A stretch of DNA of 64,000 bases from Bacillota bacterium (GTDB taxonomy: Bacteria > Bacillota > Clostridia > Caldicoprobacterales > Xylanivirgaceae): assembly GCA_023621995.1 (NCBI GenBank), contig JAMOAB010000005.1, positions 97,190 through 161,189 on the forward strand, in the 5' to 3' direction. Shown piece after piece: positions 1 through 64,000 of this stretch (positions within the stretch are counted from its first letter, which is position 1; each line of letters begins with the position of its first letter). Both the position numbers and the translations under genes were made by a program. The notes beneath the pieces are model-generated. The model searched no databases and was not told the DNA's origin. It saw only the letters and a list, made by a program, of their open reading frames with translations.

Positions 1-269
1 TCGGGATAACAAATTGGTGAATACACTATTCGATTAGTTCCTATTTTTGATACATCGTTTGTAAGTATATTTTGAAGAAAAGCTTTAGCATCTCTTCCTT
101 CTATAAGTATCTCTCCCATGTGGGAGACATCAAATATACCTGCTCCTTCTCTGACGGCTCGATGTTCATCTATTATGCTCGTATATTGAACAGGCATCAT
201 CCAGCCACCAAAGTCTATCATCTTTGCTCCTGCATCTACATGGGTCTTATATAGCGGTGTTTCTTTCAA
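1..269 (-). CDS. gcvT: Glycine cleavage system T protein (aminomethyltransferase), 5' part
   Basis: Reading the minus strand from a TTG at 267-269 gives about 89 residues that continue past the window edge. The N-terminus (TPLYKTHVDAGAKMIDFGGW, then HRAVREGAGIFDVSHMGEI) is characteristic of GcvT, which transfers the methylene group from the H-protein aminomethyl arm to tetrahydrofolate. The TTG is chosen because AAGGAGG lies about nine bases upstream; the plus-strand ORF at 72-254 is its shadow. It should have its own promoter in 270-350, because the gene before it ends in a terminator. The rest of the glycine cleavage operon is presumably beyond coordinate 1. The family call is firm, the completeness of the gene unknown. 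Confidence 0.9.
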   Translation of the reverse strand, partial: MKETPLYKTHVDAGAKMIDFGGWMMPVQYTSIIDEHRAVREGAGIFDVSHMGEILIEGRDAKAFLQNILTNDVSKIGTNRIVYSPICYP

Positions 270-349
270 CCAGCTACGCCTCCTTTTATTATAATTATAT
301 CACTAAAATGAGTATACCATAACGGGAAAAAAACTGCTATAAAATACTA

Positions 350-379
350 AATAAAATTAGGTAGGGCTTTGCCCTACCT
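350..379 (-). terminator. Rho-independent terminator of the LacI operon
   Basis: A nine-base-pair stem (AGGTAGGGC / GCCCTACCT, loop of three) lies just after the stop of the Gfo/Idh gene. On the minus strand it is followed by AATTTTATTT. It closes the lacI operon and separates it from gcvT. Confidence 0.8.
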
Positions 380-391
380 ATAAATCTCTGT

Positions 392-1549
392 CTAAAATGT
401 GCCATCTACATCCATGAGAATAGACCTGTCTTCTTTTTTGAATGTAGAGGTTTCCCTTCGTCTATTTAGTTCTTCATAGAACAGATCTTCGTCTACCGGT
501 ATATCTACCCAATCATCTATCCAAGATGATAGATGCATTGCGTTTGATATCTCAAGTCCCTTAATGCCCTCTATGCCTGGTGCCAAGAGTTCATCTCCCT
601 TTAATATAGCATTCACCCAGTTTTGGGTTATGCCTCTGTGTCCTGTTTCAGTTCCTTTTATGGGAATATGACACTCCCAGCATTCTGGCTGACTAAATCC
701 GTCCTTAGATTCCACATTGAATTGTCGCTCCGATACCCTAAGACGCCAAAAAGTAAGTTTGCCATTTTCAACTACTAGTTTGCCCCTATCAGCCGATATC
801 TCGAATCTATTTGTCCCAGGAGCTTCTCCTGTAGATGTGACAAATAGTCCAGTAGCACCATTTTCATATTCAACATATGCCGTCACATCATCTTCCACTT
901 CTATGTCATGGTATTTCCCAAAATGACAAAAGGCCCTAACCCTCTTTGGCATACCTACCATCCACTGCCAGAGATCTAGCTGATGGGGATCTTGATTGAG
1001 CAGCACCCCACCACCTTCTCCTGCCCATGTAGCCCTCCAACCACCAGAATCGTAATAACTCTGTGTCCTATACCAATTAGTGATAATCCAAATTGTCCTT
1101 TTTATCTCGCCTAGCTCTCCCGTCATAACTAAGTCCCTAACCTTTTGGTATATTGGGTTGGTCCTCTGATTATACATTATGCCAAAGACCTTGTCGGTAC
1201 TCTTGGCTACTTCATTCATCTCCCTGACCTGTTTTGTATATACACCTGCCGGTTTTTCTATGAGGACATGGAGATCGTTTTTAAAAGCTTTAATAGCAAA
1301 GGATGGATGGCTATAGTGGGGTGTTGCAATTATGACACCATCTACACTTTTGGATCCAAAGAGCTCATCGGTTGAATCAAAAACCTTTACATTCTCGTCT
1401 AAATTTTCCTTTGCCCATTTGAGCCTGTCAGGATTTACATCGCACACTGCAGTAAGCTTAGCACCACGTATATCTCCATCGGCAATATACTTTGCATGGT
1501 GACTACCCATGTTACCAATACCGATTATACCTATTCTCACACTATCCAC
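392..1549 (-). CDS. Gfo/Idh/MocA family NAD(P)-dependent oxidoreductase
   Basis: A 385-residue protein with an N-terminal Rossmann fold (GIIGIGNMGSHH, residues 7-18), the family EKPAG signature near residues 98-102, and the GGGVLLNQDPHQLD stretch near residue 190 that supplies the usual catalytic Asp/His region. Enzymes of this family oxidise or reduce sugar, inositol or 3-keto-sugar carbons with NAD(P). The start is a GTG with GGGGG ten bases upstream. It is the last gene of a four-gene operon behind a LacI repressor and two TIM-barrel proteins. This suggests oxidation of a glycoside or polyol followed by isomerisation or cleavage. The substrate cannot be read from sequence. Confidence 0.85.
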   Translation of the reverse strand: MDSVRIGIIGIGNMGSHHAKYIADGDIRGAKLTAVCDVNPDRLKWAKENLDENVKVFDSTDELFGSKSVDGVIIATPHYSHPSFAIKAFKNDLHVLIEKPAGVYTKQVREMNEVAKSTDKVFGIMYNQRTNPIYQKVRDLVMTGELGEIKRTIWIITNWYRTQSYYDSGGWRATWAGEGGGVLLNQDPHQLDLWQWMVGMPKRVRAFCHFGKYHDIEVEDDVTAYVEYENGATGLFVTSTGEAPGTNRFEISADRGKLVVENGKLTFWRLRVSERQFNVESKDGFSQPECWECHIPIKGTETGHRGITQNWVNAILKGDELLAPGIEGIKGLEISNAMHLSSWIDDWVDIPVDEDLFYEELNRRRETSTFKKEDRSILMDVDGTF

Positions 1550-1579
1550 GATATCAATACCCCCTATATAAAAATCGTT

Positions 1580-2452
1580 TTACCTGTGATCGGCAGATTT
1601 ATATATGTCAGAGATTATGGATTTTAGAGCATCAGTTGCAATTTGGAATTCCTTTTCTCCTCCATCAGGCAAATCTGTTCCAATATCTTCCTTTTCTAAT
1701 GATGCCAGCCCTACAAAGTTTGCAAGATGGGGTTCTAGAGATAAAAAACCCTCAAATCCTCTATCGTAGAGTACAGTAAGTATCTCTTTCACCTTGCCAT
1801 CACCTTGCCCTGCTGGAACTACCACCTTATCACTATAACGTGCGTCCTTTATATGCATGTATATAATATGGTCTTTTAATAGTTCGAAACCATAAGGGTA
1901 TGTCTCCACATCGCATTGTACAAAATTTGCCGGATCAAATATGGCTCCACAGTATTGACAATTGAGGCTTTCTATAAGATCGAGACATCGCTCCGGCGTA
2001 TCGCCATATATACCCTTTTCATTTTCATGTAGAAGCATTACACCCGTGCCTTTGGCCACATCTGCAAACTTTCTCCATCGCTCCAAGACTTCTTCCCTAT
2101 AATGGGAGGGGACTTCTCCTTCTGGTATGTAAAAGCTAAACATCCTTATATATTCAGTCTCTAATATATTGGCAATCTCTAAGGTGTGTTTAAACAAGTC
2201 GAAATGGGGGCCAAAATCATCTGTTATGCCTATCTTACCTATGGGTGAGCCTATGGCAGATATCTTAAAACCTCTTTCATCTAATTGCTTCTTTATATCC
2301 TTAACTTCATCTAAACTATGTTCCACTATATTCTTGCCATTTACTCCACGCATCTCAATATATTCTATACCGTGTCTTTCCAAGACATCCATCTGCACCT
2401 TAAGACTTGGATCTATCTCATCTGCAAAAGCGGAAAGAATAAACTTTGCCAC
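1580..2452 (-). CDS. Sugar phosphate isomerase/epimerase-family TIM-barrel protein
   Basis: A 290-residue xylose-isomerase-like (AP endonuclease 2) TIM barrel. Family landmarks include a Glu-bearing strand (LLHENEKGIYGDTPERC), IFDPANFVQCD, YMHIKDAR and the C-terminal LSLEPH; these strands normally carry the metal-binding Glu/Asp/His set. Known members include IolE/IolI-like dehydratases and isomerases, hexulose epimerases and 3-keto-glycoside-cleaving enzymes. The start is GTG behind GGAGGG. It sits 27 bases after the neighbouring TIM-barrel gene and 30 bases before the Gfo/Idh gene, so co-transcription and a shared pathway are likely. No specific reaction is assigned. Confidence 0.82.
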   Translation of the reverse strand: MAKFILSAFADEIDPSLKVQMDVLERHGIEYIEMRGVNGKNIVEHSLDEVKDIKKQLDERGFKISAIGSPIGKIGITDDFGPHFDLFKHTLEIANILETEYIRMFSFYIPEGEVPSHYREEVLERWRKFADVAKGTGVMLLHENEKGIYGDTPERCLDLIESLNCQYCGAIFDPANFVQCDVETYPYGFELLKDHIIYMHIKDARYSDKVVVPAGQGDGKVKEILTVLYDRGFEGFLSLEPHLANFVGLASLEKEDIGTDLPDGGEKEFQIATDALKSIISDIYKSADHR

Positions 2453-2479
2453 CTTAAATACCCTCCTTCTTTGATAACC

Positions 2480-3250
2480 TTAAGAGCCGAGCCCTAACTC
2501 TCTTAAATTATTAAAGCTAATATTTAAACTATCAAAGGGGCTACCCTCACATATATCCTGCTCGACTGCACACCATTTGACATCTGTCTCTTTGCATGCC
2601 TGGATTATCTCAGGCCAATTGAGGTTCCCCTCTCCCACCTCTTTCATGATCTGCTTGTTATTAATGTCAACACCCATGTCTTTAAAGTGTACAACATCCA
2701 TCCTGCCTCGGACCTTATATATCCAATCTACTGGGTTTCCACCCCCTGCCTGTACCCAATAGGTGTCAATCTCGAAACCAAAGTTTTCATCTGTCTCTTC
2801 TAGTAAAATATCCATTGTGGTCTTTCCATCGAATTTGACAAATTCAAAGGCATGATTATGATATATAAACTTAAGTCCATTATCTGTCAGTATGTCAGAG
2901 ATCTTAGATGTCCTATGTATAAATTCTATAACTCCCTCTCTACTTCCCCTAAACTCTTGTGGCATAGATCCAAGACCTACATACTTACAATCCCAGATCT
3001 TGTGTTCTTCTATAACACCATGGATATCTTCTTCCATGCGCTCAAAAGGTATGTGGGTTGCACATATTGTAATCCCAAGGCTGTCTACAATATCCTTAAG
3101 TTCCTTAGGATCAATAGGCCCCATACCCGATACTTGAACGGCTCTATACCCCATGTCCCTTACCTTCTTTAGACTAGTCTTTATGTCCTCCGACTTCTTT
3201 ATATAGTCGCGAATGGTATAGAGTTGGGCTGCTATTCTTGGACTGCTCAT
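2480..3250 (-). CDS. Sugar phosphate isomerase/epimerase-family TIM-barrel protein
   Basis: A 256-residue TIM barrel of the same superfamily but a different subgroup from its neighbour. Visible motifs are FIYHNHAFEF, FGFEIDTYWVQAGG, VVHFKDMG and WCAVEQD, the strand-end residues that ligate the metal in this fold. It starts at ATG with GAGGTGAT upstream and follows the LacI gene by 46 bases in the operon. Pairing of two TIM barrels with a Gfo/Idh oxidoreductase recalls inositol catabolism and the redox-based deglycosylation systems. Which of these applies is inference. Confidence 0.82.
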   Translation of the reverse strand: MSSPRIAAQLYTIRDYIKKSEDIKTSLKKVRDMGYRAVQVSGMGPIDPKELKDIVDSLGITICATHIPFERMEEDIHGVIEEHKIWDCKYVGLGSMPQEFRGSREGVIEFIHRTSKISDILTDNGLKFIYHNHAFEFVKFDGKTTMDILLEETDENFGFEIDTYWVQAGGGNPVDWIYKVRGRMDVVHFKDMGVDINNKQIMKEVGEGNLNWPEIIQACKETDVKWCAVEQDICEGSPFDSLNISFNNLRELGLGS

Positions 3251-3296
3251 ATATAATCACCTCATTATTTTATTTATATAATATCTATAATAGATA

Positions 3297-4310
3297 TCAA
3301 TATACGCATGCACAAGAATCCCTTTTTATAAGGGTAGGTTGTAATGTTACAGTTTTTACATCTTCTTTTCCATTTAGCTGTTCTAGCAAAAGCTTTGCGG
3401 CAGTGGCTCCCATCTCTTCAATGGGCTGCCTAACCACAGTCAGGGACGGTTCTATTAACTCCGAAAGGATACTATCGTCAAAACCTATCACAGATAGCTC
3501 CCTAGGAACATGAAGATCCATGGCCCTGGCTGCCTTAAGTACTCCAATTGCCATGAGATTGTTTACAGCAAATATTGCAGTTGGAGGATTTTCCGTATTG
3601 AGTAGCTCCATCCCCTTTGTGTAACCACTATCTAGGTCTAAATTCCCACCTGTAATCAGATTATCGTCTATAGATATCCCCTCTTCTTTGAGTGCATCTA
3701 TATACCCCCTTCGCCTGTTACCTCTGGTGCCTGCCGTAAGTCCATCTATAAAGCCAATGCGCCTGTGTCCTAGCTCTATTAGATATCTGGTCGCATTATA
3801 AGCGCCCTTATAGGTATCCACCGCTACTTGACTTATCCCCTCAAAGCGACTTCCAAATGCCACTATGTTTATTTTATTCTTCTTAAGCTCTTCTATATTT
3901 TCTAAATTCTTTATATTGTCTTCTGGTTTAACCCGTGTGGGGCTAAATATGACGCCATCTACTTGACGTGTGATTAAATTTTCCACATATTCGGCCTCCT
4001 TTAAGACCGACCGCTTGGTGTTACAGAGATATGCTATGTAGCCTGCTTGGCTTAATTCATCTTCCATGGCTTCTGCAATCTGGGTATAGTAATCGTTTAC
4101 TATGGTAGGAATGAGTAGTGCGATGGTGTGGGTCTTACCACTTGCCAGAGATTTTGCTATGGTGTTTGGACGATAATTGAGCTTTTTTGCCGCATCTAAT
4201 ATCTTGTCTCTAGTATCTGGATGGATGGGATGATCTGAACCATTTAATACCCTAGAAACTGTAGCTGTAGAGACATTGCACATCTTTGCTATATCGTATA
4301 TTGTTGCCAA
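3297..4310 (-). CDS. LacI-family transcriptional repressor
   Basis: A 337-residue regulator. Residues 1-25 hold the LacI helix-turn-helix (ATIYDIAKMCNVSTATVSRV), the hinge helix is IAKSLASGK near residue 55, and the rest is a periplasmic-binding-protein-like sensor domain. The start is TTG with AGGAGG directly upstream. A 32-bp perfect palindrome with the CCGG centre usual for LacI-family sites lies between its -10 box and its start codon. The gene is therefore very likely autoregulated and controls the three downstream enzyme genes. The ligand is unknown, probably a sugar or sugar derivative made or used by that operon. Confidence 0.93.
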   Translation of the reverse strand: MATIYDIAKMCNVSTATVSRVLNGSDHPIHPDTRDKILDAAKKLNYRPNTIAKSLASGKTHTIALLIPTIVNDYYTQIAEAMEDELSQAGYIAYLCNTKRSVLKEAEYVENLITRQVDGVIFSPTRVKPEDNIKNLENIEELKKNKINIVAFGSRFEGISQVAVDTYKGAYNATRYLIELGHRRIGFIDGLTAGTRGNRRRGYIDALKEEGISIDDNLITGGNLDLDSGYTKGMELLNTENPPTAIFAVNNLMAIGVLKAARAMDLHVPRELSVIGFDDSILSELIEPSLTVVRQPIEEMGATAAKLLLEQLNGKEDVKTVTLQPTLIKRDSCACVY

Positions 4311-4324
4311 TTTACTTCCTCCTA

Positions 4325-4356
4325 TAAACTCAAGGTAACCGGTTACCTTGAGTTTA
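4325..4356 (-). promoter_or_regulatory. LacI-family operator, 32-bp perfect palindrome
   Basis: Both arms read TAAACTCAAGGTAACC against GGTTACCTTGAGTTTA without a mismatch. The centre CC|GG is the intercalation site typical of LacI-family operators. It begins about six bases downstream of the -10 box of the lacI promoter, covers the transcription start and would block initiation. Confidence 0.88.
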
Positions 4357-4361
4357 AATCT

Positions 4362-4389
4362 ATTATATCATATAAGTTTTTGTAGTCAA
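4362..4389 (-). promoter_or_regulatory. Sigma-A promoter of the lacI operon
   Basis: On the minus strand TTGACT is followed after 16 bases by TATAAT, both near consensus. The operator palindrome begins directly downstream. Confidence 0.85.
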
Positions 4390-4476
4390 CAAACTTTTAT
4401 CCCTGTATGATTATTCTATGAGAATGTCATGTTGAATTTATTTTGGTAAAATGTCATGCATGAGAAAAGTTAAAAA

Positions 4477-5586
4477 CTATATTTTGCTTATTTGATCCAG
4501 CTCCGATAGCTTTAGCCTCACTGTCATTATATATGGCTTTTCATATCTCCTATCCCAATAGCCATATGAGGTGAGTACAAACGTACCATCAGGTAGTGCT
4601 ACATTCCCTGCATAACCACAATCGCCTGTATAATCTTTCATAAGTCTTATATAATACTCACCCATATTCCCCTTTAATAGGTCGTCGTAGGTACCCACCC
4701 AAGCACACCAATCCCCTGCAAGCCATTGATCCCCTTCACTATGGATCTTTTCCTTCCTAATGATCTCACGAAAAGTTATGAGAAGCCTTCCGGATACAGG
4801 ATCATATGTAGCCTTATGCCTTTCTCCCATAAGCACATCTGGCATTTCCCTAGGAGGTGTCCAAGTCTCACCTTCGTCGTTTGAAAAGGCTACCATAGCA
4901 TTCGTCACCTTGTGTTGTGCCCTAGCAAGGAGAGCTAACTGATTCCCCTTTGGGGATCTTATTACTTCCATCTCACATAGGCCTGCGTGTTTTTCTATCT
5001 CATCATGTTCTTCCAATAGCCGCTCAGGCTCGCTCCATTGTTCCCTTCCATATTCATCAAAACTAAGATAGGTCTTCCAGTTATTATACTCACTATCATG
5101 GAATATACCCATCCATCTATTGTCCCAGCTACCATCAAACTTTTTAAGTCTAATTAGACTGGCATGGGCTACTATGGTTTTTAGACCAGGAAAATAATGT
5201 GTAAACTCTGTCCACGTCTTTCCATTATCTTCTGAATATGAAGTTTTAAATCCGCCTTTCCTCCTTGGCATACCACTTATGAGTTCAAGTCTCTTCTTTC
5301 CATCTGGCTTTTCTATAAAATAGACAGTTGGGGTTTCCTGACTGTCCTTCCAACTTTGTGGTGTAGGTAACCTATCACTCCATGTTTTTCCTCCATCTTT
5401 ACTCTCTTTCATGACAATAGCACCTTTACCATGACCTTTTGGATAGAACACATATATACTACTATCTTCTAAAACCACAGAATCAGGATGCCCTAAATAT
5501 TGACCTTCTTCCCTATCCACAATAAACTGGCGAGCTTTATCTGAAGAAAGATCTATATATGTTATCCTTTGCATTTTGCTCTTCAT
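4477..5586 (-). CDS. BNR-repeat sialidase-like protein
   Basis: A 369-residue six-bladed beta-propeller protein with at least three Asp-boxes (SKDGGKTWSD, SEDNGKTWTE, SNDEGETWTP). No signal peptide is visible, so it should act in the cytoplasm. It lacks the clear N-terminal FRIP-type arginine motif that its upstream neighbour carries as YRIP. It may therefore be a divergent exo-sialidase or a glycosidase or lyase using the same propeller. It is the last gene of a run with a true-looking sialidase, a NanA-like aldolase, a sulfatase and a GH2 enzyme. The role is inferred from that context. Confidence 0.75.
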   Translation of the reverse strand: MKSKMQRITYIDLSSDKARQFIVDREEGQYLGHPDSVVLEDSSIYVFYPKGHGKGAIVMKESKDGGKTWSDRLPTPQSWKDSQETPTVYFIEKPDGKKRLELISGMPRRKGGFKTSYSEDNGKTWTEFTHYFPGLKTIVAHASLIRLKKFDGSWDNRWMGIFHDSEYNNWKTYLSFDEYGREQWSEPERLLEEHDEIEKHAGLCEMEVIRSPKGNQLALLARAQHKVTNAMVAFSNDEGETWTPPREMPDVLMGERHKATYDPVSGRLLITFREIIRKEKIHSEGDQWLAGDWCAWVGTYDDLLKGNMGEYYIRLMKDYTGDCGYAGNVALPDGTFVLTSYGYWDRRYEKPYIMTVRLKLSELDQISKI

Positions 5587-5617
5587 AAATTTAAATTTAT
5601 CCCCCTCTGAGCATACC

Positions 5618-6931
5618 TTATTCCAGACCTTTTATCCAATCTAGACTAAACTTTGTAAACAATATAACACCCGGATCATCATTTGGCTCATATAATAGGC
5701 CAATGTTCCCATCTGAAAGTTGAGTGAGGCAAGAATACCCATATCCACCTTTTCGTATAACCCTTGAATAAGACCAGGTTCGCCCTTCATCTTTACTTAG
5801 CCTGACTGTTCCATTTATTCGCTCATTTTCATGGGCTGGATTTGCCCATACAAGATATGTACTTCCATCATCAAATTCATAATTTATCACAGTAGATTGA
5901 CATACTGGATCTATCAGCTCACCATGAAATTTTACTTCTCCCCAAGTCTCTCCACCGTCTTTACTTATGGCAACAGCTGTTCTTTTATATTTAGCATGAT
6001 TTCTCATAAATATTTTAAGATCACCGTTTCGCATCTCTACAACTTGACACTCAGTGAGCTCTGCCTCCTGCTCTTCTATCGTCCTTGCTCTAAGCTCCTT
6101 TCCATTTAGTATCCTACCATCATTTGGCGATTGTCCCCTATGCCAAGTCTTGCCATGGTCATCACTGTATATTACACAACAAGACATACGGCCTTTAAGA
6201 TCATTATTAAAGTATATGGGAAATATTAATCTTCCTCTATACTTGCCTCGTTTTATCTGTATTCCAATACCCGGACCAGCCCCAATAAATCCCATCCATT
6301 CTTCCTTCACCTGAGGGTTGAGGTCAATAGGATCAGACCAAGTAACACCATCGTCATCGCTCTTTATAGCTTGAAGAAAGGAAGTCCTAGCCTCTAGAAG
6401 GGGGCTTTCTTTTAGATATATATTACCAATTACTTCATTGTCTAAATATACATCGCCTTTTTTATCCACAATGTACTTTGTCTTTTTGCCTTTGCTATCA
6501 AATACATATCCTCCTTTCCCAAGTTTAAATTCTCTTCCTTCTCCATCATAGAGAAGTCTATTGCCACTCTGGTCAAATCCTATACCCTGCTCCGAATTCC
6601 AAAGTCCGATGCCAGCTGGAGTATGATTAAATATCATCCAAATAGTTCCCGTCTCCCTATCTTGAAGCATTGCCGGGTCACATGCTGCTGAACCATCATC
6701 ACCTCTACCAGGATAGTCCACCAACCTTTGTATAGGACCCCATGTATCGCCATTGTCAGTGCTTCGCCTTATGCATTTGTCTATATTATTTGGATTGTCT
6801 CCTGCCCTATCGACCCTTGCATCTACAGCTGCAATAATAGTACCTTTATCAGTAGTTATAAGGGAAGGGATCCTATAATTTGCACAATTGTTTAACCCAG
6901 GATAAAAGAGACTTTTCTCTGCTAACTCCAT
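5618..6931 (-). CDS. Exo-alpha-sialidase-like BNR protein (GH33-type)
   Basis: A 437-residue propeller. The N-terminal NCANYRIPSLI carries the RIP arginine motif of sialidases, and a DAR element follows (AAVDARVDRAGDNPNN). Asp-boxes are STDNGDTWGP, SDDDGVTWSD, SDDHGKTWHR, SKDGGETWGE and SKDEGRTWSY. GH33 enzymes release terminal sialic acid. There is no signal peptide, so the substrate would have to be imported first. An insert around residues 130-170 (GEGREFKLGKGGYVFDSKGK) is unlike the compact core. The gene lies 30 bases upstream of the second BNR gene and 30 bases downstream of the NanA-like gene. Confidence 0.82.
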   Translation of the reverse strand: MELAEKSLFYPGLNNCANYRIPSLITTDKGTIIAAVDARVDRAGDNPNNIDKCIRRSTDNGDTWGPIQRLVDYPGRGDDGSAACDPAMLQDRETGTIWMIFNHTPAGIGLWNSEQGIGFDQSGNRLLYDGEGREFKLGKGGYVFDSKGKKTKYIVDKKGDVYLDNEVIGNIYLKESPLLEARTSFLQAIKSDDDGVTWSDPIDLNPQVKEEWMGFIGAGPGIGIQIKRGKYRGRLIFPIYFNNDLKGRMSCCVIYSDDHGKTWHRGQSPNDGRILNGKELRARTIEEQEAELTECQVVEMRNGDLKIFMRNHAKYKRTAVAISKDGGETWGEVKFHGELIDPVCQSTVINYEFDDGSTYLVWANPAHENERINGTVRLSKDEGRTWSYSRVIRKGGYGYSCLTQLSDGNIGLLYEPNDDPGVILFTKFSLDWIKGLE

Positions 6932-6961
6932 AATTCCTCACTCCTTAAATACTGAATCCAC

Positions 6962-7897
6962 TTATAGCACGTCTAGCAACCTTATACCAGTTATATCTTT
7001 CGAACTCTTCAAATCTTTAAGTTCTCTTCTAAAATTCTTCACTTCCATATTGCCTAATGGCTTGAAGGGGCTTCTATCTCTTCCAGCATCTATACCTATA
7101 AACCTAAGGCCTGCCCTTATAGATGGATACACCCCATACTTTAGACATACCTCAATTATATCGTTTGCTATTATAAGTTTATCCCTTGCCTTCCCGTACT
7201 CTTTATTTTGTATATCTTCGTATATTTCTATATATATTTCAGGATCTAGATTATAGAAACTCCCTATTATGCCATCTGCCCCCATCATGAGGCCAGAGAC
7301 ACACATCTCATCTGAACCTGAATAGATCATGAAGTCCTCTCCAATGTGTTCTTTTATTCTTTGCATCTCATAGTGATCCATAGATGTATATTTTATGCCT
7401 TTTACATTCTCTATACGGGACAATTGTTCTACGCTGTCTATCCCCATCTCTACACCTGTATTATAAGGAATACTATAGATTATCATAGGAAGGGGTGTAG
7501 AGCTTGCGACATCTTCATAATAGCCATATAGTTCATCGAATGAAAACTTGTAGTAAAATGGAGGAACAGAAGAGATAGCGTCAGCGCCCACTTCGCAGGC
7601 ATGCTTTGCAAGGTCTATGGCCTGTACTGTCGCAATGGCACCCACGTGTACTATTATGGGTACTCTCCCATCTACTTCTTCCACAACAGCTTCTACTACT
7701 GACTTTCGTTCAGCTGCATCCATCATCATGCCCTGACCTGTACTACCTGTTAAATAAAACCCATGTACTCCTTGATTTATTAGATAATTGACTAAAATTT
7801 TTAACTTATCCGTATCTAAATTTTCCTCTTTATCAAATATGGTTATAAGGGCTGGTATTACACCTTTTATATCCCCTATATTGAATTTTGCCATCAT
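6962..7897 (-). CDS. Dihydrodipicolinate synthase/N-acetylneuraminate lyase family aldolase
   Basis: A class I aldolase of about 311 residues with a TIM barrel. Landmarks are FYLTGSTGQG, the Tyr-bearing MIIYSIPYNTGVE and the Schiff-base lysine in GIKYTSMDH; GxKYT is the form found in N-acetylneuraminate lyases. NanA splits sialic acid to ManNAc and pyruvate, which fits the neighbouring sialidases. The ORF track starts at a GTG. ATG at 7895-7897, or the next ATG, is preferred because AGGGG precedes it, and that site overlaps the sulfatase stop codon. Other 2-keto-acid aldolase activities cannot be excluded; no nanE or nanK is seen nearby. Confidence 0.8.
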   Translation of the reverse strand: MMAKFNIGDIKGVIPALITIFDKEENLDTDKLKILVNYLINQGVHGFYLTGSTGQGMMMDAAERKSVVEAVVEEVDGRVPIIVHVGAIATVQAIDLAKHACEVGADAISSVPPFYYKFSFDELYGYYEDVASSTPLPMIIYSIPYNTGVEMGIDSVEQLSRIENVKGIKYTSMDHYEMQRIKEHIGEDFMIYSGSDEMCVSGLMMGADGIIGSFYNLDPEIYIEIYEDIQNKEYGKARDKLIIANDIIEVCLKYGVYPSIRAGLRFIGIDAGRDRSPFKPLGNMEVKNFRRELKDLKSSKDITGIRLLDVL

Positions 7898-7906
7898 AAA
7901 CACCCC

Positions 7907-9340
7907 TCATTGCCTATATCTCACTTTTAACTTCTCAGCTATATGACCTCTTCCCGTTTCTTCCAATCTCTTACAGTAACTATCAAGCATATTCCTTGTA
8001 TGGAATGGTCCGCCTTCTTTAAGTGTGGTATATAGTGGGTCTATTCCATCATCAGAAGTCTTCATCATCTTATCATACCACTCATTTAAATATGCCATGC
8101 CTTTTTCAATAAGATGGGGCCTCTCCTCTGCTAAATTGTACTGCTCATGCGGATCATTTACTATGTCGAACAACATATATTCAGGAAAATCTTTGAAACC
8201 ATCATGATAGGTCTTTATCATTATATAGTCGTCAAATATTACAGACCGTTGACATGACCATGCACAATGACTGACCACTAGATATTCCCTACCTTCTTCC
8301 CGTCTCTCATTAAACGCCCTAGTGAAGGCCTTGGCATCCCATCTTGGATTGGGCCTACCTCCTAAAAGTTCGGTTATGGTAGCACCTACATCACATTGAT
8401 AATGTAGAGCATTGTCTATCCAAGGGTTGTCATTGCCTGGCACTTTTATTATCATAGGTACCCTACTGGTTATATAATCTGCTGTCTGGTGATCTCCATA
8501 TATATTGAGTTCTCCATGATTTTCGCCATGGTCAGACGTTATTATTATCATGGTGTCATCGTAAATTCCAAGTTCCCTTAATTTATCTACTATCTTTCCC
8601 AAGTATAGATCGGCATACCATATACCAGTGTCATATCCATCTATCCATATCTTAAAGTCATCTACATTTCTTATCTCTGGTATCATCCTAGGATATAAAG
8701 GATGGGACGGCGTTTCGTGGGCACTATGCGGTCCATAGCTATTATATTGCCTCTCTATTATCTCATTATCTATCCAAGTAGGAGCAGGTTCATCTTCAAA
8801 GGGATTTCCATACTCCTCAGGAGTTCTATAGGGAGTATGGGGATCCCAAACATTCACATGTAAAAACCAATTGTCATCCCTACCCTTGCCTTCTAACCAA
8901 TCCATGGCTATGGGGACCACTTCATCTGCCCTCTCATTGCCACATTTACCCGTATTGATAATTTCATTAAATCCTTCATAAAACCACCAAGCTGCATGTC
9001 TCTCTGCAAATGGAGATATGGATGCAGTATAATAGCCTGCCCTTCTAAAAGAAGTTATTAGACCAAAATTCTTACCTATACCAAAAGATCTTGTTTTGCC
9101 CTCCATCTTCATATCTGCAGCCTCGCCACCATGATTTACTATGCCGGTATGTATGCCTAAACGCCCTGTAAACATAGATGCCCTTGACGGAAGGCAAGGT
9201 GTATCAGAAGCAAAACATCTGGTAAATCTAACTCCCTCGTCTGCAATCTTATCTATATTAGGCGATGTATTCCTATGATAGCCATAACATCCTAGATGAT
9301 CAGGGCGTAATGTGTCAATATCATAATATAATATCCTCAC
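7907..9340 (-). CDS. Type I sulfatase (Cys-type)
   Basis: A 477-residue sulfatase. The N-terminus carries the first metal-binding residues (DIDTLRPDH), then the activation motif CLPSRASMFTGR with C-x-P-S-R, whose Cys is converted to formylglycine. A second metal site is TSDHGENHGE. It should hydrolyse a sulfate ester on a glycan. Because of the Cys, a formylglycine-generating enzyme or anSME must act on it; none is in the window. No signal peptide is visible. The start is GTG behind AAGGAGG. It lies between the GH2 and the NanA-like genes, implying a sulfated glycan substrate for this cluster. Confidence 0.9.
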   Translation of the reverse strand: MRILYYDIDTLRPDHLGCYGYHRNTSPNIDKIADEGVRFTRCFASDTPCLPSRASMFTGRLGIHTGIVNHGGEAADMKMEGKTRSFGIGKNFGLITSFRRAGYYTASISPFAERHAAWWFYEGFNEIINTGKCGNERADEVVPIAMDWLEGKGRDDNWFLHVNVWDPHTPYRTPEEYGNPFEDEPAPTWIDNEIIERQYNSYGPHSAHETPSHPLYPRMIPEIRNVDDFKIWIDGYDTGIWYADLYLGKIVDKLRELGIYDDTMIIITSDHGENHGELNIYGDHQTADYITSRVPMIIKVPGNDNPWIDNALHYQCDVGATITELLGGRPNPRWDAKAFTRAFNERREEGREYLVVSHCAWSCQRSVIFDDYIMIKTYHDGFKDFPEYMLFDIVNDPHEQYNLAEERPHLIEKGMAYLNEWYDKMMKTSDDGIDPLYTTLKEGGPFHTRNMLDSYCKRLEETGRGHIAEKLKVRYRQ

Positions 9341-9370
9341 AAAATTACCTCCTTAACTTTTAATACAGTT

Positions 9371-11584
9371 TTATATGATTTTGAAATTTATCCTCTCGTC
9401 TCTACATCTATTAGAACGTACGACAACAGATGCCCTATCTGATGTTCTCGCTCCAGTAGTCTTCACCCAAAAACCTATGCATCCCCCTATGGTAGCAACC
9501 GTGTTAGGCCCAATAACTTCTATATCGCCCTCCGTCTGTAGATACAGAACCTCATTTAAGTAAGGTAAGATATTGCCATATTGATCCACTACTTTACATA
9601 CAACCCGTGTAGCATCGAATCTATCAGCATATAGCCAGTCATCGTCGGATTTTATGTCTAGCCTAGAGACATATGGATTTTTAGGATATTTTTTAAATAC
9701 TACAGGTGTATCGTCTACATATCCAACTATTTCTAGATCGCCCCAACCAACTCCCCATTCGCCAAACTTCACATTTACTGTAATGGGAGGGTGATCTAGC
9801 CCCCTATATTCCCCATCGGGGTAGAATCTCTCTTTGCCCTTACCTTCTACACTTACTTCTATATAATCGCAATTTGTAAGGATTATAAGTGGGCTCACAC
9901 CGCCTTTGTTCCTATCTCCCACACTCCAGTGTGACAGTGGCTGAAGAACTATCTTCTCCTTTGGATTCATCTGACTTGCATACACATATGCTGCCCATTT
10001 AGGAATGCGGAACATATCCATGACACCATGGTAGCAAATCCTGTCACCTGAACCAAAGTCATAGTGGGTATTATAATCGAAGGCACACCACCCTATGGCT
10101 CCCATTATATCTTCTCTAAGTGCTGCTTCATTTTGAATGGTAGCATGCCTAAGTGCATGTTCTATTAGACGATGTTCATTGTCAAAACGCTTTGTAGGAA
10201 ACATATGCCCATTATATTCGGTTACAATATAGGGTACTTTGTAGTCTAGCCCTGTTACTTCTTGTTGCTCCCTTAATATTACTTCCCCTCCATCATATAT
10301 AAAATCGTTCATCCCATATACATCTTCAAGCATTTCGCTTCCTGTTATACATCTAATGCCTGTAGTAGGCCTTGTAGAATCTAACTGTCTTGCAAGTTTA
10401 TTTGTCTCTGTATATAATTCATGGTCGTCTCTAGACTCGTTTATTCTGACACCCCACATTATTATAGATGGATGGTTCCAATCTCTCTTGATCATCTTTT
10501 CTACATCTGAAAGGACACAATCACGCCAGTCTTTTCCCTGGCTTATATGTTGCCACCCTGGAATCTCTTCTAATACTAACAGTCCTATCTCGTCACATCT
10601 ATTTAAAAAATGGGGAGATTGGGGATAGTGGGATGTTCTAACTATTTTAAGTCCCAGCTCGTATCTTAATATGTCTGCATCCTTCTCCTGCACTCTCTTA
10701 GGCATTGCATATCCCACATAAGGATAGGATTGATGCCGATTTAATCCTCTTAGAAAAATCTTCTCACCGTTTAGATAGAAACCGTCCACTTTAGCCTCTA
10801 TATGTCTAAAACCTATTCTACTTTCATAGGTGTCTAGCTTCTTCCCATTAGCACTTATGGTCATAGATACATGGTATAAGACTGGATTTTCTAGGTCCCA
10901 AAGTTCTACCTCTCCTAACTCTACAGGTGAAAGCTCTACATACCGTTCTTCTCCTGCCTCTATGTCTATTTCCCATTCAAATTTCTTATCGCCTAACTCT
11001 ACACACACATCTAGATCTTTATTAACATCTGAAGTTGTATACAATATTGGCCTTAGTGTGGCATTTCTATCTTGAAGTTCATATGCGTAAAATACATTAT
11101 CTATGTAAGTCGGTTCTAAAATATATAGATATGCATCCCTATATATTCCACCAAATGTAAGATAGTCTATGACGTTGCCAAATGGAGGTATGTCCTCTCT
11201 TTCTCTAGAGTCAACCTTTACGACTATGGTGTTATCATCATCGTATGTGATATACGGCGTTATGTTAAGTTTAAAAGGCACATATCCACCCCTATGTTCC
11301 TCTACAAACTTGCCATTTATATATACTTCACATGCAGCCATTACCCCTTCAAATTCAATTAATATTACCTTGTCTTTGGCATCCTTACCTATTTTAAAGT
11401 TCTTTTTATAACAGGACATGAACTGATAATCCCTCTCATCAAAATAGTTGTATGGAACCTCCCTATTTGCATGGGGTAACCTGACAGGGGTAAAACCCTC
11501 TACACCTGAATGCTTATGTACGTATTCTTCCTCGAAGTTGTCAATATAAAACCAGTTGTCATTGAAGTTTTGTTTAATTCGCAT
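9371..11584 (-). CDS. Glycoside hydrolase family 2 protein
   Basis: A 737-residue GH2 enzyme. It has an N-terminal jelly-roll sugar-binding domain (roughly residues 1-170), an Ig-like domain, and a TIM barrel from about residue 260 (GFYLNGEKIFLRGLNRHQ). The acid/base Glu is in GVRINES and the nucleophile Glu in VTEYNGH. A C-terminal beta domain follows. GH2 includes beta-galactosidases, beta-glucuronidases and beta-mannosidases; the motifs do not decide between them. No signal peptide is seen. It is the first gene of the five-gene sulfatase-sialidase run, with a 165-base leader upstream. Confidence 0.88.
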   Translation of the reverse strand: MRIKQNFNDNWFYIDNFEEEYVHKHSGVEGFTPVRLPHANREVPYNYFDERDYQFMSCYKKNFKIGKDAKDKVILIEFEGVMAACEVYINGKFVEEHRGGYVPFKLNITPYITYDDDNTIVVKVDSREREDIPPFGNVIDYLTFGGIYRDAYLYILEPTYIDNVFYAYELQDRNATLRPILYTTSDVNKDLDVCVELGDKKFEWEIDIEAGEERYVELSPVELGEVELWDLENPVLYHVSMTISANGKKLDTYESRIGFRHIEAKVDGFYLNGEKIFLRGLNRHQSYPYVGYAMPKRVQEKDADILRYELGLKIVRTSHYPQSPHFLNRCDEIGLLVLEEIPGWQHISQGKDWRDCVLSDVEKMIKRDWNHPSIIMWGVRINESRDDHELYTETNKLARQLDSTRPTTGIRCITGSEMLEDVYGMNDFIYDGGEVILREQQEVTGLDYKVPYIVTEYNGHMFPTKRFDNEHRLIEHALRHATIQNEAALREDIMGAIGWCAFDYNTHYDFGSGDRICYHGVMDMFRIPKWAAYVYASQMNPKEKIVLQPLSHWSVGDRNKGGVSPLIILTNCDYIEVSVEGKGKERFYPDGEYRGLDHPPITVNVKFGEWGVGWGDLEIVGYVDDTPVVFKKYPKNPYVSRLDIKSDDDWLYADRFDATRVVCKVVDQYGNILPYLNEVLYLQTEGDIEVIGPNTVATIGGCIGFWVKTTGARTSDRASVVVRSNRCRDERINFKII

Positions 11585-11749
11585 ATATATCCTCCTAACA
11601 TCATATCTTTATTTTATAATCTAATATGTATTTGAAAATGATACGGTATGAGAAAGATATGAATCCTCCATATTATTTGTCATATAAAGGATAGCAAATA
11701 GCAACCTTAAACTCTAGTAATAATATTATCACGTGTTAGCACAAATTTA

Positions 11750-12619
11750 TCATATAGTCCTAACATCACTGGGAGGCATTCCCTTATACTGCTTAAATAA
11801 TCTGCTAAAATAGTTTATATCATTGAATCCTACACACATGGCAATCTCGGTAACTGACATATTAGAATTTGAAAGAAATAGTTCTGCCCTATTGAGCCTT
11901 ATAAAGTTTACATATTCGATGAATGTCTTTCCAGTAAGCTCTTTAAAGGATCTACAAAAGTGGGATCGGCTCATATTTGCCATATCTGCTGCTTCTGTCA
12001 AGGTGATTTTTTGGGAATAATTTTCCTCCACATATCTAAATACTCTATCAAACCTCTTTAGTTGTTGAAGCCTCTTTTCATATTCCCGCGGAGTTATGTA
12101 TGACACTACATGCCTCCTTACTAGAAGGCCAAATAGCTCATATAAATATCCTTTTATCATGAGCTCAAAACCATTTTCTTGCATTTCATATTCTTTGATC
12201 AACTTTTGTATGAGATTGCCGATCTCCTTATCGTCTGATATCTTATTTTTAAATAGTATATAATTTTGCATTATTGGATATATATATTTGGTCTCACATC
12301 TGCTCTTAAAACCAGTATAAAATAGATCAGGATCTACTATTATATTATATCGTCCTAGGCGATTAGATAGGTTTTGCCCTTGGTGAAGCTGATTGCTATT
12401 TACTACGACAAAGTCCCCCTCCGATACAGTTATGGGGTTAAAATCGCAATATATTATGGCCTTTCCTGATGTAATATAGAAAAATTCAATCTCTTTATGC
12501 CAATGGACGTTAAAAAATATATCTGTAGACTCATCTGAGTATATGGACTTAATTCTAATGGGAAAATCCACATCAGTTATATCCGGTTTTTCATAGAACT
12601 GGATGTCTTTTTTGGTCAC
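11750..12619 (-). CDS. AraC-family transcriptional regulator with cupin sensor domain
   Basis: A 289-residue regulator. Residues 20-110 form a cupin-like sugar-sensing domain (VHWHKEIEFFYITSGKA). The last 100 residues carry two helix-turn-helix motifs (ITLTEAADMANMSRSHFCRSF and VTEIAMCVGFNDINYFSRLF). The start is GTG behind GGGGGG. A CTAGTAT direct repeat with 12-base period (12642-12648 and 12654-12660) lies just upstream and could be its own binding site. It precedes the GH2-sulfatase-sialidase genes on the same strand with a 165-base gap and is the obvious candidate activator for them. Confidence 0.88.
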   Translation of the reverse strand: MTKKDIQFYEKPDITDVDFPIRIKSIYSDESTDIFFNVHWHKEIEFFYITSGKAIIYCDFNPITVSEGDFVVVNSNQLHQGQNLSNRLGRYNIIVDPDLFYTGFKSRCETKYIYPIMQNYILFKNKISDDKEIGNLIQKLIKEYEMQENGFELMIKGYLYELFGLLVRRHVVSYITPREYEKRLQQLKRFDRVFRYVEENYSQKITLTEAADMANMSRSHFCRSFKELTGKTFIEYVNFIRLNRAELFLSNSNMSVTEIAMCVGFNDINYFSRLFKQYKGMPPSDVRTI

Positions 12620-12779
12620 AATGAGCTACCCCCCAAAGTATCTAGTATATATGCTAGTATACCATTCCATAAGCCCTGCAGCAATCCACATGCTTTTAAA
12701 TAGTACCTTCCAATAGACAAAAGTATAAATCGTATATAGCTATAATAACTTCCACATATTTTGATAATATATTCATTGA

Positions 12780-12825
12780 AATTTTTAAAGGGTTTAGCTT
12801 TATAAAGCTAAACCCTTTAAAAATT
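12780..12825 (-). terminator. 46-bp perfect palindrome at the 3' end of the TIM-barrel operon
   Basis: The two 23-base arms (from AATTTTTAAAGGGTTTAGC inwards) pair without mismatch around a TTTATAAA centre. Its upper half lies inside the last codons of the 12800 gene and includes the stop codon. It can form a long stem-loop in the mRNA, but the run after it on the minus strand is only moderately T-rich. It may work in both directions or mainly protect the 3' end. Confidence 0.65.
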
Positions 12826-13630
12826 CGATACTCTCTTTTGTCTCCTCTATGGGGTCTCCCACCCCTTCATATTCTATAGAGAGATATCCATCATATCCTA
12901 TATCATCGAGGTAGGACACAATCTCCTTGAGGGGCACATCACCTTTACCTATTGGCGTACCTTGATATAATGTTGAGTCAAGGGCACTATAGGTCTCCTT
13001 GCCATTTTCTTCAGCTAGTTTTTTAAAATCTTTAAAATGGACAAATCCCACCTGCTTGCCTAGATTCTTTATCGCCTCTAGTGGATCTTCTAATACTAAT
13101 AGAAAGTTCCCCGTGTCGGCATTTGCTTTTAAATTCGGTGAACCTACTTCTTCTAGTATGGCAAGTACTTGATCCGACTTACCTGCGAACAGCCCATGAT
13201 TTTCAAGTACCATGGTAATACCCTTTTCCTCGGCATATGGTGCACATTCCTTAAAGCCCTTAAGAATCTTCTCCATACCTTGATCATAGCTAATACCTTG
13301 CTTGCTATTTCCACTAAATACTCTAAGTAATTTTGTGCCAAGATCTGCTGCTACGTCTATACCCTGCTTTACAGCTATTATCTGCCCTTCCAATTCACTA
13401 TCGTCCAATGTAACAAAGTCATTCCCTATAGAATAACATGCTATATCCCAGTTATTTCCATCTACCTTTTTCTTTACCTCTTGTATCTGCTTAGGCGTCT
13501 TCCAAAAGCAGTCCAAGAGCTCTACCCCATCTACTCCCTGCTCAAATGCAAAATCTAAAAATTCAAATATATTCATCTTATCTTTAAATAGTAGTTTTTG
13601 AAGACTCCATGCACTCACTGCAATCTTCAT
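12800..13630 (-). CDS. Sugar phosphate isomerase/epimerase-family TIM-barrel protein
   Basis: A 276-residue xylose-isomerase-like barrel. Metal-site strands are MVLENHGLFAGKSDQ, LKANADTGNFL, FVHFKDF and YLSIEYEG. It resembles the 26266 gene in this motif order (ENHG, DxGNF, HFKDF, SIE-EG), so the two are paralogues in different operons. It overlaps its upstream partner by four bases (ATGA), so translation is coupled. Its 3' end is built into a 46-bp palindrome. Likely an intracellular epimerase, isomerase or dehydratase for a sugar derivative; the substrate is unknown. Confidence 0.82.
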   Translation of the reverse strand: MKIAVSAWSLQKLLFKDKMNIFEFLDFAFEQGVDGVELLDCFWKTPKQIQEVKKKVDGNNWDIACYSIGNDFVTLDDSELEGQIIAVKQGIDVAADLGTKLLRVFSGNSKQGISYDQGMEKILKGFKECAPYAEEKGITMVLENHGLFAGKSDQVLAILEEVGSPNLKANADTGNFLLVLEDPLEAIKNLGKQVGFVHFKDFKKLAEENGKETYSALDSTLYQGTPIGKGDVPLKEIVSYLDDIGYDGYLSIEYEGVGDPIEETKESIEFLKGLAL

Positions 13631-14496
13631 AGTCCCAACTCCCCTATCTTTTTATTAAGAAATTCAACTGCTAGCCGTATATCTGCTTCAGGATTTTCTC
13701 CAACTTCTCTCTCAATGGTCAAGAAACCTTTAAACCCTGCTTCATATAGGGCCTTTAGATATTCATCAAAATTAACATGGCCCTGTCCAAGTGGCAATTC
13801 TTTAAAATAGTCTTCCAACCTTAAATCTTCTATGCCTCCATCTGCAAAGAAGTTATATATTCGCTCTGGATCTGTCTTCTTAAGCAATACACCATCCTTC
13901 GCGTGGGTATGTACTATATAGTCTTTCAGCGTATATACACCTTTAACTGGATCGTCATCTGTAACCATTACAAGGTTTGCAGGGTCATAGTTTACCTTTA
14001 CCCCATTTGATTTTAGACTGTCTAAAAATCGCTTTAATGTATCTGCCTTCTCAGGTCCTGTCTCGATTGCAAACGACGCTCCCACCTTATCGCCATACTC
14101 ACCTAGCTCTTCACACGCATCTTGGAGTATCTTCCATCTAGGATGATTCTCATCTTCCGGTATTACTCCAATATGGGTTGTAACTACATCGGTATTTAAA
14201 TCCCTTGCAAGGTCCATTATTCGTTTGGACTTTTCTATACGCTCTTTATTGTCCTCCTCAATTGCAAAGCCGTGTCCGCCAAGATCACCACATAGGGCAG
14301 AAACCACCAAACCATTGGATTCTATCATATCTAATAGTTCTTTTCGCCTGCTGATAGATAGGTTCTCAGGAGCCATTTCACCTGATGTGGCATAGATCTG
14401 TATTCCCTCTCCACCTACTTCCTTTGCCTTTTTTATCCCTTCTTCAATGCCTACTCTAAACGAGTCAACCATAACTCCAATTTTAAAGACTGACAT
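13627..14496 (-). CDS. Sugar phosphate isomerase/epimerase-family TIM-barrel protein
   Basis: A 289-residue barrel with family strands SFAIETGPEKAD, VNYDPANLVMVTDD, VHTHAKDGVLL and FLTIEREVG. An insert around LLKKTDPERIYNFFADGGIED is not seen in its partner. It is the first gene of a two-gene operon with a recognisable promoter about 40 bases upstream, and its stop overlaps the next start. No regulator or transporter is in the same unit, so control may come from the nearby AraC or LacI proteins. Function is assigned only at superfamily level. Confidence 0.82.
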   Translation of the reverse strand: MSVFKIGVMVDSFRVGIEEGIKKAKEVGGEGIQIYATSGEMAPENLSISRRKELLDMIESNGLVVSALCGDLGGHGFAIEEDNKERIEKSKRIMDLARDLNTDVVTTHIGVIPEDENHPRWKILQDACEELGEYGDKVGASFAIETGPEKADTLKRFLDSLKSNGVKVNYDPANLVMVTDDDPVKGVYTLKDYIVHTHAKDGVLLKKTDPERIYNFFADGGIEDLRLEDYFKELPLGQGHVNFDEYLKALYEAGFKGFLTIEREVGENPEADIRLAVEFLNKKIGELGL

Positions 14497-14537
14497 ATTA
14501 ACACTCCTTTACTCTCTCAATTTAAATTCTTGTATGT

Positions 14538-14566
14538 ATTATAGCAAAGATATATATACATGTCTT
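14538..14566 (-). promoter_or_regulatory. Putative sigma-A promoter of the 13627-12800 operon
   Basis: AAGACA, 17 bases, then TATAAT on the minus strand, placed about 40 bases before the start codon. The -10 is perfect, the -35 matches four of six. Confidence 0.6.
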
Positions 14567-14615
14567 TGTTGTATTTTGAGTTATACTTATTCTTATTTTG
14601 TATCTTTACGTTAAG

Positions 14616-14643
14616 AGAAGCTCCCTTTTAATTAGGAGCTTCT
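14616..14643 (-). terminator. Stem-loop after the CBS gene
   Basis: Nine perfect pairs (AGAAGCTCC / GGAGCTTCT, loop of ten) begin a few bases after the stop of the CBS-domain gene. The following minus-strand sequence is only weakly T-rich, so it may be a weak terminator. Confidence 0.55.
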
Positions 14644-14650
14644 ACTGCTT

Positions 14651-15088
14651 TCATGACATATTAAATGGTTTTGAAGGTTCGGATATCTCCTCTAATGCAC
14701 TACCTGCTTCGCTACTGAGTTTCTTGTGGGTGGCAAGATCTCCTATGGATATCATACCTACAATCTTGTCGCCTTCCACAACAGGTAGTCGGCGTATCTT
14801 GTGCTGTGCCATAAGCTTTGCTGCCTCTTTTGCACTCATAGTTGGGGTCGCAGTTACGAGTTCATAGCTCATAAGATCTTTTAGTTTTGTACTTCCTGGA
14901 TCTCCATCATGGGCTATATTCCTTACTACAATATCCCTATCTGTTACAATTCCCTTTAGTTTATCGCCATCTTCACATATGGGTATAATGCCTATATTAT
15001 GTGCCTGCATAGTCTTAGCTGCATCTAGCACAGTACAATCGGGTGTTAATGTAGCAAGTTCTGTAGTCATAAGATCTTTTAGTTTCAT
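14651..15088 (-). CDS. CBS-domain-pair protein
   Basis: A 145-residue protein made almost entirely of two CBS motifs, residues 1-60 and 70-130. Both end in the GIVTDRD / GMISIGDLA type turn that binds the ribose-phosphate of adenine nucleotides. Such stand-alone CBS proteins act as energy or redox sensors and bind a partner enzyme; the partner is not identifiable here. The start follows AAGGTGAT. The upstream intergenic region contains a cluster of DnaA-box-like sequences, which is unusual for this gene. Confidence 0.9.
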   Translation of the reverse strand: MKLKDLMTTELATLTPDCTVLDAAKTMQAHNIGIIPICEDGDKLKGIVTDRDIVVRNIAHDGDPGSTKLKDLMSYELVTATPTMSAKEAAKLMAQHKIRRLPVVEGDKIVGMISIGDLATHKKLSSEAGSALEEISEPSKPFNMS

Positions 15089-15204
15089 TCCATATCACCT
15101 TCCTATGAAATAGTAGTCCTATATAGTCTTCCGCAAAAAATATACACTATCCTAGGTAAAGATTGCATAACTAATCTTCAAAATCTTGCATATCCAAAAT
15201 TATC

Positions 15205-15234
15205 CTATCCACATAATCCACATAATTATCCACA
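15205..15234 (+). promoter_or_regulatory. Cluster of three DnaA-box-like 9-mers
   Basis: CTATCCACA, TAATCCACA and a perfect TTATCCACA lie within 30 bases on the same strand, upstream of the CBS gene and past the tsaD terminator. The first two differ from the consensus by one base each. Could be a DnaA-regulated promoter or a titration site. No dnaA/dnaN genes are nearby, so this is not argued to be the chromosomal origin. Confidence 0.5.
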
Positions 15235-15320
15235 GTATGATTTGGGGTAATATGGGCAGTTAATGGGGTTGTCCCCATAATTCACATGGCCATTTTTACA
15301 CAGAGTTTTTTTGTTGAATA

Positions 15321-15361
15321 AAATAAAAAATGCCAGATAAAGTTTTTATCCTTCATCTGGC
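15321..15361 (-). terminator. Rho-independent terminator after tsaD
   Basis: Seven-base-pair stem GCCAGAT / ATCTGGC followed on the minus strand by ATTTTTTATTTT, seven bases past the tsaD stop. Confidence 0.85.
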
Positions 15362-15367
15362 TTCTCC

Positions 15368-16384
15368 CTATATTCCTATTGGTAGGTTTGGATAGGCATT
15401 TAATGTAAGATCTGCCAACTTCCCTTGTACAAAATCAAAATAGGCTGCACTACCTATCATGGCAGCATTGTCAGTACATAATTCTATTGGAGGATAGTAT
15501 AGCTCCAGACCTTCATCCTCACACCTTCGAGTAAATTGCCTCCTAAGTTCTGAATTTGCAGACACACCCCCTGCTAAGGCAATCTTCCCCATATCTAGAT
15601 CCTTAGCTGCCATTATAGTCTTGTCCACCAACACATCTACAACAGCCTTTTGAAAACTAGCTGCCACATCTTCGTTTCTATACGGCTCGCCCTTTTGTTC
15701 CATATTGTGTATATGATTTATGACAGCGGTTTTAAGGCCACTAAAACTAAAATCATAGGGGTGGCCGTCTATATGTCCCCTAGGGAACTTTACCCAATTT
15801 GAATTGCCCTTCTTAGCTAGGGCATCTATAACTGGACCACCGGGATATTCAAGTCCCAGTGTCCTTGCCACCTTGTCATATGCCTCACCTGCAGCATCAT
15901 CTCTAGTTTGCCCGATTATTCTATAACTCCCATAGTCCTCCACCACTATTATATGGCTGTGCCCCCCTGACACTACAAGGCACAAAAATGGCGGCTTAAG
16001 GTCTCTGTGGGCAATATAGTTTGCACATATATGCCCTTCTATATGGTGCACTCCTGCCAGTGGAAGATCTAATCCATATGCTAATCCCTTCGCAGTAGAT
16101 ACACCTACTAAAAGGGCACCTACAAGACCTGGTCCGCATGTAACACCTATTGCATCTAAATCCTTAAATGTCATATCTGCTTCATACATAGCCCCTTCAA
16201 TGACATGGCTTATTACCTCTATATGTTTTCTCGAGGCTATCTCTGGCACTACTCCACCATATTCTCGGTGGAGATCTATCTGAGAGGCTATTATATTACT
16301 CAGTACCTCCCTACCATCTTTCACAACAGCAGCCGAGGTCTCATCACATGATGTCTCAATTGCAAGTATATATATATCTTTCAT
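15368..16384 (-). CDS. tsaD: tRNA N6-adenosine threonylcarbamoyltransferase TsaD
   Basis: A 338-residue ASKHA-fold protein of normal length. It starts with [16 protein letters not shown], has the metal-binding HHIEGH near residues 110-115, [11 protein letters not shown], and the C-terminal [13 protein letters not shown] and [10 protein letters not shown]. TsaD transfers the threonylcarbamoyl group to A37 of ANN-reading tRNAs in the cytoplasm, working with TsaB and TsaE, both encoded about 2 kb upstream on the same strand. It ends at a strong terminator. The assignment is firm. Confidence 0.97.
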
Positions 16385-16476
16385 CTAAATACTCCTTCTA
16401 TAATACAGTCACATTATGGTCTAATATGCATAATCTAATAGTGTAGATAATTCTATACATATAAGGGGGTATCGTA

Positions 16477-16671
16477 ATGACCAATTTTCTCAACAACCTC
16501 CTAGGTGGAGGATTTGATGAGTCTACACTTCTCTTCTTCTTTCTGCTCCTAATTATTCTATTTGGAATAGGTAATTTTGCAGATGATGAAGGGATACTGT
16601 TCTTCTTTTTACTATTAGTTCTCCTATTTGGAAGTGGTGGCAACCTCTGTAGACTTGGTGTAGAGGAATAG
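16477..16671 (+). CDS. Small hydrophobic two-repeat protein
   Basis: A 64-residue plus-strand ORF with a strong site (AAGGGGG, six bases before ATG) and its own terminator eight bases after the stop; the longer minus-strand ORF over it has neither. The sequence is an internal duplication. A DES/DEG acidic cap, FFFLLL, then LFG and a glycine end appears twice, around residues 14-32 and 37-54. Each repeat would span the membrane once. It recalls the very small hydrophobic proteins often found in spore-forming Bacillota, but I cannot name a family. Divergent from tsaD. Confidence 0.7.
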   Translation: MTNFLNNLLGGGFDESTLLFFFLLLIILFGIGNFADDEGILFFFLLLVLLFGSGGNLCRLGVEE

Positions 16672-16680
16672 ATAACAAAT

Positions 16681-16718
16681 ATACTAGGGCTTAATCAATA
16701 GCCCTAGTATGGTTTTTT
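16681..16718 (+). terminator. Terminator of the small ORF, overlapping the end of the DUF1461 gene
   Basis: Eleven perfect pairs (ATACTAGGGCT / AGCCCTAGTAT, loop of eight) followed by GGTTTTTTCC on the plus strand. The right arm and T-run lie within the last codons of the minus-strand gene, so convergent units share this structure. Confidence 0.8.
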
Positions 16719-17395
16719 CCATATCTTCTATACATACATAGAGATAATACAAACAATGTACCCATACCAGTAAAGAAAAAAAGTGCTACACGCTCTATAA
16801 GAGCCATAAAAAACTCTCCTGGCATCATCATTATTAACACGTCAGTATCTGGATCTAGTAGCCAAAGATCATTGGTAAAGAATATATTATGAAAACCATC
16901 CCATACAAGATCAAAATTCCTTGCCATACCCATGGCTATTATAAGGGCAAAAGACAAGACAGCTACCGCCACCACCATAAACGATAGTGATAGGTATTTA
17001 ACCCACGCCTTGCCACATATGTATGCCATTAAAAATAGGAGAAATATTGCCAACAGCAATACTATATTCCTAAGTTTGAATCCGTATAGAAAGAGAAGTC
17101 TGACATCTTTCATATGATCTATCTCCCGTTGATTAAATACATATCCACCATCATTCCATCTAATGTAAAGATCTCCTCGTACACCCTTTAGATATGCAAA
17201 TAATTCATCGGTAATATCTGAAAGTTCTTCTCTAGTAGTTCCAACTATATGGACAGTATCGTTCTTTTCATATTGCCTTGTATAAAATTTTTTGTCAAAG
17301 GCGACTAGCTGTATACTGGTAAGAAAAATAGCCATTATGACAAAAACAGAACATATAATACCGACTATAGTATATAGATATCCCCTCTTCATCAT
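16691..17395 (-). CDS. TIGR01906/DUF1461-like integral membrane protein
   Basis: A 234-residue protein with an N-terminal transmembrane segment (residues 8-30) followed by an extracytoplasmic loop containing the YIRW and FNQREIDHMKDVR stretches. Three further hydrophobic segments follow, near residues 108-128, 133-155 and 197-222. This layout and the EREIDHM-type motif match the TIGR01906 membrane protein family, whose function is unknown. It lies between rimI and tsaD in a run of tRNA and protein modification genes, 40 bases downstream of rimI. No enzymatic role is proposed. Confidence 0.75.
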   Translation of the reverse strand: MMKRGYLYTIVGIICSVFVIMAIFLTSIQLVAFDKKFYTRQYEKNDTVHIVGTTREELSDITDELFAYLKGVRGDLYIRWNDGGYVFNQREIDHMKDVRLLFLYGFKLRNIVLLLAIFLLFLMAYICGKAWVKYLSLSFMVVAVAVLSFALIIAMGMARNFDLVWDGFHNIFFTNDLWLLDPDTDVLIMMMPGEFFMALIERVALFFFTGMGTLFVLSLCMYRRYGKNHTRAID

Positions 17396-17435
17396 AGGTA
17401 CTTCACGCCCATTTCACTGTTATTTATATAAGACA

Positions 17436-17939
17436 TTAATCCCTTTTTTTCTTTTTTAGCGTCGCCTCAATATCGTCGTTCCACATTATAAGTGCGTCTT
17501 CGTTAGTATCGGCATAATAGCCCTTTCTTATGCCACCATCTTCAAAGTCAAGCTCCCTGTAGAGGGCTTGAGCTCCAAGATTAGATACCCTCACCTCTAA
17601 TGTCATACTTTTTATACCCTTTTTAATTGCCTCTTCCATCAAGGATAAAAGTAGGGCTCTGCCAAGCCCCCTTCGTCTATAATCAGGATGAATGGCAATA
17701 TTGGTTATATGTGCTTCATCTATTATGAGCCACATACCACCATAACCTATGACCTCTCCCCCATATTTTACAGCAAGATATTTGGCAAATCTATTTCGCT
17801 CTACCTCTAACTTAAAGGACTCCTTTGACCAAGGTACAGGAAAGCATAGTCTCTCTATCTCCAGGACCCTATCTATATCATAAGACCGTACAGGCTCTAT
17901 ATACACATATCCCATATCCTCTATATAATACATATACAT
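17436..17939 (-). CDS. rimI: Ribosomal protein alanine N-acetyltransferase RimI
   Basis: A 167-residue GNAT acetyltransferase with the RimI signature CFPVPWSKESF near residue 32, a beta-bulge AHITNIAIHPDYR, and the acetyl-CoA loop RRRGLGRALL. RimI acetylates the N-terminus of ribosomal protein S18. It lies nine bases after tsaB, the usual tsaE-tsaB-rimI-tsaD order of Bacillota. The upstream ATG is kept since AGGG precedes it; an internal ATG (MGYVYIEPV) has GAGG but too little spacing. Confidence 0.93.
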   Translation of the reverse strand: MYMYYIEDMGYVYIEPVRSYDIDRVLEIERLCFPVPWSKESFKLEVERNRFAKYLAVKYGGEVIGYGGMWLIIDEAHITNIAIHPDYRRRGLGRALLLSLMEEAIKKGIKSMTLEVRVSNLGAQALYRELDFEDGGIRKGYYADTNEDALIMWNDDIEATLKKKKRD

Positions 17940-17948
17940 AACCTATCC

Positions 17949-18659
17949 CTATCTCGTTGAAGTTTTCTGTACATCTCGCCTCTGTTCTGCCTGGGACTTT
18001 CGTAGATAGAAAGGGGTTAGAGTTTTAAAGTCTGAAGTCTCTCCCCTAGTTGCCATATCCATAGCAATTGAGGCTATAGATGACGCACGTTGTTCCCGAA
18101 AAGGTATTGGGGGAAATAGGGCCTTTTCTTTCATTCTACCCTCTATTACCTCTCTATATACCCTTATGCCATCACCTACAAAGACTACTTGCCGTCCGTC
18201 TACTAAAAGCCTGTCAATGAGGTTTTCTAATGGAATGGCCATATATTCGTCTGCCCTAGAGAGCTTTCCGTCCATATATTCATATATGGAGGTATAGACT
18301 TGTTTGCGTCTAGCATCCATTATTGGACATATAATACGATCTGTATATTGTATATTATAGGCAAGACCATCAAGGGTGGGCACGCCCACAACTGGCCTAT
18401 CTAGGGCTTGGGCAAGGCCTTTTACTGTAGCTATGCCAATCCTAAGCCCAGTAAACGAACCTGGCCCCCTACTTGCAGCAAACAGGTCTATATCACTCAC
18501 CTCTACCCTCGCCATTTTTAATGTACTGTCTATGAGAGTCATCAAGGCTTCAGAATGGGTAAGGCCCCTGTTTAATGTACACTCTGCCAAAACTCTATCT
18601 TCATCTACTAAAGCAGCGCCTGCAACTTGTGAGGAAGATTCAATTGCAAGTACTAACAT
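17949..18659 (-). CDS. tsaB: tRNA threonylcarbamoyladenosine biosynthesis protein TsaB
   Basis: A 236-residue ASKHA-fold paralogue of TsaD without its metal site. It begins VLAIESSSQVAGAAL and carries RGPGSFTGLRIG, the TsaB hallmark. TsaB scaffolds the TsaD-TsaE complex for t6A formation. The start overlaps the 3' end of tsaE by 20 bases and rimI follows closely, so the three are one operon. The C-terminal tail after residue 215 is basic and of variable type. Confidence 0.95.
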   Translation of the reverse strand: MLVLAIESSSQVAGAALVDEDRVLAECTLNRGLTHSEALMTLIDSTLKMARVEVSDIDLFAASRGPGSFTGLRIGIATVKGLAQALDRPVVGVPTLDGLAYNIQYTDRIICPIMDARRKQVYTSIYEYMDGKLSRADEYMAIPLENLIDRLLVDGRQVVFVGDGIRVYREVIEGRMKEKALFPPIPFREQRASSIASIAMDMATRGETSDFKTLTPFYLRKSQAEQRRDVQKTSTR

Positions 18660-19113
18660 ATTCTAATAATTCCTCCTCTAGCCAATTAAATTTACTTCCA
18701 ATAAAATGTATAGTAATTTTTCGTATATTTTCATCAATTCTATCTAATTCTATTCCCACATATTCTTGAGGGTAGAGATCGCCCATATTTTCTGGCCATT
18801 CTATTACAGCTACCCCATCCCCATATATGAACTCTTCAAACCCCAGTTCAAATATCTCATCTTCATTGTCTAGTCGGTACATATCAAAATGATAGAGTGG
18901 AAGCCTACCATTATATTGGTGAAGTATTGTAAACGTAGGGCTTGTGATGGGTTCATCTATGCCAAGACCCCTAGCTATGCCACGGGCTAATACTGTCTTG
19001 CCTGTGCCAAGATCGCCACTTAGAGTTATTATGAGCCCTGGTTTTGCAATAGAACCTATCTTAGTGCCAAAATCCATTGTCTCATCATCACTGTTGGATA
19101 TGTATTCTATCAT
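18640..19113 (-). CDS. tsaE: tRNA threonylcarbamoyladenosine biosynthesis ATPase TsaE
   Basis: About 157 residues with a P-loop (SGDLGTGKTVLARGIA), SPTFTILHQY and HFDMYRLD, the TsaE pattern. TsaE is the ATPase that resets TsaD during t6A synthesis. The ORF track begins seven codons earlier, but MIEYISNSD at 19113 has AGAGAGG at good spacing and the earlier ATG has none. First gene of tsaE-tsaB-rimI. Confidence 0.94.
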   Translation of the reverse strand: MIEYISNSDDETMDFGTKIGSIAKPGLIITLSGDLGTGKTVLARGIARGLGIDEPITSPTFTILHQYNGRLPLYHFDMYRLDNEDEIFELGFEEFIYGDGVAVIEWPENMGDLYPQEYVGIELDRIDENIRKITIHFIGSKFNWLEEELLEYVSTCN

Positions 19114-19212
19114 TCTATACCTCTCTTTTACCATTTATTTTCCATAAATATTATATCATATTTAAATTGGTTTTATAATTATTCGGGTTGAATAGTCAAA
19201 ATATTAAGCTAG

Positions 19213-20031
19213 TTAAATCTCTATCTCAAGCCCGTCATAGGCAGTTATAAATCCATGGGACTTTGCCAATTCCTCCATCTCTTCATGCATAAGCTTCATA
19301 TTGTGCGAAAAATGGGTAACTATAAACTTAGTATCCTCATGGGCAGCACCGGCTCCTATGAGCCTGTCCTTTATATCCACATTGGCAGGCAGACCCATAT
19401 GCCCTGTTCTACAATCCTCAGGTCCAAAGGTACAGTCAAGTATTACACCATCAAATTTATAGTCCACAAGTTTCTCCCAAGACTCCTCAGGGAAATATCC
19501 AGAGTCATGACCATATAGGAGGGTGCTATTGCCTATCTGTATGACATATATATAACAATTCTCACCCTTTGCATGATCTGCAGGCAGGGGAGTTACAAGG
19601 GCATCTTCAACCTGAAACGTATTAAAAGCATGTATAAGATTATAATCTACAATACCTTCCATATCTAGGTGCCCAAGGGCATAGTCAAATAGTGCCTTGA
19701 CTTTTTCATTTCCATACACAGCAAGGCCTGTATCATTTTCTACATGGGCATAACCCTCTAGTCTCATTTCAAAATCATATGCATAAAAATGGTCAGAATG
19801 GGAATGGGTTATGATAACGTGTTTTAGTTTAGAAAGATCGATATTATACACCAATCTGTGCATATATGTATCTGGAGGAAAGTCTATCATGTATATATCA
19901 TCTATGAGACACGATGACCTGGTCCTTATATTTTTTCCTCCAAGTTCTTCGGCTTTTTTGCAGGCGGCACACTCGCAAAATAGAGCTGGCCACCCTTCTG
20001 CCGCCCCCGTACCTAAAAATTTTATCTTCAT
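19213..20031 (-). CDS. Metallo-beta-lactamase-fold hydrolase (PhnP-like)
   Basis: A 272-residue MBL-fold protein. An N-terminal CECAACKKA cysteine cluster and FLGTGAAEGWPA match PhnP-type phosphodiesterases. The metal motif is THSHSDHF, with further ligands in PADHAKGENC, YGHDSGYF and VTHFSH. Likely a cytoplasmic phosphodiesterase on a cyclic nucleotide or sugar phosphate; the exact substrate is not deducible. It has a GAGGTGGG site and stands alone between tsaE and ribU, with 150 bases of unremarkable sequence before it. Confidence 0.85.
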   Translation of the reverse strand: MKIKFLGTGAAEGWPALFCECAACKKAEELGGKNIRTRSSCLIDDIYMIDFPPDTYMHRLVYNIDLSKLKHVIITHSHSDHFYAYDFEMRLEGYAHVENDTGLAVYGNEKVKALFDYALGHLDMEGIVDYNLIHAFNTFQVEDALVTPLPADHAKGENCYIYVIQIGNSTLLYGHDSGYFPEESWEKLVDYKFDGVILDCTFGPEDCRTGHMGLPANVDIKDRLIGAGAAHEDTKFIVTHFSHNMKLMHEEMEELAKSHGFITAYDGLEIEI

Positions 20032-20181
20032 TTTTTAATACCCACCTCTATCCTCTAGTATATGTAGAGACAATGGAAACTCCAAAGACTACCACCATAT
20101 GTATGCCTTTGAAGTTAGTCCAATTACCTCTACCGTATTATACCACCAATAGGGGGATCTAGACAATCCAAAATTTTAGCT

Positions 20182-20769
20182 TTACTCATTACGTAAAATA
20201 GGCGATATCTTCTTATATATTAGAAGGGTTATGACAGATATTGTAGCTCCCTGCATAAAATTAAAGGGCATGACAGCATATAAAACATATGTCTTCACAT
20301 CCACTATCTTGGTGTTTGCCTTTGCAGCCATGCCTATTATCTGTTCTAGGGGGATTATATGCTGGTATAGGGGAATTATAATATAATAGTTGGTTATGGC
20401 TCCCACAACCACTTTAGATATTATACCCGCTATAAGCCCATATATGGCGCCCCCCTTAGTCCTATTCTTAGCATATATAGTAGCTGCCGGCAGAACAAAG
20501 GCTGCCCCTACTAAAAAGTTAGATAGATTGCCCACCCCTCCTGTATTGCCAGGTTTTAAAAAGAAGTGAAATACATTTTTTAAAAATACGATCAATGTGC
20601 CTGCGCCGGGGCCCAAGGCAAAACCTCCAATCAGTGCAGGTAAGTCCCCTATTTCAAACTTCAAAAATGCCGGAAATATGGGAAGTGGGAACTCCAAATA
20701 AGCCATTAGTATAAAGGCTATTGTAGATAAAAGTGCTACCTTTACAATATAACTTGTCGATTGTTTCAT
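20182..20769 (-). CDS. ribU: Riboflavin ECF transporter S component RibU
   Basis: A 195-residue membrane protein with about six hydrophobic segments. The N-terminus MAYLEFPLPIFPAFLKFEIGDLPALIGGFALGP is typical of RibU. RibU captures riboflavin or FMN and docks to a shared ECF energising module encoded elsewhere. The ORF track extends upstream to 20907, but that part runs through the riboswitch terminator. The true start at 20769 has GGAGG at eight bases. It is controlled by the FMN riboswitch directly upstream. Confidence 0.93.
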   Translation of the reverse strand: MKQSTSYIVKVALLSTIAFILMAYLEFPLPIFPAFLKFEIGDLPALIGGFALGPGAGTLIVFLKNVFHFFLKPGNTGGVGNLSNFLVGAAFVLPAATIYAKNRTKGGAIYGLIAGIISKVVVGAITNYYIIIPLYQHIIPLEQIIGMAAKANTKIVDVKTYVLYAVMPFNFMQGATISVITLLIYKKISPILRNE

Positions 20770-20795
20770 AGTATATATCCTCCATTCATGTAGAT

Positions 20796-20823
20796 TAAAA
20801 AAGCTCCCGAAATCTTCGGGAGC
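20796..20823 (-). terminator. Intrinsic terminator of the FMN riboswitch
   Basis: Stem GCTCCCGA / TCGGGAGC with loop AGATT, followed on the minus strand by TTTTTT. It lies between the aptamer and the ribU ribosome binding site and is the expression platform. Confidence 0.92.
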
Positions 20824-20862
20824 CCAAATAGCTACATTAAAATGATGGTATATATATATATT

Positions 20863-20980
20863 AATCTTCTCCCATCCAGACTTTAACTGTCGGCTCCGGA
20901 ATTTCACCAGATCAGTCCTAAAAAATTAGGAGTCGCGGGCTTTAACCGCCGGTTGGGATTTTCACCCTACCCCGAAGATT
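20863..20980 (-). promoter_or_regulatory. FMN riboswitch (RFN element)
   Basis: The minus strand carries the conserved RFN blocks in order: CTTCGGGGTAGGGTGAAAAT, CCGGCGGTAAAGCCC-type arm, ACTGATCTGGTGAAATTCCG, GGAGCCGACAGT and TGGATGGGAGAAG. The P1 helix is AATCTTC (20974-20980) with GAAGATT (20863-20869). The 5' P1 strand AATCTTCGGG is also a perfect 10-base complement of CCCGAAGATT in the terminator's left arm and loop, giving a clear antiterminator. FMN binding should favour P1 and terminate ribU transcription. Confidence 0.96.
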
Positions 20981-21038
20981 ATCGGTATTTAATTTTCATA
21001 TATATAATATCACAAATTTTAAAGTTTTGCAACTACCA

Positions 21039-22196
21039 TTAGCTCTTAAAAACTAGGTTACCATCTATAAATACATATTTGGTATTTGTTCGTATATCTA
21101 GTGGGTTGCCATCGTATAGCACCACATCGGCATCCTTACCCTCTTCCAGGCTACCTACCCTATCGGCTATGCCTGTTATCTCAGCTGCATTTATAGTGAT
21201 GGCCTTTAGGGCCTCCATCTCGTCCATACCCTCTTTTACAGCAATCGCTGCACAAACTGGGAGATATTGTATGGGGATTACGGGATGATCTGTCATTATG
21301 GCAACTTTGACACCGGTTTTCGAGAGTATACCAGGAGCTTTAAAGCTAGAATTTTTAAGCTCTATCTTACTTCGTGTACTAAGTAGTGGACCAGTTATCA
21401 CACTTGCCCCCTCTTCAAGGAGGATATCAGCTATGCGATGTCCTTCGGTGCCATGATCTATTGTATAGTTTACACCAAATTCCTTGGCGATCCTTATGGC
21501 AGTTAATATGTCATCTGCCCTATGGGCATGTGCCTTAAGTGGCAATTCGCCGTCCAATACCTGCACAAGTATCTCCATGTTAAGGTCCCGCTCCGGCATC
21601 TTATCAGGATCTTCCTTACCCCTCTCCAGCTTCTTTTTATATTCCTGTGCCTTTACAAGCTCACTTCTAAGTACTGCAGCAGTACCCATACGTGTAGATG
21701 GCATCTTCTGTTTTCCACCATACACCCTCTTGGGGTTCTCTCCAAATGCCACCTTAAGGGCTAAAGGCTCCTTTATAACCATGTCTTCGACCCTTCTGCC
21801 ATAGGTCTTAATGGCAGCAAATTGTCCACCTATTACATTTGCACTTCCAGGACCTGTAACAGCAGTGGTAACGCCGTGTTCCCTAGCCTCTTTAAACGAA
21901 AAGTCTTCTGGGTTTATGGCGTCAATAGCCCTAAGGCTGGGAGTTACAGGGGCTGTTGCATCGTTGCCATCCGATCCTTCAAACCCCATACCATCTTCAA
22001 ACATCCCTATGTGGGAATGGGCATCTATAAATCCTGGCATAACCCACATGCCATCAGCATCTATAACCTCCATATTATCTTTTGGTTCTATATTCTCTCC
22101 AATCTGTTTAATCTTTCCTCCCTCTATCAGAATATCACCCTTCTCATATGTCCTATCTGCCATGGTAACTATCTTACCATTTTTTATAAGTATCAT
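21039..22196 (-). CDS. Amidohydrolase family protein
   Basis: About 385 residues with the amidohydrolase composite fold. The beta-sandwich start (MILIKNGKIVTMADRTYEKG) leads to PGFIDAHSHIGMFED with the HxH metal site. Further metal or catalytic residues are in KAHAHRADDI, YTIDHGTEGH and MTDHPVIP. The C-terminal sandwich returns with EEGKDADVVLYDGNPL. Related proteins are imidazolonepropionase-like hydrolases of unclear substrate. The ORF track start at 22211 is inside the ribosome binding site (GGGAGGAG), so the ATG at 22196 is preferred. It directly follows tex by nine to 24 bases. Confidence 0.86.
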   Translation of the reverse strand: MILIKNGKIVTMADRTYEKGDILIEGGKIKQIGENIEPKDNMEVIDADGMWVMPGFIDAHSHIGMFEDGMGFEGSDGNDATAPVTPSLRAIDAINPEDFSFKEAREHGVTTAVTGPGSANVIGGQFAAIKTYGRRVEDMVIKEPLALKVAFGENPKRVYGGKQKMPSTRMGTAAVLRSELVKAQEYKKKLERGKEDPDKMPERDLNMEILVQVLDGELPLKAHAHRADDILTAIRIAKEFGVNYTIDHGTEGHRIADILLEEGASVITGPLLSTRSKIELKNSSFKAPGILSKTGVKVAIMTDHPVIPIQYLPVCAAIAVKEGMDEMEALKAITINAAEITGIADRVGSLEEGKDADVVLYDGNPLDIRTNTKYVFIDGNLVFKS

Positions 22197-22219
22197 AATA
22201 TCTCCTCCCATTATATATT

Positions 22220-24379
22220 TTAGTCTATTTTATCAACGCCCCTCATAGTAAGGGATATTCTACCCCGCTCCACATCTATATCCAATATCTTTACAGTCAC
22301 TATATCCCCAACCTGCAACACATCCATGGGGTGACGGATGAACTTGTCAGATATCTCCGATATGTGGACGAGCCCATCTTGATGTACCCCTATATCTACA
22401 AATGCACCAAAGTCCACTACATTTCTAACAGTGCCTTTGAGTATCATATTGGCCTTTAAATCCTCTATGTCCATAATATCGGAGCGGAGCATGGGCGGTG
22501 GCAGTTCATCCCTGGGATCCCTGCCTGGTTTTTTTAGCTCTTCTATTATATCAGTTAGGGTCATGGTCCCAACTCCCAAGTCAGTAGCCAAACTATCAAG
22601 TCCCATATCATGTGCCCGGCTATCTAAATCATGTATCTTCCCTACTGCCACATCTTCCAGAGTATAGCCAAGTTTAGTCAATAGTAACTCAGCTACTTCA
22701 TAAGACTCAGGATGGACACCTGTATTATCTAATATATTCTTTCCTCCTGGAATTCTTAAAAACCCGGCACACTGTTCGAATGTCTTAGGACCTAAGCCCT
22801 TAACGTTTAATAGTTCAACCCTAGTCTCAAACTCTCCATTTTCCTCCCGATAGCCTACTATATTCTTTGCCACCCTCTGGCTTATGCCAGCCACGTATGA
22901 AAGTAGGGAAGAAGATGCAGTGTTTAAATCAACACCCACCGAGTTTACACAGTCTTCCACCACTCCCTTTAGTGCATCTGCAAGCCTTTTTTGGTTTACA
23001 TCGTGCTGATATTGGCCCACACCTATTGACTTAGGATCTATCTTTACAAGCTCGGCTAGTGGGTCTTGAAGCCTGCGGGCAATAGATATAGCACTTCTAA
23101 GAGCTACGTCAAACTGTGGAAACTCTTCAGCAGCAAGTTTTGATGCCGAATATACCGAGGCACCTGCTTCACTTACAACCATATAGAGAACTCTTCTCTC
23201 AAGGTAGCCTATTAGATCTGCCACCACAATTTCAGTTTCCCTAGATGCTGTCCCATTTCCAATGGCGATTATGTCGACCCCATGCTTCTCTATGAGATTA
23301 GATAGAATTGCCTTTCCCTCATCCTTATCGTGATTGGGAAGTGTAATATATACAATGCCCGTATCTAGCACGTTGCCCATATGGTCTACAATAGCAATCT
23401 TGTTACCTGTCCTATACCCTGGATCTATGCCCATGACCGTCTTTCCCCTTACAGGTGGCTGAAGAAGTAGGCTTCTTAAGTTTTTGCTAAACACCTCTAT
23501 TGCTTGCTCTTCACCCTTTTCAGTAAGTTCACTTCTTATCTCCCTCTCAATAGAAGGGGCAATTAGACGGCTGTAAGAATCGGCAGCAGCCATATATACA
23601 TACTCCCGTGTAAACCTCTCCTTCTCAGCATCTATCATAGATATGAGAAGGTCAACTACCTGTCTATCATCTATATCTACCTTTACCGATAAGAACTCTT
23701 CCTTCTCCCCCCTATTGATTGCCAGTATCCTATGGGGAACAATATTAGATACTGGCTCTTTGTAGTCGTAGTACATCTCATACACAGATTTTTCATCGAC
23801 CTCGCCCCTAGATACTATATTGGCATTCCTATATGTATACTCCCGTATGGCCTTTCTATAGTCGGCATTGTCGGATATGGTCTCTGCTATTATATCCATT
23901 GCACCTTGTATGGCGTCTTCCCATGTATTGACTTCCATATCTTCATCTATAAACTGGGTGGCCACGTCTTCCACATCTTCTATATGGTCTGTCCATAGTA
24001 TGTGGGCAAGGGGCTCTAAGCCCTTCTTCTTAGCTATGGTTGCCCGGGTCCGCCGCTTTGGCCGATAGGGCCTGTATATATCGTCAAGCTCTGTCAATGT
24101 CTTGGCAGCCCGTATCTTTAATATGAGCTCATCTGTAAGTTTACCCTGTTCATCTATGAGGCGAATTACCTCTTCCCGCCTATCCTCAAGTCCCCTCAAA
24201 TATTCTAACCTCTCGTCAAGTTCCCTTAAGGTAGTATCGTCAAGCCCTCCTGTAACTTCCTTTCTATATCTTGCTATAAAGGGAATGGTGTTCCCCTCGT
24301 CTATAAGGGCCACTGTACTTCTCACCTTATCTAGATCTATGTCTAGCTCCTTAGCCAATATCTCTATAATATCTGCCAT
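22220..24379 (-). CDS. tex: RNA-binding transcription accessory protein Tex
   Basis: A 719-residue protein of normal Tex length. It has an N-terminal helical domain, a YqgF-like RNase H fold starting MGIDPGYRTGNKIAIVD near residue 325, helix-hairpin-helix segments (VKGLGPKTFEQCAGFLRI) and a C-terminal S1 domain (ILKGTVRNVVDFGAFVDIGV). Tex binds nucleic acid and influences transcription and toxin or stress gene expression in several bacteria. The start at 24379 has AGGAGGA; the track start six codons earlier lies at that site. Confidence 0.95.
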   Translation of the reverse strand: MADIIEILAKELDIDLDKVRSTVALIDEGNTIPFIARYRKEVTGGLDDTTLRELDERLEYLRGLEDRREEVIRLIDEQGKLTDELILKIRAAKTLTELDDIYRPYRPKRRTRATIAKKKGLEPLAHILWTDHIEDVEDVATQFIDEDMEVNTWEDAIQGAMDIIAETISDNADYRKAIREYTYRNANIVSRGEVDEKSVYEMYYDYKEPVSNIVPHRILAINRGEKEEFLSVKVDIDDRQVVDLLISMIDAEKERFTREYVYMAAADSYSRLIAPSIEREIRSELTEKGEEQAIEVFSKNLRSLLLQPPVRGKTVMGIDPGYRTGNKIAIVDHMGNVLDTGIVYITLPNHDKDEGKAILSNLIEKHGVDIIAIGNGTASRETEIVVADLIGYLERRVLYMVVSEAGASVYSASKLAAEEFPQFDVALRSAISIARRLQDPLAELVKIDPKSIGVGQYQHDVNQKRLADALKGVVEDCVNSVGVDLNTASSSLLSYVAGISQRVAKNIVGYREENGEFETRVELLNVKGLGPKTFEQCAGFLRIPGGKNILDNTGVHPESYEVAELLLTKLGYTLEDVAVGKIHDLDSRAHDMGLDSLATDLGVGTMTLTDIIEELKKPGRDPRDELPPPMLRSDIMDIEDLKANMILKGTVRNVVDFGAFVDIGVHQDGLVHISEISDKFIRHPMDVLQVGDIVTVKILDIDVERGRISLTMRGVDKID

Positions 24380-24470
24380 ATATTTTCCTCCTGACAATTC
24401 ACTATATTAAGACAATTCTACACCATATCAATATCACCTTCAATAATTTATAAAAACCTATACAAAATTG

Positions 24471-24499
24471 TTATCTTATATTAATTATTCTGGTATAAT
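24471..24499 (+). promoter_or_regulatory. Putative extended -10 promoter for the M48 protease gene
   Basis: TGGTATAAT is an extended -10 element 36 bases before the start codon. The -35 region (TTATCT at 17 bases, or TTGTTA at 20) is weak. Confidence 0.5.
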
Positions 24500-24534
24500 A
24501 TATATTAGATGAAGCGATTGGAGGAGTCATAATT

Positions 24535-25797
24535 ATGAATAATAAGGCTCAGCTTGTCATCTTTTCGTTCTTCATATTTCTAATTGTATTCATATGCGCT
24601 ATCTTCATAGGTGAATATAAAAATATAGAGGCACTTAAGACACAGAAACATGGAATCCCCATAAGCGACAAGGCAATAGCCTATAGAAAGACTAACCTCA
24701 AAATATGGGCAATAAATCTTATCATAAGCTTTCTCATACCCAGCATATTCCTGCTCACCGGCCTGTCAACAAAGCTTATGCATCTAGTGGAAGAAAGCTT
24801 TAAGAGTAAATTTTCGAGTGTAGCTGCATTTGCATTTATATACCTCATAATCAACTTTCTTATAAAACTACCCTTACGATATTACAGCTCTTTTGTGGTC
24901 TCCCATAGGTTTGGCCTATCTAATCAGACAATGGAAAGATGGCTGTCCAATGTCTTGAAAAGCTTAGCCATAGACCTTGTCATATGGATGGTTTTTCTGT
25001 GGTTCCCCTACTATATTATATACAGGCATAATAGTAGATGGTGGCTCTATCTAGGACTCCTATCCATTCCAATATACTTCTTTGCCACCTATATAACCCC
25101 TACCTTTATAGATCCTCTATTCAATGAATATACACCCATTCAAGATGAAACCCTAGAACTTAGAATCAGGCAACAGCTTAAAAAAGCAGGTATAGAAGAA
25201 TGTAATGTATACCAGGTAAATAAGAGCATAGATACAAAGAATATGAACGCATATATGACAGGTACGTTTAAATCAAAGAGGATTGTACTTTGGGATACCA
25301 CCATAGATAATCTCACCCAAGATGAAACCATATCCATACTATCCCATGAGATAGGCCACTATATAAAAGGGCATATATGGAAATCCATAATACTAGGCGG
25401 AATCTCTACAATATTTGTATTGTTTTTAACTGACAAACTATGTATGTACCTTCTTAAAAATTCAAACGCCACCTTTGGGTTTAGTAATCTACATAATATA
25501 GCATCCCTACCTCTTATCCTGTTAGTCTTAAATGGCCTACTTTTTTTCTCCTCCCCTGTGGTAAATGCCTATTCCCGCCATCTAGAACGGCAAGCAGATG
25601 CCATTGAAATAGAACTTACAGACGATCCTGAATTGTTCATATCTGGACTTACAAAACTATATGAACAAAACCTATCCCTACCAAAGCCAAGCAAGCTATA
25701 TAGATTCTGGTACTATAGTCACCCGGCATATGAAGAGAGGGTAAACTTTGCAAAAAATTATGCCTCCGAGCATGATGTCCATTCTAGTAGTGATTAG
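24535..25797 (+). CDS. M48-family (Ste24-like) membrane zinc metalloprotease
   Basis: A 420-residue plus-strand gene. An N-terminal transmembrane segment and several further helices precede the zinc motif in LSHEIGHYIKGH (HExxH near residue 270). A further Glu lies in RQADAIEIELT, and the C-terminus has a second hydrophobic pair plus the SHPAYEERVNFAKN motif of the family. It resembles CAAX prenyl protease 1 and bacterial Ste24 homologues that degrade or process membrane proteins. GGAGG precedes the ATG. It is transcribed divergently from tex. Confidence 0.9.
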   Translation: MNNKAQLVIFSFFIFLIVFICAIFIGEYKNIEALKTQKHGIPISDKAIAYRKTNLKIWAINLIISFLIPSIFLLTGLSTKLMHLVEESFKSKFSSVAAFAFIYLIINFLIKLPLRYYSSFVVSHRFGLSNQTMERWLSNVLKSLAIDLVIWMVFLWFPYYIIYRHNSRWWLYLGLLSIPIYFFATYITPTFIDPLFNEYTPIQDETLELRIRQQLKKAGIEECNVYQVNKSIDTKNMNAYMTGTFKSKRIVLWDTTIDNLTQDETISILSHEIGHYIKGHIWKSIILGGISTIFVLFLTDKLCMYLLKNSNATFGFSNLHNIASLPLILLVLNGLLFFSSPVVNAYSRHLERQADAIEIELTDDPELFISGLTKLYEQNLSLPKPSKLYRFWYYSHPAYEERVNFAKNYASEHDVHSSSD

Positions 25798-25965
25798 ATC
25801 GGTTTAACTCAAATTTACAAAGAAAATTTAAAATTCCCTTTAAAAAGTTGTTTGCTTCAAAAAGTAAAGTTTATATATGTTCTGAAGTGATCAATCTACA
25901 TACTTCCCTCATAAAATAGGGATGTAAAAATTCTATAGATCCATAGAGAAGGGAGGTAGAATAGG

Positions 25966-26160
25966 ATGTTGAAAAAAAGCGTTATATTTCTAATGATTCT
26001 GGCATTATTGACTATTTTAACTGGTATTTTAGGTTGGATTGCTGCTGGAGGTTTTGCACTACCCATATGGTTTGCAGTAATAATAATTGTAGTAGGCGTT
26101 TGGGGCTTCATTGTAAGTCTTAAGGCAAATAAAGAATTAAACGAAGGCGGAGAGCAATGA
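25966..26160 (+). CDS. Small two-helix membrane protein
   Basis: A 64-residue ORF with a strong GGGAGG site. Two transmembrane segments (residues 6-24 and 30-50) are joined by a glycine turn (GWIAAGGFALPIW) and end in a charged tail (KANKELNEGGEQ). No family is recognised. The 168 bases before it hold no obvious promoter to consensus. A long hairpin about 60 bases after the stop ends the unit and is shared with the convergent operon. Confidence 0.65.
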   Translation: MLKKSVIFLMILALLTILTGILGWIAAGGFALPIWFAVIIIVVGVWGFIVSLKANKELNEGGEQ

Positions 26161-26219
26161 CTTGACTAGTTAGAGGTTAGATTGATTGCTTTATTGAGCA
26201 TCATGGTAGGCATGAAATG

Positions 26220-26264
26220 GTGATACCCTGTGTCGGTTTTGTGCCGGCGCAGGGTATCACTTTT
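26220..26264. terminator. Shared hairpin between convergent units
   Basis: Seventeen base pairs counting two wobbles, starting GTGATACCCTG / CAGGGTATCAC, with an inner GC-rich part and a seven-base loop. It begins six bases past the stop of the minus-strand operon and is followed by ACTTTT on the plus strand. Probably terminates both directions. Confidence 0.75.
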
Positions 26265-26265
26265 C

Positions 26266-27138
26266 CTATACTTCGTTCCATATCCTCCGAACATTGTCCA
26301 TGCCGATTTTAGATCCAACCTTACAGTCTTCCATACCTTCAAATTCTATGGATATATAGCCATCGTATCCCGAATCCTTTATCATCTTCACTGCCTGCCA
26401 TACATCTATATCTCCATGACCTATTATAGAACCCCTCAGATAGGTTCCATGGTTACTTCTAAACCAATCACCTTCACCAGGATCCCTGTAAGATGGTCGT
26501 ATATAGAAGTCCTTAAAGTGTACCATTACTGTATATGGTAAATTCTTCTTTACTCCAACTAGAGGATCTTCATCTACACAGAGAAAATTACCGACGTCAA
26601 GGGTAGTCTTGAAGTTTGGCCTATCTACAGCATTTAAAAGTGCCTGAACTCTGTCACTTCCATTTACATAGAATCCATGATTTTCTATTGTGGTTGTAAT
26701 TCCATACTGATCAGCATAGTCTGCAATCTTAGTACAGGCATCTACCATTTTAGAAAAATCTCTTTGGAAATTGGCAATTATATTTTCTTCAGGAGGTCTA
26801 GAAAAGGCTGATACATCATGACGCATCAACTTTACACCAAGTTTGTTTGCTATGTCTACATGGGTACAAATTCGCTCTATCTCTTTTTTATATGCGTCTT
26901 CATCTTCTTGGATTACATTTGCAAGTATTGCATAATTTGATATCTCAATACCTACTTCATCTGCCTTTTCCCTTATGGCATCTATCAATTGATCATTGTC
27001 TACAAGGTCGAATCCGAAGGGGACAATTTCCACGTGTTCTCCTCCATTTTCACCAATCCATTGAATTGCCTCAAGGACATCCATTTCTCCTCCCCTTATG
27101 AGTCTAACCAGACTATAAGTACTAAGTCCAACTTTCAT
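26266..27138 (-). CDS. Sugar phosphate isomerase/epimerase-family TIM-barrel protein
   Basis: A 290-residue barrel. Metal-site strands are TTIENHGFYVNGSDRVQ, FKTTLDVGNFL, MVHFKDFYI and YISIEFEGMED. It is close in pattern to the 12800 gene. It is the last gene of the fucose-type operon, 53 bases after fucI, and could be a mutarotase- or epimerase-like helper for the same sugar. The link to fucose is by position only. Confidence 0.82.
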   Translation of the reverse strand: MKVGLSTYSLVRLIRGGEMDVLEAIQWIGENGGEHVEIVPFGFDLVDNDQLIDAIREKADEVGIEISNYAILANVIQEDEDAYKKEIERICTHVDIANKLGVKLMRHDVSAFSRPPEENIIANFQRDFSKMVDACTKIADYADQYGITTTIENHGFYVNGSDRVQALLNAVDRPNFKTTLDVGNFLCVDEDPLVGVKKNLPYTVMVHFKDFYIRPSYRDPGEGDWFRSNHGTYLRGSIIGHGDIDVWQAVKMIKDSGYDGYISIEFEGMEDCKVGSKIGMDNVRRIWNEV

Positions 27139-27191
27139 AGTATAACACTCCTATTCTTCTATTTTTCCTATATTTATAAGTTTTAATTGCT

Positions 27192-29003
27192 TTATCTCCT
27201 ACCATATAAGGGGCCATAAGTCTGACATGCTCTAAAGTCAGCACCCTCCAAATCTGCTGTTCCAAATGCACTCCAAGCCGATGGTCTGAAGATTCTGTCT
27301 TCCGATACATTATGCATATTCACAGGAATTCTGAGCATAGATGCTAGTGTAATGAGTTTATCTCCTATATGACCATAGCTTATAGCACCATGGTTTGCAC
27401 CCCAGTTATTCATAACAGAATATACATCCTTAAATGCACCTTTGCCAGTAAGTATTGGAGTAAACCAAGTGGTAGGCCAGGTAGGATCAGTACGTTCATT
27501 TAAGATATCATGTACGTCCTTAGGTAGATCTATGGTATAACCCTCTGCTATTTGTAATACTGGACCCAAGCCCTTTATTATATTGACCCTAGACATAGTA
27601 ACTGGCATACCACCCCTAGTTAAGAAGTTCGATGAAAATCCTCCTCCACGAAAATACTCTCTATTTGCAGGACGCCAACTTGTAGCTTTTAGACATCGGT
27701 CCACTTCTTCTGGTGTTATCTCCCAAAATGGTTTCATAGCCGGCTTTCCATCCCTAGTCTGCTGTCCCGTTCCATCCAAAGTAGTGGAACCGGAATTTAT
27801 CAAATGGATAAAGCCTTGACTAGCCATACCTTCTATCTCTTTACCTGTCACCCTCTTCACCGCTTCAGGGCTCCAGTATGTCCTGACATCAGAAAATATT
27901 TGAGCAGTGTCAGAGAGCAAATGTCCAAACAGCATTGCAACACCATTTAAGGAGTCATTTTCCGTAGCTATCAAAAAAGGTTCCCTTATTCCATTCCAGT
28001 CAAAGGAAGAATTTAGTATTGCCTCTAGAAAATCTCCATTTGGGAAATGATCGGTCCATTGTCTCTGTCCTTGGAAACCAGCTAGTATGGCATTATGGCC
28101 CAGGGCCTCTTCTCCAAAACCAAGTTCTTCAAGCTTAGGGTTGCCAATCATAAGATCTCTGGCTATGATGGCCATCTTGACTACAAATTCCCACTCTTGA
28201 TCCTTTCTCTCCCTCGAAGCCTGATTTTCAGGTTTGTTGTTATCGGCACCCTCTATACAGTTTGCCCTTGTCCATTCAAGGGCACGCTTAAACTCAGCCT
28301 TATCGTATATTTCTTCATCCATACGCCTTATAAATTCAGTAGAATCTACAGATTCGAACCGCATTCCTAGATAGTCTTCTAAAAAATCTGGATTTACTAT
28401 AGAACCTGCTATTCCCATGGCCATACTACCCATCTGAAGATATGATTTACCCCTCATAGTGGCAACAGCTAGACCTGCTTTAGCAAACAACAATAGCTTT
28501 TCTTGCACATCTTTGGGTATTTCGGTATCATTTGCATCCTGTACATCCCTACCATATATGCCAAAGGCAGGCAATCCCTTTTGGTCATGTGCCGCTAATG
28601 CAGCTGCCAAATATACTGCTCCTGGACGTTCTGTGCCATTAAACCCCCATATAGCCTTTGGAGTTAGTGGATCCATATCAAGGGTCTCTGAACCATAGCA
28701 CCAACAAGGAGTCACTGTAATGGATACTCCTACACCTTCCCTTGCAAATTTTTCAGCTGTTTGTGCTGCTTCGGCTACGCCTCCTATACAGGTATCAGCA
28801 ATCACGCATTCTATTGGAAGACCATTTGCATGTCTTAGGTTGTCTTCTAACAACTTTGCCACAGCCTTCGCCATGCCCATTGTCTGATTTTCTAGTGATT
28901 CTCTCACACCTTTGCGCCTACCGTCAATAGCCGGCCTTATGCCGATCTTAGGCATATTCCCTTTAAGTCTATTTGTCAGACTGCTCTGCTCTATATTTGC
29001 CAT
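27192..29003 (-). CDS. fucI: L-fucose/D-arabinose isomerase
   Basis: About 603 residues, the normal length for FucI. Motifs are [20 protein letters not shown] at the N-terminus, the [19 protein letters not shown] region carrying the active-site Glu and metal-binding Asp, and [15 protein letters not shown] holding the C-terminal His. The enzyme converts L-fucose to L-fuculose with Mn2+. The ATG at 29003 is chosen since GGAGGGG sits upstream; the track start is inside that site. A 179-base gap to fucA contains two direct repeats and may hold a second promoter. Confidence 0.94.
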
Positions 29004-29130
29004 CCTTAACCCCTCCAACCCATATTTTTAATTTCGTTAATACTACTCTTATGTAGATTGCACACACAACCGTCTAATATATTGAACTATTTTACCTGTA
29101 TACTTAAATAATATAATAAATATGCGTATG

Positions 29131-29161
29131 TTTTAATGGAGTTTTGTGCTATTTTAATGGA
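29131..29161. promoter_or_regulatory. Direct repeat upstream of fucI, putative DeoR site
   Basis: TTTTAATGGA occurs twice with a 21-base period (29131-29140 and 29152-29161), separated by GTTTTGTGCTA. The GTTTTGTG core recurs just downstream of the operon promoter at 32182-32189. Two helical turns of spacing fits a regulator dimer or tetramer. Assignment to the operon's DeoR protein is inference. Confidence 0.45.
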
Positions 29162-29182
29162 TTTTTATGCTCTGCATGTCTA

Positions 29183-29830
29183 TCAGACATCCATCTTCCT
29201 CTTCAATTCATATAGGGCCTTAACCTGTTTTTCATCTAGAGTTTTAGGATCGCCTAGCATCTCGCATAAAAACGTTATCTTTGCCAAAAACTCTAGCGAT
29301 TCCATCTTATGATATGCACTTTCTAACTCCAATCCATATGTCAGTGCACCGTGATTTTGCAGTAACATGGCATCATAATCTTGTAAATATTCAGATATGG
29401 CATCGGGTATCTCATCTGTTGATGGTGTACCATATTTAGCCACTGGCACTGAACCTAATAGTAGAACCGATTCTGGTATGAGTGCCTTATCTAGTGGCCT
29501 ATTCATCACTGCATAAGCAGTTCCAAATGGTGGATGAGCATGTACCACTGCATTCACATCTGTCCTCTCTTTATATATTCTAAGGTGCATCTTGATCTCA
29601 GACGAAGGTCTATTTATACCATTTGTCTCTAAAGTTTCACCTTCCATATTGACTTTACATATCATATCAGGAGTCATAAAGCCTTTGCTTACACCTGTAG
29701 GTGTACAGAGAACCCCATTCCTATCTATCTTAACTGATATATTTCCATCATTGGCTGCTACATAGCCTCTATTATAAATTCTCTTACCTATTTCACATAT
29801 CTCTCTTCTAACTTTATCTTCATCAAACAT
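29183..29830 (-). CDS. fucA: Class II aldolase, L-fuculose-1-phosphate aldolase type
   Basis: About 215 residues, matching FucA. Zinc ligands are the HAHPPFG pair and LLQNHGALTYG; the catalytic Glu is in RPSSEIKMHL. It splits L-fuculose-1-phosphate into dihydroxyacetone phosphate and L-lactaldehyde. The preferred start is the ATG at 29830 after AGAGGTGG; the track used a GTG three codons earlier. It sits between the DeoR regulator and fucI. L-ribulose- or rhamnulose-phosphate aldolase is the alternative, but fucI next door favours fuculose. Confidence 0.88.
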   Translation of the reverse strand: MFDEDKVRREICEIGKRIYNRGYVAANDGNISVKIDRNGVLCTPTGVSKGFMTPDMICKVNMEGETLETNGINRPSSEIKMHLRIYKERTDVNAVVHAHPPFGTAYAVMNRPLDKALIPESVLLLGSVPVAKYGTPSTDEIPDAISEYLQDYDAMLLQNHGALTYGLELESAYHKMESLEFLAKITFLCEMLGDPKTLDEKQVKALYELKRKMDV

Positions 29831-29879
29831 ATGTGCCACCTCTCATATAATAATTTTTCATACATATGACTCATTTGCG

Positions 29880-30641
29880 TCAACTATATATAACGTCTAT
29901 ATCCTTTTCACGGAAAAATTGCTCCCATTCCCCGGAAAGCTTTTTGTCTGTAAATATACAATCTATATTATTAAAATCTGTAATGTCTATAAACGACATC
30001 TTATCAAATTTAGTGTTGTCAGTTAAAAGATAGGTCTTCTGTGCTCTTTCCACCATACTCCTCTTTACATAGGCTTCCATATCGTTAGACTCTAAAATAC
30101 CCTTATCCATGTGAATGGCCTTACAAGATATAATAGTCTTATCTACATGATAACTTTCTATAGTTCTTTCTGATATATATCCTACAAAAGAATAAGATGA
30201 ATGTCTTAGATCGCCACCTGTGCATATCACCCTCACATTGTGGGCATTGCCAAGTTCTAATATCATATTTACTGAGTTTGTAATAACCGTTATATTATCC
30301 TTTTCTTTTATATATTTAGCTAATTGGAGCGCCGTTGAGCTAGAGTCTATCATTAGCGTGTCTCCGTCTTCTATAAATTCTGCCACCTTTGAAGCTATAG
30401 CTTTCTTTGCCTCTTTATTTGTTATCTCCCTTACACCAAAGGGTAAGTCAATACTTATGCTCTCGCTTAAAACTGCCCCACCATAGGTTCTCTTAATAAG
30501 ACCCTCCTTTTCCAGTTTCTCCAGATCCCTTCGTATAGTTTCCTCCGTAACACCAAATTGCCTACTTAAGTCTGAAACCAACACTCTTTTTTGATTCTGT
30601 AAAATGTTTACTATCTTACTTCTTCTCTCAATTGCTAACAT
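29880..30641 (-). CDS. DeoR/GlpR-family transcriptional regulator
   Basis: A 253-residue regulator. The N-terminal winged helix-turn-helix (VSDLSRQFGVTEETIRRDLEKL) is followed by a phosphosugar-binding DeoR C-domain from about residue 75 (GDTLMIDSSSTALQLAKYI). DeoR repressors usually sense a phosphorylated intermediate, here plausibly fuculose-1-phosphate. The gene lies 18 bases after the kinase and before fucA, so it is autoregulated with the operon. Confidence 0.92.
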   Translation of the reverse strand: MLAIERRSKIVNILQNQKRVLVSDLSRQFGVTEETIRRDLEKLEKEGLIKRTYGGAVLSESISIDLPFGVREITNKEAKKAIASKVAEFIEDGDTLMIDSSSTALQLAKYIKEKDNITVITNSVNMILELGNAHNVRVICTGGDLRHSSYSFVGYISERTIESYHVDKTIISCKAIHMDKGILESNDMEAYVKRSMVERAQKTYLLTDNTKFDKMSFIDITDFNNIDCIFTDKKLSGEWEQFFREKDIDVIYS

Positions 30642-30659
30642 TTGACACCACCTATACCA

Positions 30660-32078
30660 CTATGGACTATATCTCTTAATATCAAAAGAATTTTCAATTA
30701 TAATTCTACCCTCTTTTATCCCTTCTATATATCCCCCTGAAATAAACTGGATGAGACTATTCCCTATGGTAGAAGCCTCTATAGGACCTGCCACTACTTT
30801 TCTTTCTGTGGCACTCGCCGTCATCTGGCATAGTAAGGTATCTTGTATTCCCCCTCCTACCATATTTATGGTCTCTACCTCTAGTCCTGATATAGCTTCA
30901 AGTTCATCCAATGTCTTTTTGTACTTGGCCACCAGACCATTGTATGCTGCTATAGCAATCTCACCAAGCCCTTTTGGTTCGCCCTGCCCATGTTCTATGC
31001 AATATCTAACAATCTCCTCTGTCATGACATGGGGAGCCATAAATCGAGGATTCTCAGGATCTATTGAAAAATGGGTATATTCAGCTCCCTCTACGGCCTC
31101 TATTATATCAGTAAATGACACCCTGCCTTCCCTCTGGCTCCAAACTCTTCTAATCTCTTGTATAATCCAAAGACCATTTATATTTTTAAGTAACCTAATA
31201 GTACCATCTACCCCACCTTCGTTCGTAAAGTTTAAATCATAGGATCTATGATTTATTATGGGACTTTCCACCTCCAAACCAAGTAGCGACCATGTACCAC
31301 AGCTTAGATAGGCATTTTCCCTACTGTGTAATGGGGTGCCAGCTACAGCAGAAGCAGTGTCATGGGATGCTACCGCTATAACTGGAATGTCCGATAGACC
31401 TACTTCTTGCCTTATATCTTCTCTGAGGTATCCATATATCTCTCCTGGATTTATAATAGGACTAAATATATGTTGGGGAAGCCCAAGTGTGGATATTAGA
31501 TCCCAATCCCAATTTCTCTCCTTAACATTTAATAGCTGGGAAGTTGATGCTATGGTATACTCGCTATACTTTTCACCTGTTAAAAAATAATTAAATAGAT
31601 CTGGCATAAAGAGTAAACTATCGGCACTTTCTAATATTCTAGGTCTAATGGTTTTGTCTGAAAATAGTTGATACATGGTATTTATAGGCATTTTCTGAAT
31701 ACCTGTCTTTTTATAGATTTCATCAAAGGAGACTACTTCTTCGACAGAATGTACTGCACTGGCAGTCCTGTCATCCCTATAGTGTATAGGAGTGCCTATT
31801 AAATTTCCGTCTTGATCCAATAGCCCATAGTCTACCCCCCAAGTATCCACACCTATACTTACTATGTTTTCCCCTTTTTTAACTGCCATCTTCAAACCTT
31901 CAATGATTTCACTATATAATCCGAGAAAATTCCAATATAGTCTATCTCCTAGCTTTATAGGCTGGTTAGGAAACCTATAGATCTCCTCAAGTTCGATACG
32001 TTTTCCATCAAACTTTGACAATATAACCCTTCCACTCGATGCACCTAAATCTATGGCTATACAAGAAACCATGTTCAT
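30660..32078 (-). CDS. FGGY-family rhamnulokinase-type sugar kinase
   Basis: A 472-residue kinase with the ASKHA ATP-binding elements IAIDLGASSGRV, IGVDTWGVDYGLLD, VASHDTASAVAGTP, YLSCGTWSLLG and VGGGIQDTLLCQ. Sequence style is RhaB-like. Next to fucI and fucA it most likely phosphorylates L-fuculose, replacing FucK. First gene of the operon, behind a recognisable promoter with a 120-base leader. Rhamnulose as the true substrate cannot be ruled out, but no rhamnose isomerase is present. Confidence 0.9.
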   Translation of the reverse strand: MNMVSCIAIDLGASSGRVILSKFDGKRIELEEIYRFPNQPIKLGDRLYWNFLGLYSEIIEGLKMAVKKGENIVSIGVDTWGVDYGLLDQDGNLIGTPIHYRDDRTASAVHSVEEVVSFDEIYKKTGIQKMPINTMYQLFSDKTIRPRILESADSLLFMPDLFNYFLTGEKYSEYTIASTSQLLNVKERNWDWDLISTLGLPQHIFSPIINPGEIYGYLREDIRQEVGLSDIPVIAVASHDTASAVAGTPLHSRENAYLSCGTWSLLGLEVESPIINHRSYDLNFTNEGGVDGTIRLLKNINGLWIIQEIRRVWSQREGRVSFTDIIEAVEGAEYTHFSIDPENPRFMAPHVMTEEIVRYCIEHGQGEPKGLGEIAIAAYNGLVAKYKKTLDELEAISGLEVETINMVGGGIQDTLLCQMTASATERKVVAGPIEASTIGNSLIQFISGGYIEGIKEGRIIIENSFDIKRYSP

Positions 32079-32203
32079 ATTATCCCTCCTCTTACAGATT
32101 GTCTCCTTTGAATACCAGTATAATATTGTATAACTCTTGTCCTATTTAATATGTAAATCTTTTATAGGTTTTGGTTTATTGGTTTTGTGTTGTTCTGTAT
32201 ACT

Positions 32204-32232
32204 ATTATATATGTAGTTCAAAAACAATACAA
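32204..32232 (-). promoter_or_regulatory. Sigma-A promoter of the fucose-type operon
   Basis: TTGTAT, 17 bases, TATAAT on the minus strand. The initial transcript contains AACACAAAACC, related to the repeat region before fucI. Confidence 0.7.
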
Positions 32233-32359
32233 CGTTTTTATAGTTGTTTTTTATTAATATGTTAATTTTAAAGGCAGTTTTGAATGAACACAATAAAAAA
32301 GTAGAAAGATCAATAAATGAATGTTAGATGTAAACTTTTACAACAAAACTGAAGAAATG

Positions 32360-32402
32360 CAAAAAAGAGAGTACTTGATGAAAAAATATCAAATACTCTC
32401 TT
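32360..32402 (-). terminator. Rho-independent terminator after the SGNH hydrolase
   Basis: Stem AGAGAGTA-TTGAT / ATCAA-TACTCTCT with one mismatch and an eight-base loop. TTTTTT follows on the minus strand. Confidence 0.88.
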
Positions 32403-32414
32403 TCATATTATAAA

Positions 32415-33437
32415 CTATTTCTTCAATATCCCTTCTAAAACGGAATAAATCTTCTTTGCCATATATAACATACCTATATCAGCAGGATGGACATTATCTA
32501 CCGTACAAGCATGGGCTATGGATGGATCAAAGAATTCATAGCCGTCTATGAAGTATACATTTTTATCCCCAGCATCCTTCGCCCTTTTAAAAGTCTCATA
32601 TATTATCTCTCTTCTCTCGTCCCTTTCACTATAATCATTCTTATCCATTGGGTGATGATAATAGGGAGCAGTCACAAATACCACTGGAACCTCAGGCTGT
32701 CTTGCACGTACGATCTTAAAAAATGGTTCATGGGTATTTAAAAGGTGTCTAGGGTCTGGAGCATTGTAGTCATAGTCCATTACAAATACGCCCATATTCA
32801 TAGAGGCTATAATGTCTGCCATTTCTCTCTCGCCCTTTGCACTACCACTAAATCCAAGGTTTACAAAGTTTGCATCTAACCACCTGCTTACCGTATGGGT
32901 ATATGTGTTCCCTGGGCGTGATGCACATGCACCCTGAGTTATGGATGATCCATAATAAACTATTGGTTTACCAATGGTAAAAGGAGTTGGTGGAAGAACC
33001 TCAGCCTCTTCCGCCAATCCAATTTCTATATAGTCTATACCTGAATATATGGGAAGATACATGGTCCATTCCCGCCATGTTTTGTCTAACCTCTGCCCTA
33101 TCTCCCCTTCAAACTCCCACGTATTATATTCAGGATATATATTCCCATAAAAGGTCTTATTCGCTCCTTCTCCTATATAAAAGTCGAACCCACATAATGC
33201 TGTCATTGGCATATTAGGATGTAAATAGCAAGGTTTTAGCTTTACTTTTAACCGTATCCTGTCAGAATTGGTCTTAAACCTTACCATTCCTCCAGATGTA
33301 TGCCAAGCTAAATTTTGTATACTCTCTGAAAGTAGGTTCAAGGAGTTCACAGGTAGCCGACATAGACCGTGGTTTTGATCTAACCATTGAAATCCTGATA
33401 ATGCAAAAGGTTCTTCTGTTATATTATAATATTTCAA
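32415..33437 (-). CDS. SGNH/GDSL-type esterase with N-terminal jelly-roll domain
   Basis: A 340-residue protein. Residues 1-145 form the beta-rich N-terminal domain seen in this SGNH subgroup (CGFDFYIGEGANKTFYGN). The catalytic domain has block I YYGSSITQGACAS with the Ser, the oxyanion Gly in NLGFSGSA, and the DNVHPADIG block with Asp and His. It likely removes acetyl or other acyl groups from sugars. There is no signal peptide. The start is TTG after AAGGTG. It is the last of three genes with an FAD oxidoreductase and a six-hairpin protein. Confidence 0.85.
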   Translation of the reverse strand: MKYYNITEEPFALSGFQWLDQNHGLCRLPVNSLNLLSESIQNLAWHTSGGMVRFKTNSDRIRLKVKLKPCYLHPNMPMTALCGFDFYIGEGANKTFYGNIYPEYNTWEFEGEIGQRLDKTWREWTMYLPIYSGIDYIEIGLAEEAEVLPPTPFTIGKPIVYYGSSITQGACASRPGNTYTHTVSRWLDANFVNLGFSGSAKGEREMADIIASMNMGVFVMDYDYNAPDPRHLLNTHEPFFKIVRARQPEVPVVFVTAPYYHHPMDKNDYSERDERREIIYETFKRAKDAGDKNVYFIDGYEFFDPSIAHACTVDNVHPADIGMLYMAKKIYSVLEGILKK

Positions 33438-33464
33438 TTTTTACACCTTCTTTTATTATAAAGA

Positions 33465-35030
33465 TTACACTCTAGGCCAACTAAGTTCTACACCATGTCT
33501 TTGAAGCAAGGCTTGAAAATCTTCTAAGTTTGATTTATCATTCCTAACTGCTCTAGGTGATAAGCCCTTGTCCAAAGCGTAGGATACTAGCATCCCTGCA
33601 GCCTCACCTATGTTCCACTCCACTGGATGTAGTCTATATGAACCATTTGTAATATGAGTAGTACCTATATTTTTACATGCTGGAATGAGGTTTTCCATCC
33701 TTATGGGTATGAGGCTGCCAAGTGGTATCTGGAATGGTAGACAGTCTATATCTATATAGTTTCTGCCTCCAGTGCTAGGATGAAGATCCATTCGATAGTA
33801 TCCTATGCCTACGGTATCTTCAAACTCCATGGCACCCTTATCTTCCCTAGTAATAGGGCTTATATACTGCTCTAACACAGTAAACTCTGCCTTTATACGC
33901 CTTGACTCTCTTATATAAGGATACATGGCAAGACCATCCTCTGTGCCTACCACATCTTTTCTCAGTCTAAGCCCTGGATAACCTATACCTCCATCAGGCC
34001 TTGGTGCTTCTGTTTGCATCCAGTAGAGATATGAGAGACTCAGCTGCCTTGCCCCTTCTAAATGTTTTTCTACCTCTTCTTCATCTACTTCATAGATAGG
34101 CCCTAGCCAATAGTCATTTTGGGGCCAATTGGCTATTGTAATATCGCTTTCAAATGTACCAGGTACAAAATTGTTCTTATCTGCAATACGACGATATGTC
34201 CATAGGGAATGCCTCTCATCTACTGGGAAGAGGGTATGCTCACGCTCCTCCAATGTATGGGGATGACAACTCTTCCAGCTAAGCAGTGAGTCGGGCCAGA
34301 AATCACATCTATAGTTTTTCCAAAACTCATACTGCTCTGGTTTTTCTATAGTATGGTCCTCCCCCTCTATATAGTCGATGGCAAAGCACCATGTAATTGA
34401 CTGTATATCTAAAGGATCTGCCTCCCCATCTAGTGCATGGGGTTCACCTGTCTCTTTCTTAGATTCAGACCCAGTCACATATTCAGCGCCAGCCAATGGC
34501 AACACATCTCCACATTCAGTGGCATCTAGAAAATAGTGGCCTGTAAGTACTTTTTCATCGCCTGTATCTATATTCTTCACTGTGACAGAGATCACACGAT
34601 CTCCATCTGTCTCCACATCTTGTATCTTATGCCTTGTCCATATTGTAAGTTGACTGCTAAGTGTATAGGGCGCCATCATCTCGTATAGTACTGCCACAGC
34701 CACTCTAGGATCGTGACACAATCTGCTCACTCCGCCATTTCCAGGATTTAAATAAAAGGCCTGCCTTGCCTCTGGGGTAAGTGGAAAATGATTTTTATAA
34801 TATGAACGTATACCATCTCGAAGCCTTCTATAGCTCATAGTACAACCAAACTTCTCTATCCATGGATTTTCATCTGGTGGCACAGCTTGACTAGTTAGCT
34901 GCCCACCTACCCATCTAGTCTCTTCAGTCATTATGACCTTTTTGCCCATACGGGATGCAGCAATGGCAGCTGCACATCCACCTAGGCCTCCACCTATTAT
35001 GACTATATCTGCACTATATTCTCTTCCCAA
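33465..35030 (-). CDS. FAD-dependent oxidoreductase
   Basis: A 521-residue flavoprotein. The dinucleotide-binding VIIGGGLGGCAAAIAASRMG starts near residue 9, and EETRWVGGQLTSQ follows, the signature of the FAD_oxidored group often found beside polysaccharide-degrading genes. The C-terminus has PACKNIGTTHITNGSYRLHP and WNIGEAAG for flavin contact. Probably oxidises a carbohydrate or related alcohol in the cytoplasm; the substrate is unknown. The start is TTG after GGGAGGG. It lies 27 bases upstream of the SGNH gene and 110 after the six-hairpin gene. Confidence 0.85.
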   Translation of the reverse strand: MGREYSADIVIIGGGLGGCAAAIAASRMGKKVIMTEETRWVGGQLTSQAVPPDENPWIEKFGCTMSYRRLRDGIRSYYKNHFPLTPEARQAFYLNPGNGGVSRLCHDPRVAVAVLYEMMAPYTLSSQLTIWTRHKIQDVETDGDRVISVTVKNIDTGDEKVLTGHYFLDATECGDVLPLAGAEYVTGSESKKETGEPHALDGEADPLDIQSITWCFAIDYIEGEDHTIEKPEQYEFWKNYRCDFWPDSLLSWKSCHPHTLEEREHTLFPVDERHSLWTYRRIADKNNFVPGTFESDITIANWPQNDYWLGPIYEVDEEEVEKHLEGARQLSLSYLYWMQTEAPRPDGGIGYPGLRLRKDVVGTEDGLAMYPYIRESRRIKAEFTVLEQYISPITREDKGAMEFEDTVGIGYYRMDLHPSTGGRNYIDIDCLPFQIPLGSLIPIRMENLIPACKNIGTTHITNGSYRLHPVEWNIGEAAGMLVSYALDKGLSPRAVRNDKSNLEDFQALLQRHGVELSWPRV

Positions 35031-35140
35031 GAAAAACCCTCCCTTAATTAGTTGCTTTTATTATGATATTTTATAATTATTCAAGTTCAATACGAAAAAT
35101 ATTAGTATGCCAGCTTGAATAGTCTCATAGATAAGTTCAA

Positions 35141-37042
35141 TTAATAAAAACTTACAAGCTCATCACTTAAGAGACCCGACATAAGTCCAGAGACTATTTC
35201 TGCCACAGTCCAACCCGATTCAATAGACCAAGGCCCCCAACCTATATCATAGGGACTTGCAAACACTTCCATGAGTTCTACATCCATAGCTCTTGTCCAG
35301 CCACCATCTAATTTCTTATCGTCACTACGAAGTTGAACACTTATCATAAACTTGGCTATATCCTGCCACAAGTTTTTAAAATAATTATCTTCTGTTATGA
35401 AATATGCCTGCATAAATGCCATAGGTAGCCAATTTACGGAATATAACATATCTACAACCGGATCGCCATTTTTAGTAAGGAGAGAACATTCTCCATCCTC
35501 ATTCCTGCTCATGGTAGCCTTATAGCCTTCATCCCACTCTACATAAGCACCTGAGTCATGTCTGTACGCCTGTAGATCTTCTACTACCGTATATAGAAAA
35601 TCCTTGTGGCCCTCCTCTCCAGTCACCCAGTATAGAAAAGCAGATGGCATGATAAGCCTACATAACTCCTGGGTCTGGCTGTGTTCCCTCACAGTGTCTG
35701 GATACACCGACATAATACTTTCCATACCCTTAATGCCTACATCTTTAAATTTTTCAATATCAGTCAACTTATATGCCAAAAGAAGCGTGGCAAGATAATA
35801 GGCATTATAATGGGCAGATGGAAAACCACCTGGGCTATTCCTTAGCTCTTCCATCTTCTCAAAGGTTAGACTAATATTGTCTGTCCTCTGAACCCTGAGG
35901 CCATCGGTGCCTGTAGTATCTACAAGAAAATTCAGTGCATCTATGCAATTGTCTAGATAGCTCTTGTCTTCTAAATAGAGACTTTTAAATAGATATGGCA
36001 TTATAGCCCTTGCAACATCATCCTGATAGCATACACCCCAACCCTCATTAGACCATCTTACCATGCCCTTATATGTGCCCTCTTTTATTTGGAAAAAATC
36101 AAAACATGCCTTTGTCAAATTATCTGATATCTCGAGATAAGCACTATCACCCTCCAATAAGTAGTAAAACATAAATGCCATAGAAGTCTCACCTATACAG
36201 TCTGCCCGTATATTAGTGAGTATCTGCTGCTTACCATCAGGATATATCTCTGAACCTATACCCTCTAATACTCCCATCTTACCTTTATCTAACAATATTC
36301 CAGCGTCATAGAACCAATTCATGCCCCTATCGATGCTAGCACGTATGCTGCTTTCAAAATCATGGCTACAACCACTTAATCTATAATACTTAGGAATATC
36401 ACCCAAGCTTACCTCATCTTCACATAGCCATTCAATTATGTATTTAACAAGCCCTATCCATTTCTTCCTTGGTGCAAACCTGGCCTTTAGAAAATTTGAA
36501 AGTCTAAAACAACATACAAGGAGGTTGGGCTTGTCAAACCAAAGTGCACGATTGGCTGGATCATTTCTAAACTCATTGTCCACTTCTGTATTAGAATGGG
36601 CTTTTATGTATTCAGCATACTGAAGTATTGGCTCTCCTCCTTCATGCTCATAATATGCTCCTATTCGCATATTATGTTGATCATCTAATATATCACCCAT
36701 GTTTAGACCTGATATGGAATCAGAATCTTGACAAAATACTAGCCGTTCCTTCTTAGTAGATTTAGGTGGCGAAAAGTAGAGCTCCGATATGCTCGATACA
36801 TATTCACAAAACACCTTTCCTCCCCTGTCTATGAACTCATCTATTACTATCCTATCTGTAGGATGGAACATAAGCGGTCTATCTGATACACCACCTAGTA
36901 TGGCAATAGAATGAAAATCCTGTAAATTGGTGTTTGAAACTTCATCTGGTTTTACGACATGCAATTTAATATCCGAATCTAATAATAGTTCTAAAAGATC
37001 ACTATTACTCTCCGTCACTACTAGTAGTGATTTTTTTCCCAT
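35141..37042 (-). CDS. Two-domain protein: GATase-like N-terminus and six-hairpin (alpha/alpha) C-terminus
   Basis: About 633 residues. Residues 1-210 look like a glutamine-amidotransferase-like flavodoxin fold (AILGGVSDRPLMFHPTDR, FIDRGGKVFCEY) of the kind in uncharacterised sugar-acting proteins. Residues 230-630 read as an alpha/alpha toroid with repeated amphipathic helices (IGETSMAFMFYYLLEGDSAY, YQDDVARAIMPYLF, GGFPSAHYNAYYLATLLLAY), as in six-hairpin glycosidases. No catalytic pair can be assigned with confidence. The ATG at 37042 follows GGGAGGT; the track start lies inside that site. First gene of the FAD-SGNH operon. I do not recognise a named family. Confidence 0.7.
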   Translation of the reverse strand: MGKKSLLVVTESNSDLLELLLDSDIKLHVVKPDEVSNTNLQDFHSIAILGGVSDRPLMFHPTDRIVIDEFIDRGGKVFCEYVSSISELYFSPPKSTKKERLVFCQDSDSISGLNMGDILDDQHNMRIGAYYEHEGGEPILQYAEYIKAHSNTEVDNEFRNDPANRALWFDKPNLLVCCFRLSNFLKARFAPRKKWIGLVKYIIEWLCEDEVSLGDIPKYYRLSGCSHDFESSIRASIDRGMNWFYDAGILLDKGKMGVLEGIGSEIYPDGKQQILTNIRADCIGETSMAFMFYYLLEGDSAYLEISDNLTKACFDFFQIKEGTYKGMVRWSNEGWGVCYQDDVARAIMPYLFKSLYLEDKSYLDNCIDALNFLVDTTGTDGLRVQRTDNISLTFEKMEELRNSPGGFPSAHYNAYYLATLLLAYKLTDIEKFKDVGIKGMESIMSVYPDTVREHSQTQELCRLIMPSAFLYWVTGEEGHKDFLYTVVEDLQAYRHDSGAYVEWDEGYKATMSRNEDGECSLLTKNGDPVVDMLYSVNWLPMAFMQAYFITEDNYFKNLWQDIAKFMISVQLRSDDKKLDGGWTRAMDVELMEVFASPYDIGWGPWSIESGWTVAEIVSGLMSGLLSDELVSFY

Positions 37043-37103
37043 GTAGCTACCTCCCATACTATTATTTCAATCCAGTATATTCTCTATTTGTCTGTATGAC
37101 TAT

Positions 37104-37132
37104 ATTATAGTAGTACATGAATGAACTGTAAA
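37104..37132 (-). promoter_or_regulatory. Sigma-A promoter of the six-hairpin/FAD/SGNH operon
   Basis: TTTACA, 17 bases, TATAAT on the minus strand, about 60 bases before the start codon. Confidence 0.75.
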
Positions 37133-37173
37133 TGGTTATGATATAAATTTACAATAAATAGTAGTTACTAGCC

Positions 37174-38187
37174 TTAAACTACATCATTTTCTTTGCCATA
37201 TGAGCTATAACGCTCCAATGCACTATTAATTACTGAATATATGAGTCCTTCATATCCTATTCCGGCAGCTTCTGCCATCTTAGTTATGTCACTATATCCC
37301 CTAACTAAGCCTGGTAGTGAATTTATCTCTAGCACATAGGGTACTCCATTTTTTAGCCTTATATCTACCCTACCATAATCCTTTATATCTAGTGCATTAT
37401 AGGCCCTTTTTGCCGTATCCACAATTTGCTTCTCTAGTTCATTATCTAAGGTAGCTGGACATATATCTTCTGACCTATACCCATCATAGTGGCATTTAAG
37501 CTCAAAACTACTAAACTTAGGTAGATGATCAGGAAGGTTATCATAACTTATCTCCAATATTGGAAGTGTCTGCATATCATTCCTGTAACCTAGCACACCT
37601 ACTGTAAACTCTCTCCCGTCTATATATTCATTTATCATAATAGGTGGATTATAGATTTTTAGCTCTTCTTTGACCTTTTTTCTTAGGGATTCTATTTCAT
37701 ATACTAAACTGTCTTGGTGTATTCCCCTGCTCGAACCTTCATCGGCAGGTTTTATAATTACTGGAAAGTCCATATCTTCTTCTAATTTGTCTAAATCTGC
37801 TTCCTCATAGATTGATAAAAAATTAGGCGTATTTATCCCCTTACTCTTAAATATTCTAGAAGAGACGGCCTTATTTATGGATAGAGTGTGTCCTAGTATT
37901 GAAGAACCTGTGTAGGGAATATTAAAAAATTCTAATATGGCAGGTATTTGGGCCAATCTGGTCTCCCCCCTGATACCATTACATAGGTTGAACACCATAT
38001 CTACCTGCTCTTTTTGCAGTTTTAATATAAAATTACTATCGGCTGTTACCACTATACATTTAAACCTTTTTGAGATAACCTCTTGTACATCCCTTACCAC
38101 TTTCCGTTTTTGTATATCTTCCCTCTTTCCTTCTTCACCTGGTAAATAATTTTTTCTTGGTTGGTCTATCAATATAGCTATCTTCAT
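37174..38187 (-). CDS. ATP-grasp ligase, D-alanine-D-alanine ligase-like
   Basis: A 337-residue ATP-grasp protein. Visible elements are the NIPYTGSSILGHTLSINKAVS region, IIKPADEGSSRGI (nucleotide loop), INEYIDGREFTVGVLG and YGRVDIRLKNGVPYVLEINSLPGL with the Mg2+ ligands. The C-terminal half matches Ddl well. The N-terminus lacks the GGxSxEHxVS motif of true Ddl and instead reads ILIDQPRKNYLPGEEGKRED. It may make another dipeptide-like bond or be a divergent Ddl. It stands between two unrelated transcription units with a GGGAGG site and a possible promoter in 38236-38262. Confidence 0.78.
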   Translation of the reverse strand: MKIAILIDQPRKNYLPGEEGKREDIQKRKVVRDVQEVISKRFKCIVVTADSNFILKLQKEQVDMVFNLCNGIRGETRLAQIPAILEFFNIPYTGSSILGHTLSINKAVSSRIFKSKGINTPNFLSIYEEADLDKLEEDMDFPVIIKPADEGSSRGIHQDSLVYEIESLRKKVKEELKIYNPPIMINEYIDGREFTVGVLGYRNDMQTLPILEISYDNLPDHLPKFSSFELKCHYDGYRSEDICPATLDNELEKQIVDTAKRAYNALDIKDYGRVDIRLKNGVPYVLEINSLPGLVRGYSDITKMAEAAGIGYEGLIYSVINSALERYSSYGKENDVV

Positions 38188-38247
38188 TGTATCTGCCTCC
38201 CACGTGCTAAGTGCTTTATATATTTTATATACATATCCTTATTATAT

Positions 38248-38316
38248 CATATGCTATTTTACATGGCAGATATGTAAACTTATGGGAGACTCCTATGTAA
38301 AGTAAAATAGCATATG
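38248..38316. repeat. 15-bp perfect inverted repeat overlapping the neighbouring hairpin
   Basis: CATATGCTATTTTAC (38248-38262) and its complement (38302-38316) are 39 bases apart. The right copy is also one arm of the hairpin at 38304-38347, so the two structures exclude each other. It lies upstream of the ATP-grasp gene. Confidence 0.75.
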
Positions 38317-38347
38317 GGAATCTGTAAAAGTTCCCATACGCTATTTT
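38304..38347. terminator. 17-bp stem-loop after the Gfo/Idh gene
   Basis: AAAATAGC-TATGGGAA arms pair over 17 positions with one G-U on the minus-strand RNA, loop of ten, flanked by A- and T-rich runs on both sides. It begins eight bases past the stop of the 38355 gene and probably terminates it. Confidence 0.7.
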
Positions 38348-38354
38348 TGTTCTT

Positions 38355-39434
38355 TTATATATCAATTTCCATTTTACTAAGTGGGTTTTGTCTGTGACAC
38401 TCTTCAATCACTGCAATCTGCTGCCTTACCTGCTCAAGAGTAATCTCCAAAGGTGCATCTTCAGTAAGTGTTTTATATAACATGTCATAAAATCCTTGTG
38501 AGATAGTCTTGAATAGATCACTCTGCTCTTCTGGAACATCCCAGCTCTCCTCATACCATTTTAGCTCTTCTCTACAATAGGCAGGAGTGCCATCCTCCTT
38601 AGATAGAGGAGTAGGTATGAGCTCCCTTTTTGGAGCCTCTGAAGGCTTAAAGTATTTCCATTTAATATGGGTCATTGAACCGTCAAGGCCTCCCTGGGTT
38701 CCCTGTACGTTATAAGTAAAGCTTGGATATGCACAACAAGATGATATCTCAAGATCTATAACAGGACGCTCAGGTGCCCTCATTATTAATTTAACATAAT
38801 CCTCAGCATCTCCAAATGTATTGGTCCTATCCATTATGCAATATACATCAGGCATACCATCGTAATCCAAGAACCTCAATGCTTGATCTAAGGGGTGTGG
38901 TCCAGTATTTAGAAGGTTACCACCATAAAAATCCTGTATACATTGCCAATCCCATCTCCTTGCAAAGCCATTGAATGCAATACTAACTTGCACTATACGG
39001 CCTAGAACACCAGAGTCTACAACCTTTTTAACCTGTCTATAATATGGAGCAAAGCGGGACTGCTGATATACGGCAAGTAGTTTCCCTGACTTTTCTGCCG
39101 CCTCCATCATTGCATCCACTTCAGAGACTTTTCGCGCTAAAGGCTTTTCACAAAGCACGTTAAAACCGTGATTTAAAAGATCTATCGTTATAGGAGGATG
39201 TAGATAACTGGGAGTTGCATTTATTACTAAGTCTATATCATCTCTATCGAGTAGCTGGGTATAGTCTTCATACACATCACAGCCAAACTCTTTTGCTGCC
39301 CGTTCACGTCTATCCTCTAGAGGATCTACAGCAGCTACAATTTTAAATCGCTCCTGATCTGTCATAATATGTCTTCCGTGAATATCCCTACCACTACGTC
39401 CCTGACCAAGAATTGCAACACGTATTTGTTTCAT
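38355..39434 (-). CDS. Gfo/Idh/MocA family oxidoreductase
   Basis: A 359-residue enzyme with the Rossmann start RVAILGQGRSGRDIHG (residues 5-20), the EKPLARK motif near 97-103, and LLNTGPHPLDQALRFLDYDG with the conserved His. It acts on a sugar or polyol with NAD(P). Behind AAGGAG, with a 463-base non-coding region upstream, so it is its own transcription unit. Different subgroup from the enzymes at 392 and 44699. The substrate is unknown. Confidence 0.84.
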   Translation of the reverse strand: MKQIRVAILGQGRSGRDIHGRHIMTDQERFKIVAAVDPLEDRRERAAKEFGCDVYEDYTQLLDRDDIDLVINATPSYLHPPITIDLLNHGFNVLCEKPLARKVSEVDAMMEAAEKSGKLLAVYQQSRFAPYYRQVKKVVDSGVLGRIVQVSIAFNGFARRWDWQCIQDFYGGNLLNTGPHPLDQALRFLDYDGMPDVYCIMDRTNTFGDAEDYVKLIMRAPERPVIDLEISSCCAYPSFTYNVQGTQGGLDGSMTHIKWKYFKPSEAPKRELIPTPLSKEDGTPAYCREELKWYEESWDVPEEQSDLFKTISQGFYDMLYKTLTEDAPLEITLEQVRQQIAVIEECHRQNPLSKMEIDI

Positions 39435-39897
39435 GTTTTAACAACTCCTTTTATTTTAATAGGATGTTATAGGTATTTAGGTCCAATAACAAAAGTATTG
39501 GCCTATAAATTTGAATACTTTTATGGATAACTTTATTAATTTGCTTTTGATATAAATAGTTACTATCCATAATGTAAACAGAATTTCAATAATTGATAGT
39601 ATACCTGAATTGTAGTACATAGATGTTCCAAAGTATTGTCTTATCTTACATTTTAATATGATTTTTTTAAAAAAATAGTGCAAATATACAAATTTTCTTC
39701 TATGACTTCATTTACTGAACTATCTCAGCTTTAAACTTCAAGATATGTCTTCTACAAAATGTTTAGTCATATATAATAAATAAAAGTATGGGCTTAGAGG
39801 TCTTAATATGCATCACCTCGCTTCTTTAAAATTATATATGACCTTTTTCATCTGTTACGAGTAGATGAAAAAGTTGTTTTATGCTTTGCTGGATATA
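39435..39897. other. Non-coding region between the Gfo/Idh and GtrA genes
   Basis: 463 bases, very AT-rich. A short imperfect hairpin lies at 39480-39503 and an 11-bp stem (CTTTTTCATCT / AGATGAAAAAG) at 39843-39873, just past the GtrA stop. The 68-codon ORF at 39477-39683 has a TTG start without a ribosome site and is not called. No RNA gene is recognised. Confidence 0.7.
39843..39873 (-). terminator. Stem-loop after the GtrA gene
   Basis: Eleven perfect pairs (CTTTTTCATCT / AGATGAAAAAG), nine-base loop, 25 bases after the stop codon. The minus-strand run after it is AT-rich but not a clean T-tract. Confidence 0.55.
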
Positions 39898-40344
39898 TCA
39901 ATGTTTGTCGTTATCATTCTTGAATATGATACATTTGTTGATTAAAAAACTTATAGTACCTGTAGTCATGGAAGCAATGATATTGACAATGTTTGCCCAC
40001 ATCCTAGGGGATAACCTATCAGGAGATAACATGGTAAGAGTGGACAGAATCCAGCCATTACCCAAAGCTGCTAAGAATAACACTAGTGCATATGCGATAT
40101 ATGTAGATTTTTTATCGTCTCTGTAGTCAAATGTCAGCCTCTTGTTCATGAAGTATCCATTTATTGAATATGCTATAAAGGATATTATCTTGAATAGGAA
40201 AAATACTTTTCCCTTATATATGCCTGTTATAGACATAAGCATATTTATTATACATATATCTATTATGACATTTATAGTTCCCACTGCACCGTATGTGATA
40301 TATTGGAAAATCCAATGGGATTTTATCTTCTCCTTAATGTGCAT
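39898..40344 (-). CDS. GtrA-family membrane protein
   Basis: A 148-residue protein with four transmembrane helices. The family features FQYITYGAVGTINVIIDICI at the N-terminus and FFLFKIISFIAYSINGYFMNKRLTF in the middle are clear. GtrA proteins help translocate lipid-linked sugars for cell-surface glycan decoration. No glycosyltransferase partner is next to it. GGAG sits seven bases before the ATG. Two near-identical promoters lie upstream in a tandem repeat. Confidence 0.88.
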   Translation of the reverse strand: MHIKEKIKSHWIFQYITYGAVGTINVIIDICIINMLMSITGIYKGKVFFLFKIISFIAYSINGYFMNKRLTFDYRDDKKSTYIAYALVLFLAALGNGWILSTLTMLSPDRLSPRMWANIVNIIASMTTGTISFLINKCIIFKNDNDKH

Positions 40345-40390
40345 ATCAAAGCTCCATCTTCAGTATTATATTTAATAAATTATAGCCTAT

Positions 40391-40418
40391 ATTATAGCAT
40401 TAACTAAATGTTTGTAAA
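40391..40418 (-). promoter_or_regulatory. GtrA proximal promoter
   Basis: TTTACA, 16 bases, TATAAT on the minus strand, within the first repeat copy. Confidence 0.75.
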
Positions 40419-40435
40419 ATATGAAACCTAGTTAT

Positions 40436-40463
40436 ATTATAGCATTAATCGAATATTTGTAAA
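40436..40463 (-). promoter_or_regulatory. GtrA distal promoter
   Basis: TTTACA, 16 bases, TATAAT on the minus strand, within the second repeat copy and 45 bases upstream of the proximal promoter. Confidence 0.72.
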
Positions 40464-40500
40464 ATATGTTATTTAGTTCTTCTGTTGCAATTTGGATATC

Positions 40501-40527
40501 CTTCCAATACACTATATCTATTGGAAG
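40501..40527 (+). promoter_or_regulatory. Leader hairpin before the 40547 gene
   Basis: CTTCCAATA / TATTGGAAG, nine perfect pairs with a nine-base loop, ending two bases before the AAGGAGG of the next gene. Could modulate translation or be a regulator site. Confidence 0.5.
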
Positions 40528-40546
40528 ATAAGGAGGTAATAAAATA

Positions 40547-41656
40547 ATGACAAAAGCAATTAGATTTATAGATCCTATAGATGGAGTTATGGTAAGTAAT
40601 GCTGCAGGTAAGCTACACAATGATTCCCTTAAAATTGAGGTTTCCCTAGATGCATACCCAGGTAGGCATATCTCGGTAAACGGTGTTCATACCATTTATA
40701 GAAATGGAGCTTACAGAGCCACCGTTAGCTTAAATTCATATAAAAATACACTTGAAGCAGTGGATACAGAGACAGGGGCGAAGGAGACGATTAGGGTCTA
40801 TTGGCTTAAAAACGCCGATAAAAAGTATAGATTGATGCTCGATGACAATATATGGTGTCTACAAGATATTGCAAGGAATGCCGACAGTTATAAATCCATA
40901 TTCGAAAACCCATATCTAGGATTTTTTAAGGATGTCCATGATCAATTTGGTACCAAAGTACATATGCATATCTACTATCAATGCCCTGAATTCGGTGGTT
41001 TCAACTTATCACAGATGCCAGATAAATATAGAGATGAATGGCAGACAAATTCAGATTGGCTACGTCTAACATTTCACGCTGATCAGAATCTGCCAGATAG
41101 ACCATATGTAAATGTTGGATATGATCAGATGAAGTACGAACATGAACGTGTGATTAGCGAAATTAAACGTTTTGCAGGTGAAGAGGTCTTAAGCCCAGTC
41201 ACCACAATACACTGGGCAGAAGTTACAAAAGAAGGATGCCACGCCCTTAAGGAACAAGGCGTCTGTGTGCTCACCGATCACGGTTTTCGCCTTCTTGATG
41301 ATGGAACATTTGGGGAGACTGAAGAAGATTATATTGTATATTATCTATCAGATGAGCAAGTGCAAACAGCTTTAACTTATGGCTTTTATAAAGATCATTC
41401 AGAAGACATTATCTTTTGTCCAGATGCTATAGTATTAAATTCTTATACCCCACAAGAAATACGTAAACTTTTAGACGCATCTTTGGACAACTACCCTAAA
41501 AAAAGTTATGTAGGGCTATTAATTCATGAACAATATTTTTATCCCCACTATGTTAACTATTTACCCGACTATAAAGAACGGGTTTTGGCAGGAGTAGAGT
41601 GGTGTATAGAACATAACTATGAATCTTCATTTGTTAAAGATTTTGTGTTTGAATAA
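40547..41656 (+). CDS. Uncharacterised protein, possible polysaccharide-deacetylase-like fold
   Basis: A 369-residue plus-strand gene with AAGGAGG and a strong terminator. The first 100 residues look beta-rich (DGVMVSNAAGKLHNDSLKIE). From about 105 a deacetylase-like pattern appears: RLMLDDNIWCLQDIA with paired Asp, LRLTFHADQN, then TTIHWAEVTKEGCHALKEQG and a C-terminal VGLLIHEQYFYPHY. These recall the TxDD, H-containing and hydrophobic blocks of NodB-like enzymes but are not canonical. No signal peptide. I do not recognise a named family; a carbohydrate-related role is inferred from fold hints only. Confidence 0.6.
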   Translation: MTKAIRFIDPIDGVMVSNAAGKLHNDSLKIEVSLDAYPGRHISVNGVHTIYRNGAYRATVSLNSYKNTLEAVDTETGAKETIRVYWLKNADKKYRLMLDDNIWCLQDIARNADSYKSIFENPYLGFFKDVHDQFGTKVHMHIYYQCPEFGGFNLSQMPDKYRDEWQTNSDWLRLTFHADQNLPDRPYVNVGYDQMKYEHERVISEIKRFAGEEVLSPVTTIHWAEVTKEGCHALKEQGVCVLTDHGFRLLDDGTFGETEEDYIVYYLSDEQVQTALTYGFYKDHSEDIIFCPDAIVLNSYTPQEIRKLLDASLDNYPKKSYVGLLIHEQYFYPHYVNYLPDYKERVLAGVEWCIEHNYESSFVKDFVFE

Positions 41657-41659
41657 ACT

Positions 41660-41694
41660 AAAAAAGCACTTCAGTTGGGGTGCTTTTTTGTTTA
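41660..41694 (+). terminator. Rho-independent terminator of the 40547 gene
   Basis: Stem AAAAAAGCAC / GTGCTTTTTT followed by GTTTA, four bases past the stop codon. Confidence 0.88.
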
Positions 41695-41730
41695 ATCAGA
41701 TGTACCAAGATATCCATATTAAAACATACT

Positions 41731-41945
41731 GGGCTACTCCTTATCTCCTATTCTCTCTATAGTAATTGGATCATTATCTTTCAGATATGCATAATTTATG
41801 CTCTTCTCCTCTGTCAATATGGAAGTATCTTTTCTGTCGATGGCCTCAGTTTACAACTATAGACTACTGGGAAGTAATTCCTTATAAATCTCCCCTCCCC
41901 GTGAGCATTTAGAGCTATAAGCTGGAAGTCTAGCTCTCTGCCTTT
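41731..41945 (-). pseudogene. Frameshifted coding remnant of unknown family
   Basis: On the minus strand one frame gives RKGRELDFQLIALNAHGEGR and goes on to IRNYFPVVYSCKLR. The reading then shifts and another frame gives EAIDRKDTSILTEEKSINYA and ends in ITIERIGDKE before a stop. Both pieces have protein-like composition, and neither has a start codon or ribosome site. The upstream end is interrupted by the DUF47 operon terminator. It looks like the 3' part of a gene lost by deletion. I cannot assign a family. Confidence 0.35.
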
Positions 41946-41948
41946 TCT

Positions 41949-41989
41949 AAAAATAAAAATCTCTACAAGCCTTTTCGAGACTTGTAGAG
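41949..41989 (-). terminator. Rho-independent terminator of the phosphate transport pair
   Basis: Stem CTCTACAAG / CTTGTAGAG, 11-base loop, then ATTTTTATTTTT on the minus strand. Confidence 0.88.
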
Positions 41990-42070
41990 GTAAGACGTAG
42001 ACAGGAATTTATCGTCAATTTGCTCCTTAAAGTTAAACAAATCCATACCTATGTAATTGTATTTAGTTTT

Positions 42071-42694
42071 CTACATATTCTTCATTATAATACCTTCCAC
42101 AGTCTCAGATACATTTTCACACACATCACAACAATCTTCAAAGCACTGAAAAATCTGTGTCCAGACTATTATATCCATAGTGTCATTACGTTCTATATAA
42201 ATTGTCCTCATTGCCTCTACGTAGAGGGCATCTCCTTTTTCCTCCAAGTTATTTATCTCTACAATATAGTCGTGTATTTTAGTAGATTTCCTAAAGGATG
42301 AAAACTCCTCCATCATCATTTTCATCTTTTTACAACACTCGACTATTATGTCCATAAATTCAAGGGCTTCTGATCGTATTTCCTGTACATTATACATATA
42401 CAGCCGCATCAAAATATCTTCTATAGAATCTACCACATCATCCAGCTGTTGTGACAGTAGAATTATATCTTCCCTTTCTATAGGAGGCACAAATTCTTTA
42501 GCGAGATTTTTCATCATCTCGTGTGTCTCTTCATCTGCATCATGTTCTATCTTGTGGACCTCTACCATTTCATTGGAAAGATTTCCTACATCAAAATTTT
42601 CAAGTATACTTTGCAACCTTTCAGATATCTTACAGGCGTAATCTGTCATTCTTATAAACATTGCATAGTAATCATAACCTTTTCTCCGTCTCAT
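42071..42694 (-). CDS. DUF47-family phosphate transport regulator (PhoU-like)
   Basis: A 207-residue all-helical protein with the DUF47 pattern of repeated PhoU-like helices (VEVHKIEHDADEETHEMMKN, ILLSQQLDDVVDSIEDIL). Such proteins are encoded beside PiT carriers and are thought to modulate them. It lies 20 bases after the PiT gene and ends at a strong terminator. GAGGAGG precedes the ATG. Confidence 0.92.
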   Translation of the reverse strand: MRRRKGYDYYAMFIRMTDYACKISERLQSILENFDVGNLSNEMVEVHKIEHDADEETHEMMKNLAKEFVPPIEREDIILLSQQLDDVVDSIEDILMRLYMYNVQEIRSEALEFMDIIVECCKKMKMMMEEFSSFRKSTKIHDYIVEINNLEEKGDALYVEAMRTIYIERNDTMDIIVWTQIFQCFEDCCDVCENVSETVEGIIMKNM

Positions 42695-42714
42695 TTGTAT
42701 CCTCCTCTTAATCT

Positions 42715-43767
42715 CTAAAATAACATCATAAAAAGTTTAGCCATTAAAAATCCAATCAAGCCACAACCTGGAAATGTCAATATCCAAGTCATGACCATAT
42801 CACCAACTAGGGACCAATTTACTGAAGATAGTCGCCTAGCCGAACCTACACCCATTATAGATGTAGTCTTGGTATGGGTGGTACTGACTGGCAAACCAAA
42901 CAATGAAGAAAAGAGTAAGCATAGAGCTGCTGCAAGATCAGCAGAAAATCCCTGATACTTTTCTAGTTTCACCATATCCATGCCTACCGCTTTAATTATT
43001 CTATAACCTCCCATGGATGTACCCAGACCCATAACGGCTGAACATAGAACCATTAGCCAAAATGGAATTTGAAAACTAGATACGCTACCTTGTCCCTTGG
43101 CAAGGAACATACCAAGCATAAATACTCCCATAAATTTTTGTCCATCCTGTGCCCCGTGCATAAAGGCCATTGCGGCACTACCAAATATCTGGGCACCTTT
43201 GAAGAAACCTACAGTCTTGCGCCTGTCCACATCTCTAAATATAAATTCTACAAGTTTTACAACTGCAAATCCCATACCAAAACCAAACAGTGTAGAAAAT
43301 ATGAGACCGTATATAACTTTAACCCATTCTGAGCCATTTATTCCTGCAAAGCTTCCTTGGAGTGCTATAGCTGCACCAGATATACCTGCTATAAGTGCAT
43401 GACTTTCACTCGTAGGTATCCCAAAATACCATGCCACAGTTGCCCATATGACTATTGCAAAGAGTGCAGCACATAATGCCACAAGTGCTGTATGGGGATC
43501 GCCACCGAAATCTACCATATTGTATATGGTCATGGCCACAGAACTGTTTATCATAGTCATGACCAATACGCCCAAAAAGTTGAATATGGCAGCTACTATT
43601 ATTGCCACCCGTGGACTCATAGATCGTGTAGAGACTGCTGTAGCAATTGCGTTTGGAGCATCGGTCCAACCATTTACAAGAATTACGCCTAAAGTAAGTA
43701 CAACAGTGACACCCAATGTAGGATTTGTCATAAGTTGGGCTATAAAATCTTCAAATAAAATAGTCAT
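42715..43767 (-). CDS. PiT-family inorganic phosphate transporter
   Basis: A 350-residue membrane protein with about ten transmembrane segments. Duplicated PiT signatures are VNGWTDAPNAIATAVSTR near residue 31 and LFGLPVSTTHTKTTSIMGVG near 290, plus FMHGAQDGQKFMGV. It imports metal-phosphate with protons or sodium as a low-affinity system. Operon with the DUF47 gene. An inverted repeat about 120 bases upstream (43886-43938) may belong to its control region. Confidence 0.94.
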   Translation of the reverse strand: MTILFEDFIAQLMTNPTLGVTVVLTLGVILVNGWTDAPNAIATAVSTRSMSPRVAIIVAAIFNFLGVLVMTMINSSVAMTIYNMVDFGGDPHTALVALCAALFAIVIWATVAWYFGIPTSESHALIAGISGAAIALQGSFAGINGSEWVKVIYGLIFSTLFGFGMGFAVVKLVEFIFRDVDRRKTVGFFKGAQIFGSAAMAFMHGAQDGQKFMGVFMLGMFLAKGQGSVSSFQIPFWLMVLCSAVMGLGTSMGGYRIIKAVGMDMVKLEKYQGFSADLAAALCLLFSSLFGLPVSTTHTKTTSIMGVGSARRLSSVNWSLVGDMVMTWILTFPGCGLIGFLMAKLFMMLF

Positions 43768-43885
43768 TTTTCACATCCTCTTTAACTTAAATTACCAAAT
43801 CCATGGCTATATCTTTATACTATAACCTTCTATTATCCAAAATTATAACCTCCAGTTTGTCTATTATTCCATCTGCTCTAGAGTT

Positions 43886-43938
43886 TTTGAGTTTCCCCAT
43901 CATTCTTTCGGAGTTCAAAAATAATGGGGAAACTCAAA
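43886..43938. repeat. 15-bp perfect inverted repeat upstream of the PiT gene
   Basis: TTTGAGTTTCCCCAT and its complement, separated by 23 bases. It lies 30 bases after the stop of the HdeD-like gene and about 120 before the PiT start. No T-run follows on the minus strand, so it is either a weak terminator or a regulator site. Confidence 0.6.
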
Positions 43939-43967
43939 TATAACTTTCTTTATATATGGTTATCTTT

Positions 43968-44519
43968 TTACCATAAGTCATATTCCCTTACCTTATTTGA
44001 TACATATATTAGAATCCAAAGATTTATTATGCCATCTATAGTGAGGGAAATACCAATAAATCTGGTAAGTACCATACTTCCTACAAATGGATTAAATAGT
44101 AGCAATACACCAAATACTGTAGTCACAAGTGCAAGTATGAAACTTACTAGCCAATCGTCATATTGTAGTCTTTTTAGATCGATTGAAATTTGTAACCTTA
44201 GCACACTGTCAATTAGGATAACAATTCCTAGTACTACAGGCAGTGCAATAACCAAAGCATTTGGAGAGATCAACATAAAAATACCTATCAGAATATTTAA
44301 AATTCCATGTGCAAAGTCCAGTTGAAAAGGTGTGTCATATTCTATGTTTGAAAAATATCTTATAACCCTTCCAATGCCAAGCGCCAATATCAAAAGTCCA
44401 AACAGCTTACATATAACACGTATCGATATTTGTGGCCATATTATCAAAATAATACCTAGGACAATATAAAATATAGAAGAAACTATAAAACCTGCCTTAA
44501 ACTTTTTTAAATTTCTCAT
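43968..44519 (-). CDS. HdeD/DUF308-like membrane protein
   Basis: A 183-residue protein with six predicted transmembrane segments in three pairs, the layout of the DUF308 (HdeD acid-resistance) family. Typical stretches are YIVLGIILIIWPQIS, GILNILIGIFMLISPNAL and FILALVTTVFGVLLLFNPF. Function in Bacillota is unclear. AGGAGG precedes the ATG. Stands alone between a Gfo/Idh gene and the phosphate transport pair. Confidence 0.82.
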   Translation of the reverse strand: MRNLKKFKAGFIVSSIFYIVLGIILIIWPQISIRVICKLFGLLILALGIGRVIRYFSNIEYDTPFQLDFAHGILNILIGIFMLISPNALVIALPVVLGIVILIDSVLRLQISIDLKRLQYDDWLVSFILALVTTVFGVLLLFNPFVGSMVLTRFIGISLTIDGIINLWILIYVSNKVREYDLW

Positions 44520-44639
44520 GTTTTAACCTCCTCTTTTTATTTTTGCCAAATACATTCATAAATCATTTGTATATAACAAGTATTCTACATATTTCAACAA
44601 AAACCTTCCCAGTTCTTGCCGTCACCTTGGTATTTATCA

Positions 44640-44681
44640 AATAAATTTTAAAGGAGCTAAGTAGATAACCACCTAGCTCCT
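44640..44681 (-). terminator. Terminator after the 44699 Gfo/Idh gene
   Basis: Stem AGGAGCTA / TAGCTCCT extended by further pairs, then TTTAAAATTTATTT on the minus strand. Confidence 0.75.
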
Positions 44682-44698
44682 CATATTTACCATCTTAT

Positions 44699-45691
44699 TT
44701 ATTCAAATTTGTCAGCATGCTCCTGAATCTTTAATGTCTCCCTTGTTGCCCTGATTACAGTCTCAGTGTTTATATCAGTAGGCTTTCCGTTTAATTCATC
44801 TATGAATACACTTAAGCAGTCGCCAGTGTCTACATCTGGTGCCTTAATGATTTCACGTCCAGGTTTGCCATCAAGTGCAATTGTAATCTCGTCGGAAACG
44901 GCAGTAAATTCCATTACACCTTTAGTTCCCCAAATAGTAAATCTCCAATAGAAGGGAAGTGTGTAACCGGAAGAGTTAGGTGCAGCATACGATACATCGG
45001 CCATTAAGCCTGCACCGTTTGTAAGTTCAACCATAAACTGGGCACAGTCCTTAAATGTTGGAACCTCTGTTGCAAAGGCATTCCAACAACGTGCACCAAT
45101 AATCCTCTTAACTGTAAGCCCTGTGAGATATTCTATAAGGTCAATGCCATGGATAGCTATGTCGTTGATTGTACCGCCATGCTTGCCTTCTTCAAAGTAC
45201 CAGTTGGGCCTTGTTCCATACATGAGGGGATGTTGTCCACTAAAGAACAAGGCATGTATCTCACCTAACTTACCCTCTTGTATAAATTTACGTACTGGTT
45301 GTATACAATTGCTATACCTTAGGTCTAACATGCATCCAACCTTTAGATTATTTTCCTTTGCCAATCTCTCAATTTCATCGAGCTCTTCAAGGGAAGTACA
45401 TAGGGGCTTATCTGCATACACATGTTTACCGGCCTTCAAGGCAGCTATGGCTAAAGCACCACGTGCACCGTAATAATCACCAATTGCAACCACATGGATA
45501 TCCTTCTCATTTAACAAGTCTTCATAAGTATCATGGGTAAAGCGCACTCCCAGTTCTTCTTCGGCAGCAGCCCGTGCGTCTGCATCTGCTTCATAGGCTG
45601 CAACAATCTCCACATCTGGATTCTTCTCAGCAAGTTTATAAAGTGCATTTATGTGTCCATGTCTGAACCCAGCAAAAGCAAGTTTAATCAT
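44699..45691 (-). CDS. Gfo/Idh/MocA family oxidoreductase
   Basis: About 330 residues. The N-terminus (MIKLAFAGFRHGHI) has the AFAGFRHGH form in place of the usual GxGxxG, as in a subgroup of this family that binds NAD(P) less typically. The DKPLCTS motif follows near residue 95 and GTINDIAIHGIDLIEYL holds the conserved His/Asp region. The track extends 21 codons upstream, but GGAAGG lies nine bases before the ATG at 45691. Monocistronic. The substrate is unknown. Confidence 0.84.
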   Translation of the reverse strand: MIKLAFAGFRHGHINALYKLAEKNPDVEIVAAYEADADARAAAEEELGVRFTHDTYEDLLNEKDIHVVAIGDYYGARGALAIAALKAGKHVYADKPLCTSLEELDEIERLAKENNLKVGCMLDLRYSNCIQPVRKFIQEGKLGEIHALFFSGQHPLMYGTRPNWYFEEGKHGGTINDIAIHGIDLIEYLTGLTVKRIIGARCWNAFATEVPTFKDCAQFMVELTNGAGLMADVSYAAPNSSGYTLPFYWRFTIWGTKGVMEFTAVSDEITIALDGKPGREIIKAPDVDTGDCLSVFIDELNGKPTDINTETVIRATRETLKIQEHADKFE

Positions 45692-45874
45692 AAAATTCAT
45701 CCTTCCTTGGTTTATAATAAAAATGTAAAATATTTGAATTTCAAAAAATAGCATTTACATATATATTATACAAATATACAGAAAATAACAAGAACAAATA
45801 TATGATTTTATATGCATTTATTTGAATTGATTTCATATAGAAGAGTTGCAACTTAAATTTTCAGTTACCTGTTC

Positions 45875-47457
45875 TCATCTTTCGGCTTGTGTGTTTTCTA
45901 CTCTATTTCTAAATTCGGCGAAAGTAATACCTTCACATTTTTTAAATTGCCTATAGAAATATTCTGAATGCTTATATCCAACCTTTTCTATTATTTCATA
46001 CACTTTGAATCTGCCTGTCATATACAATTCCTTAGCTTTCTCAATCCTCTTTGTGTTTATATACTGAGAAAAAAATACCCCTGTCTTTTCTTTAAATAGC
46101 TGACCTAGGTATGCATGGCTAACATAGAACTTATCTGCAATCTGAGATAATGTAATATCTTGGCAATAATTAGCATCTATATATTCTACAACATGCTCTA
46201 TTAAACTCTTAGTGCTTTGGGATTTCAGCTCTATAATATATCCATGGGTTTCCCTACTCATTTTCACTGCCCAATCTTTCATCTTGTTAATATCCCTGCA
46301 GACATCATCAATCTCATCCAACGCAGTATGGTCAAAGACCCTGTTTACATCTCCATTATACCTCTGTATGAGCACAGAAAGATCCCATACAATGCTAATT
46401 AACATTGACTTTAGAATGTCCTTGGTTATCTGATTAGATATAATATTTTCGATGAACTCATCTACTTGATTGTGTATAGACTCTTCATCCATCTCCTCTA
46501 CTGCCTTTATAAAATTGTCTTTATCCCACTTTAAATTCCATAGTTGTTCGCCCTTCTTAGCAAAATCATAATAGGAAATTACCCTCTTACCCTTATTTAA
46601 CACCCTACTCTCCAGTGATTGCAAGGCCTCTTGCCTAGCAATTTTAATATTGGAAGGTTCTGTCTTATAAGTCCCATATCCAATAGCCACTCTTAATCCC
46701 AGATCTTTTTCCAGGATACTACTTAGGGTTTCAAATTTCCTATCCAGAGGATATATGTCAGTATCATATGGCTCTTGTCTAAGTATTAATATGCCAAACA
46801 TTCCATTGATATCTTCATATACATACCCTAATCTATGCTGGCGTACAAAACTCTCTATAGTATTCCTAATTTGGTGTTTTGCTGACTCTTCATGTCTCTT
46901 ATCTTCGTCTACATCTACACTTATTAAAGCTATATTGTATATACCATGGGCAAGATCGATGTCATATCTTTTCAGATCTGTCTCCCTCTTTATACCGTCT
47001 ATATATCCACTTACAAATTCATATAGTAATTTATCTTTGAGTATCTCCCTCTTCCTTCTCTCCTCCTGTTGCAACTCTAATTTCATATCTAATTTATCCT
47101 TTATATCAATCAGTTGCTCCTCTAGTTCATTTGGCATAACAGGTTTTAGTAGATAGGCCTTTACGTTATATTCTATTGCCTTCCTTGCATACTCAAAGTC
47201 ATTATAGCCACTAATTATTATTATCTCAATGGAGTCATCATACTCTTTAACTTGCCTACACAATTCAATTCCATCCATGCCAGGCATTCTAACGTCGGTA
47301 ATCACAAGGTCGACTCGCTCATACTTTATCTTTTCCATGCATCCTTGCCATTGCTTGCAGTATCTATCACATTGAAATTATAGCTATTCCAGTCAACTAT
47401 CTTACAAAGCCCCTCACAAATGACAGGCTCATCATCTACAATAAGTACATTATACAT
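45875..47457 (-). pseudogene. YesN-type response regulator, disrupted by a one-base frameshift
   Basis: The reading from ATG at 47455-47457 gives a good receiver start (YNVLIVDDEPVICEGLCKIV) but stops after 43 codons. The next frame begins at 47338 (EKIKYERVDLVITDVRMPGM) and continues as a normal receiver with the phospho-Asp in ITDVRMPG, the Lys in YLLKPV, and a C-terminal AraC helix-turn-helix pair (ITLSQIADKFYVSHAYLGQL). Joining frames at GATGCATGGAAAAG restores a standard 527-residue YesN protein. It overlaps the kinase stop by eight bases. Either a real loss of function or a base error. No slippery heptamer is evident. Confidence 0.85.
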
Positions 47458-49276
47458 AGCTATCTTCTCCTTCATCAATCTGCATAGGAATTCTAACGAC
47501 GACTTTTGTACCTACATTTTTTAAACTATCTATTGTAATGCCATATTCTCTACCATAGTATAACACTAATCTTCTATTGATATTACTAAGTCCTATGCTT
47601 TCATGTTCATCGGAGTTTATTATAATGTTTTCTGCATTTTTTATACTAGACTGAATAGCCTTAAGCCTATGCTTTCCTATTCCTAATCCATTATCTTCCA
47701 CAGTTAACTCTAGATCATCTCCACAAGTTCTAGTTGCTATCTTTAAAAATCCTGTATCTTCTTTGAGTTCTAAACCATGATATATGGAATTTTCAACTAT
47801 AGGTTGTAGTATGAATCTAGGGATTAGCACATGGTAAAACCTCTCATCCACAGCTATCTCATAGCTGAGTTTATCTTTATATCTAAACTTTTGTACCTTT
47901 AAATAATCTAAGATAAGATGTAACTCATTTTCAAGAGGATATAGATCATCATCCCACTCTATACTCCTTCGCAATATATTTGAAAAACTTCTGACCACCT
48001 CACATGTCTCATAATCTCCCTTGGTCAAGAGACTCATGCTGATCGATTCCATTGTATTGAACAGAAAATGGGGGTTGATCTGACTCTGTAATGCCTTGAT
48101 CTCAGCCTTTCTCTTCTCAAGTTCTAAATCCTTAAGCCTGATTTCAGATATATATACTTCAGAGATTAATCTATCTAGCCACTCTAGTAGCTGTTTAAAC
48201 CTACGCGATAGCTCCCCAATCTCATCATTGTCACTGTAGGTTTTAAGTGTGTCTGCGTCAAATGTATTATCTTTCATTATCCTATTCATAGAGTCCGTAA
48301 GGATTCGCAGCCTACGTGTCATCTTATAGGAAAATATAAATAGGAATATAATTGTTATGCCTATGGTTATTAGACATATGATTATACTATGCATAACGGT
48401 CTTATTTATATCTCCAATTATAAAATCGGGAGATATGACTGATACCACTTTCCAACCTTCTAGATTGCCGTTGACATCCAATGCCTCTTCCAATTTCATA
48501 CATACATTACCACTAAATATCTTTCTCTTTTGGGGACATTCAATATTTAATACATCACCAATTTCATATGCATCATTCAATATATCATCTGCAGCCAATG
48601 TAAAGATATGGTTGCTCCCATCCAATAGGTATACCTTTTTGTTTTTTCCCTCTTCCATAATAAGATCATCTATATCCTTCAAGGAAATCTCAAGCTTTAA
48701 TACCGTGTCTCTTCTACTATTTGCTGTAGAAAGGAGCACTCTAGATATTGAAAAGACCTTGTTACCAGTATGGTCAATGTAGGGTAGGGAGACAACTTTA
48801 CTTCCCTTTGCCTCTATTGCGTCCCTATACCAATCTTGGCTAGCCACATTTTCATCTGCATAGAATAACATATTGCCATCTGGAACTATGGTATGGTTAG
48901 TGGTAAAAAATAGTATACGCACTGAATGGGGCATTTTCAATTGTAGCCTTGCCATAGAGTCTGAAATTACATCGGAATAGGCTCTTAGATAGTCAGACTC
49001 ACTCCTATATTCTCTACTTAACATATCTATGAGATGAGCTTCTGTTAGAATATCATCTGCTATCTTAAAATAGCTCCTAAATACATTGGAGATATTGTTA
49101 TCCATCTGCCTCAGTGTGATCTCATTGGTTTGGTTAATATGAGCCAGTACAATATCCTTAGTATTTTTAATTAAAAAACTGCCAATAATCGAAACGGGTA
49201 TTATAACCACAATCAAATATGATATTAGTAGTTTTTTATGCATCTTCATATCTCTTATACTAAAAAACTTTGACAT
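47450..49276 (-). CDS. YesM-type sensor histidine kinase
   Basis: A 608-residue membrane kinase. It has a transmembrane helix at residues 17-38, an extracellular Cache-like sensor to about 290, a second helix (IIICLITIGITIIFLFIFSY), a HAMP region and the His_kinase motif SQINPHFLFNTMES with the phospho-His. The ATPase domain has FILQPIVENSIYHGLE and VEDNGLGIG. It probably senses an extracellular sugar and signals to the adjacent YesN-type regulator to control the transporter and glycosidase genes upstream. That regulator is frameshifted here. Confidence 0.93.
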   Translation of the reverse strand: MSKFFSIRDMKMHKKLLISYLIVVIIPVSIIGSFLIKNTKDIVLAHINQTNEITLRQMDNNISNVFRSYFKIADDILTEAHLIDMLSREYRSESDYLRAYSDVISDSMARLQLKMPHSVRILFFTTNHTIVPDGNMLFYADENVASQDWYRDAIEAKGSKVVSLPYIDHTGNKVFSISRVLLSTANSRRDTVLKLEISLKDIDDLIMEEGKNKKVYLLDGSNHIFTLAADDILNDAYEIGDVLNIECPQKRKIFSGNVCMKLEEALDVNGNLEGWKVVSVISPDFIIGDINKTVMHSIIICLITIGITIIFLFIFSYKMTRRLRILTDSMNRIMKDNTFDADTLKTYSDNDEIGELSRRFKQLLEWLDRLISEVYISEIRLKDLELEKRKAEIKALQSQINPHFLFNTMESISMSLLTKGDYETCEVVRSFSNILRRSIEWDDDLYPLENELHLILDYLKVQKFRYKDKLSYEIAVDERFYHVLIPRFILQPIVENSIYHGLELKEDTGFLKIATRTCGDDLELTVEDNGLGIGKHRLKAIQSSIKNAENIIINSDEHESIGLSNINRRLVLYYGREYGITIDSLKNVGTKVVVRIPMQIDEGEDSYV

Positions 49277-49328
49277 AATTTAAGATATCCTCCCCCAATA
49301 GCTTACCATGCCTATTCCCCTTCTTTGC

Positions 49329-50669
49329 CTAAGTCTTTTCAAATATCTTTTTGTTTTTATATAATATAAAACTTAAAATAAATCTAAATGTCTGATCTAT
49401 GGCAATTACAATCCAAATTGCAACTATTGTGGTGTCAAATACATAGGTCAATATTAAAGATAGTGGAATTCTAATGCCCCAAAGTCCAATCCCTGCAACT
49501 AACATTGGAAGCCTTGTATAGCCTGCCGCCTTTAGAGCGCCATTAAATACCCTCGATAAGTTCTGTGGAATTTGTATAAAACCCATTAGTCTCACATAAA
49601 TTGCACCTAATTCTATGACATCCCTTTCATCTGTCAAAAGCTGCATGACCTGTCTAGGAAAAAATATCAATATGAGGCTACCTATACTCATTATGATAAG
49701 TGCACCTTTTGTGATCTCATCTACATAGCTCTTGCCAAGTTTTCTATCACCAGCTCCTAGGGCTTGACCTACAAATGTTGTTGCCGCAACTCCAAACCCT
49801 AGGGATGGCATCTCAGAGAGTGACTCAGCTTGAAGTCCCAATTGGTGGGCGGCAAATGGAACTTCGCCAAACGAAAGTACTACCTTAGTCAGTATAATGG
49901 CTGAAAATTGCCAAAATAAATCTTCAAAGGCTGAAGGTGTGCCAATCTTGCAGATTTGACCTATTTCACCCGCATCAAACCTAAAAAACTCCCTAGTCCG
50001 CATAGTATATAATATGCCATCCCTATTGAACAGGGCATATATATTTAACGCCGCCGATGCCCCTTGGGCAATAACTAGAGCTATTGCTGCTCCCTTTACA
50101 CCCATTTCACTAAAGCCCATGTGTCCAAATATGAGAATATATCCAAATATTATATTGACCACATTCATTATAAATGAAATAGTCATGGGGGTTTTGGCAT
50201 CACCTAAGCCCTGCATTATACCTACAGTTGTCAGAGATATAGCTTGAAATACTAGGCCTGCTGAAACTATTTGTAGATATAACTTGGCATCCTGCATAAC
50301 TTCATTGCTAGGGTTAAATAACTTTAAAAAAATTCCACCTTGGAAGTAGATAAATATTTGAAGTATAAATGCCAATAGGGCGGAAAACAATATTGATTGC
50401 TGAGATATCTTCTTCATCCGTTCCATATCCTTTGCACCATAGTACCTGGCCACAAAGACACTAGTACCTATGGAAAGACCCTTAAAGATGCACCATAATA
50501 TTCCTGTAAGCCTTGAACATAGACCTTGGACAGTGACCGCAGTAACACTTATACGTCCGATCATTGCCATTGCAACTATTCCGGTAGACATTTGCAGTAC
50601 ATTTTCTATAGTTATAGGTATTATCATGGAATATATTGTCTTTTGAATTTTGCCGTCTCTTAAAGCCAT
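49329..50669 (-). CDS. MATE-family efflux transporter
   Basis: A 446-residue carrier with twelve predicted transmembrane helices in two repeats. Visible are the conserved PITIENVLQMSTGIVAMAMIG start, GLSIGTSVFVARYYGAKD and the second-half GFGVAATTFVGQALGAGDRK. MATE proteins export cationic drugs or metabolites with Na+ or H+. It sits between the GH42 gene and the two-component genes in the same direction. Its link to sugar use is unexplained. Confidence 0.92.
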   Translation of the reverse strand: MALRDGKIQKTIYSMIIPITIENVLQMSTGIVAMAMIGRISVTAVTVQGLCSRLTGILWCIFKGLSIGTSVFVARYYGAKDMERMKKISQQSILFSALLAFILQIFIYFQGGIFLKLFNPSNEVMQDAKLYLQIVSAGLVFQAISLTTVGIMQGLGDAKTPMTISFIMNVVNIIFGYILIFGHMGFSEMGVKGAAIALVIAQGASAALNIYALFNRDGILYTMRTREFFRFDAGEIGQICKIGTPSAFEDLFWQFSAIILTKVVLSFGEVPFAAHQLGLQAESLSEMPSLGFGVAATTFVGQALGAGDRKLGKSYVDEITKGALIIMSIGSLILIFFPRQVMQLLTDERDVIELGAIYVRLMGFIQIPQNLSRVFNGALKAAGYTRLPMLVAGIGLWGIRIPLSLILTYVFDTTIVAIWIVIAIDQTFRFILSFILYKNKKIFEKT

Positions 50670-50727
50670 ATCTGCATCATCCTCATATTTAATCTCTTAT
50701 CTTAATAAAAGTTAGAAGACCCTATGT

Positions 50728-52815
50728 TCAATCCTGCTTACATTCCCGTACCAAGATTTTAAAGCTATATTCTGGCATATCAATGTAGCCATCTATAAAA
50801 TCATCAGTCAATAGCTCCTTGAGCTTCATACCCTTTAAATTAATTGTCTTTTCACCATCAGAATAATTCTGTAGGAATATATAGTCACTTTTGCCATCTG
50901 TACGCATCTGGGCTGTTACTCCCATAGGTAGATCGATATTTAGACATCTCCTTAGATTTAAACTAGATATAATATTTCCATAAAAATCATATAAAAACTC
51001 ATTATTATTTCTAAACCCAATATAATAGGCCTTTCCCTCTCCATACTTATTTACTGTCAATGCAGGGCGACCAGCATAAAAGTCTGTTTCATATACGGCA
51101 AGTGTTTCGGCAGTCTCTGCGTGTATGAGGTCACAAAATACCCTGGCTTCATACTTCCCTTTCATATCTGGTAAAAGCTTTGTATCCACCTTTACATAAT
51201 TCACATCTTTGTCATATAATGCATCAATCTCTTCCGACCATATACCCACTGTCTTGCGTAAGGGGCCAGGAAACCCTGTTAAGAAACACAGATCATGTTC
51301 GTCTACAATACCACTCCAATAAGTGGTTACAAAAGTTCCACCGTTATCTACAAACTCTTCTATCTTCTCTCCCACTCCAGAACGGACCATATAGAGCATG
51401 GGAGCAATGACAAGTTTATACTTTGAAATATCTGAATCCATATTTATAACATCTACAGGAATTCCTCGACTCCAAAATTGCCTATAGTGGCTTTGGCAAG
51501 TTATAAAGTAGTCTTTTCCTTCATTCCGTGGACCTTGTGCATCATCAATAGCCCAACTGTTCTCCCAATCGTATATGACAGCAACTTCAGGCTCAACACT
51601 GGTTCCTATGACAGGATCTAGCCTGTCCAATATATCTCCAAGCTCAGCTACTTCTTTAAATACCCGAGTATTTTCATGGCCACAGTGATCCACTACCGCT
51701 CCATGAAACTTTTCCGAAGAACCTCTGCTCTTTCTCCACTGGAAATATTGAACCGTATCAGAACCATGGGCAATGGCTTGAATGGAAGATAGGGCGTGCA
51801 TACCTGGCCTCTTTAGTTTGCCAACTGGCTGCCAGTTAGTGGCACTGGGGCTACTCTCCATCATCATAAATGGCTTGCCACCTTTGAGGGCACGATTGAT
51901 ATCGTGAATAAAACCTATGCGACTGCCCTCTATCCAATTTTCCCGTTCACCATGCCAATAGGGATAATTATCCCACGAAACTACATCTACATAGGGTGCA
52001 AACTCCCAATAATTGACCCCTTTGTTATATATGGATATATAATCATCAAAATTAGTAGTTATGGGGATATTGGGTGTATACTCTCTAAGGGGGATGATCT
52101 CATTTTTATAAAAGTCTATGGTCTGGTGACTGGCAAAACGCCTCCAATCTAGATTTTGACCATGGACCAAAGACTCTCCATGGGGAGCTGGGGACTCGAT
52201 TTGGGACCATTCAGTATATGTATGGCTCCAAAAGCTTGTCCACCATGCCTTATTTAATGCATCTAAATCTCCTTGATATTTCTCCTTAAGAAATTCTCTA
52301 AAGGCTTCTTGACATAGATCACAATGACATGCACCACCATACTCATTGGACACATGCCAAAGTAGCAATGCAGGATGATCCTTATAGCGTTTTGCTAGTA
52401 GGGTATTTATATTCCTCACCCTTTCCCTATAGATGGGAGATGTAAAACAGTGATTGTGGCGTCTACCATGTAAATTACGGACTCTATTTTCCCCTACTCT
52501 CAATACCTCTGGATATTTCTGCGACAGCCAAGCCGGCCTTGCACCACTTGGAGTAGCCAATATAACATATATACCGTTTGCATACAATCTGTCCATTATG
52601 TCGTCTAACCACCTAAAGTCATATCTCCCTTCTTCAGGTTCTAATGCAGCCCATGAGAACATGCCCATTGCCACAACATTACAATGGGCTAGTTTCATAA
52701 GTCGTATATCTTCATCTAATATATGAATATCATCCCTCCACTGTTCTGGATTGTAGTCTGCCCCATGAAGTATCTTCCTACATTTAGGGCTGATAGGGTT
52801 ATAAACTCTTTCCAT
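50728..52815 (-). CDS. GH42 beta-galactosidase
   Basis: About 695 residues with the GH42 architecture. A TIM barrel holds the acid/base Glu in LLWHVSNEYGG and the nucleophile in MMMESSPSATNWQP. A zinc-type cysteine cluster (CHCDLCQ) follows. Then comes a trimerisation GATase-like domain near residue 400 (VAVIYDWENSWA) and a small beta domain. It removes terminal beta-galactose from imported oligosaccharides. The track start is 11 codons upstream; ATG at 52815 follows GAGGTGG. Operon with the GH63-like and ABC genes. Confidence 0.93.
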   Translation of the reverse strand: MERVYNPISPKCRKILHGADYNPEQWRDDIHILDEDIRLMKLAHCNVVAMGMFSWAALEPEEGRYDFRWLDDIMDRLYANGIYVILATPSGARPAWLSQKYPEVLRVGENRVRNLHGRRHNHCFTSPIYRERVRNINTLLAKRYKDHPALLLWHVSNEYGGACHCDLCQEAFREFLKEKYQGDLDALNKAWWTSFWSHTYTEWSQIESPAPHGESLVHGQNLDWRRFASHQTIDFYKNEIIPLREYTPNIPITTNFDDYISIYNKGVNYWEFAPYVDVVSWDNYPYWHGERENWIEGSRIGFIHDINRALKGGKPFMMMESSPSATNWQPVGKLKRPGMHALSSIQAIAHGSDTVQYFQWRKSRGSSEKFHGAVVDHCGHENTRVFKEVAELGDILDRLDPVIGTSVEPEVAVIYDWENSWAIDDAQGPRNEGKDYFITCQSHYRQFWSRGIPVDVINMDSDISKYKLVIAPMLYMVRSGVGEKIEEFVDNGGTFVTTYWSGIVDEHDLCFLTGFPGPLRKTVGIWSEEIDALYDKDVNYVKVDTKLLPDMKGKYEARVFCDLIHAETAETLAVYETDFYAGRPALTVNKYGEGKAYYIGFRNNNEFLYDFYGNIISSLNLRRCLNIDLPMGVTAQMRTDGKSDYIFLQNYSDGEKTINLKGMKLKELLTDDFIDGYIDMPEYSFKILVRECKQD

Positions 52816-52835
52816 CGAAAAACCACCTCTTATCT

Positions 52836-54527
52836 TTATTTTCCACAATATTCATCAGCCAATATCAAAAACACACTAGCTCCCCAAGTATGTGCCCTGT
52901 CACATAGCCCTTCACCTGTCAATGCATCGTAGTTTTCCGACATGCCACTTATTTGGGCCATATTACAATACCTTGTAGCCATCTCTTTTGCAAATTCCCT
53001 TTCATCTAGCTCATATAGGGAATCAATTAAGATGAGTGAAGTGGGAGGCCATATGGGTCCCCTCCAATATCCATTGGGCGTATAATATGGGCTCTCTATA
53101 CTCTCTGTAGCAAAGCCATGGGGGGTCAGAAATCTTCCCCTTTGTTTCAGTCCTGCCACTAAGCAATTTACGATCTCCCGTGGAAGGCGATTGCCTAGAA
53201 CGATGGGAATAAATAACTGGAGGCTCTCAGTATCGACACATTCATGTGTGCCAGATATACGTGCCACAAACCTATTGCCTTCCCAGAAATGATCTAGCAT
53301 CTTATGAAGAGTTGCCATGGCCTTCTCTTCCCAAGCTTGTGCCTCGTCTGGCAACCCTAGTTGCCTTGCCATATGGGCAAGTACTTCCATCTGTATTATG
53401 AGAAATGCACTGAGATCAGGGGTCTCAACCGCTCCGCCCTTGCTGAACACAGTGCTATTATCCCACCCTGAATCATTTCCATGGTTATAATGGGGTATGC
53501 CATCATTATCACTATCGCTATATTCAAACCACCATTTAGTCCATTTTGCTATACCTGGATATATCTCGTCCATATGAGCCTTATCGGTAAAATATCCCCT
53601 CTTTGCAAACCAGTTTAAGACCCAACCTTGTATAGGAGGTTTACAAAAACTCCATAGAATGTTTGTATCATTTATAAGGTCGGGATACATGCCAGTTTCA
53701 TCTTGGTGATCGTCGAATATCATGAGTTGATCCCACGCCAGCTCCGGCCTTCCCTTGACCAATGCCATTGCATTAAAACAATTATCCCAGCTCCAAATGC
53801 TTGCCATCCAATTTTTAGACATATACACTGCAGGACGTCTAATATGCCCTGAAGGTTTCACAACGCAAGACCAATTGACATATCCTGCCAGTTCCCCACT
53901 GGCTGTATATTGATCTTTTACGCTGACAGTGTCTTCTATCCAGCTTCTATACTCCTCCTCTACTATTTGCCTATATTCATCAAATGTCTTAATGTGTTTC
54001 CTCTTCCTATAGGAGACTAAAAACTCTTCTATTACAAATTCTACATTTCCACTTTCCCCCAATGGTGTGAAATCTACTGTAATATACTCAGATGCATCTA
54101 CGCTCCAAGGCGCATCTATTTCAAGATTGCCGACCATAGGTGTCAACATAAGCTTTATCCCCTGAGATACACAGTTTACCATCCATCTTTCCCCACCATA
54201 GGGAATTGTATTGTCATAGTTGCCAGGTTCCATAATAAGGCGTATTCCAACACCTTGACCCTTAACATATATTAAATCTGCTTCTCCAATACAAATTTCA
54301 ATAAATCCATTTAACGATTTAAGTTTAAGGATTGTTGGAGTGGCCTCTATCTCATAGGGTATTACATCCCCATCATAAGTAAGCTCTATACGAAATATCT
54401 TACCTGTACTTGCATCTCCCCTCACCGTTCGTATATATACATCTCCCCCATCTCCATGTCTAGGAAAACCTATGGAAAAGTATGAGCCATAACGAGAGAA
54501 GGGTACATGATTTAAATTGAATTCCAT
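52836..54527 (-). CDS. GH63/MGH-like alpha/alpha glycoside hydrolase
   Basis: A 563-residue protein. A beta-sandwich N-terminus (to about 180) precedes an (alpha/alpha)6 toroid with SIWSWDNCFNAMAL, QDETGMYPDLIND, DSGWDNSTVF, ESPYYTPNGYWRGPIWPPTS and ENYDALTGEG. These are the conserved blocks of the GH63 and mannosylglycerate-hydrolase-like group; the Asp in GWDNS and the Glu in TGEG are likely catalytic. Intracellular. The sugar released is probably glucose or mannose in alpha linkage, not resolved. Between the solute-binding protein and GH42 genes. Confidence 0.85.
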   Translation of the reverse strand: MEFNLNHVPFSRYGSYFSIGFPRHGDGGDVYIRTVRGDASTGKIFRIELTYDGDVIPYEIEATPTILKLKSLNGFIEICIGEADLIYVKGQGVGIRLIMEPGNYDNTIPYGGERWMVNCVSQGIKLMLTPMVGNLEIDAPWSVDASEYITVDFTPLGESGNVEFVIEEFLVSYRKRKHIKTFDEYRQIVEEEYRSWIEDTVSVKDQYTASGELAGYVNWSCVVKPSGHIRRPAVYMSKNWMASIWSWDNCFNAMALVKGRPELAWDQLMIFDDHQDETGMYPDLINDTNILWSFCKPPIQGWVLNWFAKRGYFTDKAHMDEIYPGIAKWTKWWFEYSDSDNDGIPHYNHGNDSGWDNSTVFSKGGAVETPDLSAFLIIQMEVLAHMARQLGLPDEAQAWEEKAMATLHKMLDHFWEGNRFVARISGTHECVDTESLQLFIPIVLGNRLPREIVNCLVAGLKQRGRFLTPHGFATESIESPYYTPNGYWRGPIWPPTSLILIDSLYELDEREFAKEMATRYCNMAQISGMSENYDALTGEGLCDRAHTWGASVFLILADEYCGK

Positions 54528-54557
54528 AATTCTCTTTCTCCTTCAGTCCTTATTTAT

Positions 54558-54599
54558 GCCTATCCAGTAGCCAAGTTTCTATAAAGCTACTGGACAGGC
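54558..54599 (-). promoter_or_regulatory. Intercistronic stem-loop after the solute-binding protein gene
   Basis: GCCTGTCCAGTAGC pairs with GCTACTGGATAGGC on the minus strand with one mismatch. No T-run follows. Likely an mRNA 3'-end stabiliser or partial terminator that keeps binding-protein expression above that of the downstream genes. Confidence 0.6.
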
Positions 54600-54617
54600 T
54601 ATATAATAGTTGTTTAT

Positions 54618-56219
54618 TTATTCATAACGATCTTTTATTTCGTTATATTTATTGGTCATCCAGTCTTCCAACTCACAAAGTCCCATGGCTTCTAACTTTT
54701 TCACCATATCATCGTATGCTGCTTTAAATTCCTCTTCCGTCTCTGCACTTATTAACTTGACTGTTTGGGTCTTTTCAAAATCTACAATTTTAGAATATAT
54801 TGTTGTCTCATCAATATCTTCCTTTGGCACTACAAAGTTGTAGACAGGCCTAAATTCTTTCACACTATCTTTGACAGTTCTGAGCCAATCAGATGTCTCA
54901 TCACCGGTATAGTTCCATACACCCTCGGTCTTTTCCGATACAGCAAATGCCCATGCCATATTACCTACAGTCCTAACCATATTGTCATAGTCCTTATAAA
55001 GCTCCTTCATCTCTGAAGTCATCTCAGGATATCCCTCAGGAGTTAGGGTGTAATGTTCACCTTCTATACCCCAGCAAGAGAGTTTTTGTCCCTCATCACT
55101 TCTCAAGAATTGCACAAACTTAATTGCCTTATCAGGGTGTTTACAATTCTTTGTAATATAGATACCTGCCCAACCTATATTGTCGTTGACAGTGCCGCCT
55201 TCCTCACCACCTAGCATATTGTTCACTATCTTCATCTCATAGGGAAATCCTGCCTCATTAAATGCCCTGTTAGCCTTACCCGATTCATCTACAGCGCGGG
55301 CTGCAGCAAATACATTACCACTGGTGATGGCCTGTTGATAGTCCTCATATTTGTAGATAAGTGACTCCGGCTTTATACAACCTTCACGATATAGACGATT
55401 TAAATACTTGTAGGTTTCTATATATTTAGGGTCTCTAACCATAAAGTTTATCTTTCCATCTTCTTCATATACTTCACAGCTACCTGATTTTAAGCCAAAC
55501 ATATTCTTGAAATATGATTCTCCATATCCATCAGGTCCAAGTGCCAGTGCATTCATATCTGGATATTTTTCAGTTACCTTTATAAGAATGTCTTCAAGGT
55601 CTTCCAAAGTATTTAAATCTGGATTTCCAAGCTCTTTCATTATATCTTCTCGAATATGGAGGGTGCTAGCTCCAGGAGTTGCAACAAACTGCGGATTCTC
55701 CTCAGCATACTCCTCTGGTGTTGAATAATTATTCTTTATGCAATAAAAATTACCATCTGGCATCGTATTATTTGCGACTACTATGGGATCTACCTCAAAA
55801 TCTGGAGCATATTTTTCTATTAGCTCGTTATACGGATAACAGTGATTTATAAGCTCCGGCTCCAATTTTTTAGTACCATTGTATACCATATCTGGCAAGT
55901 CGCCAGATCCAATCAGTACAGCCAGTTGCTGTTGTTGATCTGCAGCCTTTGTCACATCTAAAGTGACTCCAGTTTTCTTTGTGATCTCATCATCTACAGG
56001 TCGTCCACCAAATGAATCGACCCAATACCAATCCATATTGATAAATAGGGATAGTTCAACAGGTTTTGTGTCATCGCCTTTTCCACTACCCTCACCTGAC
56101 TGGGTAGATTCACCACTTTGACCATCAGTTTGTGTTCCATTACCCTTACCACACGACGTGAAGATCATAGAAAATATAAGTATAAGTGATAAAGCAACTA
56201 ATAATACCCTTTTTTTCAT
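54618..56219 (-). CDS. Sugar ABC transporter solute-binding lipoprotein (LplA-like)
   Basis: A 533-residue protein. A hydrophobic signal (KKRVLLVALSLILIFSMIF) leads to the lipobox TSCG and a Gly/Ser/Glu-rich linker to about residue 55. The rest is a two-domain oligosaccharide-binding fold of the long LplA/YtcQ class. It delivers an oligosaccharide to the two permeases encoded upstream. Its longer length compared with maltose-type binding proteins is normal for this class. The 90-base gap after it contains a strong hairpin. Confidence 0.92.
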   Translation of the reverse strand: MKKRVLLVALSLILIFSMIFTSCGKGNGTQTDGQSGESTQSGEGSGKGDDTKPVELSLFINMDWYWVDSFGGRPVDDEITKKTGVTLDVTKAADQQQQLAVLIGSGDLPDMVYNGTKKLEPELINHCYPYNELIEKYAPDFEVDPIVVANNTMPDGNFYCIKNNYSTPEEYAEENPQFVATPGASTLHIREDIMKELGNPDLNTLEDLEDILIKVTEKYPDMNALALGPDGYGESYFKNMFGLKSGSCEVYEEDGKINFMVRDPKYIETYKYLNRLYREGCIKPESLIYKYEDYQQAITSGNVFAAARAVDESGKANRAFNEAGFPYEMKIVNNMLGGEEGGTVNDNIGWAGIYITKNCKHPDKAIKFVQFLRSDEGQKLSCWGIEGEHYTLTPEGYPEMTSEMKELYKDYDNMVRTVGNMAWAFAVSEKTEGVWNYTGDETSDWLRTVKDSVKEFRPVYNFVVPKEDIDETTIYSKIVDFEKTQTVKLISAETEEEFKAAYDDMVKKLEAMGLCELEDWMTNKYNEIKDRYE

Positions 56220-56319
56220 ATATATTCCTCCCCATGTTATAGAATATCGTCAAAGTATGACGAATGTATAATATAACCTGTCAACCACATCTATGATTGA
56301 TTTCAGGTATATTGCATGT

Positions 56320-57201
56320 TTATCCTTTTACAGATCCTAGCATAATTCCCTTTACAAAATACTTTTGAAGAAAGGGATATGTCACAAGTATTGGAATTGT
56401 AGATATGATGATTACAGCAGCTTGAAGGGATTTTGTAGTTATATTGGTAGCACTTCTATATGTCTGCTGCATATCACCAACATTTGCAGCCTGGCTCTTA
56501 TTTATTATCTCCATCATTAAATATGACATAGTTCGAAGTTTGGGATTAGATACATAATATGCCGAATCCATCCATGCATTCCAGTGTCCTACTGCGGCAA
56601 ATAGTGTAGCTGTCGCCAATACAGGTTTTGATATGGGTAGTATAATCTTCATAAATATCTGTAGATCATTTGCCCCATCAATATAGGCTGATTCACTCAA
56701 TGACGAAGGTATCTCAGCAAAGAATGAAATCATAATCAGAACCATAAATTGGCTTAAAAGAGACGGTATTATATACACCCATACCGTATTTAACAGGCCA
56801 AGTGATTTTAGTAGGACATAGTATGGTATTAACCCTCCTGAAAAATACATGGAAAATATCAATATACGATAATAGCCATTCCTAAAGAGAAGCTTTTTAT
56901 AGGAGAGACCATATGCCACCATACTGGTAAAGAATACAGACATTGCTGTTCCAAGCACAGTTCTAAATACCGATATACCAAATGCATTCATCCATTTATC
57001 ATCGGAGATAATCTTTCGATAGTTATCAAGTGTAAATACCCTAGGCCAAAAGTATATACCTCCCCTAGCCGCATCCAAGCCAGAATTAAACGATATTACC
57101 AATATATAATAGAATGGATATATGGTTATAAATGCTATTAATATTAGTAGAATATAGTTTACAACGTCAAAGGCAATGTCCTTTTTTGCTCTCTTAACCA
57201 T
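56320..57201 (-). CDS. Carbohydrate ABC transporter permease (LplC/YtcP-like)
   Basis: A 293-residue permease with six membrane segments. The EAA loop is SESAYIDGANDLQIFMKIILPISKP. Its YPFYYILVISFNSG start is typical of the second permease of LplABC systems. It pairs with the protein encoded 48 bases upstream. AAAGGAG precedes the ATG. Confidence 0.93.
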   Translation of the reverse strand: MVKRAKKDIAFDVVNYILLILIAFITIYPFYYILVISFNSGLDAARGGIYFWPRVFTLDNYRKIISDDKWMNAFGISVFRTVLGTAMSVFFTSMVAYGLSYKKLLFRNGYYRILIFSMYFSGGLIPYYVLLKSLGLLNTVWVYIIPSLLSQFMVLIMISFFAEIPSSLSESAYIDGANDLQIFMKIILPISKPVLATATLFAAVGHWNAWMDSAYYVSNPKLRTMSYLMMEIINKSQAANVGDMQQTYRSATNITTKSLQAAVIIISTIPILVTYPFLQKYFVKGIMLGSVKG

Positions 57202-57249
57202 GCAAAATTGCTCCTTTCCTTATATTTGTACAATATTCAAAGCGAAAAC

Positions 57250-58212
57250 TTAATAGATTCCTGTACCTGATATCTTCTTAACTAAGGCGTTGCTACCGAA
57301 TATCATTGTAACTGATACAATCGACTGTAGCAGGCCAACAGCAGCTGCATAAGAATACCTAAGCTGTACAAGACCAGCCTTGAGGACATGGGTCTGCAAA
57401 ATCTCCGAGGCACTTCTATTTAAGTTATTGCCAAGTAGTAATGATTGTTCGAAGTTTGAACCCGACATACCACCACCTAATAAATTTCCAAGTGACAATA
57501 TCAACACTACGTTTATAGTGCTCCTTATACCTGGAAGGGTAATATAGCGTATCTTTTGAAATCTAGATGCACCATCTATCTCTGCTGCTTCAAAAATACT
57601 TTGATCGATTCCAACTATTGCTGCTATGAATATGATTGACCACCATCCAAATTCCTTCCAAGCATCAGATATGATAACTAAGGGCCAAAACTTTTTAGGG
57701 TCAGTTAAAAAGGGAATAGGTTTATCAATGAGATTAAACGTCTTAAACACACTGTTGAGTACTCCATCACCAGATAGAAATGCAAACATTATACCATATA
57801 CAACAACCCATGATATAAAATGGGGTAGATAACTAGCCGTTTGAATAAACTTCTTGAATTTTACATTTCTAACCTCGTTAATCATTATTGCAAAGAGTAT
57901 GGGTATGGGAAATGTAAATATAATCTTGAGTACGCTTATGATAAAAGTATTCCTGATTATCATGCCACTTTCAATCTCTGTAAAAAATTCAGTAAAATGT
58001 TTTAAACCCACCCATGGACTTGTAAAAAAACCTAGCACCCCATCTGAAATTTTGTAATTCTTAAAAGCAATTATTATCCCTACCATAGGTATGTAACTGA
58101 ATATTAAGAGGAATAACATACCTATCAACACAAAACTTTGGAGGTAAGCCTGTTTTTTAAAATCACTCCATAGCGATCTTGATTTTGAATTACTAGCTAC
58201 TTTGCTATTCAT
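57250..58212 (-). CDS. Carbohydrate ABC transporter permease (LplB-like)
   Basis: A 320-residue permease with six membrane segments. The EAA loop is FEAAEIDGASRFQKIRYITLPG. The N-terminus (FVLIGMLFLLIFSYIPMVGII) and the AAVGLLQSIVSV end match LplB. First gene of the whole oligosaccharide operon. No ATPase gene is in this unit, so the importer must use a shared MsmK/MsmX-type ATPase encoded elsewhere. Confidence 0.93.
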   Translation of the reverse strand: MNSKVASNSKSRSLWSDFKKQAYLQSFVLIGMLFLLIFSYIPMVGIIIAFKNYKISDGVLGFFTSPWVGLKHFTEFFTEIESGMIIRNTFIISVLKIIFTFPIPILFAIMINEVRNVKFKKFIQTASYLPHFISWVVVYGIMFAFLSGDGVLNSVFKTFNLIDKPIPFLTDPKKFWPLVIISDAWKEFGWWSIIFIAAIVGIDQSIFEAAEIDGASRFQKIRYITLPGIRSTINVVLILSLGNLLGGGMSGSNFEQSLLLGNNLNRSASEILQTHVLKAGLVQLRYSYAAAVGLLQSIVSVTMIFGSNALVKKISGTGIY

Positions 58213-58288
58213 AAGTCAACTATCCTTTCTCCATAAAATGACATACATATAAGATAATTTCTTCATAACTAAGATAAGTTTCACTATC

Positions 58289-58317
58289 ATTATAGAAAAA
58301 AATATATCTACTTTGAA
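58289..58317 (-). promoter_or_regulatory. Promoter of the oligosaccharide ABC operon
   Basis: TTCAAA, 17 bases, TATAAT on the minus strand, with an approximately 70-base leader to the LplB-like start. Confidence 0.65.
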
Positions 58318-58442
58318 CTGATAAATTATATATTCATAGTGTAAAAATTATGGATTAAAAATATATACAATAAATCTATTTAGTTTTTAATAATATTTAC
58401 ATACACACAAATATCGTTTATTATGATATAATAGCCATGGAT

Positions 58443-58499
58443 AAAAACTCCTTCCTTTATATGTGTATTATCGTACATATATAGAGAAGTGGGGTTTTT
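58443..58499. repeat. Long imperfect stem-loop
   Basis: AAAAAC-type outer arm pairs with GTTTTT, then CTTC with GAAG, then TATATGT with ACATATA. It has an A-run at one foot and a T-run at the other, like a two-way terminator, but no gene ends next to it. Confidence 0.55.
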
Positions 58500-58830
58500 A
58501 ACTATTTAGGGACTCTTTAGATCCTTTTTTACTTGCAGTCCAAAGCAGGGATAAACGGTTTTATCCACACCTTAAGATCCCTCATCATAGCTATATTTGC
58601 ACACATGGCAATTAGCTCATGATCATAAAACTATATTTATAAAGTCTATTATAGGAGGTGGAGTCTATATAGTTATATAGTATAGAAAATAAAATTTAAA
58701 ATACATACCTTCAAATATTGAAGTTCGGAAATTTTAAAACAAAAATGTAGCAAAAAGATCTAATATCGGAAGTAATATACACCTATCAATAAATCTTTAA
58801 ACTATAATAAGAATATGGGAGGACATAATT

Positions 58831-60219
58831 ATGGCAAAATTTCGGGAATTACTTACTCCGAAGGATATGACTGAGGGTACACCTTGGAAACGAATTGTTG
58901 AATTTGCAATTCCAATGCTCATTGGCAATATTGCTCAACAATTTTATAATACTGCTGACTCAATAATTGTTGGTAAATATATTGGAGATAATGCACTTGC
59001 TGCAGTTGGTAGTGCCTCGCCAGTATTAAACCTTTTACTCGTATTTTTTGTGGGAGTTGCCACAGGGGCAGGTATTATGGTTGCCCAATATTTTGGTGCA
59101 AAGGATCGTGAAGGCCTTTCACGTTCTATTGGCGTCTCCATTACGCTTACTGCTATAGTATCACTATTTATCATGGTAATAGGACCCCTTGTTACCAGAC
59201 CCTTGCTTGCGTTCCTCAATACACCAGATTCAATCATAGATTGGTGTGAAGAGTATCTTTCTATCTTTTTTATTGGTGTAATGGGTTTTTCCTATTTTAA
59301 CATCTTGTCAGGTATCTTACGTGGACTTGGAGATTCAGTTTCGGCACTTGTATTTCTCCTCATCTCCACCGCCCTCAATGTGGGACTAGATATATGGTTT
59401 ATTGCAGAGCTCAATATGGGGGTTGCAGGAGTTGCACTGGCAACGGTAATCGCCCAGGGAATATCAGCAATCCTCTGCTTTATAAAGCTAATGCAGATGA
59501 AGGACATATTTGACTTAAATCTTAAAATGTTAACACCCGTTAAGGAATACTCTGCTAAGCTTATAAAACTAGGATTGCCGTCTGGACTGACACAGGCAAT
59601 ATTCTCTTTTGCAATGATTGCTGTACAGTCCCTTACAAATACCTTTGGAGAGATGGTCATTGCATGTAATGTTATTGTCATGCGTGTTGATGGTTTTGCC
59701 ATGATGCCCAACTTTACGTTTGGCAACGCAATGACAACCTTTGTAGGACAAAACATTGGTGCTAAAAAAATGGATAGGGTTGAAAAGGGTATGAAAGATG
59801 GTACAAAAATCGCAGTGGGAGTCTCAACTGCCATCACCATAACTATTTTGGTCTTTGGAAAATATCTCATGGGGCTCTTCACTGATACCGCTGAGCTAAT
59901 TGAACTGAGTATGCGTATGATGCGGATACTTTCAGTTGGCTATATTGCAATGGCAGTAACACAGAGTCTATCTGGTGTAATGCGTGGTGCAGGCGATACT
60001 GTCACACCTATGTGGATTTCGCTTATCACTACAATCGCCTTACGTGTACCTGTTGCCTACGGGATTGCCTATTTTACACGGAGTGAAGCTTATCCTGCAG
60101 GAAGACCAGAAGCACTTTTTATATCCCTACTTCTTGCGTGGATATGCGGCGCAATTATCACTACGTTTTTCTTTAAAAAGGGCAAATGGAAAAGTAAAGG
60201 GTTTCTAGATGAGAATTAA
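58831..60219 (+). CDS. MATE-family efflux transporter
   Basis: A 462-residue MATE carrier with twelve helices. Features are PMLIGNIAQQFYNTADSIIVGKYIG, GVATGAGIMVAQYFGAKD, and NFTFGNAMTTFVGQNIGAKK in the second half. It is of the YdhE/NorM-like type common in Clostridia and differs from the 49329 paralogue. GGGAGGA precedes the ATG. It stands alone on the plus strand; a hairpin follows the stop. Confidence 0.93.
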   Translation: MAKFRELLTPKDMTEGTPWKRIVEFAIPMLIGNIAQQFYNTADSIIVGKYIGDNALAAVGSASPVLNLLLVFFVGVATGAGIMVAQYFGAKDREGLSRSIGVSITLTAIVSLFIMVIGPLVTRPLLAFLNTPDSIIDWCEEYLSIFFIGVMGFSYFNILSGILRGLGDSVSALVFLLISTALNVGLDIWFIAELNMGVAGVALATVIAQGISAILCFIKLMQMKDIFDLNLKMLTPVKEYSAKLIKLGLPSGLTQAIFSFAMIAVQSLTNTFGEMVIACNVIVMRVDGFAMMPNFTFGNAMTTFVGQNIGAKKMDRVEKGMKDGTKIAVGVSTAITITILVFGKYLMGLFTDTAELIELSMRMMRILSVGYIAMAVTQSLSGVMRGAGDTVTPMWISLITTIALRVPVAYGIAYFTRSEAYPAGRPEALFISLLLAWICGAIITTFFFKKGKWKSKGFLDEN

Positions 60220-60242
60220 TTGGGATTATATTGATAAATTTA

Positions 60243-60288
60243 AAGACAGCCCTATATGTTAGTAATTATTGACATATAAGGCTGTCTT
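60243..60288 (+). terminator. Stem-loop after the MATE gene
   Basis: AAGACAGCC-TATATGT pairs with ACATATA-GGCTGTCTT, 16 pairs with one mismatch and a 12-base loop, 24 bases past the stop. The sequence after it is not T-rich. Confidence 0.65.
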
Positions 60289-60299
60289 AGGGCCTAAAT

Positions 60300-60341
60300 G
60301 AAAAAATCAGATATAAAGTTTATATAAACTTTATATCTGAT
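60300..60341 (-). terminator. Terminator with a 36-bp perfect palindrome, inside the end of the DUF151 gene
   Basis: Palindrome 60306-60341 (ATCAGATATAAAGTTTAT and its complement), followed by TTTTTTC on the minus strand. The stop codon of the minus-strand gene is inside the stem. Confidence 0.85.
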
Positions 60342-60730
60342 AGGTCATAGGTAAACTCTACAAGTGGAAAACTCATGAAAATCGGTATATCACACCTTAA
60401 GGCTAGAGCAATAGCATCACTTGGTCTAGAGTCTAGCACGATATTGCGTTCACCTTGACTTATGTGTATTTCAGCAAAATATGTGTTCTTTTTTAGCCCT
60501 GTTATTACAACCTTTTCAGGTTTCCCACCAAGTTCTTCTATGGTGGTCTTTAAAAGGTCATGTGTCATTGGCCGAGGTAATTCTACTCCCTGGATGGGAA
60601 TGGCTATACTTTGAGCTTCAAGTTCTCCTACACCAATAGGCAACACCTTTGTATCTTCATGGTCCACCAGTAACACGAAAAAGTTTCCTGTTTGATCTAT
60701 ACTTACACCTTTAACTTTTAATTCAATCAT
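60320..60730 (-). CDS. Bifunctional nuclease-domain protein (DUF151)
   Basis: A 136-residue protein that is essentially one BFN/DUF151 domain. Motifs are LPIGVGELEAQSIAIPIQGVE, RPMTHDLLKTTIEELGG and LDSRPSDAIALALR. Members are reported as DNase/RNase in plants and are widespread in bacteria with an unclear role. Its last codons form one arm of its terminator. Single gene. Confidence 0.92.
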   Translation of the reverse strand: MIELKVKGVSIDQTGNFFVLLVDHEDTKVLPIGVGELEAQSIAIPIQGVELPRPMTHDLLKTTIEELGGKPEKVVITGLKKNTYFAEIHISQGERNIVLDSRPSDAIALALRCDIPIFMSFPLVEFTYDLSDIKFI

Positions 60731-60916
60731 TTTTTACACCTCAATTTGATAAGTATGTATACCCTCAATTTAACGTGTGCGAAAAACAATTGTATACTCA
60801 GTTTATTTTGTATATCTATATCTCTATAGTGCATTGTATCATATTATACCATACTAGTGAACTCGATATAAGTAAAGCCAAAGGGAATACGTTGCCACAT
60901 TATTAAGCTAGGAGTG

Positions 60917-61519
60917 CTAGTCTTCAACCATGGGTACAAATCGGACATACTGAAGGTCTTCTTCAATAAAGCTATCGCCTTTCTTTACGATAAGTTTTAG
61001 TGTTTGAATTTTGTCTGCCTTACCTACTGGTATCAGCATCCGTCCATTATCATCTAGTTGTTCTAGTAGTTCCATTGGGATTTTAGGAGGTGCAGCTGTA
61101 ACCATGATCCTATCATATGGTGCATATTTAACCCAGCCCTCATATCCACTCCCTAACCTATATACTACATTTTTAATGCCTAACAATTTAAGTTTCTCTC
61201 TAGCTTCCTTGTAAAGCTCCTCTATAATCTCAACAGTATATACTCTATCAGCCAAATTAGCAAGTATAGCTGTCTGATAGCCAGAACCTGTTCCTATCTC
61301 CAACACCCTTTCCCTTCCCGATAATTGAAGTAGCTGTGTCATATATGCTACTAAGGACGGCTGGGAGATAGTCTGATCACATCCAATGGGCAGAGCCCTA
61401 TCCATATAGGCATAGTCCTTCAAGTCATCTGATACAAATAGCTCTCTAGGAATAGATTTCATAACGTCTACTACTTTCCTATCCTCTATCCCATAGAAAA
61501 CTCTCCTGTGAAATTTCAT
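60917..61519 (-). CDS. pcm: Protein-L-isoaspartate O-methyltransferase
   Basis: About 200 residues. KSIPRELFVSDD, ISQPSLVAYMTQLL and the SAM site VLEIGTGSGYQTAILA are the PIMT pattern; RIMVTAAPPKIP follows. It methylates isoaspartyl residues to start repair of aged proteins. The track starts at 61564, but that ATG is inside a 15-bp perfect hairpin and has no ribosome site. MKFHRRVFYG at 61519 follows GGTGGGAG and is preferred. It follows the MFS gene. Confidence 0.9.
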   Translation of the reverse strand: MKFHRRVFYGIEDRKVVDVMKSIPRELFVSDDLKDYAYMDRALPIGCDQTISQPSLVAYMTQLLQLSGRERVLEIGTGSGYQTAILANLADRVYTVEIIEELYKEAREKLKLLGIKNVVYRLGSGYEGWVKYAPYDRIMVTAAPPKIPMELLEQLDDNGRMLIPVGKADKIQTLKLIVKKGDSFIEEDLQYVRFVPMVED

Positions 61520-61552
61520 CTCTCCCACCTTTCTTAAGCTTTTAATAAGTTC

Positions 61553-61586
61553 AGATATAGGCATATCTTTTGATATGCCTATATCT
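61553..61586 (-). terminator. 15-bp perfect hairpin between the MFS and pcm genes
   Basis: AGATATAGGCATATC with its complement around a four-base loop. It lies 26 bases past the MFS stop and includes the upstream ATG of the pcm ORF. No clean T-run follows, so termination may be partial. Confidence 0.6.
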
Positions 61587-61611
61587 CAAAACATCACATA
61601 TTTACGTTCTA

Positions 61612-62814
61612 TTATTCTGCCACATCTACGACCACATCTCCATGCCGTACAAATAACATACAAAGTAGAGCAGCCCCAAAGGCTATACAAGAATATATAA
61701 ATAGGGGTTCGTAACTACCTACTAGATCCCTCACCCAGCCAAATAATATGGGACTAATTATGGCAGCACTAGATGAAAAGAAGTAATAGTATCCAGTGTA
61801 TGCCCCTGTCTGGCCTTTATTTGCCATCTCCACAACCATGGGATATGAATTTATGTTTATACACGCCCAACACACTCCACCTAATATCAATAATATCAAT
61901 ATCCAGAGAATATCCCGTACAAATATTAAAGGTATAAAGATTGCCAATATGCCTATAATTCCTATTAATATAGTCTTTTTACGCCCTATTTTAGAACCTA
62001 TAAGCCCTGCTGGAATGGCAAAAATAAGAAATGTTAGAGAAAAAGTTGTCAAAATCAAAGAGGAATCGCTAGGATCTATGCCCAATATATGCTGTCCATA
62101 GAGAGAAAAAAATGTTTCAACTGCATTAAATCCTGTAAACCAAAAAAATATGGCAAATAAAAGTAGTATAAGGCTCTTATTTTTAGCCACATCCCTAGTC
62201 ATAGCTTTTTGCTTTGCATCTTTTTGATTTTCTGCATTTTCTATCTCCTTTGGCTCCTCTATAAATATATATAGTACTAGAAGTGCAGCTACCATTACAA
62301 CAGAAGCCATATAGAATGGATACGCCTGGTTCTTTTTATATAGTAAACCTCCCAATCCATATGCTATTACAGCAGCTAGCCCCCCCATAAAGTTTATAAC
62401 ACCATTTGCCTTACTCCTAAGTGGACTAGGTGTAACATCTGGCATGAGCGCCACTGTTGGAGCACGATATATGCTCATTGCAAAGTTCATTATTATAATA
62501 AATATCATGAGAGATGGCAGGCTTGTAGCCGATGGTATGAGAGAACAAAATATTGCTGCAAGTGGTACGCCAACGAGGAGGTATGGCATCCGCCTTCCAA
62601 ATCTGGTGTTAGTCTTATCGCTGAGAGCTCCAAATATAGGTTGGAATATTACTGCAAAGAGATTATCTATGGTCATAATAGCTCCTATTAGTACACCACT
62701 TTGTACATAGCTATCTAGCATAATGGGGACATAGTTATTGTATATGGGCCAAATTATACTGGCTGAAAAAAATCCAAGTCCCAAAATAAAGGTCTTCTTA
62801 TAATCTAATTTCAT
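61612..62814 (-). CDS. MFS transporter (GPH/SLC45-like)
   Basis: A 400-residue carrier with twelve predicted helices. IFQPIFGALSDKTNTRFGRRMPY carries the MFS loop 2-3 motif with the R-x-GRR form of sugar-proton symporters. IGSKIGRKKTIL is its second-half copy. The central loop (EEPKEIENAENQKDAKQKA) is polar. Likely imports a sugar or glycoside. It lies 15 bases after the phosphodiesterase gene, and GAGGAGGG precedes the ATG. The substrate is not known. Confidence 0.87.
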   Translation of the reverse strand: MKLDYKKTFILGLGFFSASIIWPIYNNYVPIMLDSYVQSGVLIGAIMTIDNLFAVIFQPIFGALSDKTNTRFGRRMPYLLVGVPLAAIFCSLIPSATSLPSLMIFIIIMNFAMSIYRAPTVALMPDVTPSPLRSKANGVINFMGGLAAVIAYGLGGLLYKKNQAYPFYMASVVMVAALLVLYIFIEEPKEIENAENQKDAKQKAMTRDVAKNKSLILLLFAIFFWFTGFNAVETFFSLYGQHILGIDPSDSSLILTTFSLTFLIFAIPAGLIGSKIGRKKTILIGIIGILAIFIPLIFVRDILWILILLILGGVCWACININSYPMVVEMANKGQTGAYTGYYYFFSSSAAIISPILFGWVRDLVGSYEPLFIYSCIAFGAALLCMLFVRHGDVVVDVAE

Positions 62815-62829
62815 AGATTAGACCCTCCT

Positions 62830-63561
62830 CTATTTTTTCATTCTCTCCCTTACCTTTAAAGCCCTATCGGGATAGTTGGTGATAATTCCATCTACACCAG
62901 CATCCACCATTCGCTCTAGGTCAGATTCATCATTTATAGTATAGGGATTTAATTGTATACCATTTTCCTTGCAGCCATCCACCACCTCTGGAATTATATT
63001 GTAATATGATGGATGAAGAGCTGTAGCATCCATACGTTTTGCATATATCCATGGCTCTACTAAACCAGCTGCATATAGTAGACCTATTTTTATATTTGGA
63101 TCTATCTTTTTTATGTCGCGCAATGAATAGTGGTTAAATGACGATATGATTATTCTATCTTCCATTTTATATTCCTTTATGAGGTCTATTACCTTCTGTT
63201 CAATTCCCTCATATATATGTGGTCCACTCTTTATTTCGATGTTTAAAAGACCTTCCCAATCCTTTAATAGTTCTAAGACTTCCCGAAGGGTTGGAATTGT
63301 GGTGTCCTTAAATTCATCACTGTACCAACTTCCATAGTCATAACTTCGTAGTTCTTCCAATGTGAGTTCGCCTACTAGACCTTCACCATTACTGGTTCGA
63401 TTAATAGTGGGATCGTGTATTACCACTACCTCACCATCCTTAGATGTATGTACATCAATTTCAATACCTTCTGCATTCATTTCTAGTGCCATCTCAAATG
63501 CTGGCATAGTATTCTCAGGAGCATAACCTGAAGCTCCCCTATGGGCTATTATCTTTGACAT
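62830..63561 (-). CDS. Glycerophosphodiester phosphodiesterase
   Basis: About 243 residues in a GDPD TIM barrel. KIIAHRGASGYAPENTMPAFE at the N-terminus supplies the catalytic His and metal Glu. EIDVHTSKDGEVVVIHDPTI gives the ExD and second His, and LLNIEIKSG the third site. It hydrolyses deacylated phospholipids to glycerol-3-phosphate and an alcohol. The ATG at 63561 after GGGAGGAG is used, not the track start. UgpQ-like, without a signal peptide. Confidence 0.93.
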   Translation of the reverse strand: MSKIIAHRGASGYAPENTMPAFEMALEMNAEGIEIDVHTSKDGEVVVIHDPTINRTSNGEGLVGELTLEELRSYDYGSWYSDEFKDTTIPTLREVLELLKDWEGLLNIEIKSGPHIYEGIEQKVIDLIKEYKMEDRIIISSFNHYSLRDIKKIDPNIKIGLLYAAGLVEPWIYAKRMDATALHPSYYNIIPEVVDGCKENGIQLNPYTINDESDLERMVDAGVDGIITNYPDRALKVRERMKK

Positions 63562-63819
63562 AAGTATCTCTCCTCCCATATTCTACTATATACATAGTTA
63601 TATTATTCTAATATATATACTATTCTACGTATGGGGGTAAAAACCTTTTTATTAAATTTTATACTCAGTTTATACATATTAATTAGGTCTACAATCACCT
63701 ATTTTACATATCATTTGTACTTAAATAGTTTTTAAGTTTGAATTAGACATTCTATCATCCTTTCAAACATCTATTAATTCTATTTGTAGCTTAAGGTTAA
63801 CATATAATTATAAAGTATT

Positions 63820-63854
63820 AAAAAAGCCTTGAGGTTTAAACTCAAGGCTTTTTT
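63820..63854. terminator. Strong terminator after the GH130 gene
   Basis: AAAAAAGCCTTGAG / CTCAAGGCTTTTTT, 14 perfect pairs with a seven-base loop and T-run on both strands, seven bases past the GH130 stop. Confidence 0.9.
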
Positions 63855-63860
63855 ATACGT

Positions 63861-64000
63861 TTATAGAGAATGTTTTTTAGTAAATCCAACTAACTCATCT
63901 ACAGTGGTAAAGGCAAGACTTGTCACTGTATCTGCACATCCATAGTATATTGCAATCCTACCCGTGTCCGCATCGGTAAGGGCAGCACATGGAAAAACGA
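63861..64000 (-). CDS. Glycoside phosphorylase GH130, 3' end
   Basis: The last 46 codons run VFPCAALTDADTGRIAIYYG, then CADTVTSLAFTTVDEL and a short tail to TAA. This C-terminal blade (YYGCADT followed by a DELVGF-type helix) is the GH130 pattern. GH130 enzymes phosphorolyse beta-mannosides, which would fit an N-glycan- or mannan-type substrate. The rest is beyond the window. Confidence 0.82.
   Translation of the reverse strand, partial: VFPCAALTDADTGRIAIYYGCADTVTSLAFTTVDELVGFTKKHSL

What the first reader, a model, noticed from the sequence alone, without database searches (positions are those of the whole stretch)
32415..37132. Three-gene operon of unknown pathway: GATase/six-hairpin fusion, FAD oxidoreductase, SGNH esterase
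One promoter and one terminator enclose three enzymes that are rarely discussed together. The 633-residue first protein joins a flavodoxin/GATase-like domain to an alpha/alpha toroid without an obvious catalytic pair. Together they could deacylate, oxidise and cleave an unusual sugar inside the cell. This is my best candidate for an undescribed system in the window.
Basis: partly seen in the sequence, partly recalled or inferred. Interest (0 to 1): 0.6.

Follow-up and report, generated by a model that had tools for sequence, protein, structure and literature searches.

The report
Uncharacterised sugar-breakdown gene cassette
Three neighbouring bacterial genes, each from an enzyme family with no member of known function that I could find, sit beside fucose/rhamnose-sugar breakdown genes and probably strip, oxidise and cut an imported decorated sugar; the exact trio was found only here, but its pairs recur in other genomes.

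Summary
The three genes are real and correctly placed: GATtor 37042-35141, FADox 35030-33465, SGNH 33437-32415, all on the minus strand. A promoter-like site precedes them and a strong 17-bp terminator follows. The first protein is a well-predicted fusion of a cysteine-less GATase1-like domain and an (alpha/alpha)6 toroid. It matches no Pfam, NCBIfam or PDB family by sequence.

In the genomes and records sampled, the exact trio occurs only here. Its pairs recur: FADox-SGNH beside rhamnose isomerase and a GH106-like gene in a same-family genome; GATtor and FADox within 15 kb in 8 of 22 cases in Bacilli-dominated genomes (0.2 expected), and adjacent in Mesobacillus. FADox also stands alone with a CUT1 sugar transporter and LacI in other phyla. 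A fucose-type catabolic operon lies directly downstream.

Best reading: a cytosolic catabolic cassette for an imported, possibly acylated, deoxyhexose-containing glycoside, with interchangeable parts, not a fixed novel system. GATtor is the interesting part: a widespread family found in no library searched. Substrate and chemistry are unproven.

The parts
35141..37042 (-). GATtor: 633-aa protein; residues 1-225 cysteine-less GATase1/flavodoxin-like domain, 229-633 (alpha/alpha)6 toroid; no signal peptide apparent
   Evidence: ORF and RBS; no Pfam/NCBIfam/PDB sequence match; AF2 pLDDT 93.5; Foldseek; invariant residues
33465..35030 (-). FADox: 521-aa FAD-dependent oxidoreductase of PF12831, Rossmann GxGxxG near N-terminus
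   Evidence: PF12831 E 5.5e-104; 28-sequence alignment across phyla, 48-86% identity to the window protein
32415..33437 (-). SGNH: 340-aa GxDLY + Lipase_GDSL_3 carbohydrate-esterase-like protein, catalytic S165/G198/N225/D314/H317 intact
   Evidence: PF14607, PF14606; PDB 4lhs E 2.6e-37; conserved residues in 33 homologues
37104..37132 (-). promoter-like site TTTACA-17-TATAAT
   Evidence: 11/12; number of sites in region not above shuffles
32363..32404 (-). intrinsic terminator, 17-bp stem plus T-run
26266..32078 (-). adjacent 6-deoxyhexose catabolic genes: RhaB-type kinase 32078-30660, DeoR 30641-29880, class II aldolase 29839-29183, L-fucose isomerase 29018-27192, TIM-barrel isomerase 27138-26266; separate transcription unit, probable functional partner
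   Evidence: FucI over both equivalog cut-offs; kinase 489.8 bits against a cut-off of 528 for rhamnulokinase

Best explanation
A cytosolic catabolic cassette for an imported, decorated glycoside or short oligosaccharide, in this genome most likely one that yields a 6-deoxyhexose (L-fucose/L-rhamnose type). Proposed steps: (1) a sugar ABC transporter elsewhere in the genome imports the compound [inferred]; (2) SGNH removes an O-acyl group (S165/D314/H317) [family-level inference]; (3) FADox oxidises a sugar hydroxyl with FAD [family-level inference; position unknown]; (4) GATtor, with invariant D281/D341/D342/D531/D599 and H411 presumed to line the toroid mouth, breaks the glycosidic bond by hydrolysis or elimination, its GATase-like domain being structural or substrate-closing rather than a glutaminase [inferred from fold and conservation]; (5) the released deoxysugar enters the adjacent isomerase-kinase-aldolase operon [inferred from adjacency]. 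The three genes are modules that assort in pairs among catabolic clusters, not a fixed system.
For: Genes, domains, fold. Invariant active-site-like residues in GATtor; intact SGNH catalytic residues. Deoxyhexose context: window FucI/aldolase/RhaB-type kinase; G003 RhaA - GH106-like - FADox - SGNH - PfkB; G028 FADox 2.4 kb from a FucI homologue that is next to DUF4838. GATtor-FADox linkage: 8 of 22 GATtor copies within 15 kb of a FADox v 0.2 expected if placed at random; adjacent in Mesobacillus with Gfo/Idh, NanE, ROK kinase and an alpha/beta hydrolase; both present in 3 of 5 FADox-positive class genomes against 15 of 291 for GATtor (p 0.001; 0.012 without the window's genome). Transporter context: BPD_transp_1 and SBP are the commonest GATtor neighbours; FADox with CUT1 ABC and LacI in Deinococcus, Allomeiothermus, Thalassospira, Rhizobium, Streptomyces, Sinorhizobium. 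FADox next to esterases of different kinds: partly circular because several seeds came from those loci.
Against: No locus other than the window has all three adjacent. Most FADox copies (34 of 39 Bacilli loci) have no GATtor or SGNH nearby, and in several phyla FADox seems to be the only enzyme in its transporter operon, so it need not depend on the other two. GATtor's own neighbours elsewhere (NanE, AGE epimerase, GH89, DUF4855) point to amino-sugar or mannose-type glycans as much as deoxyhexoses. No transporter adjoins the trio in the window. Linkage in related genomes is not independent (three Cohnella, several Paenibacillus).
Confidence: 0.5

Rival explanations
1. FADox and SGNH form the functional unit (deacylate then oxidise a free or imported deoxysugar derivative), and GATtor is an unrelated upstream gene that happens to share the stretch.
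For: FADox-SGNH are 27 nt apart and conserved in G003 without GATtor; the 110-nt gap to GATtor holds a weak promoter-like site; FADox-GDSL also adjacent in G055; FADox alone with a transporter in other phyla.
Against: GATtor-FADox co-localisation recurs in Paenibacillus, Cohnella and Mesobacillus, which chance does not explain; no terminator-like site was found between GATtor and FADox.
Confidence: 0.25
2. GATtor is a sugar epimerase/isomerase of the AGE (N-acetylglucosamine 2-epimerase) kind rather than a bond-cleaving enzyme, feeding an epimerised sugar to FADox.
For: Best Foldseek matches of the toroid are AGE, cellobiose 2-epimerase and YihS structures (3gt5 E 2.5e-9, TM 0.68 by target length); AGE and NanE epimerases are recurrent neighbours.
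Against: Only one His (H411) is invariant whereas AGE catalysis uses two (my own knowledge); profile comparison with an AGE protein gives 2% probability; the match is fold-level, 9-14% identity; an AGE gene next to GATtor argues for division of labour.
Confidence: 0.15
3. The genes act in remodelling of the cell's own surface glycans (the upstream ATP-grasp and GtrA-like genes hint at envelope functions), not in catabolism.
For: GtrA-like and D-Ala-D-Ala-ligase-like ATP-grasp genes lie upstream; in G006 the FADox is next to an acyltransferase-3 and an octopine-type dehydrogenase gene.
Against: Predicted cytosolic proteins; repeated transporter/regulator/isomerase context of GATtor and FADox; fucose catabolic operon immediately downstream.
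Confidence: 0.07

Closest known systems
AGE/cellobiose 2-epimerase and GH88/GH105/GH76 (alpha/alpha)6 barrel superfamily
   Same: Same toroid fold by Foldseek (3gt5, 3vw5, 3wiw, 4bok); invariant Asp at inner-helix N-termini, comparable with the conserved w.D motif of the GH88 family proteins collected here
   Different: No Pfam family over cut-off; hhalign probability 20% (GH88), 16% (GH127), 2% (AGE) on short generic stretches; extra GATase-like N-domain
GH42 trimerisation domain / ThuA-like / class I GATase domains
   Same: N-terminal domain fold (5e9a, 4e5v, 8khs)
   Different: No conserved catalytic Cys, so not a glutaminase; fused to a toroid instead of a TIM barrel
PF12831 FAD_oxidored family
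   Same: Full-length match E 5.5e-104
   Different: No characterised member or solved structure found; only the FAD-binding motif resembles solved flavoproteins
GxDLY/Lipase_GDSL_3 SGNH hydrolases (PDB 4lhs)
   Same: Both domains and catalytic residues
   Different: Nothing obvious; Lipase_GDSL_3 had no member of known function in a 2022 review (PMC9487903)
Oxidation-first glycoside breakdown (3-keto pathways, levoglucosan pathway PMC7676230)
   Same: Idea of oxidising a sugar before bond cleavage; Gfo/Idh genes recur near FADox
   Different: Those use NAD-dependent Gfo/Idh or GMC flavo-oxidases, not PF12831 (abstracts and my own knowledge); GATtor resembles no enzyme that I know from those pathways

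Membership tests
AGE/N-acylglucosamine 2-epimerase superfamily | (alpha/alpha)6 barrel fold | tested here: met
   Foldseek E 2.5e-9 to 3gt5
AGE/N-acylglucosamine 2-epimerase superfamily | sequence-profile relationship to AGE proteins | tested here: not met
   hhalign probability 2.1% against an annotated AGE protein (single sequence); no Pfam hit
AGE/N-acylglucosamine 2-epimerase superfamily | two essential histidines in the barrel | tested here: not met
   only H411 invariant, H479 in 28 of 31; the two-His requirement is from my own knowledge
GH88/GH105 unsaturated glucuronyl hydrolases | PF07470 match | tested here: not met
   no hit at E 10 with the window protein; hhalign 20% over 32 columns
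GH127 beta-L-arabinofuranosidases | PF07944 match over the domain | tested here: not met
   2 of 29 homologues hit weakly (best E 3.3e-4), window protein does not; hhalign 16%
Class I glutamine amidotransferases | conserved catalytic Cys in the GATase fold | tested here: not met
   no conserved Cys in the N-domain alignment although the fold matches
PF12831 FAD_oxidored | full-length profile match above gathering score | tested here: met
   349 bits v 27
PF12831 FAD_oxidored | bound FAD and redox activity | not testable with these tools
   needs purified protein
GxDLY/Lipase_GDSL_3 SGNH hydrolases | both domains above gathering score and catalytic Ser/Asp/His present | tested here: met
   101 v 27 and 132 v 27 bits; S165, D314, H317 conserved
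Conserved three-gene system | all three genes together in other genomes | tested here: not met
   no second adjacent trio among 30 GATtor neighbourhoods, 39 Bacilli and 4 clostridial FADox loci and the plasmid records read

The most novel reading that the evidence does not exclude
GATtor founds a new enzyme family: an intracellular (alpha/alpha)6 glycosidase or lyase with a GATase-like lid that cleaves sugars pre-oxidised by PF12831 flavoenzymes, making GATtor-FADox-esterase a flavin-based counterpart of the NAD-dependent 3-keto glycoside pathways.
Probability: 0.12. Interest if true: 0.7.

Novelty: new variant of a known kind. Interest (0 to 1): 0.4.

Why it matters
The GATtor family occurs in Bacilli, Clostridia and Bacteroidota with a highly conserved active-site-like set of residues, yet has no entry in Pfam, NCBIfam or, by sequence, the PDB. 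The partner flavoenzyme occurs in at least five phyla, often beside sugar transporters, with no activity that I could find described. Assigning either would annotate many sugar-utilisation loci now labelled hypothetical. The loci where one enzyme sits alone with a transporter (FADox in Deinococcus or Rhizobium) make the substrate question directly testable.

Tried and rejected
Trio as a conserved operon: rejected on adjacency. GATase (glutaminase) role for the N-domain: rejected, no conserved Cys. Filing GATtor under GH88, GH127 or AGE by profile: rejected. Weak hits PF06662 (E 0.06) and MORN in Pfam: treated as chance. PDB profile hits VapC6 and TRIM37: chance. Literature on PF12831 and on DUF4855 and DUF4838 as glycan-active families: nothing functional found. 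Searches on ThuA and on the 3-keto pathway gave nothing bearing on this protein. FADox-esterase enrichment counts are not used as proof because several seed sequences came from the same loci.

Full report
Observation. The number of promoter-like sites in the region does not exceed shuffles, so the promoter is plausible rather than shown.

What the proteins are. FADox is a full-length member of PF12831 (E 5.5e-104) and SGNH of PF14607+PF14606, with Ser165, Gly198, Asn225, Asp314 and His317 conserved in 33 homologues. By sequence only the FAD-binding region of FADox resembles solved proteins. SGNH resembles the uncharacterised structure 4lhs, and a 2022 review lists its family as having no member of known function (PMC9487903). 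GATtor has no Pfam or NCBIfam family and no meaningful PDB sequence match. An AlphaFold2 model from 29 homologues is confident (pLDDT 93.5, pTM 0.92). Its N-terminal 225 residues fold like GH42 trimerisation, ThuA-like and GATase domains but have no conserved cysteine. Its C-terminal 400 residues form an (alpha/alpha)6 toroid nearest AGE/cellobiose 2-epimerases, with GH88 and GH76 also matched, at 9-16% identity. Profile comparisons with GH88, GH127 and AGE proteins fail, so it is a separate family with a known fold.

Active site. Across 33 homologues down to about 25% identity, R279, D281, D341, D342, H411, R462, N525, D531, N537, R584 and D599 never vary. D281, D341/D342, H411 and N537 sit at the N-terminal ends of barrel helices, and R462 within the first turns of another, the usual location of catalytic residues in this fold (my own knowledge).

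Neighbourhood survey. GATtor homologues came from 26 genome-contig loci in Paenibacillus, Cohnella, Bacillus, Rossellomorea and clostridial MAGs, from clostridial genomes, and from Bacteroides and Mesobacillus records. None of the neighbourhoods contains all three genes adjacent. In G003, of the window's own family, FADox (86%) and SGNH (72%) are adjacent in a cluster RhaA - GH106-like - FADox - SGNH - PfkB, while GATtor (70%) is on another contig, near class II FBP-aldolase and Ldh_2 genes. In 20 genomes carrying GATtor, 8 of 22 copies lie within 15 kb of a FADox against 0.2 expected under random placement; the genomes are related, so the events are fewer than 8. In a sample of 291 class genomes FADox occurs in 5 and GATtor in 15, both in 3 (p 0.001, or 0.012 without the window's genome). 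In Mesobacillus the order is transporter - Gfo/Idh - NanE - ROK - GATtor - FADox - alpha/beta hydrolase. In B. finegoldii GATtor has a lipoprotein-like signal and lies in a polysaccharide utilisation locus with AGE, DUF4855, GH89 and GH3 genes, and a GxDLY SGNH lies about 15 kb away on the same record. FADox stands with a CUT1 sugar transporter and LacI as the apparent sole enzyme in Deinococcus, Allomeiothermus, Thalassospira, Rhizobium, Sinorhizobium and Streptomyces.

Interpretation. Transporters, LacI/AraC/ROK regulators and sugar isomerases around the homologues, plus the fucose-type operon immediately downstream in the window, make sugar catabolism the most likely setting. The deoxyhexose substrate rests on three order-level contexts only (window, G003, G028); elsewhere the context is often amino-sugar-like. 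The order of chemical steps is inference. FADox seems to pair repeatedly with esterases of different folds, which suggests an acylated substrate, but that count is partly circular.

Verdict. Not a fixed new system, but a modular catabolic cassette whose first gene represents a widespread, conserved family of unassigned function. Interest is moderate.

Noticed in passing
L015:202-972 (G000:C45): Truncated second GATtor-like fragment in the same genome, next to an AraC-type regulator and an ABC solute-binding protein gene: probably a decayed copy of a transporter-linked locus.
   Followed up: partly
L073:7090-11370 (G055:C37): Four tandem GxDLY SGNH esterase paralogues in one stretch.
   Followed up: no
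L072:8765-9793 (G003:C8): A second SGNH copy, 65% identical to the window's, is interrupted by an in-frame TAA.
   Followed up: no
L117, L118, L119, L121, L122, L124, L125, L126: PF12831 flavoenzyme as apparent sole enzyme in a CUT1 sugar ABC transporter operon, with LacI, in Deinococcota, Alphaproteobacteria and Actinomycetota.
   Followed up: yes
37174-38187: D-Ala-D-Ala-ligase-like ATP-grasp protein, well below the NCBIfam ligase cut-offs listed, upstream of the trio; its true substrate is unclear.
   Followed up: no
40547-41656: 369-aa protein with no Pfam or NCBIfam match.
   Followed up: no
L074:5571-6695 and 509-1576 (G028:C20): 62% homologue of the window's Gfo/Idh gene lies 4 kb from a GxDLY SGNH gene in another family of the order.
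   Followed up: no
L069:13432-17118 (G028:C103): FucI homologue (70%) directly next to a DUF4838 protein; DUF4838 also lies between FADox and GATtor in Paenibacillus L026.
   Followed up: no
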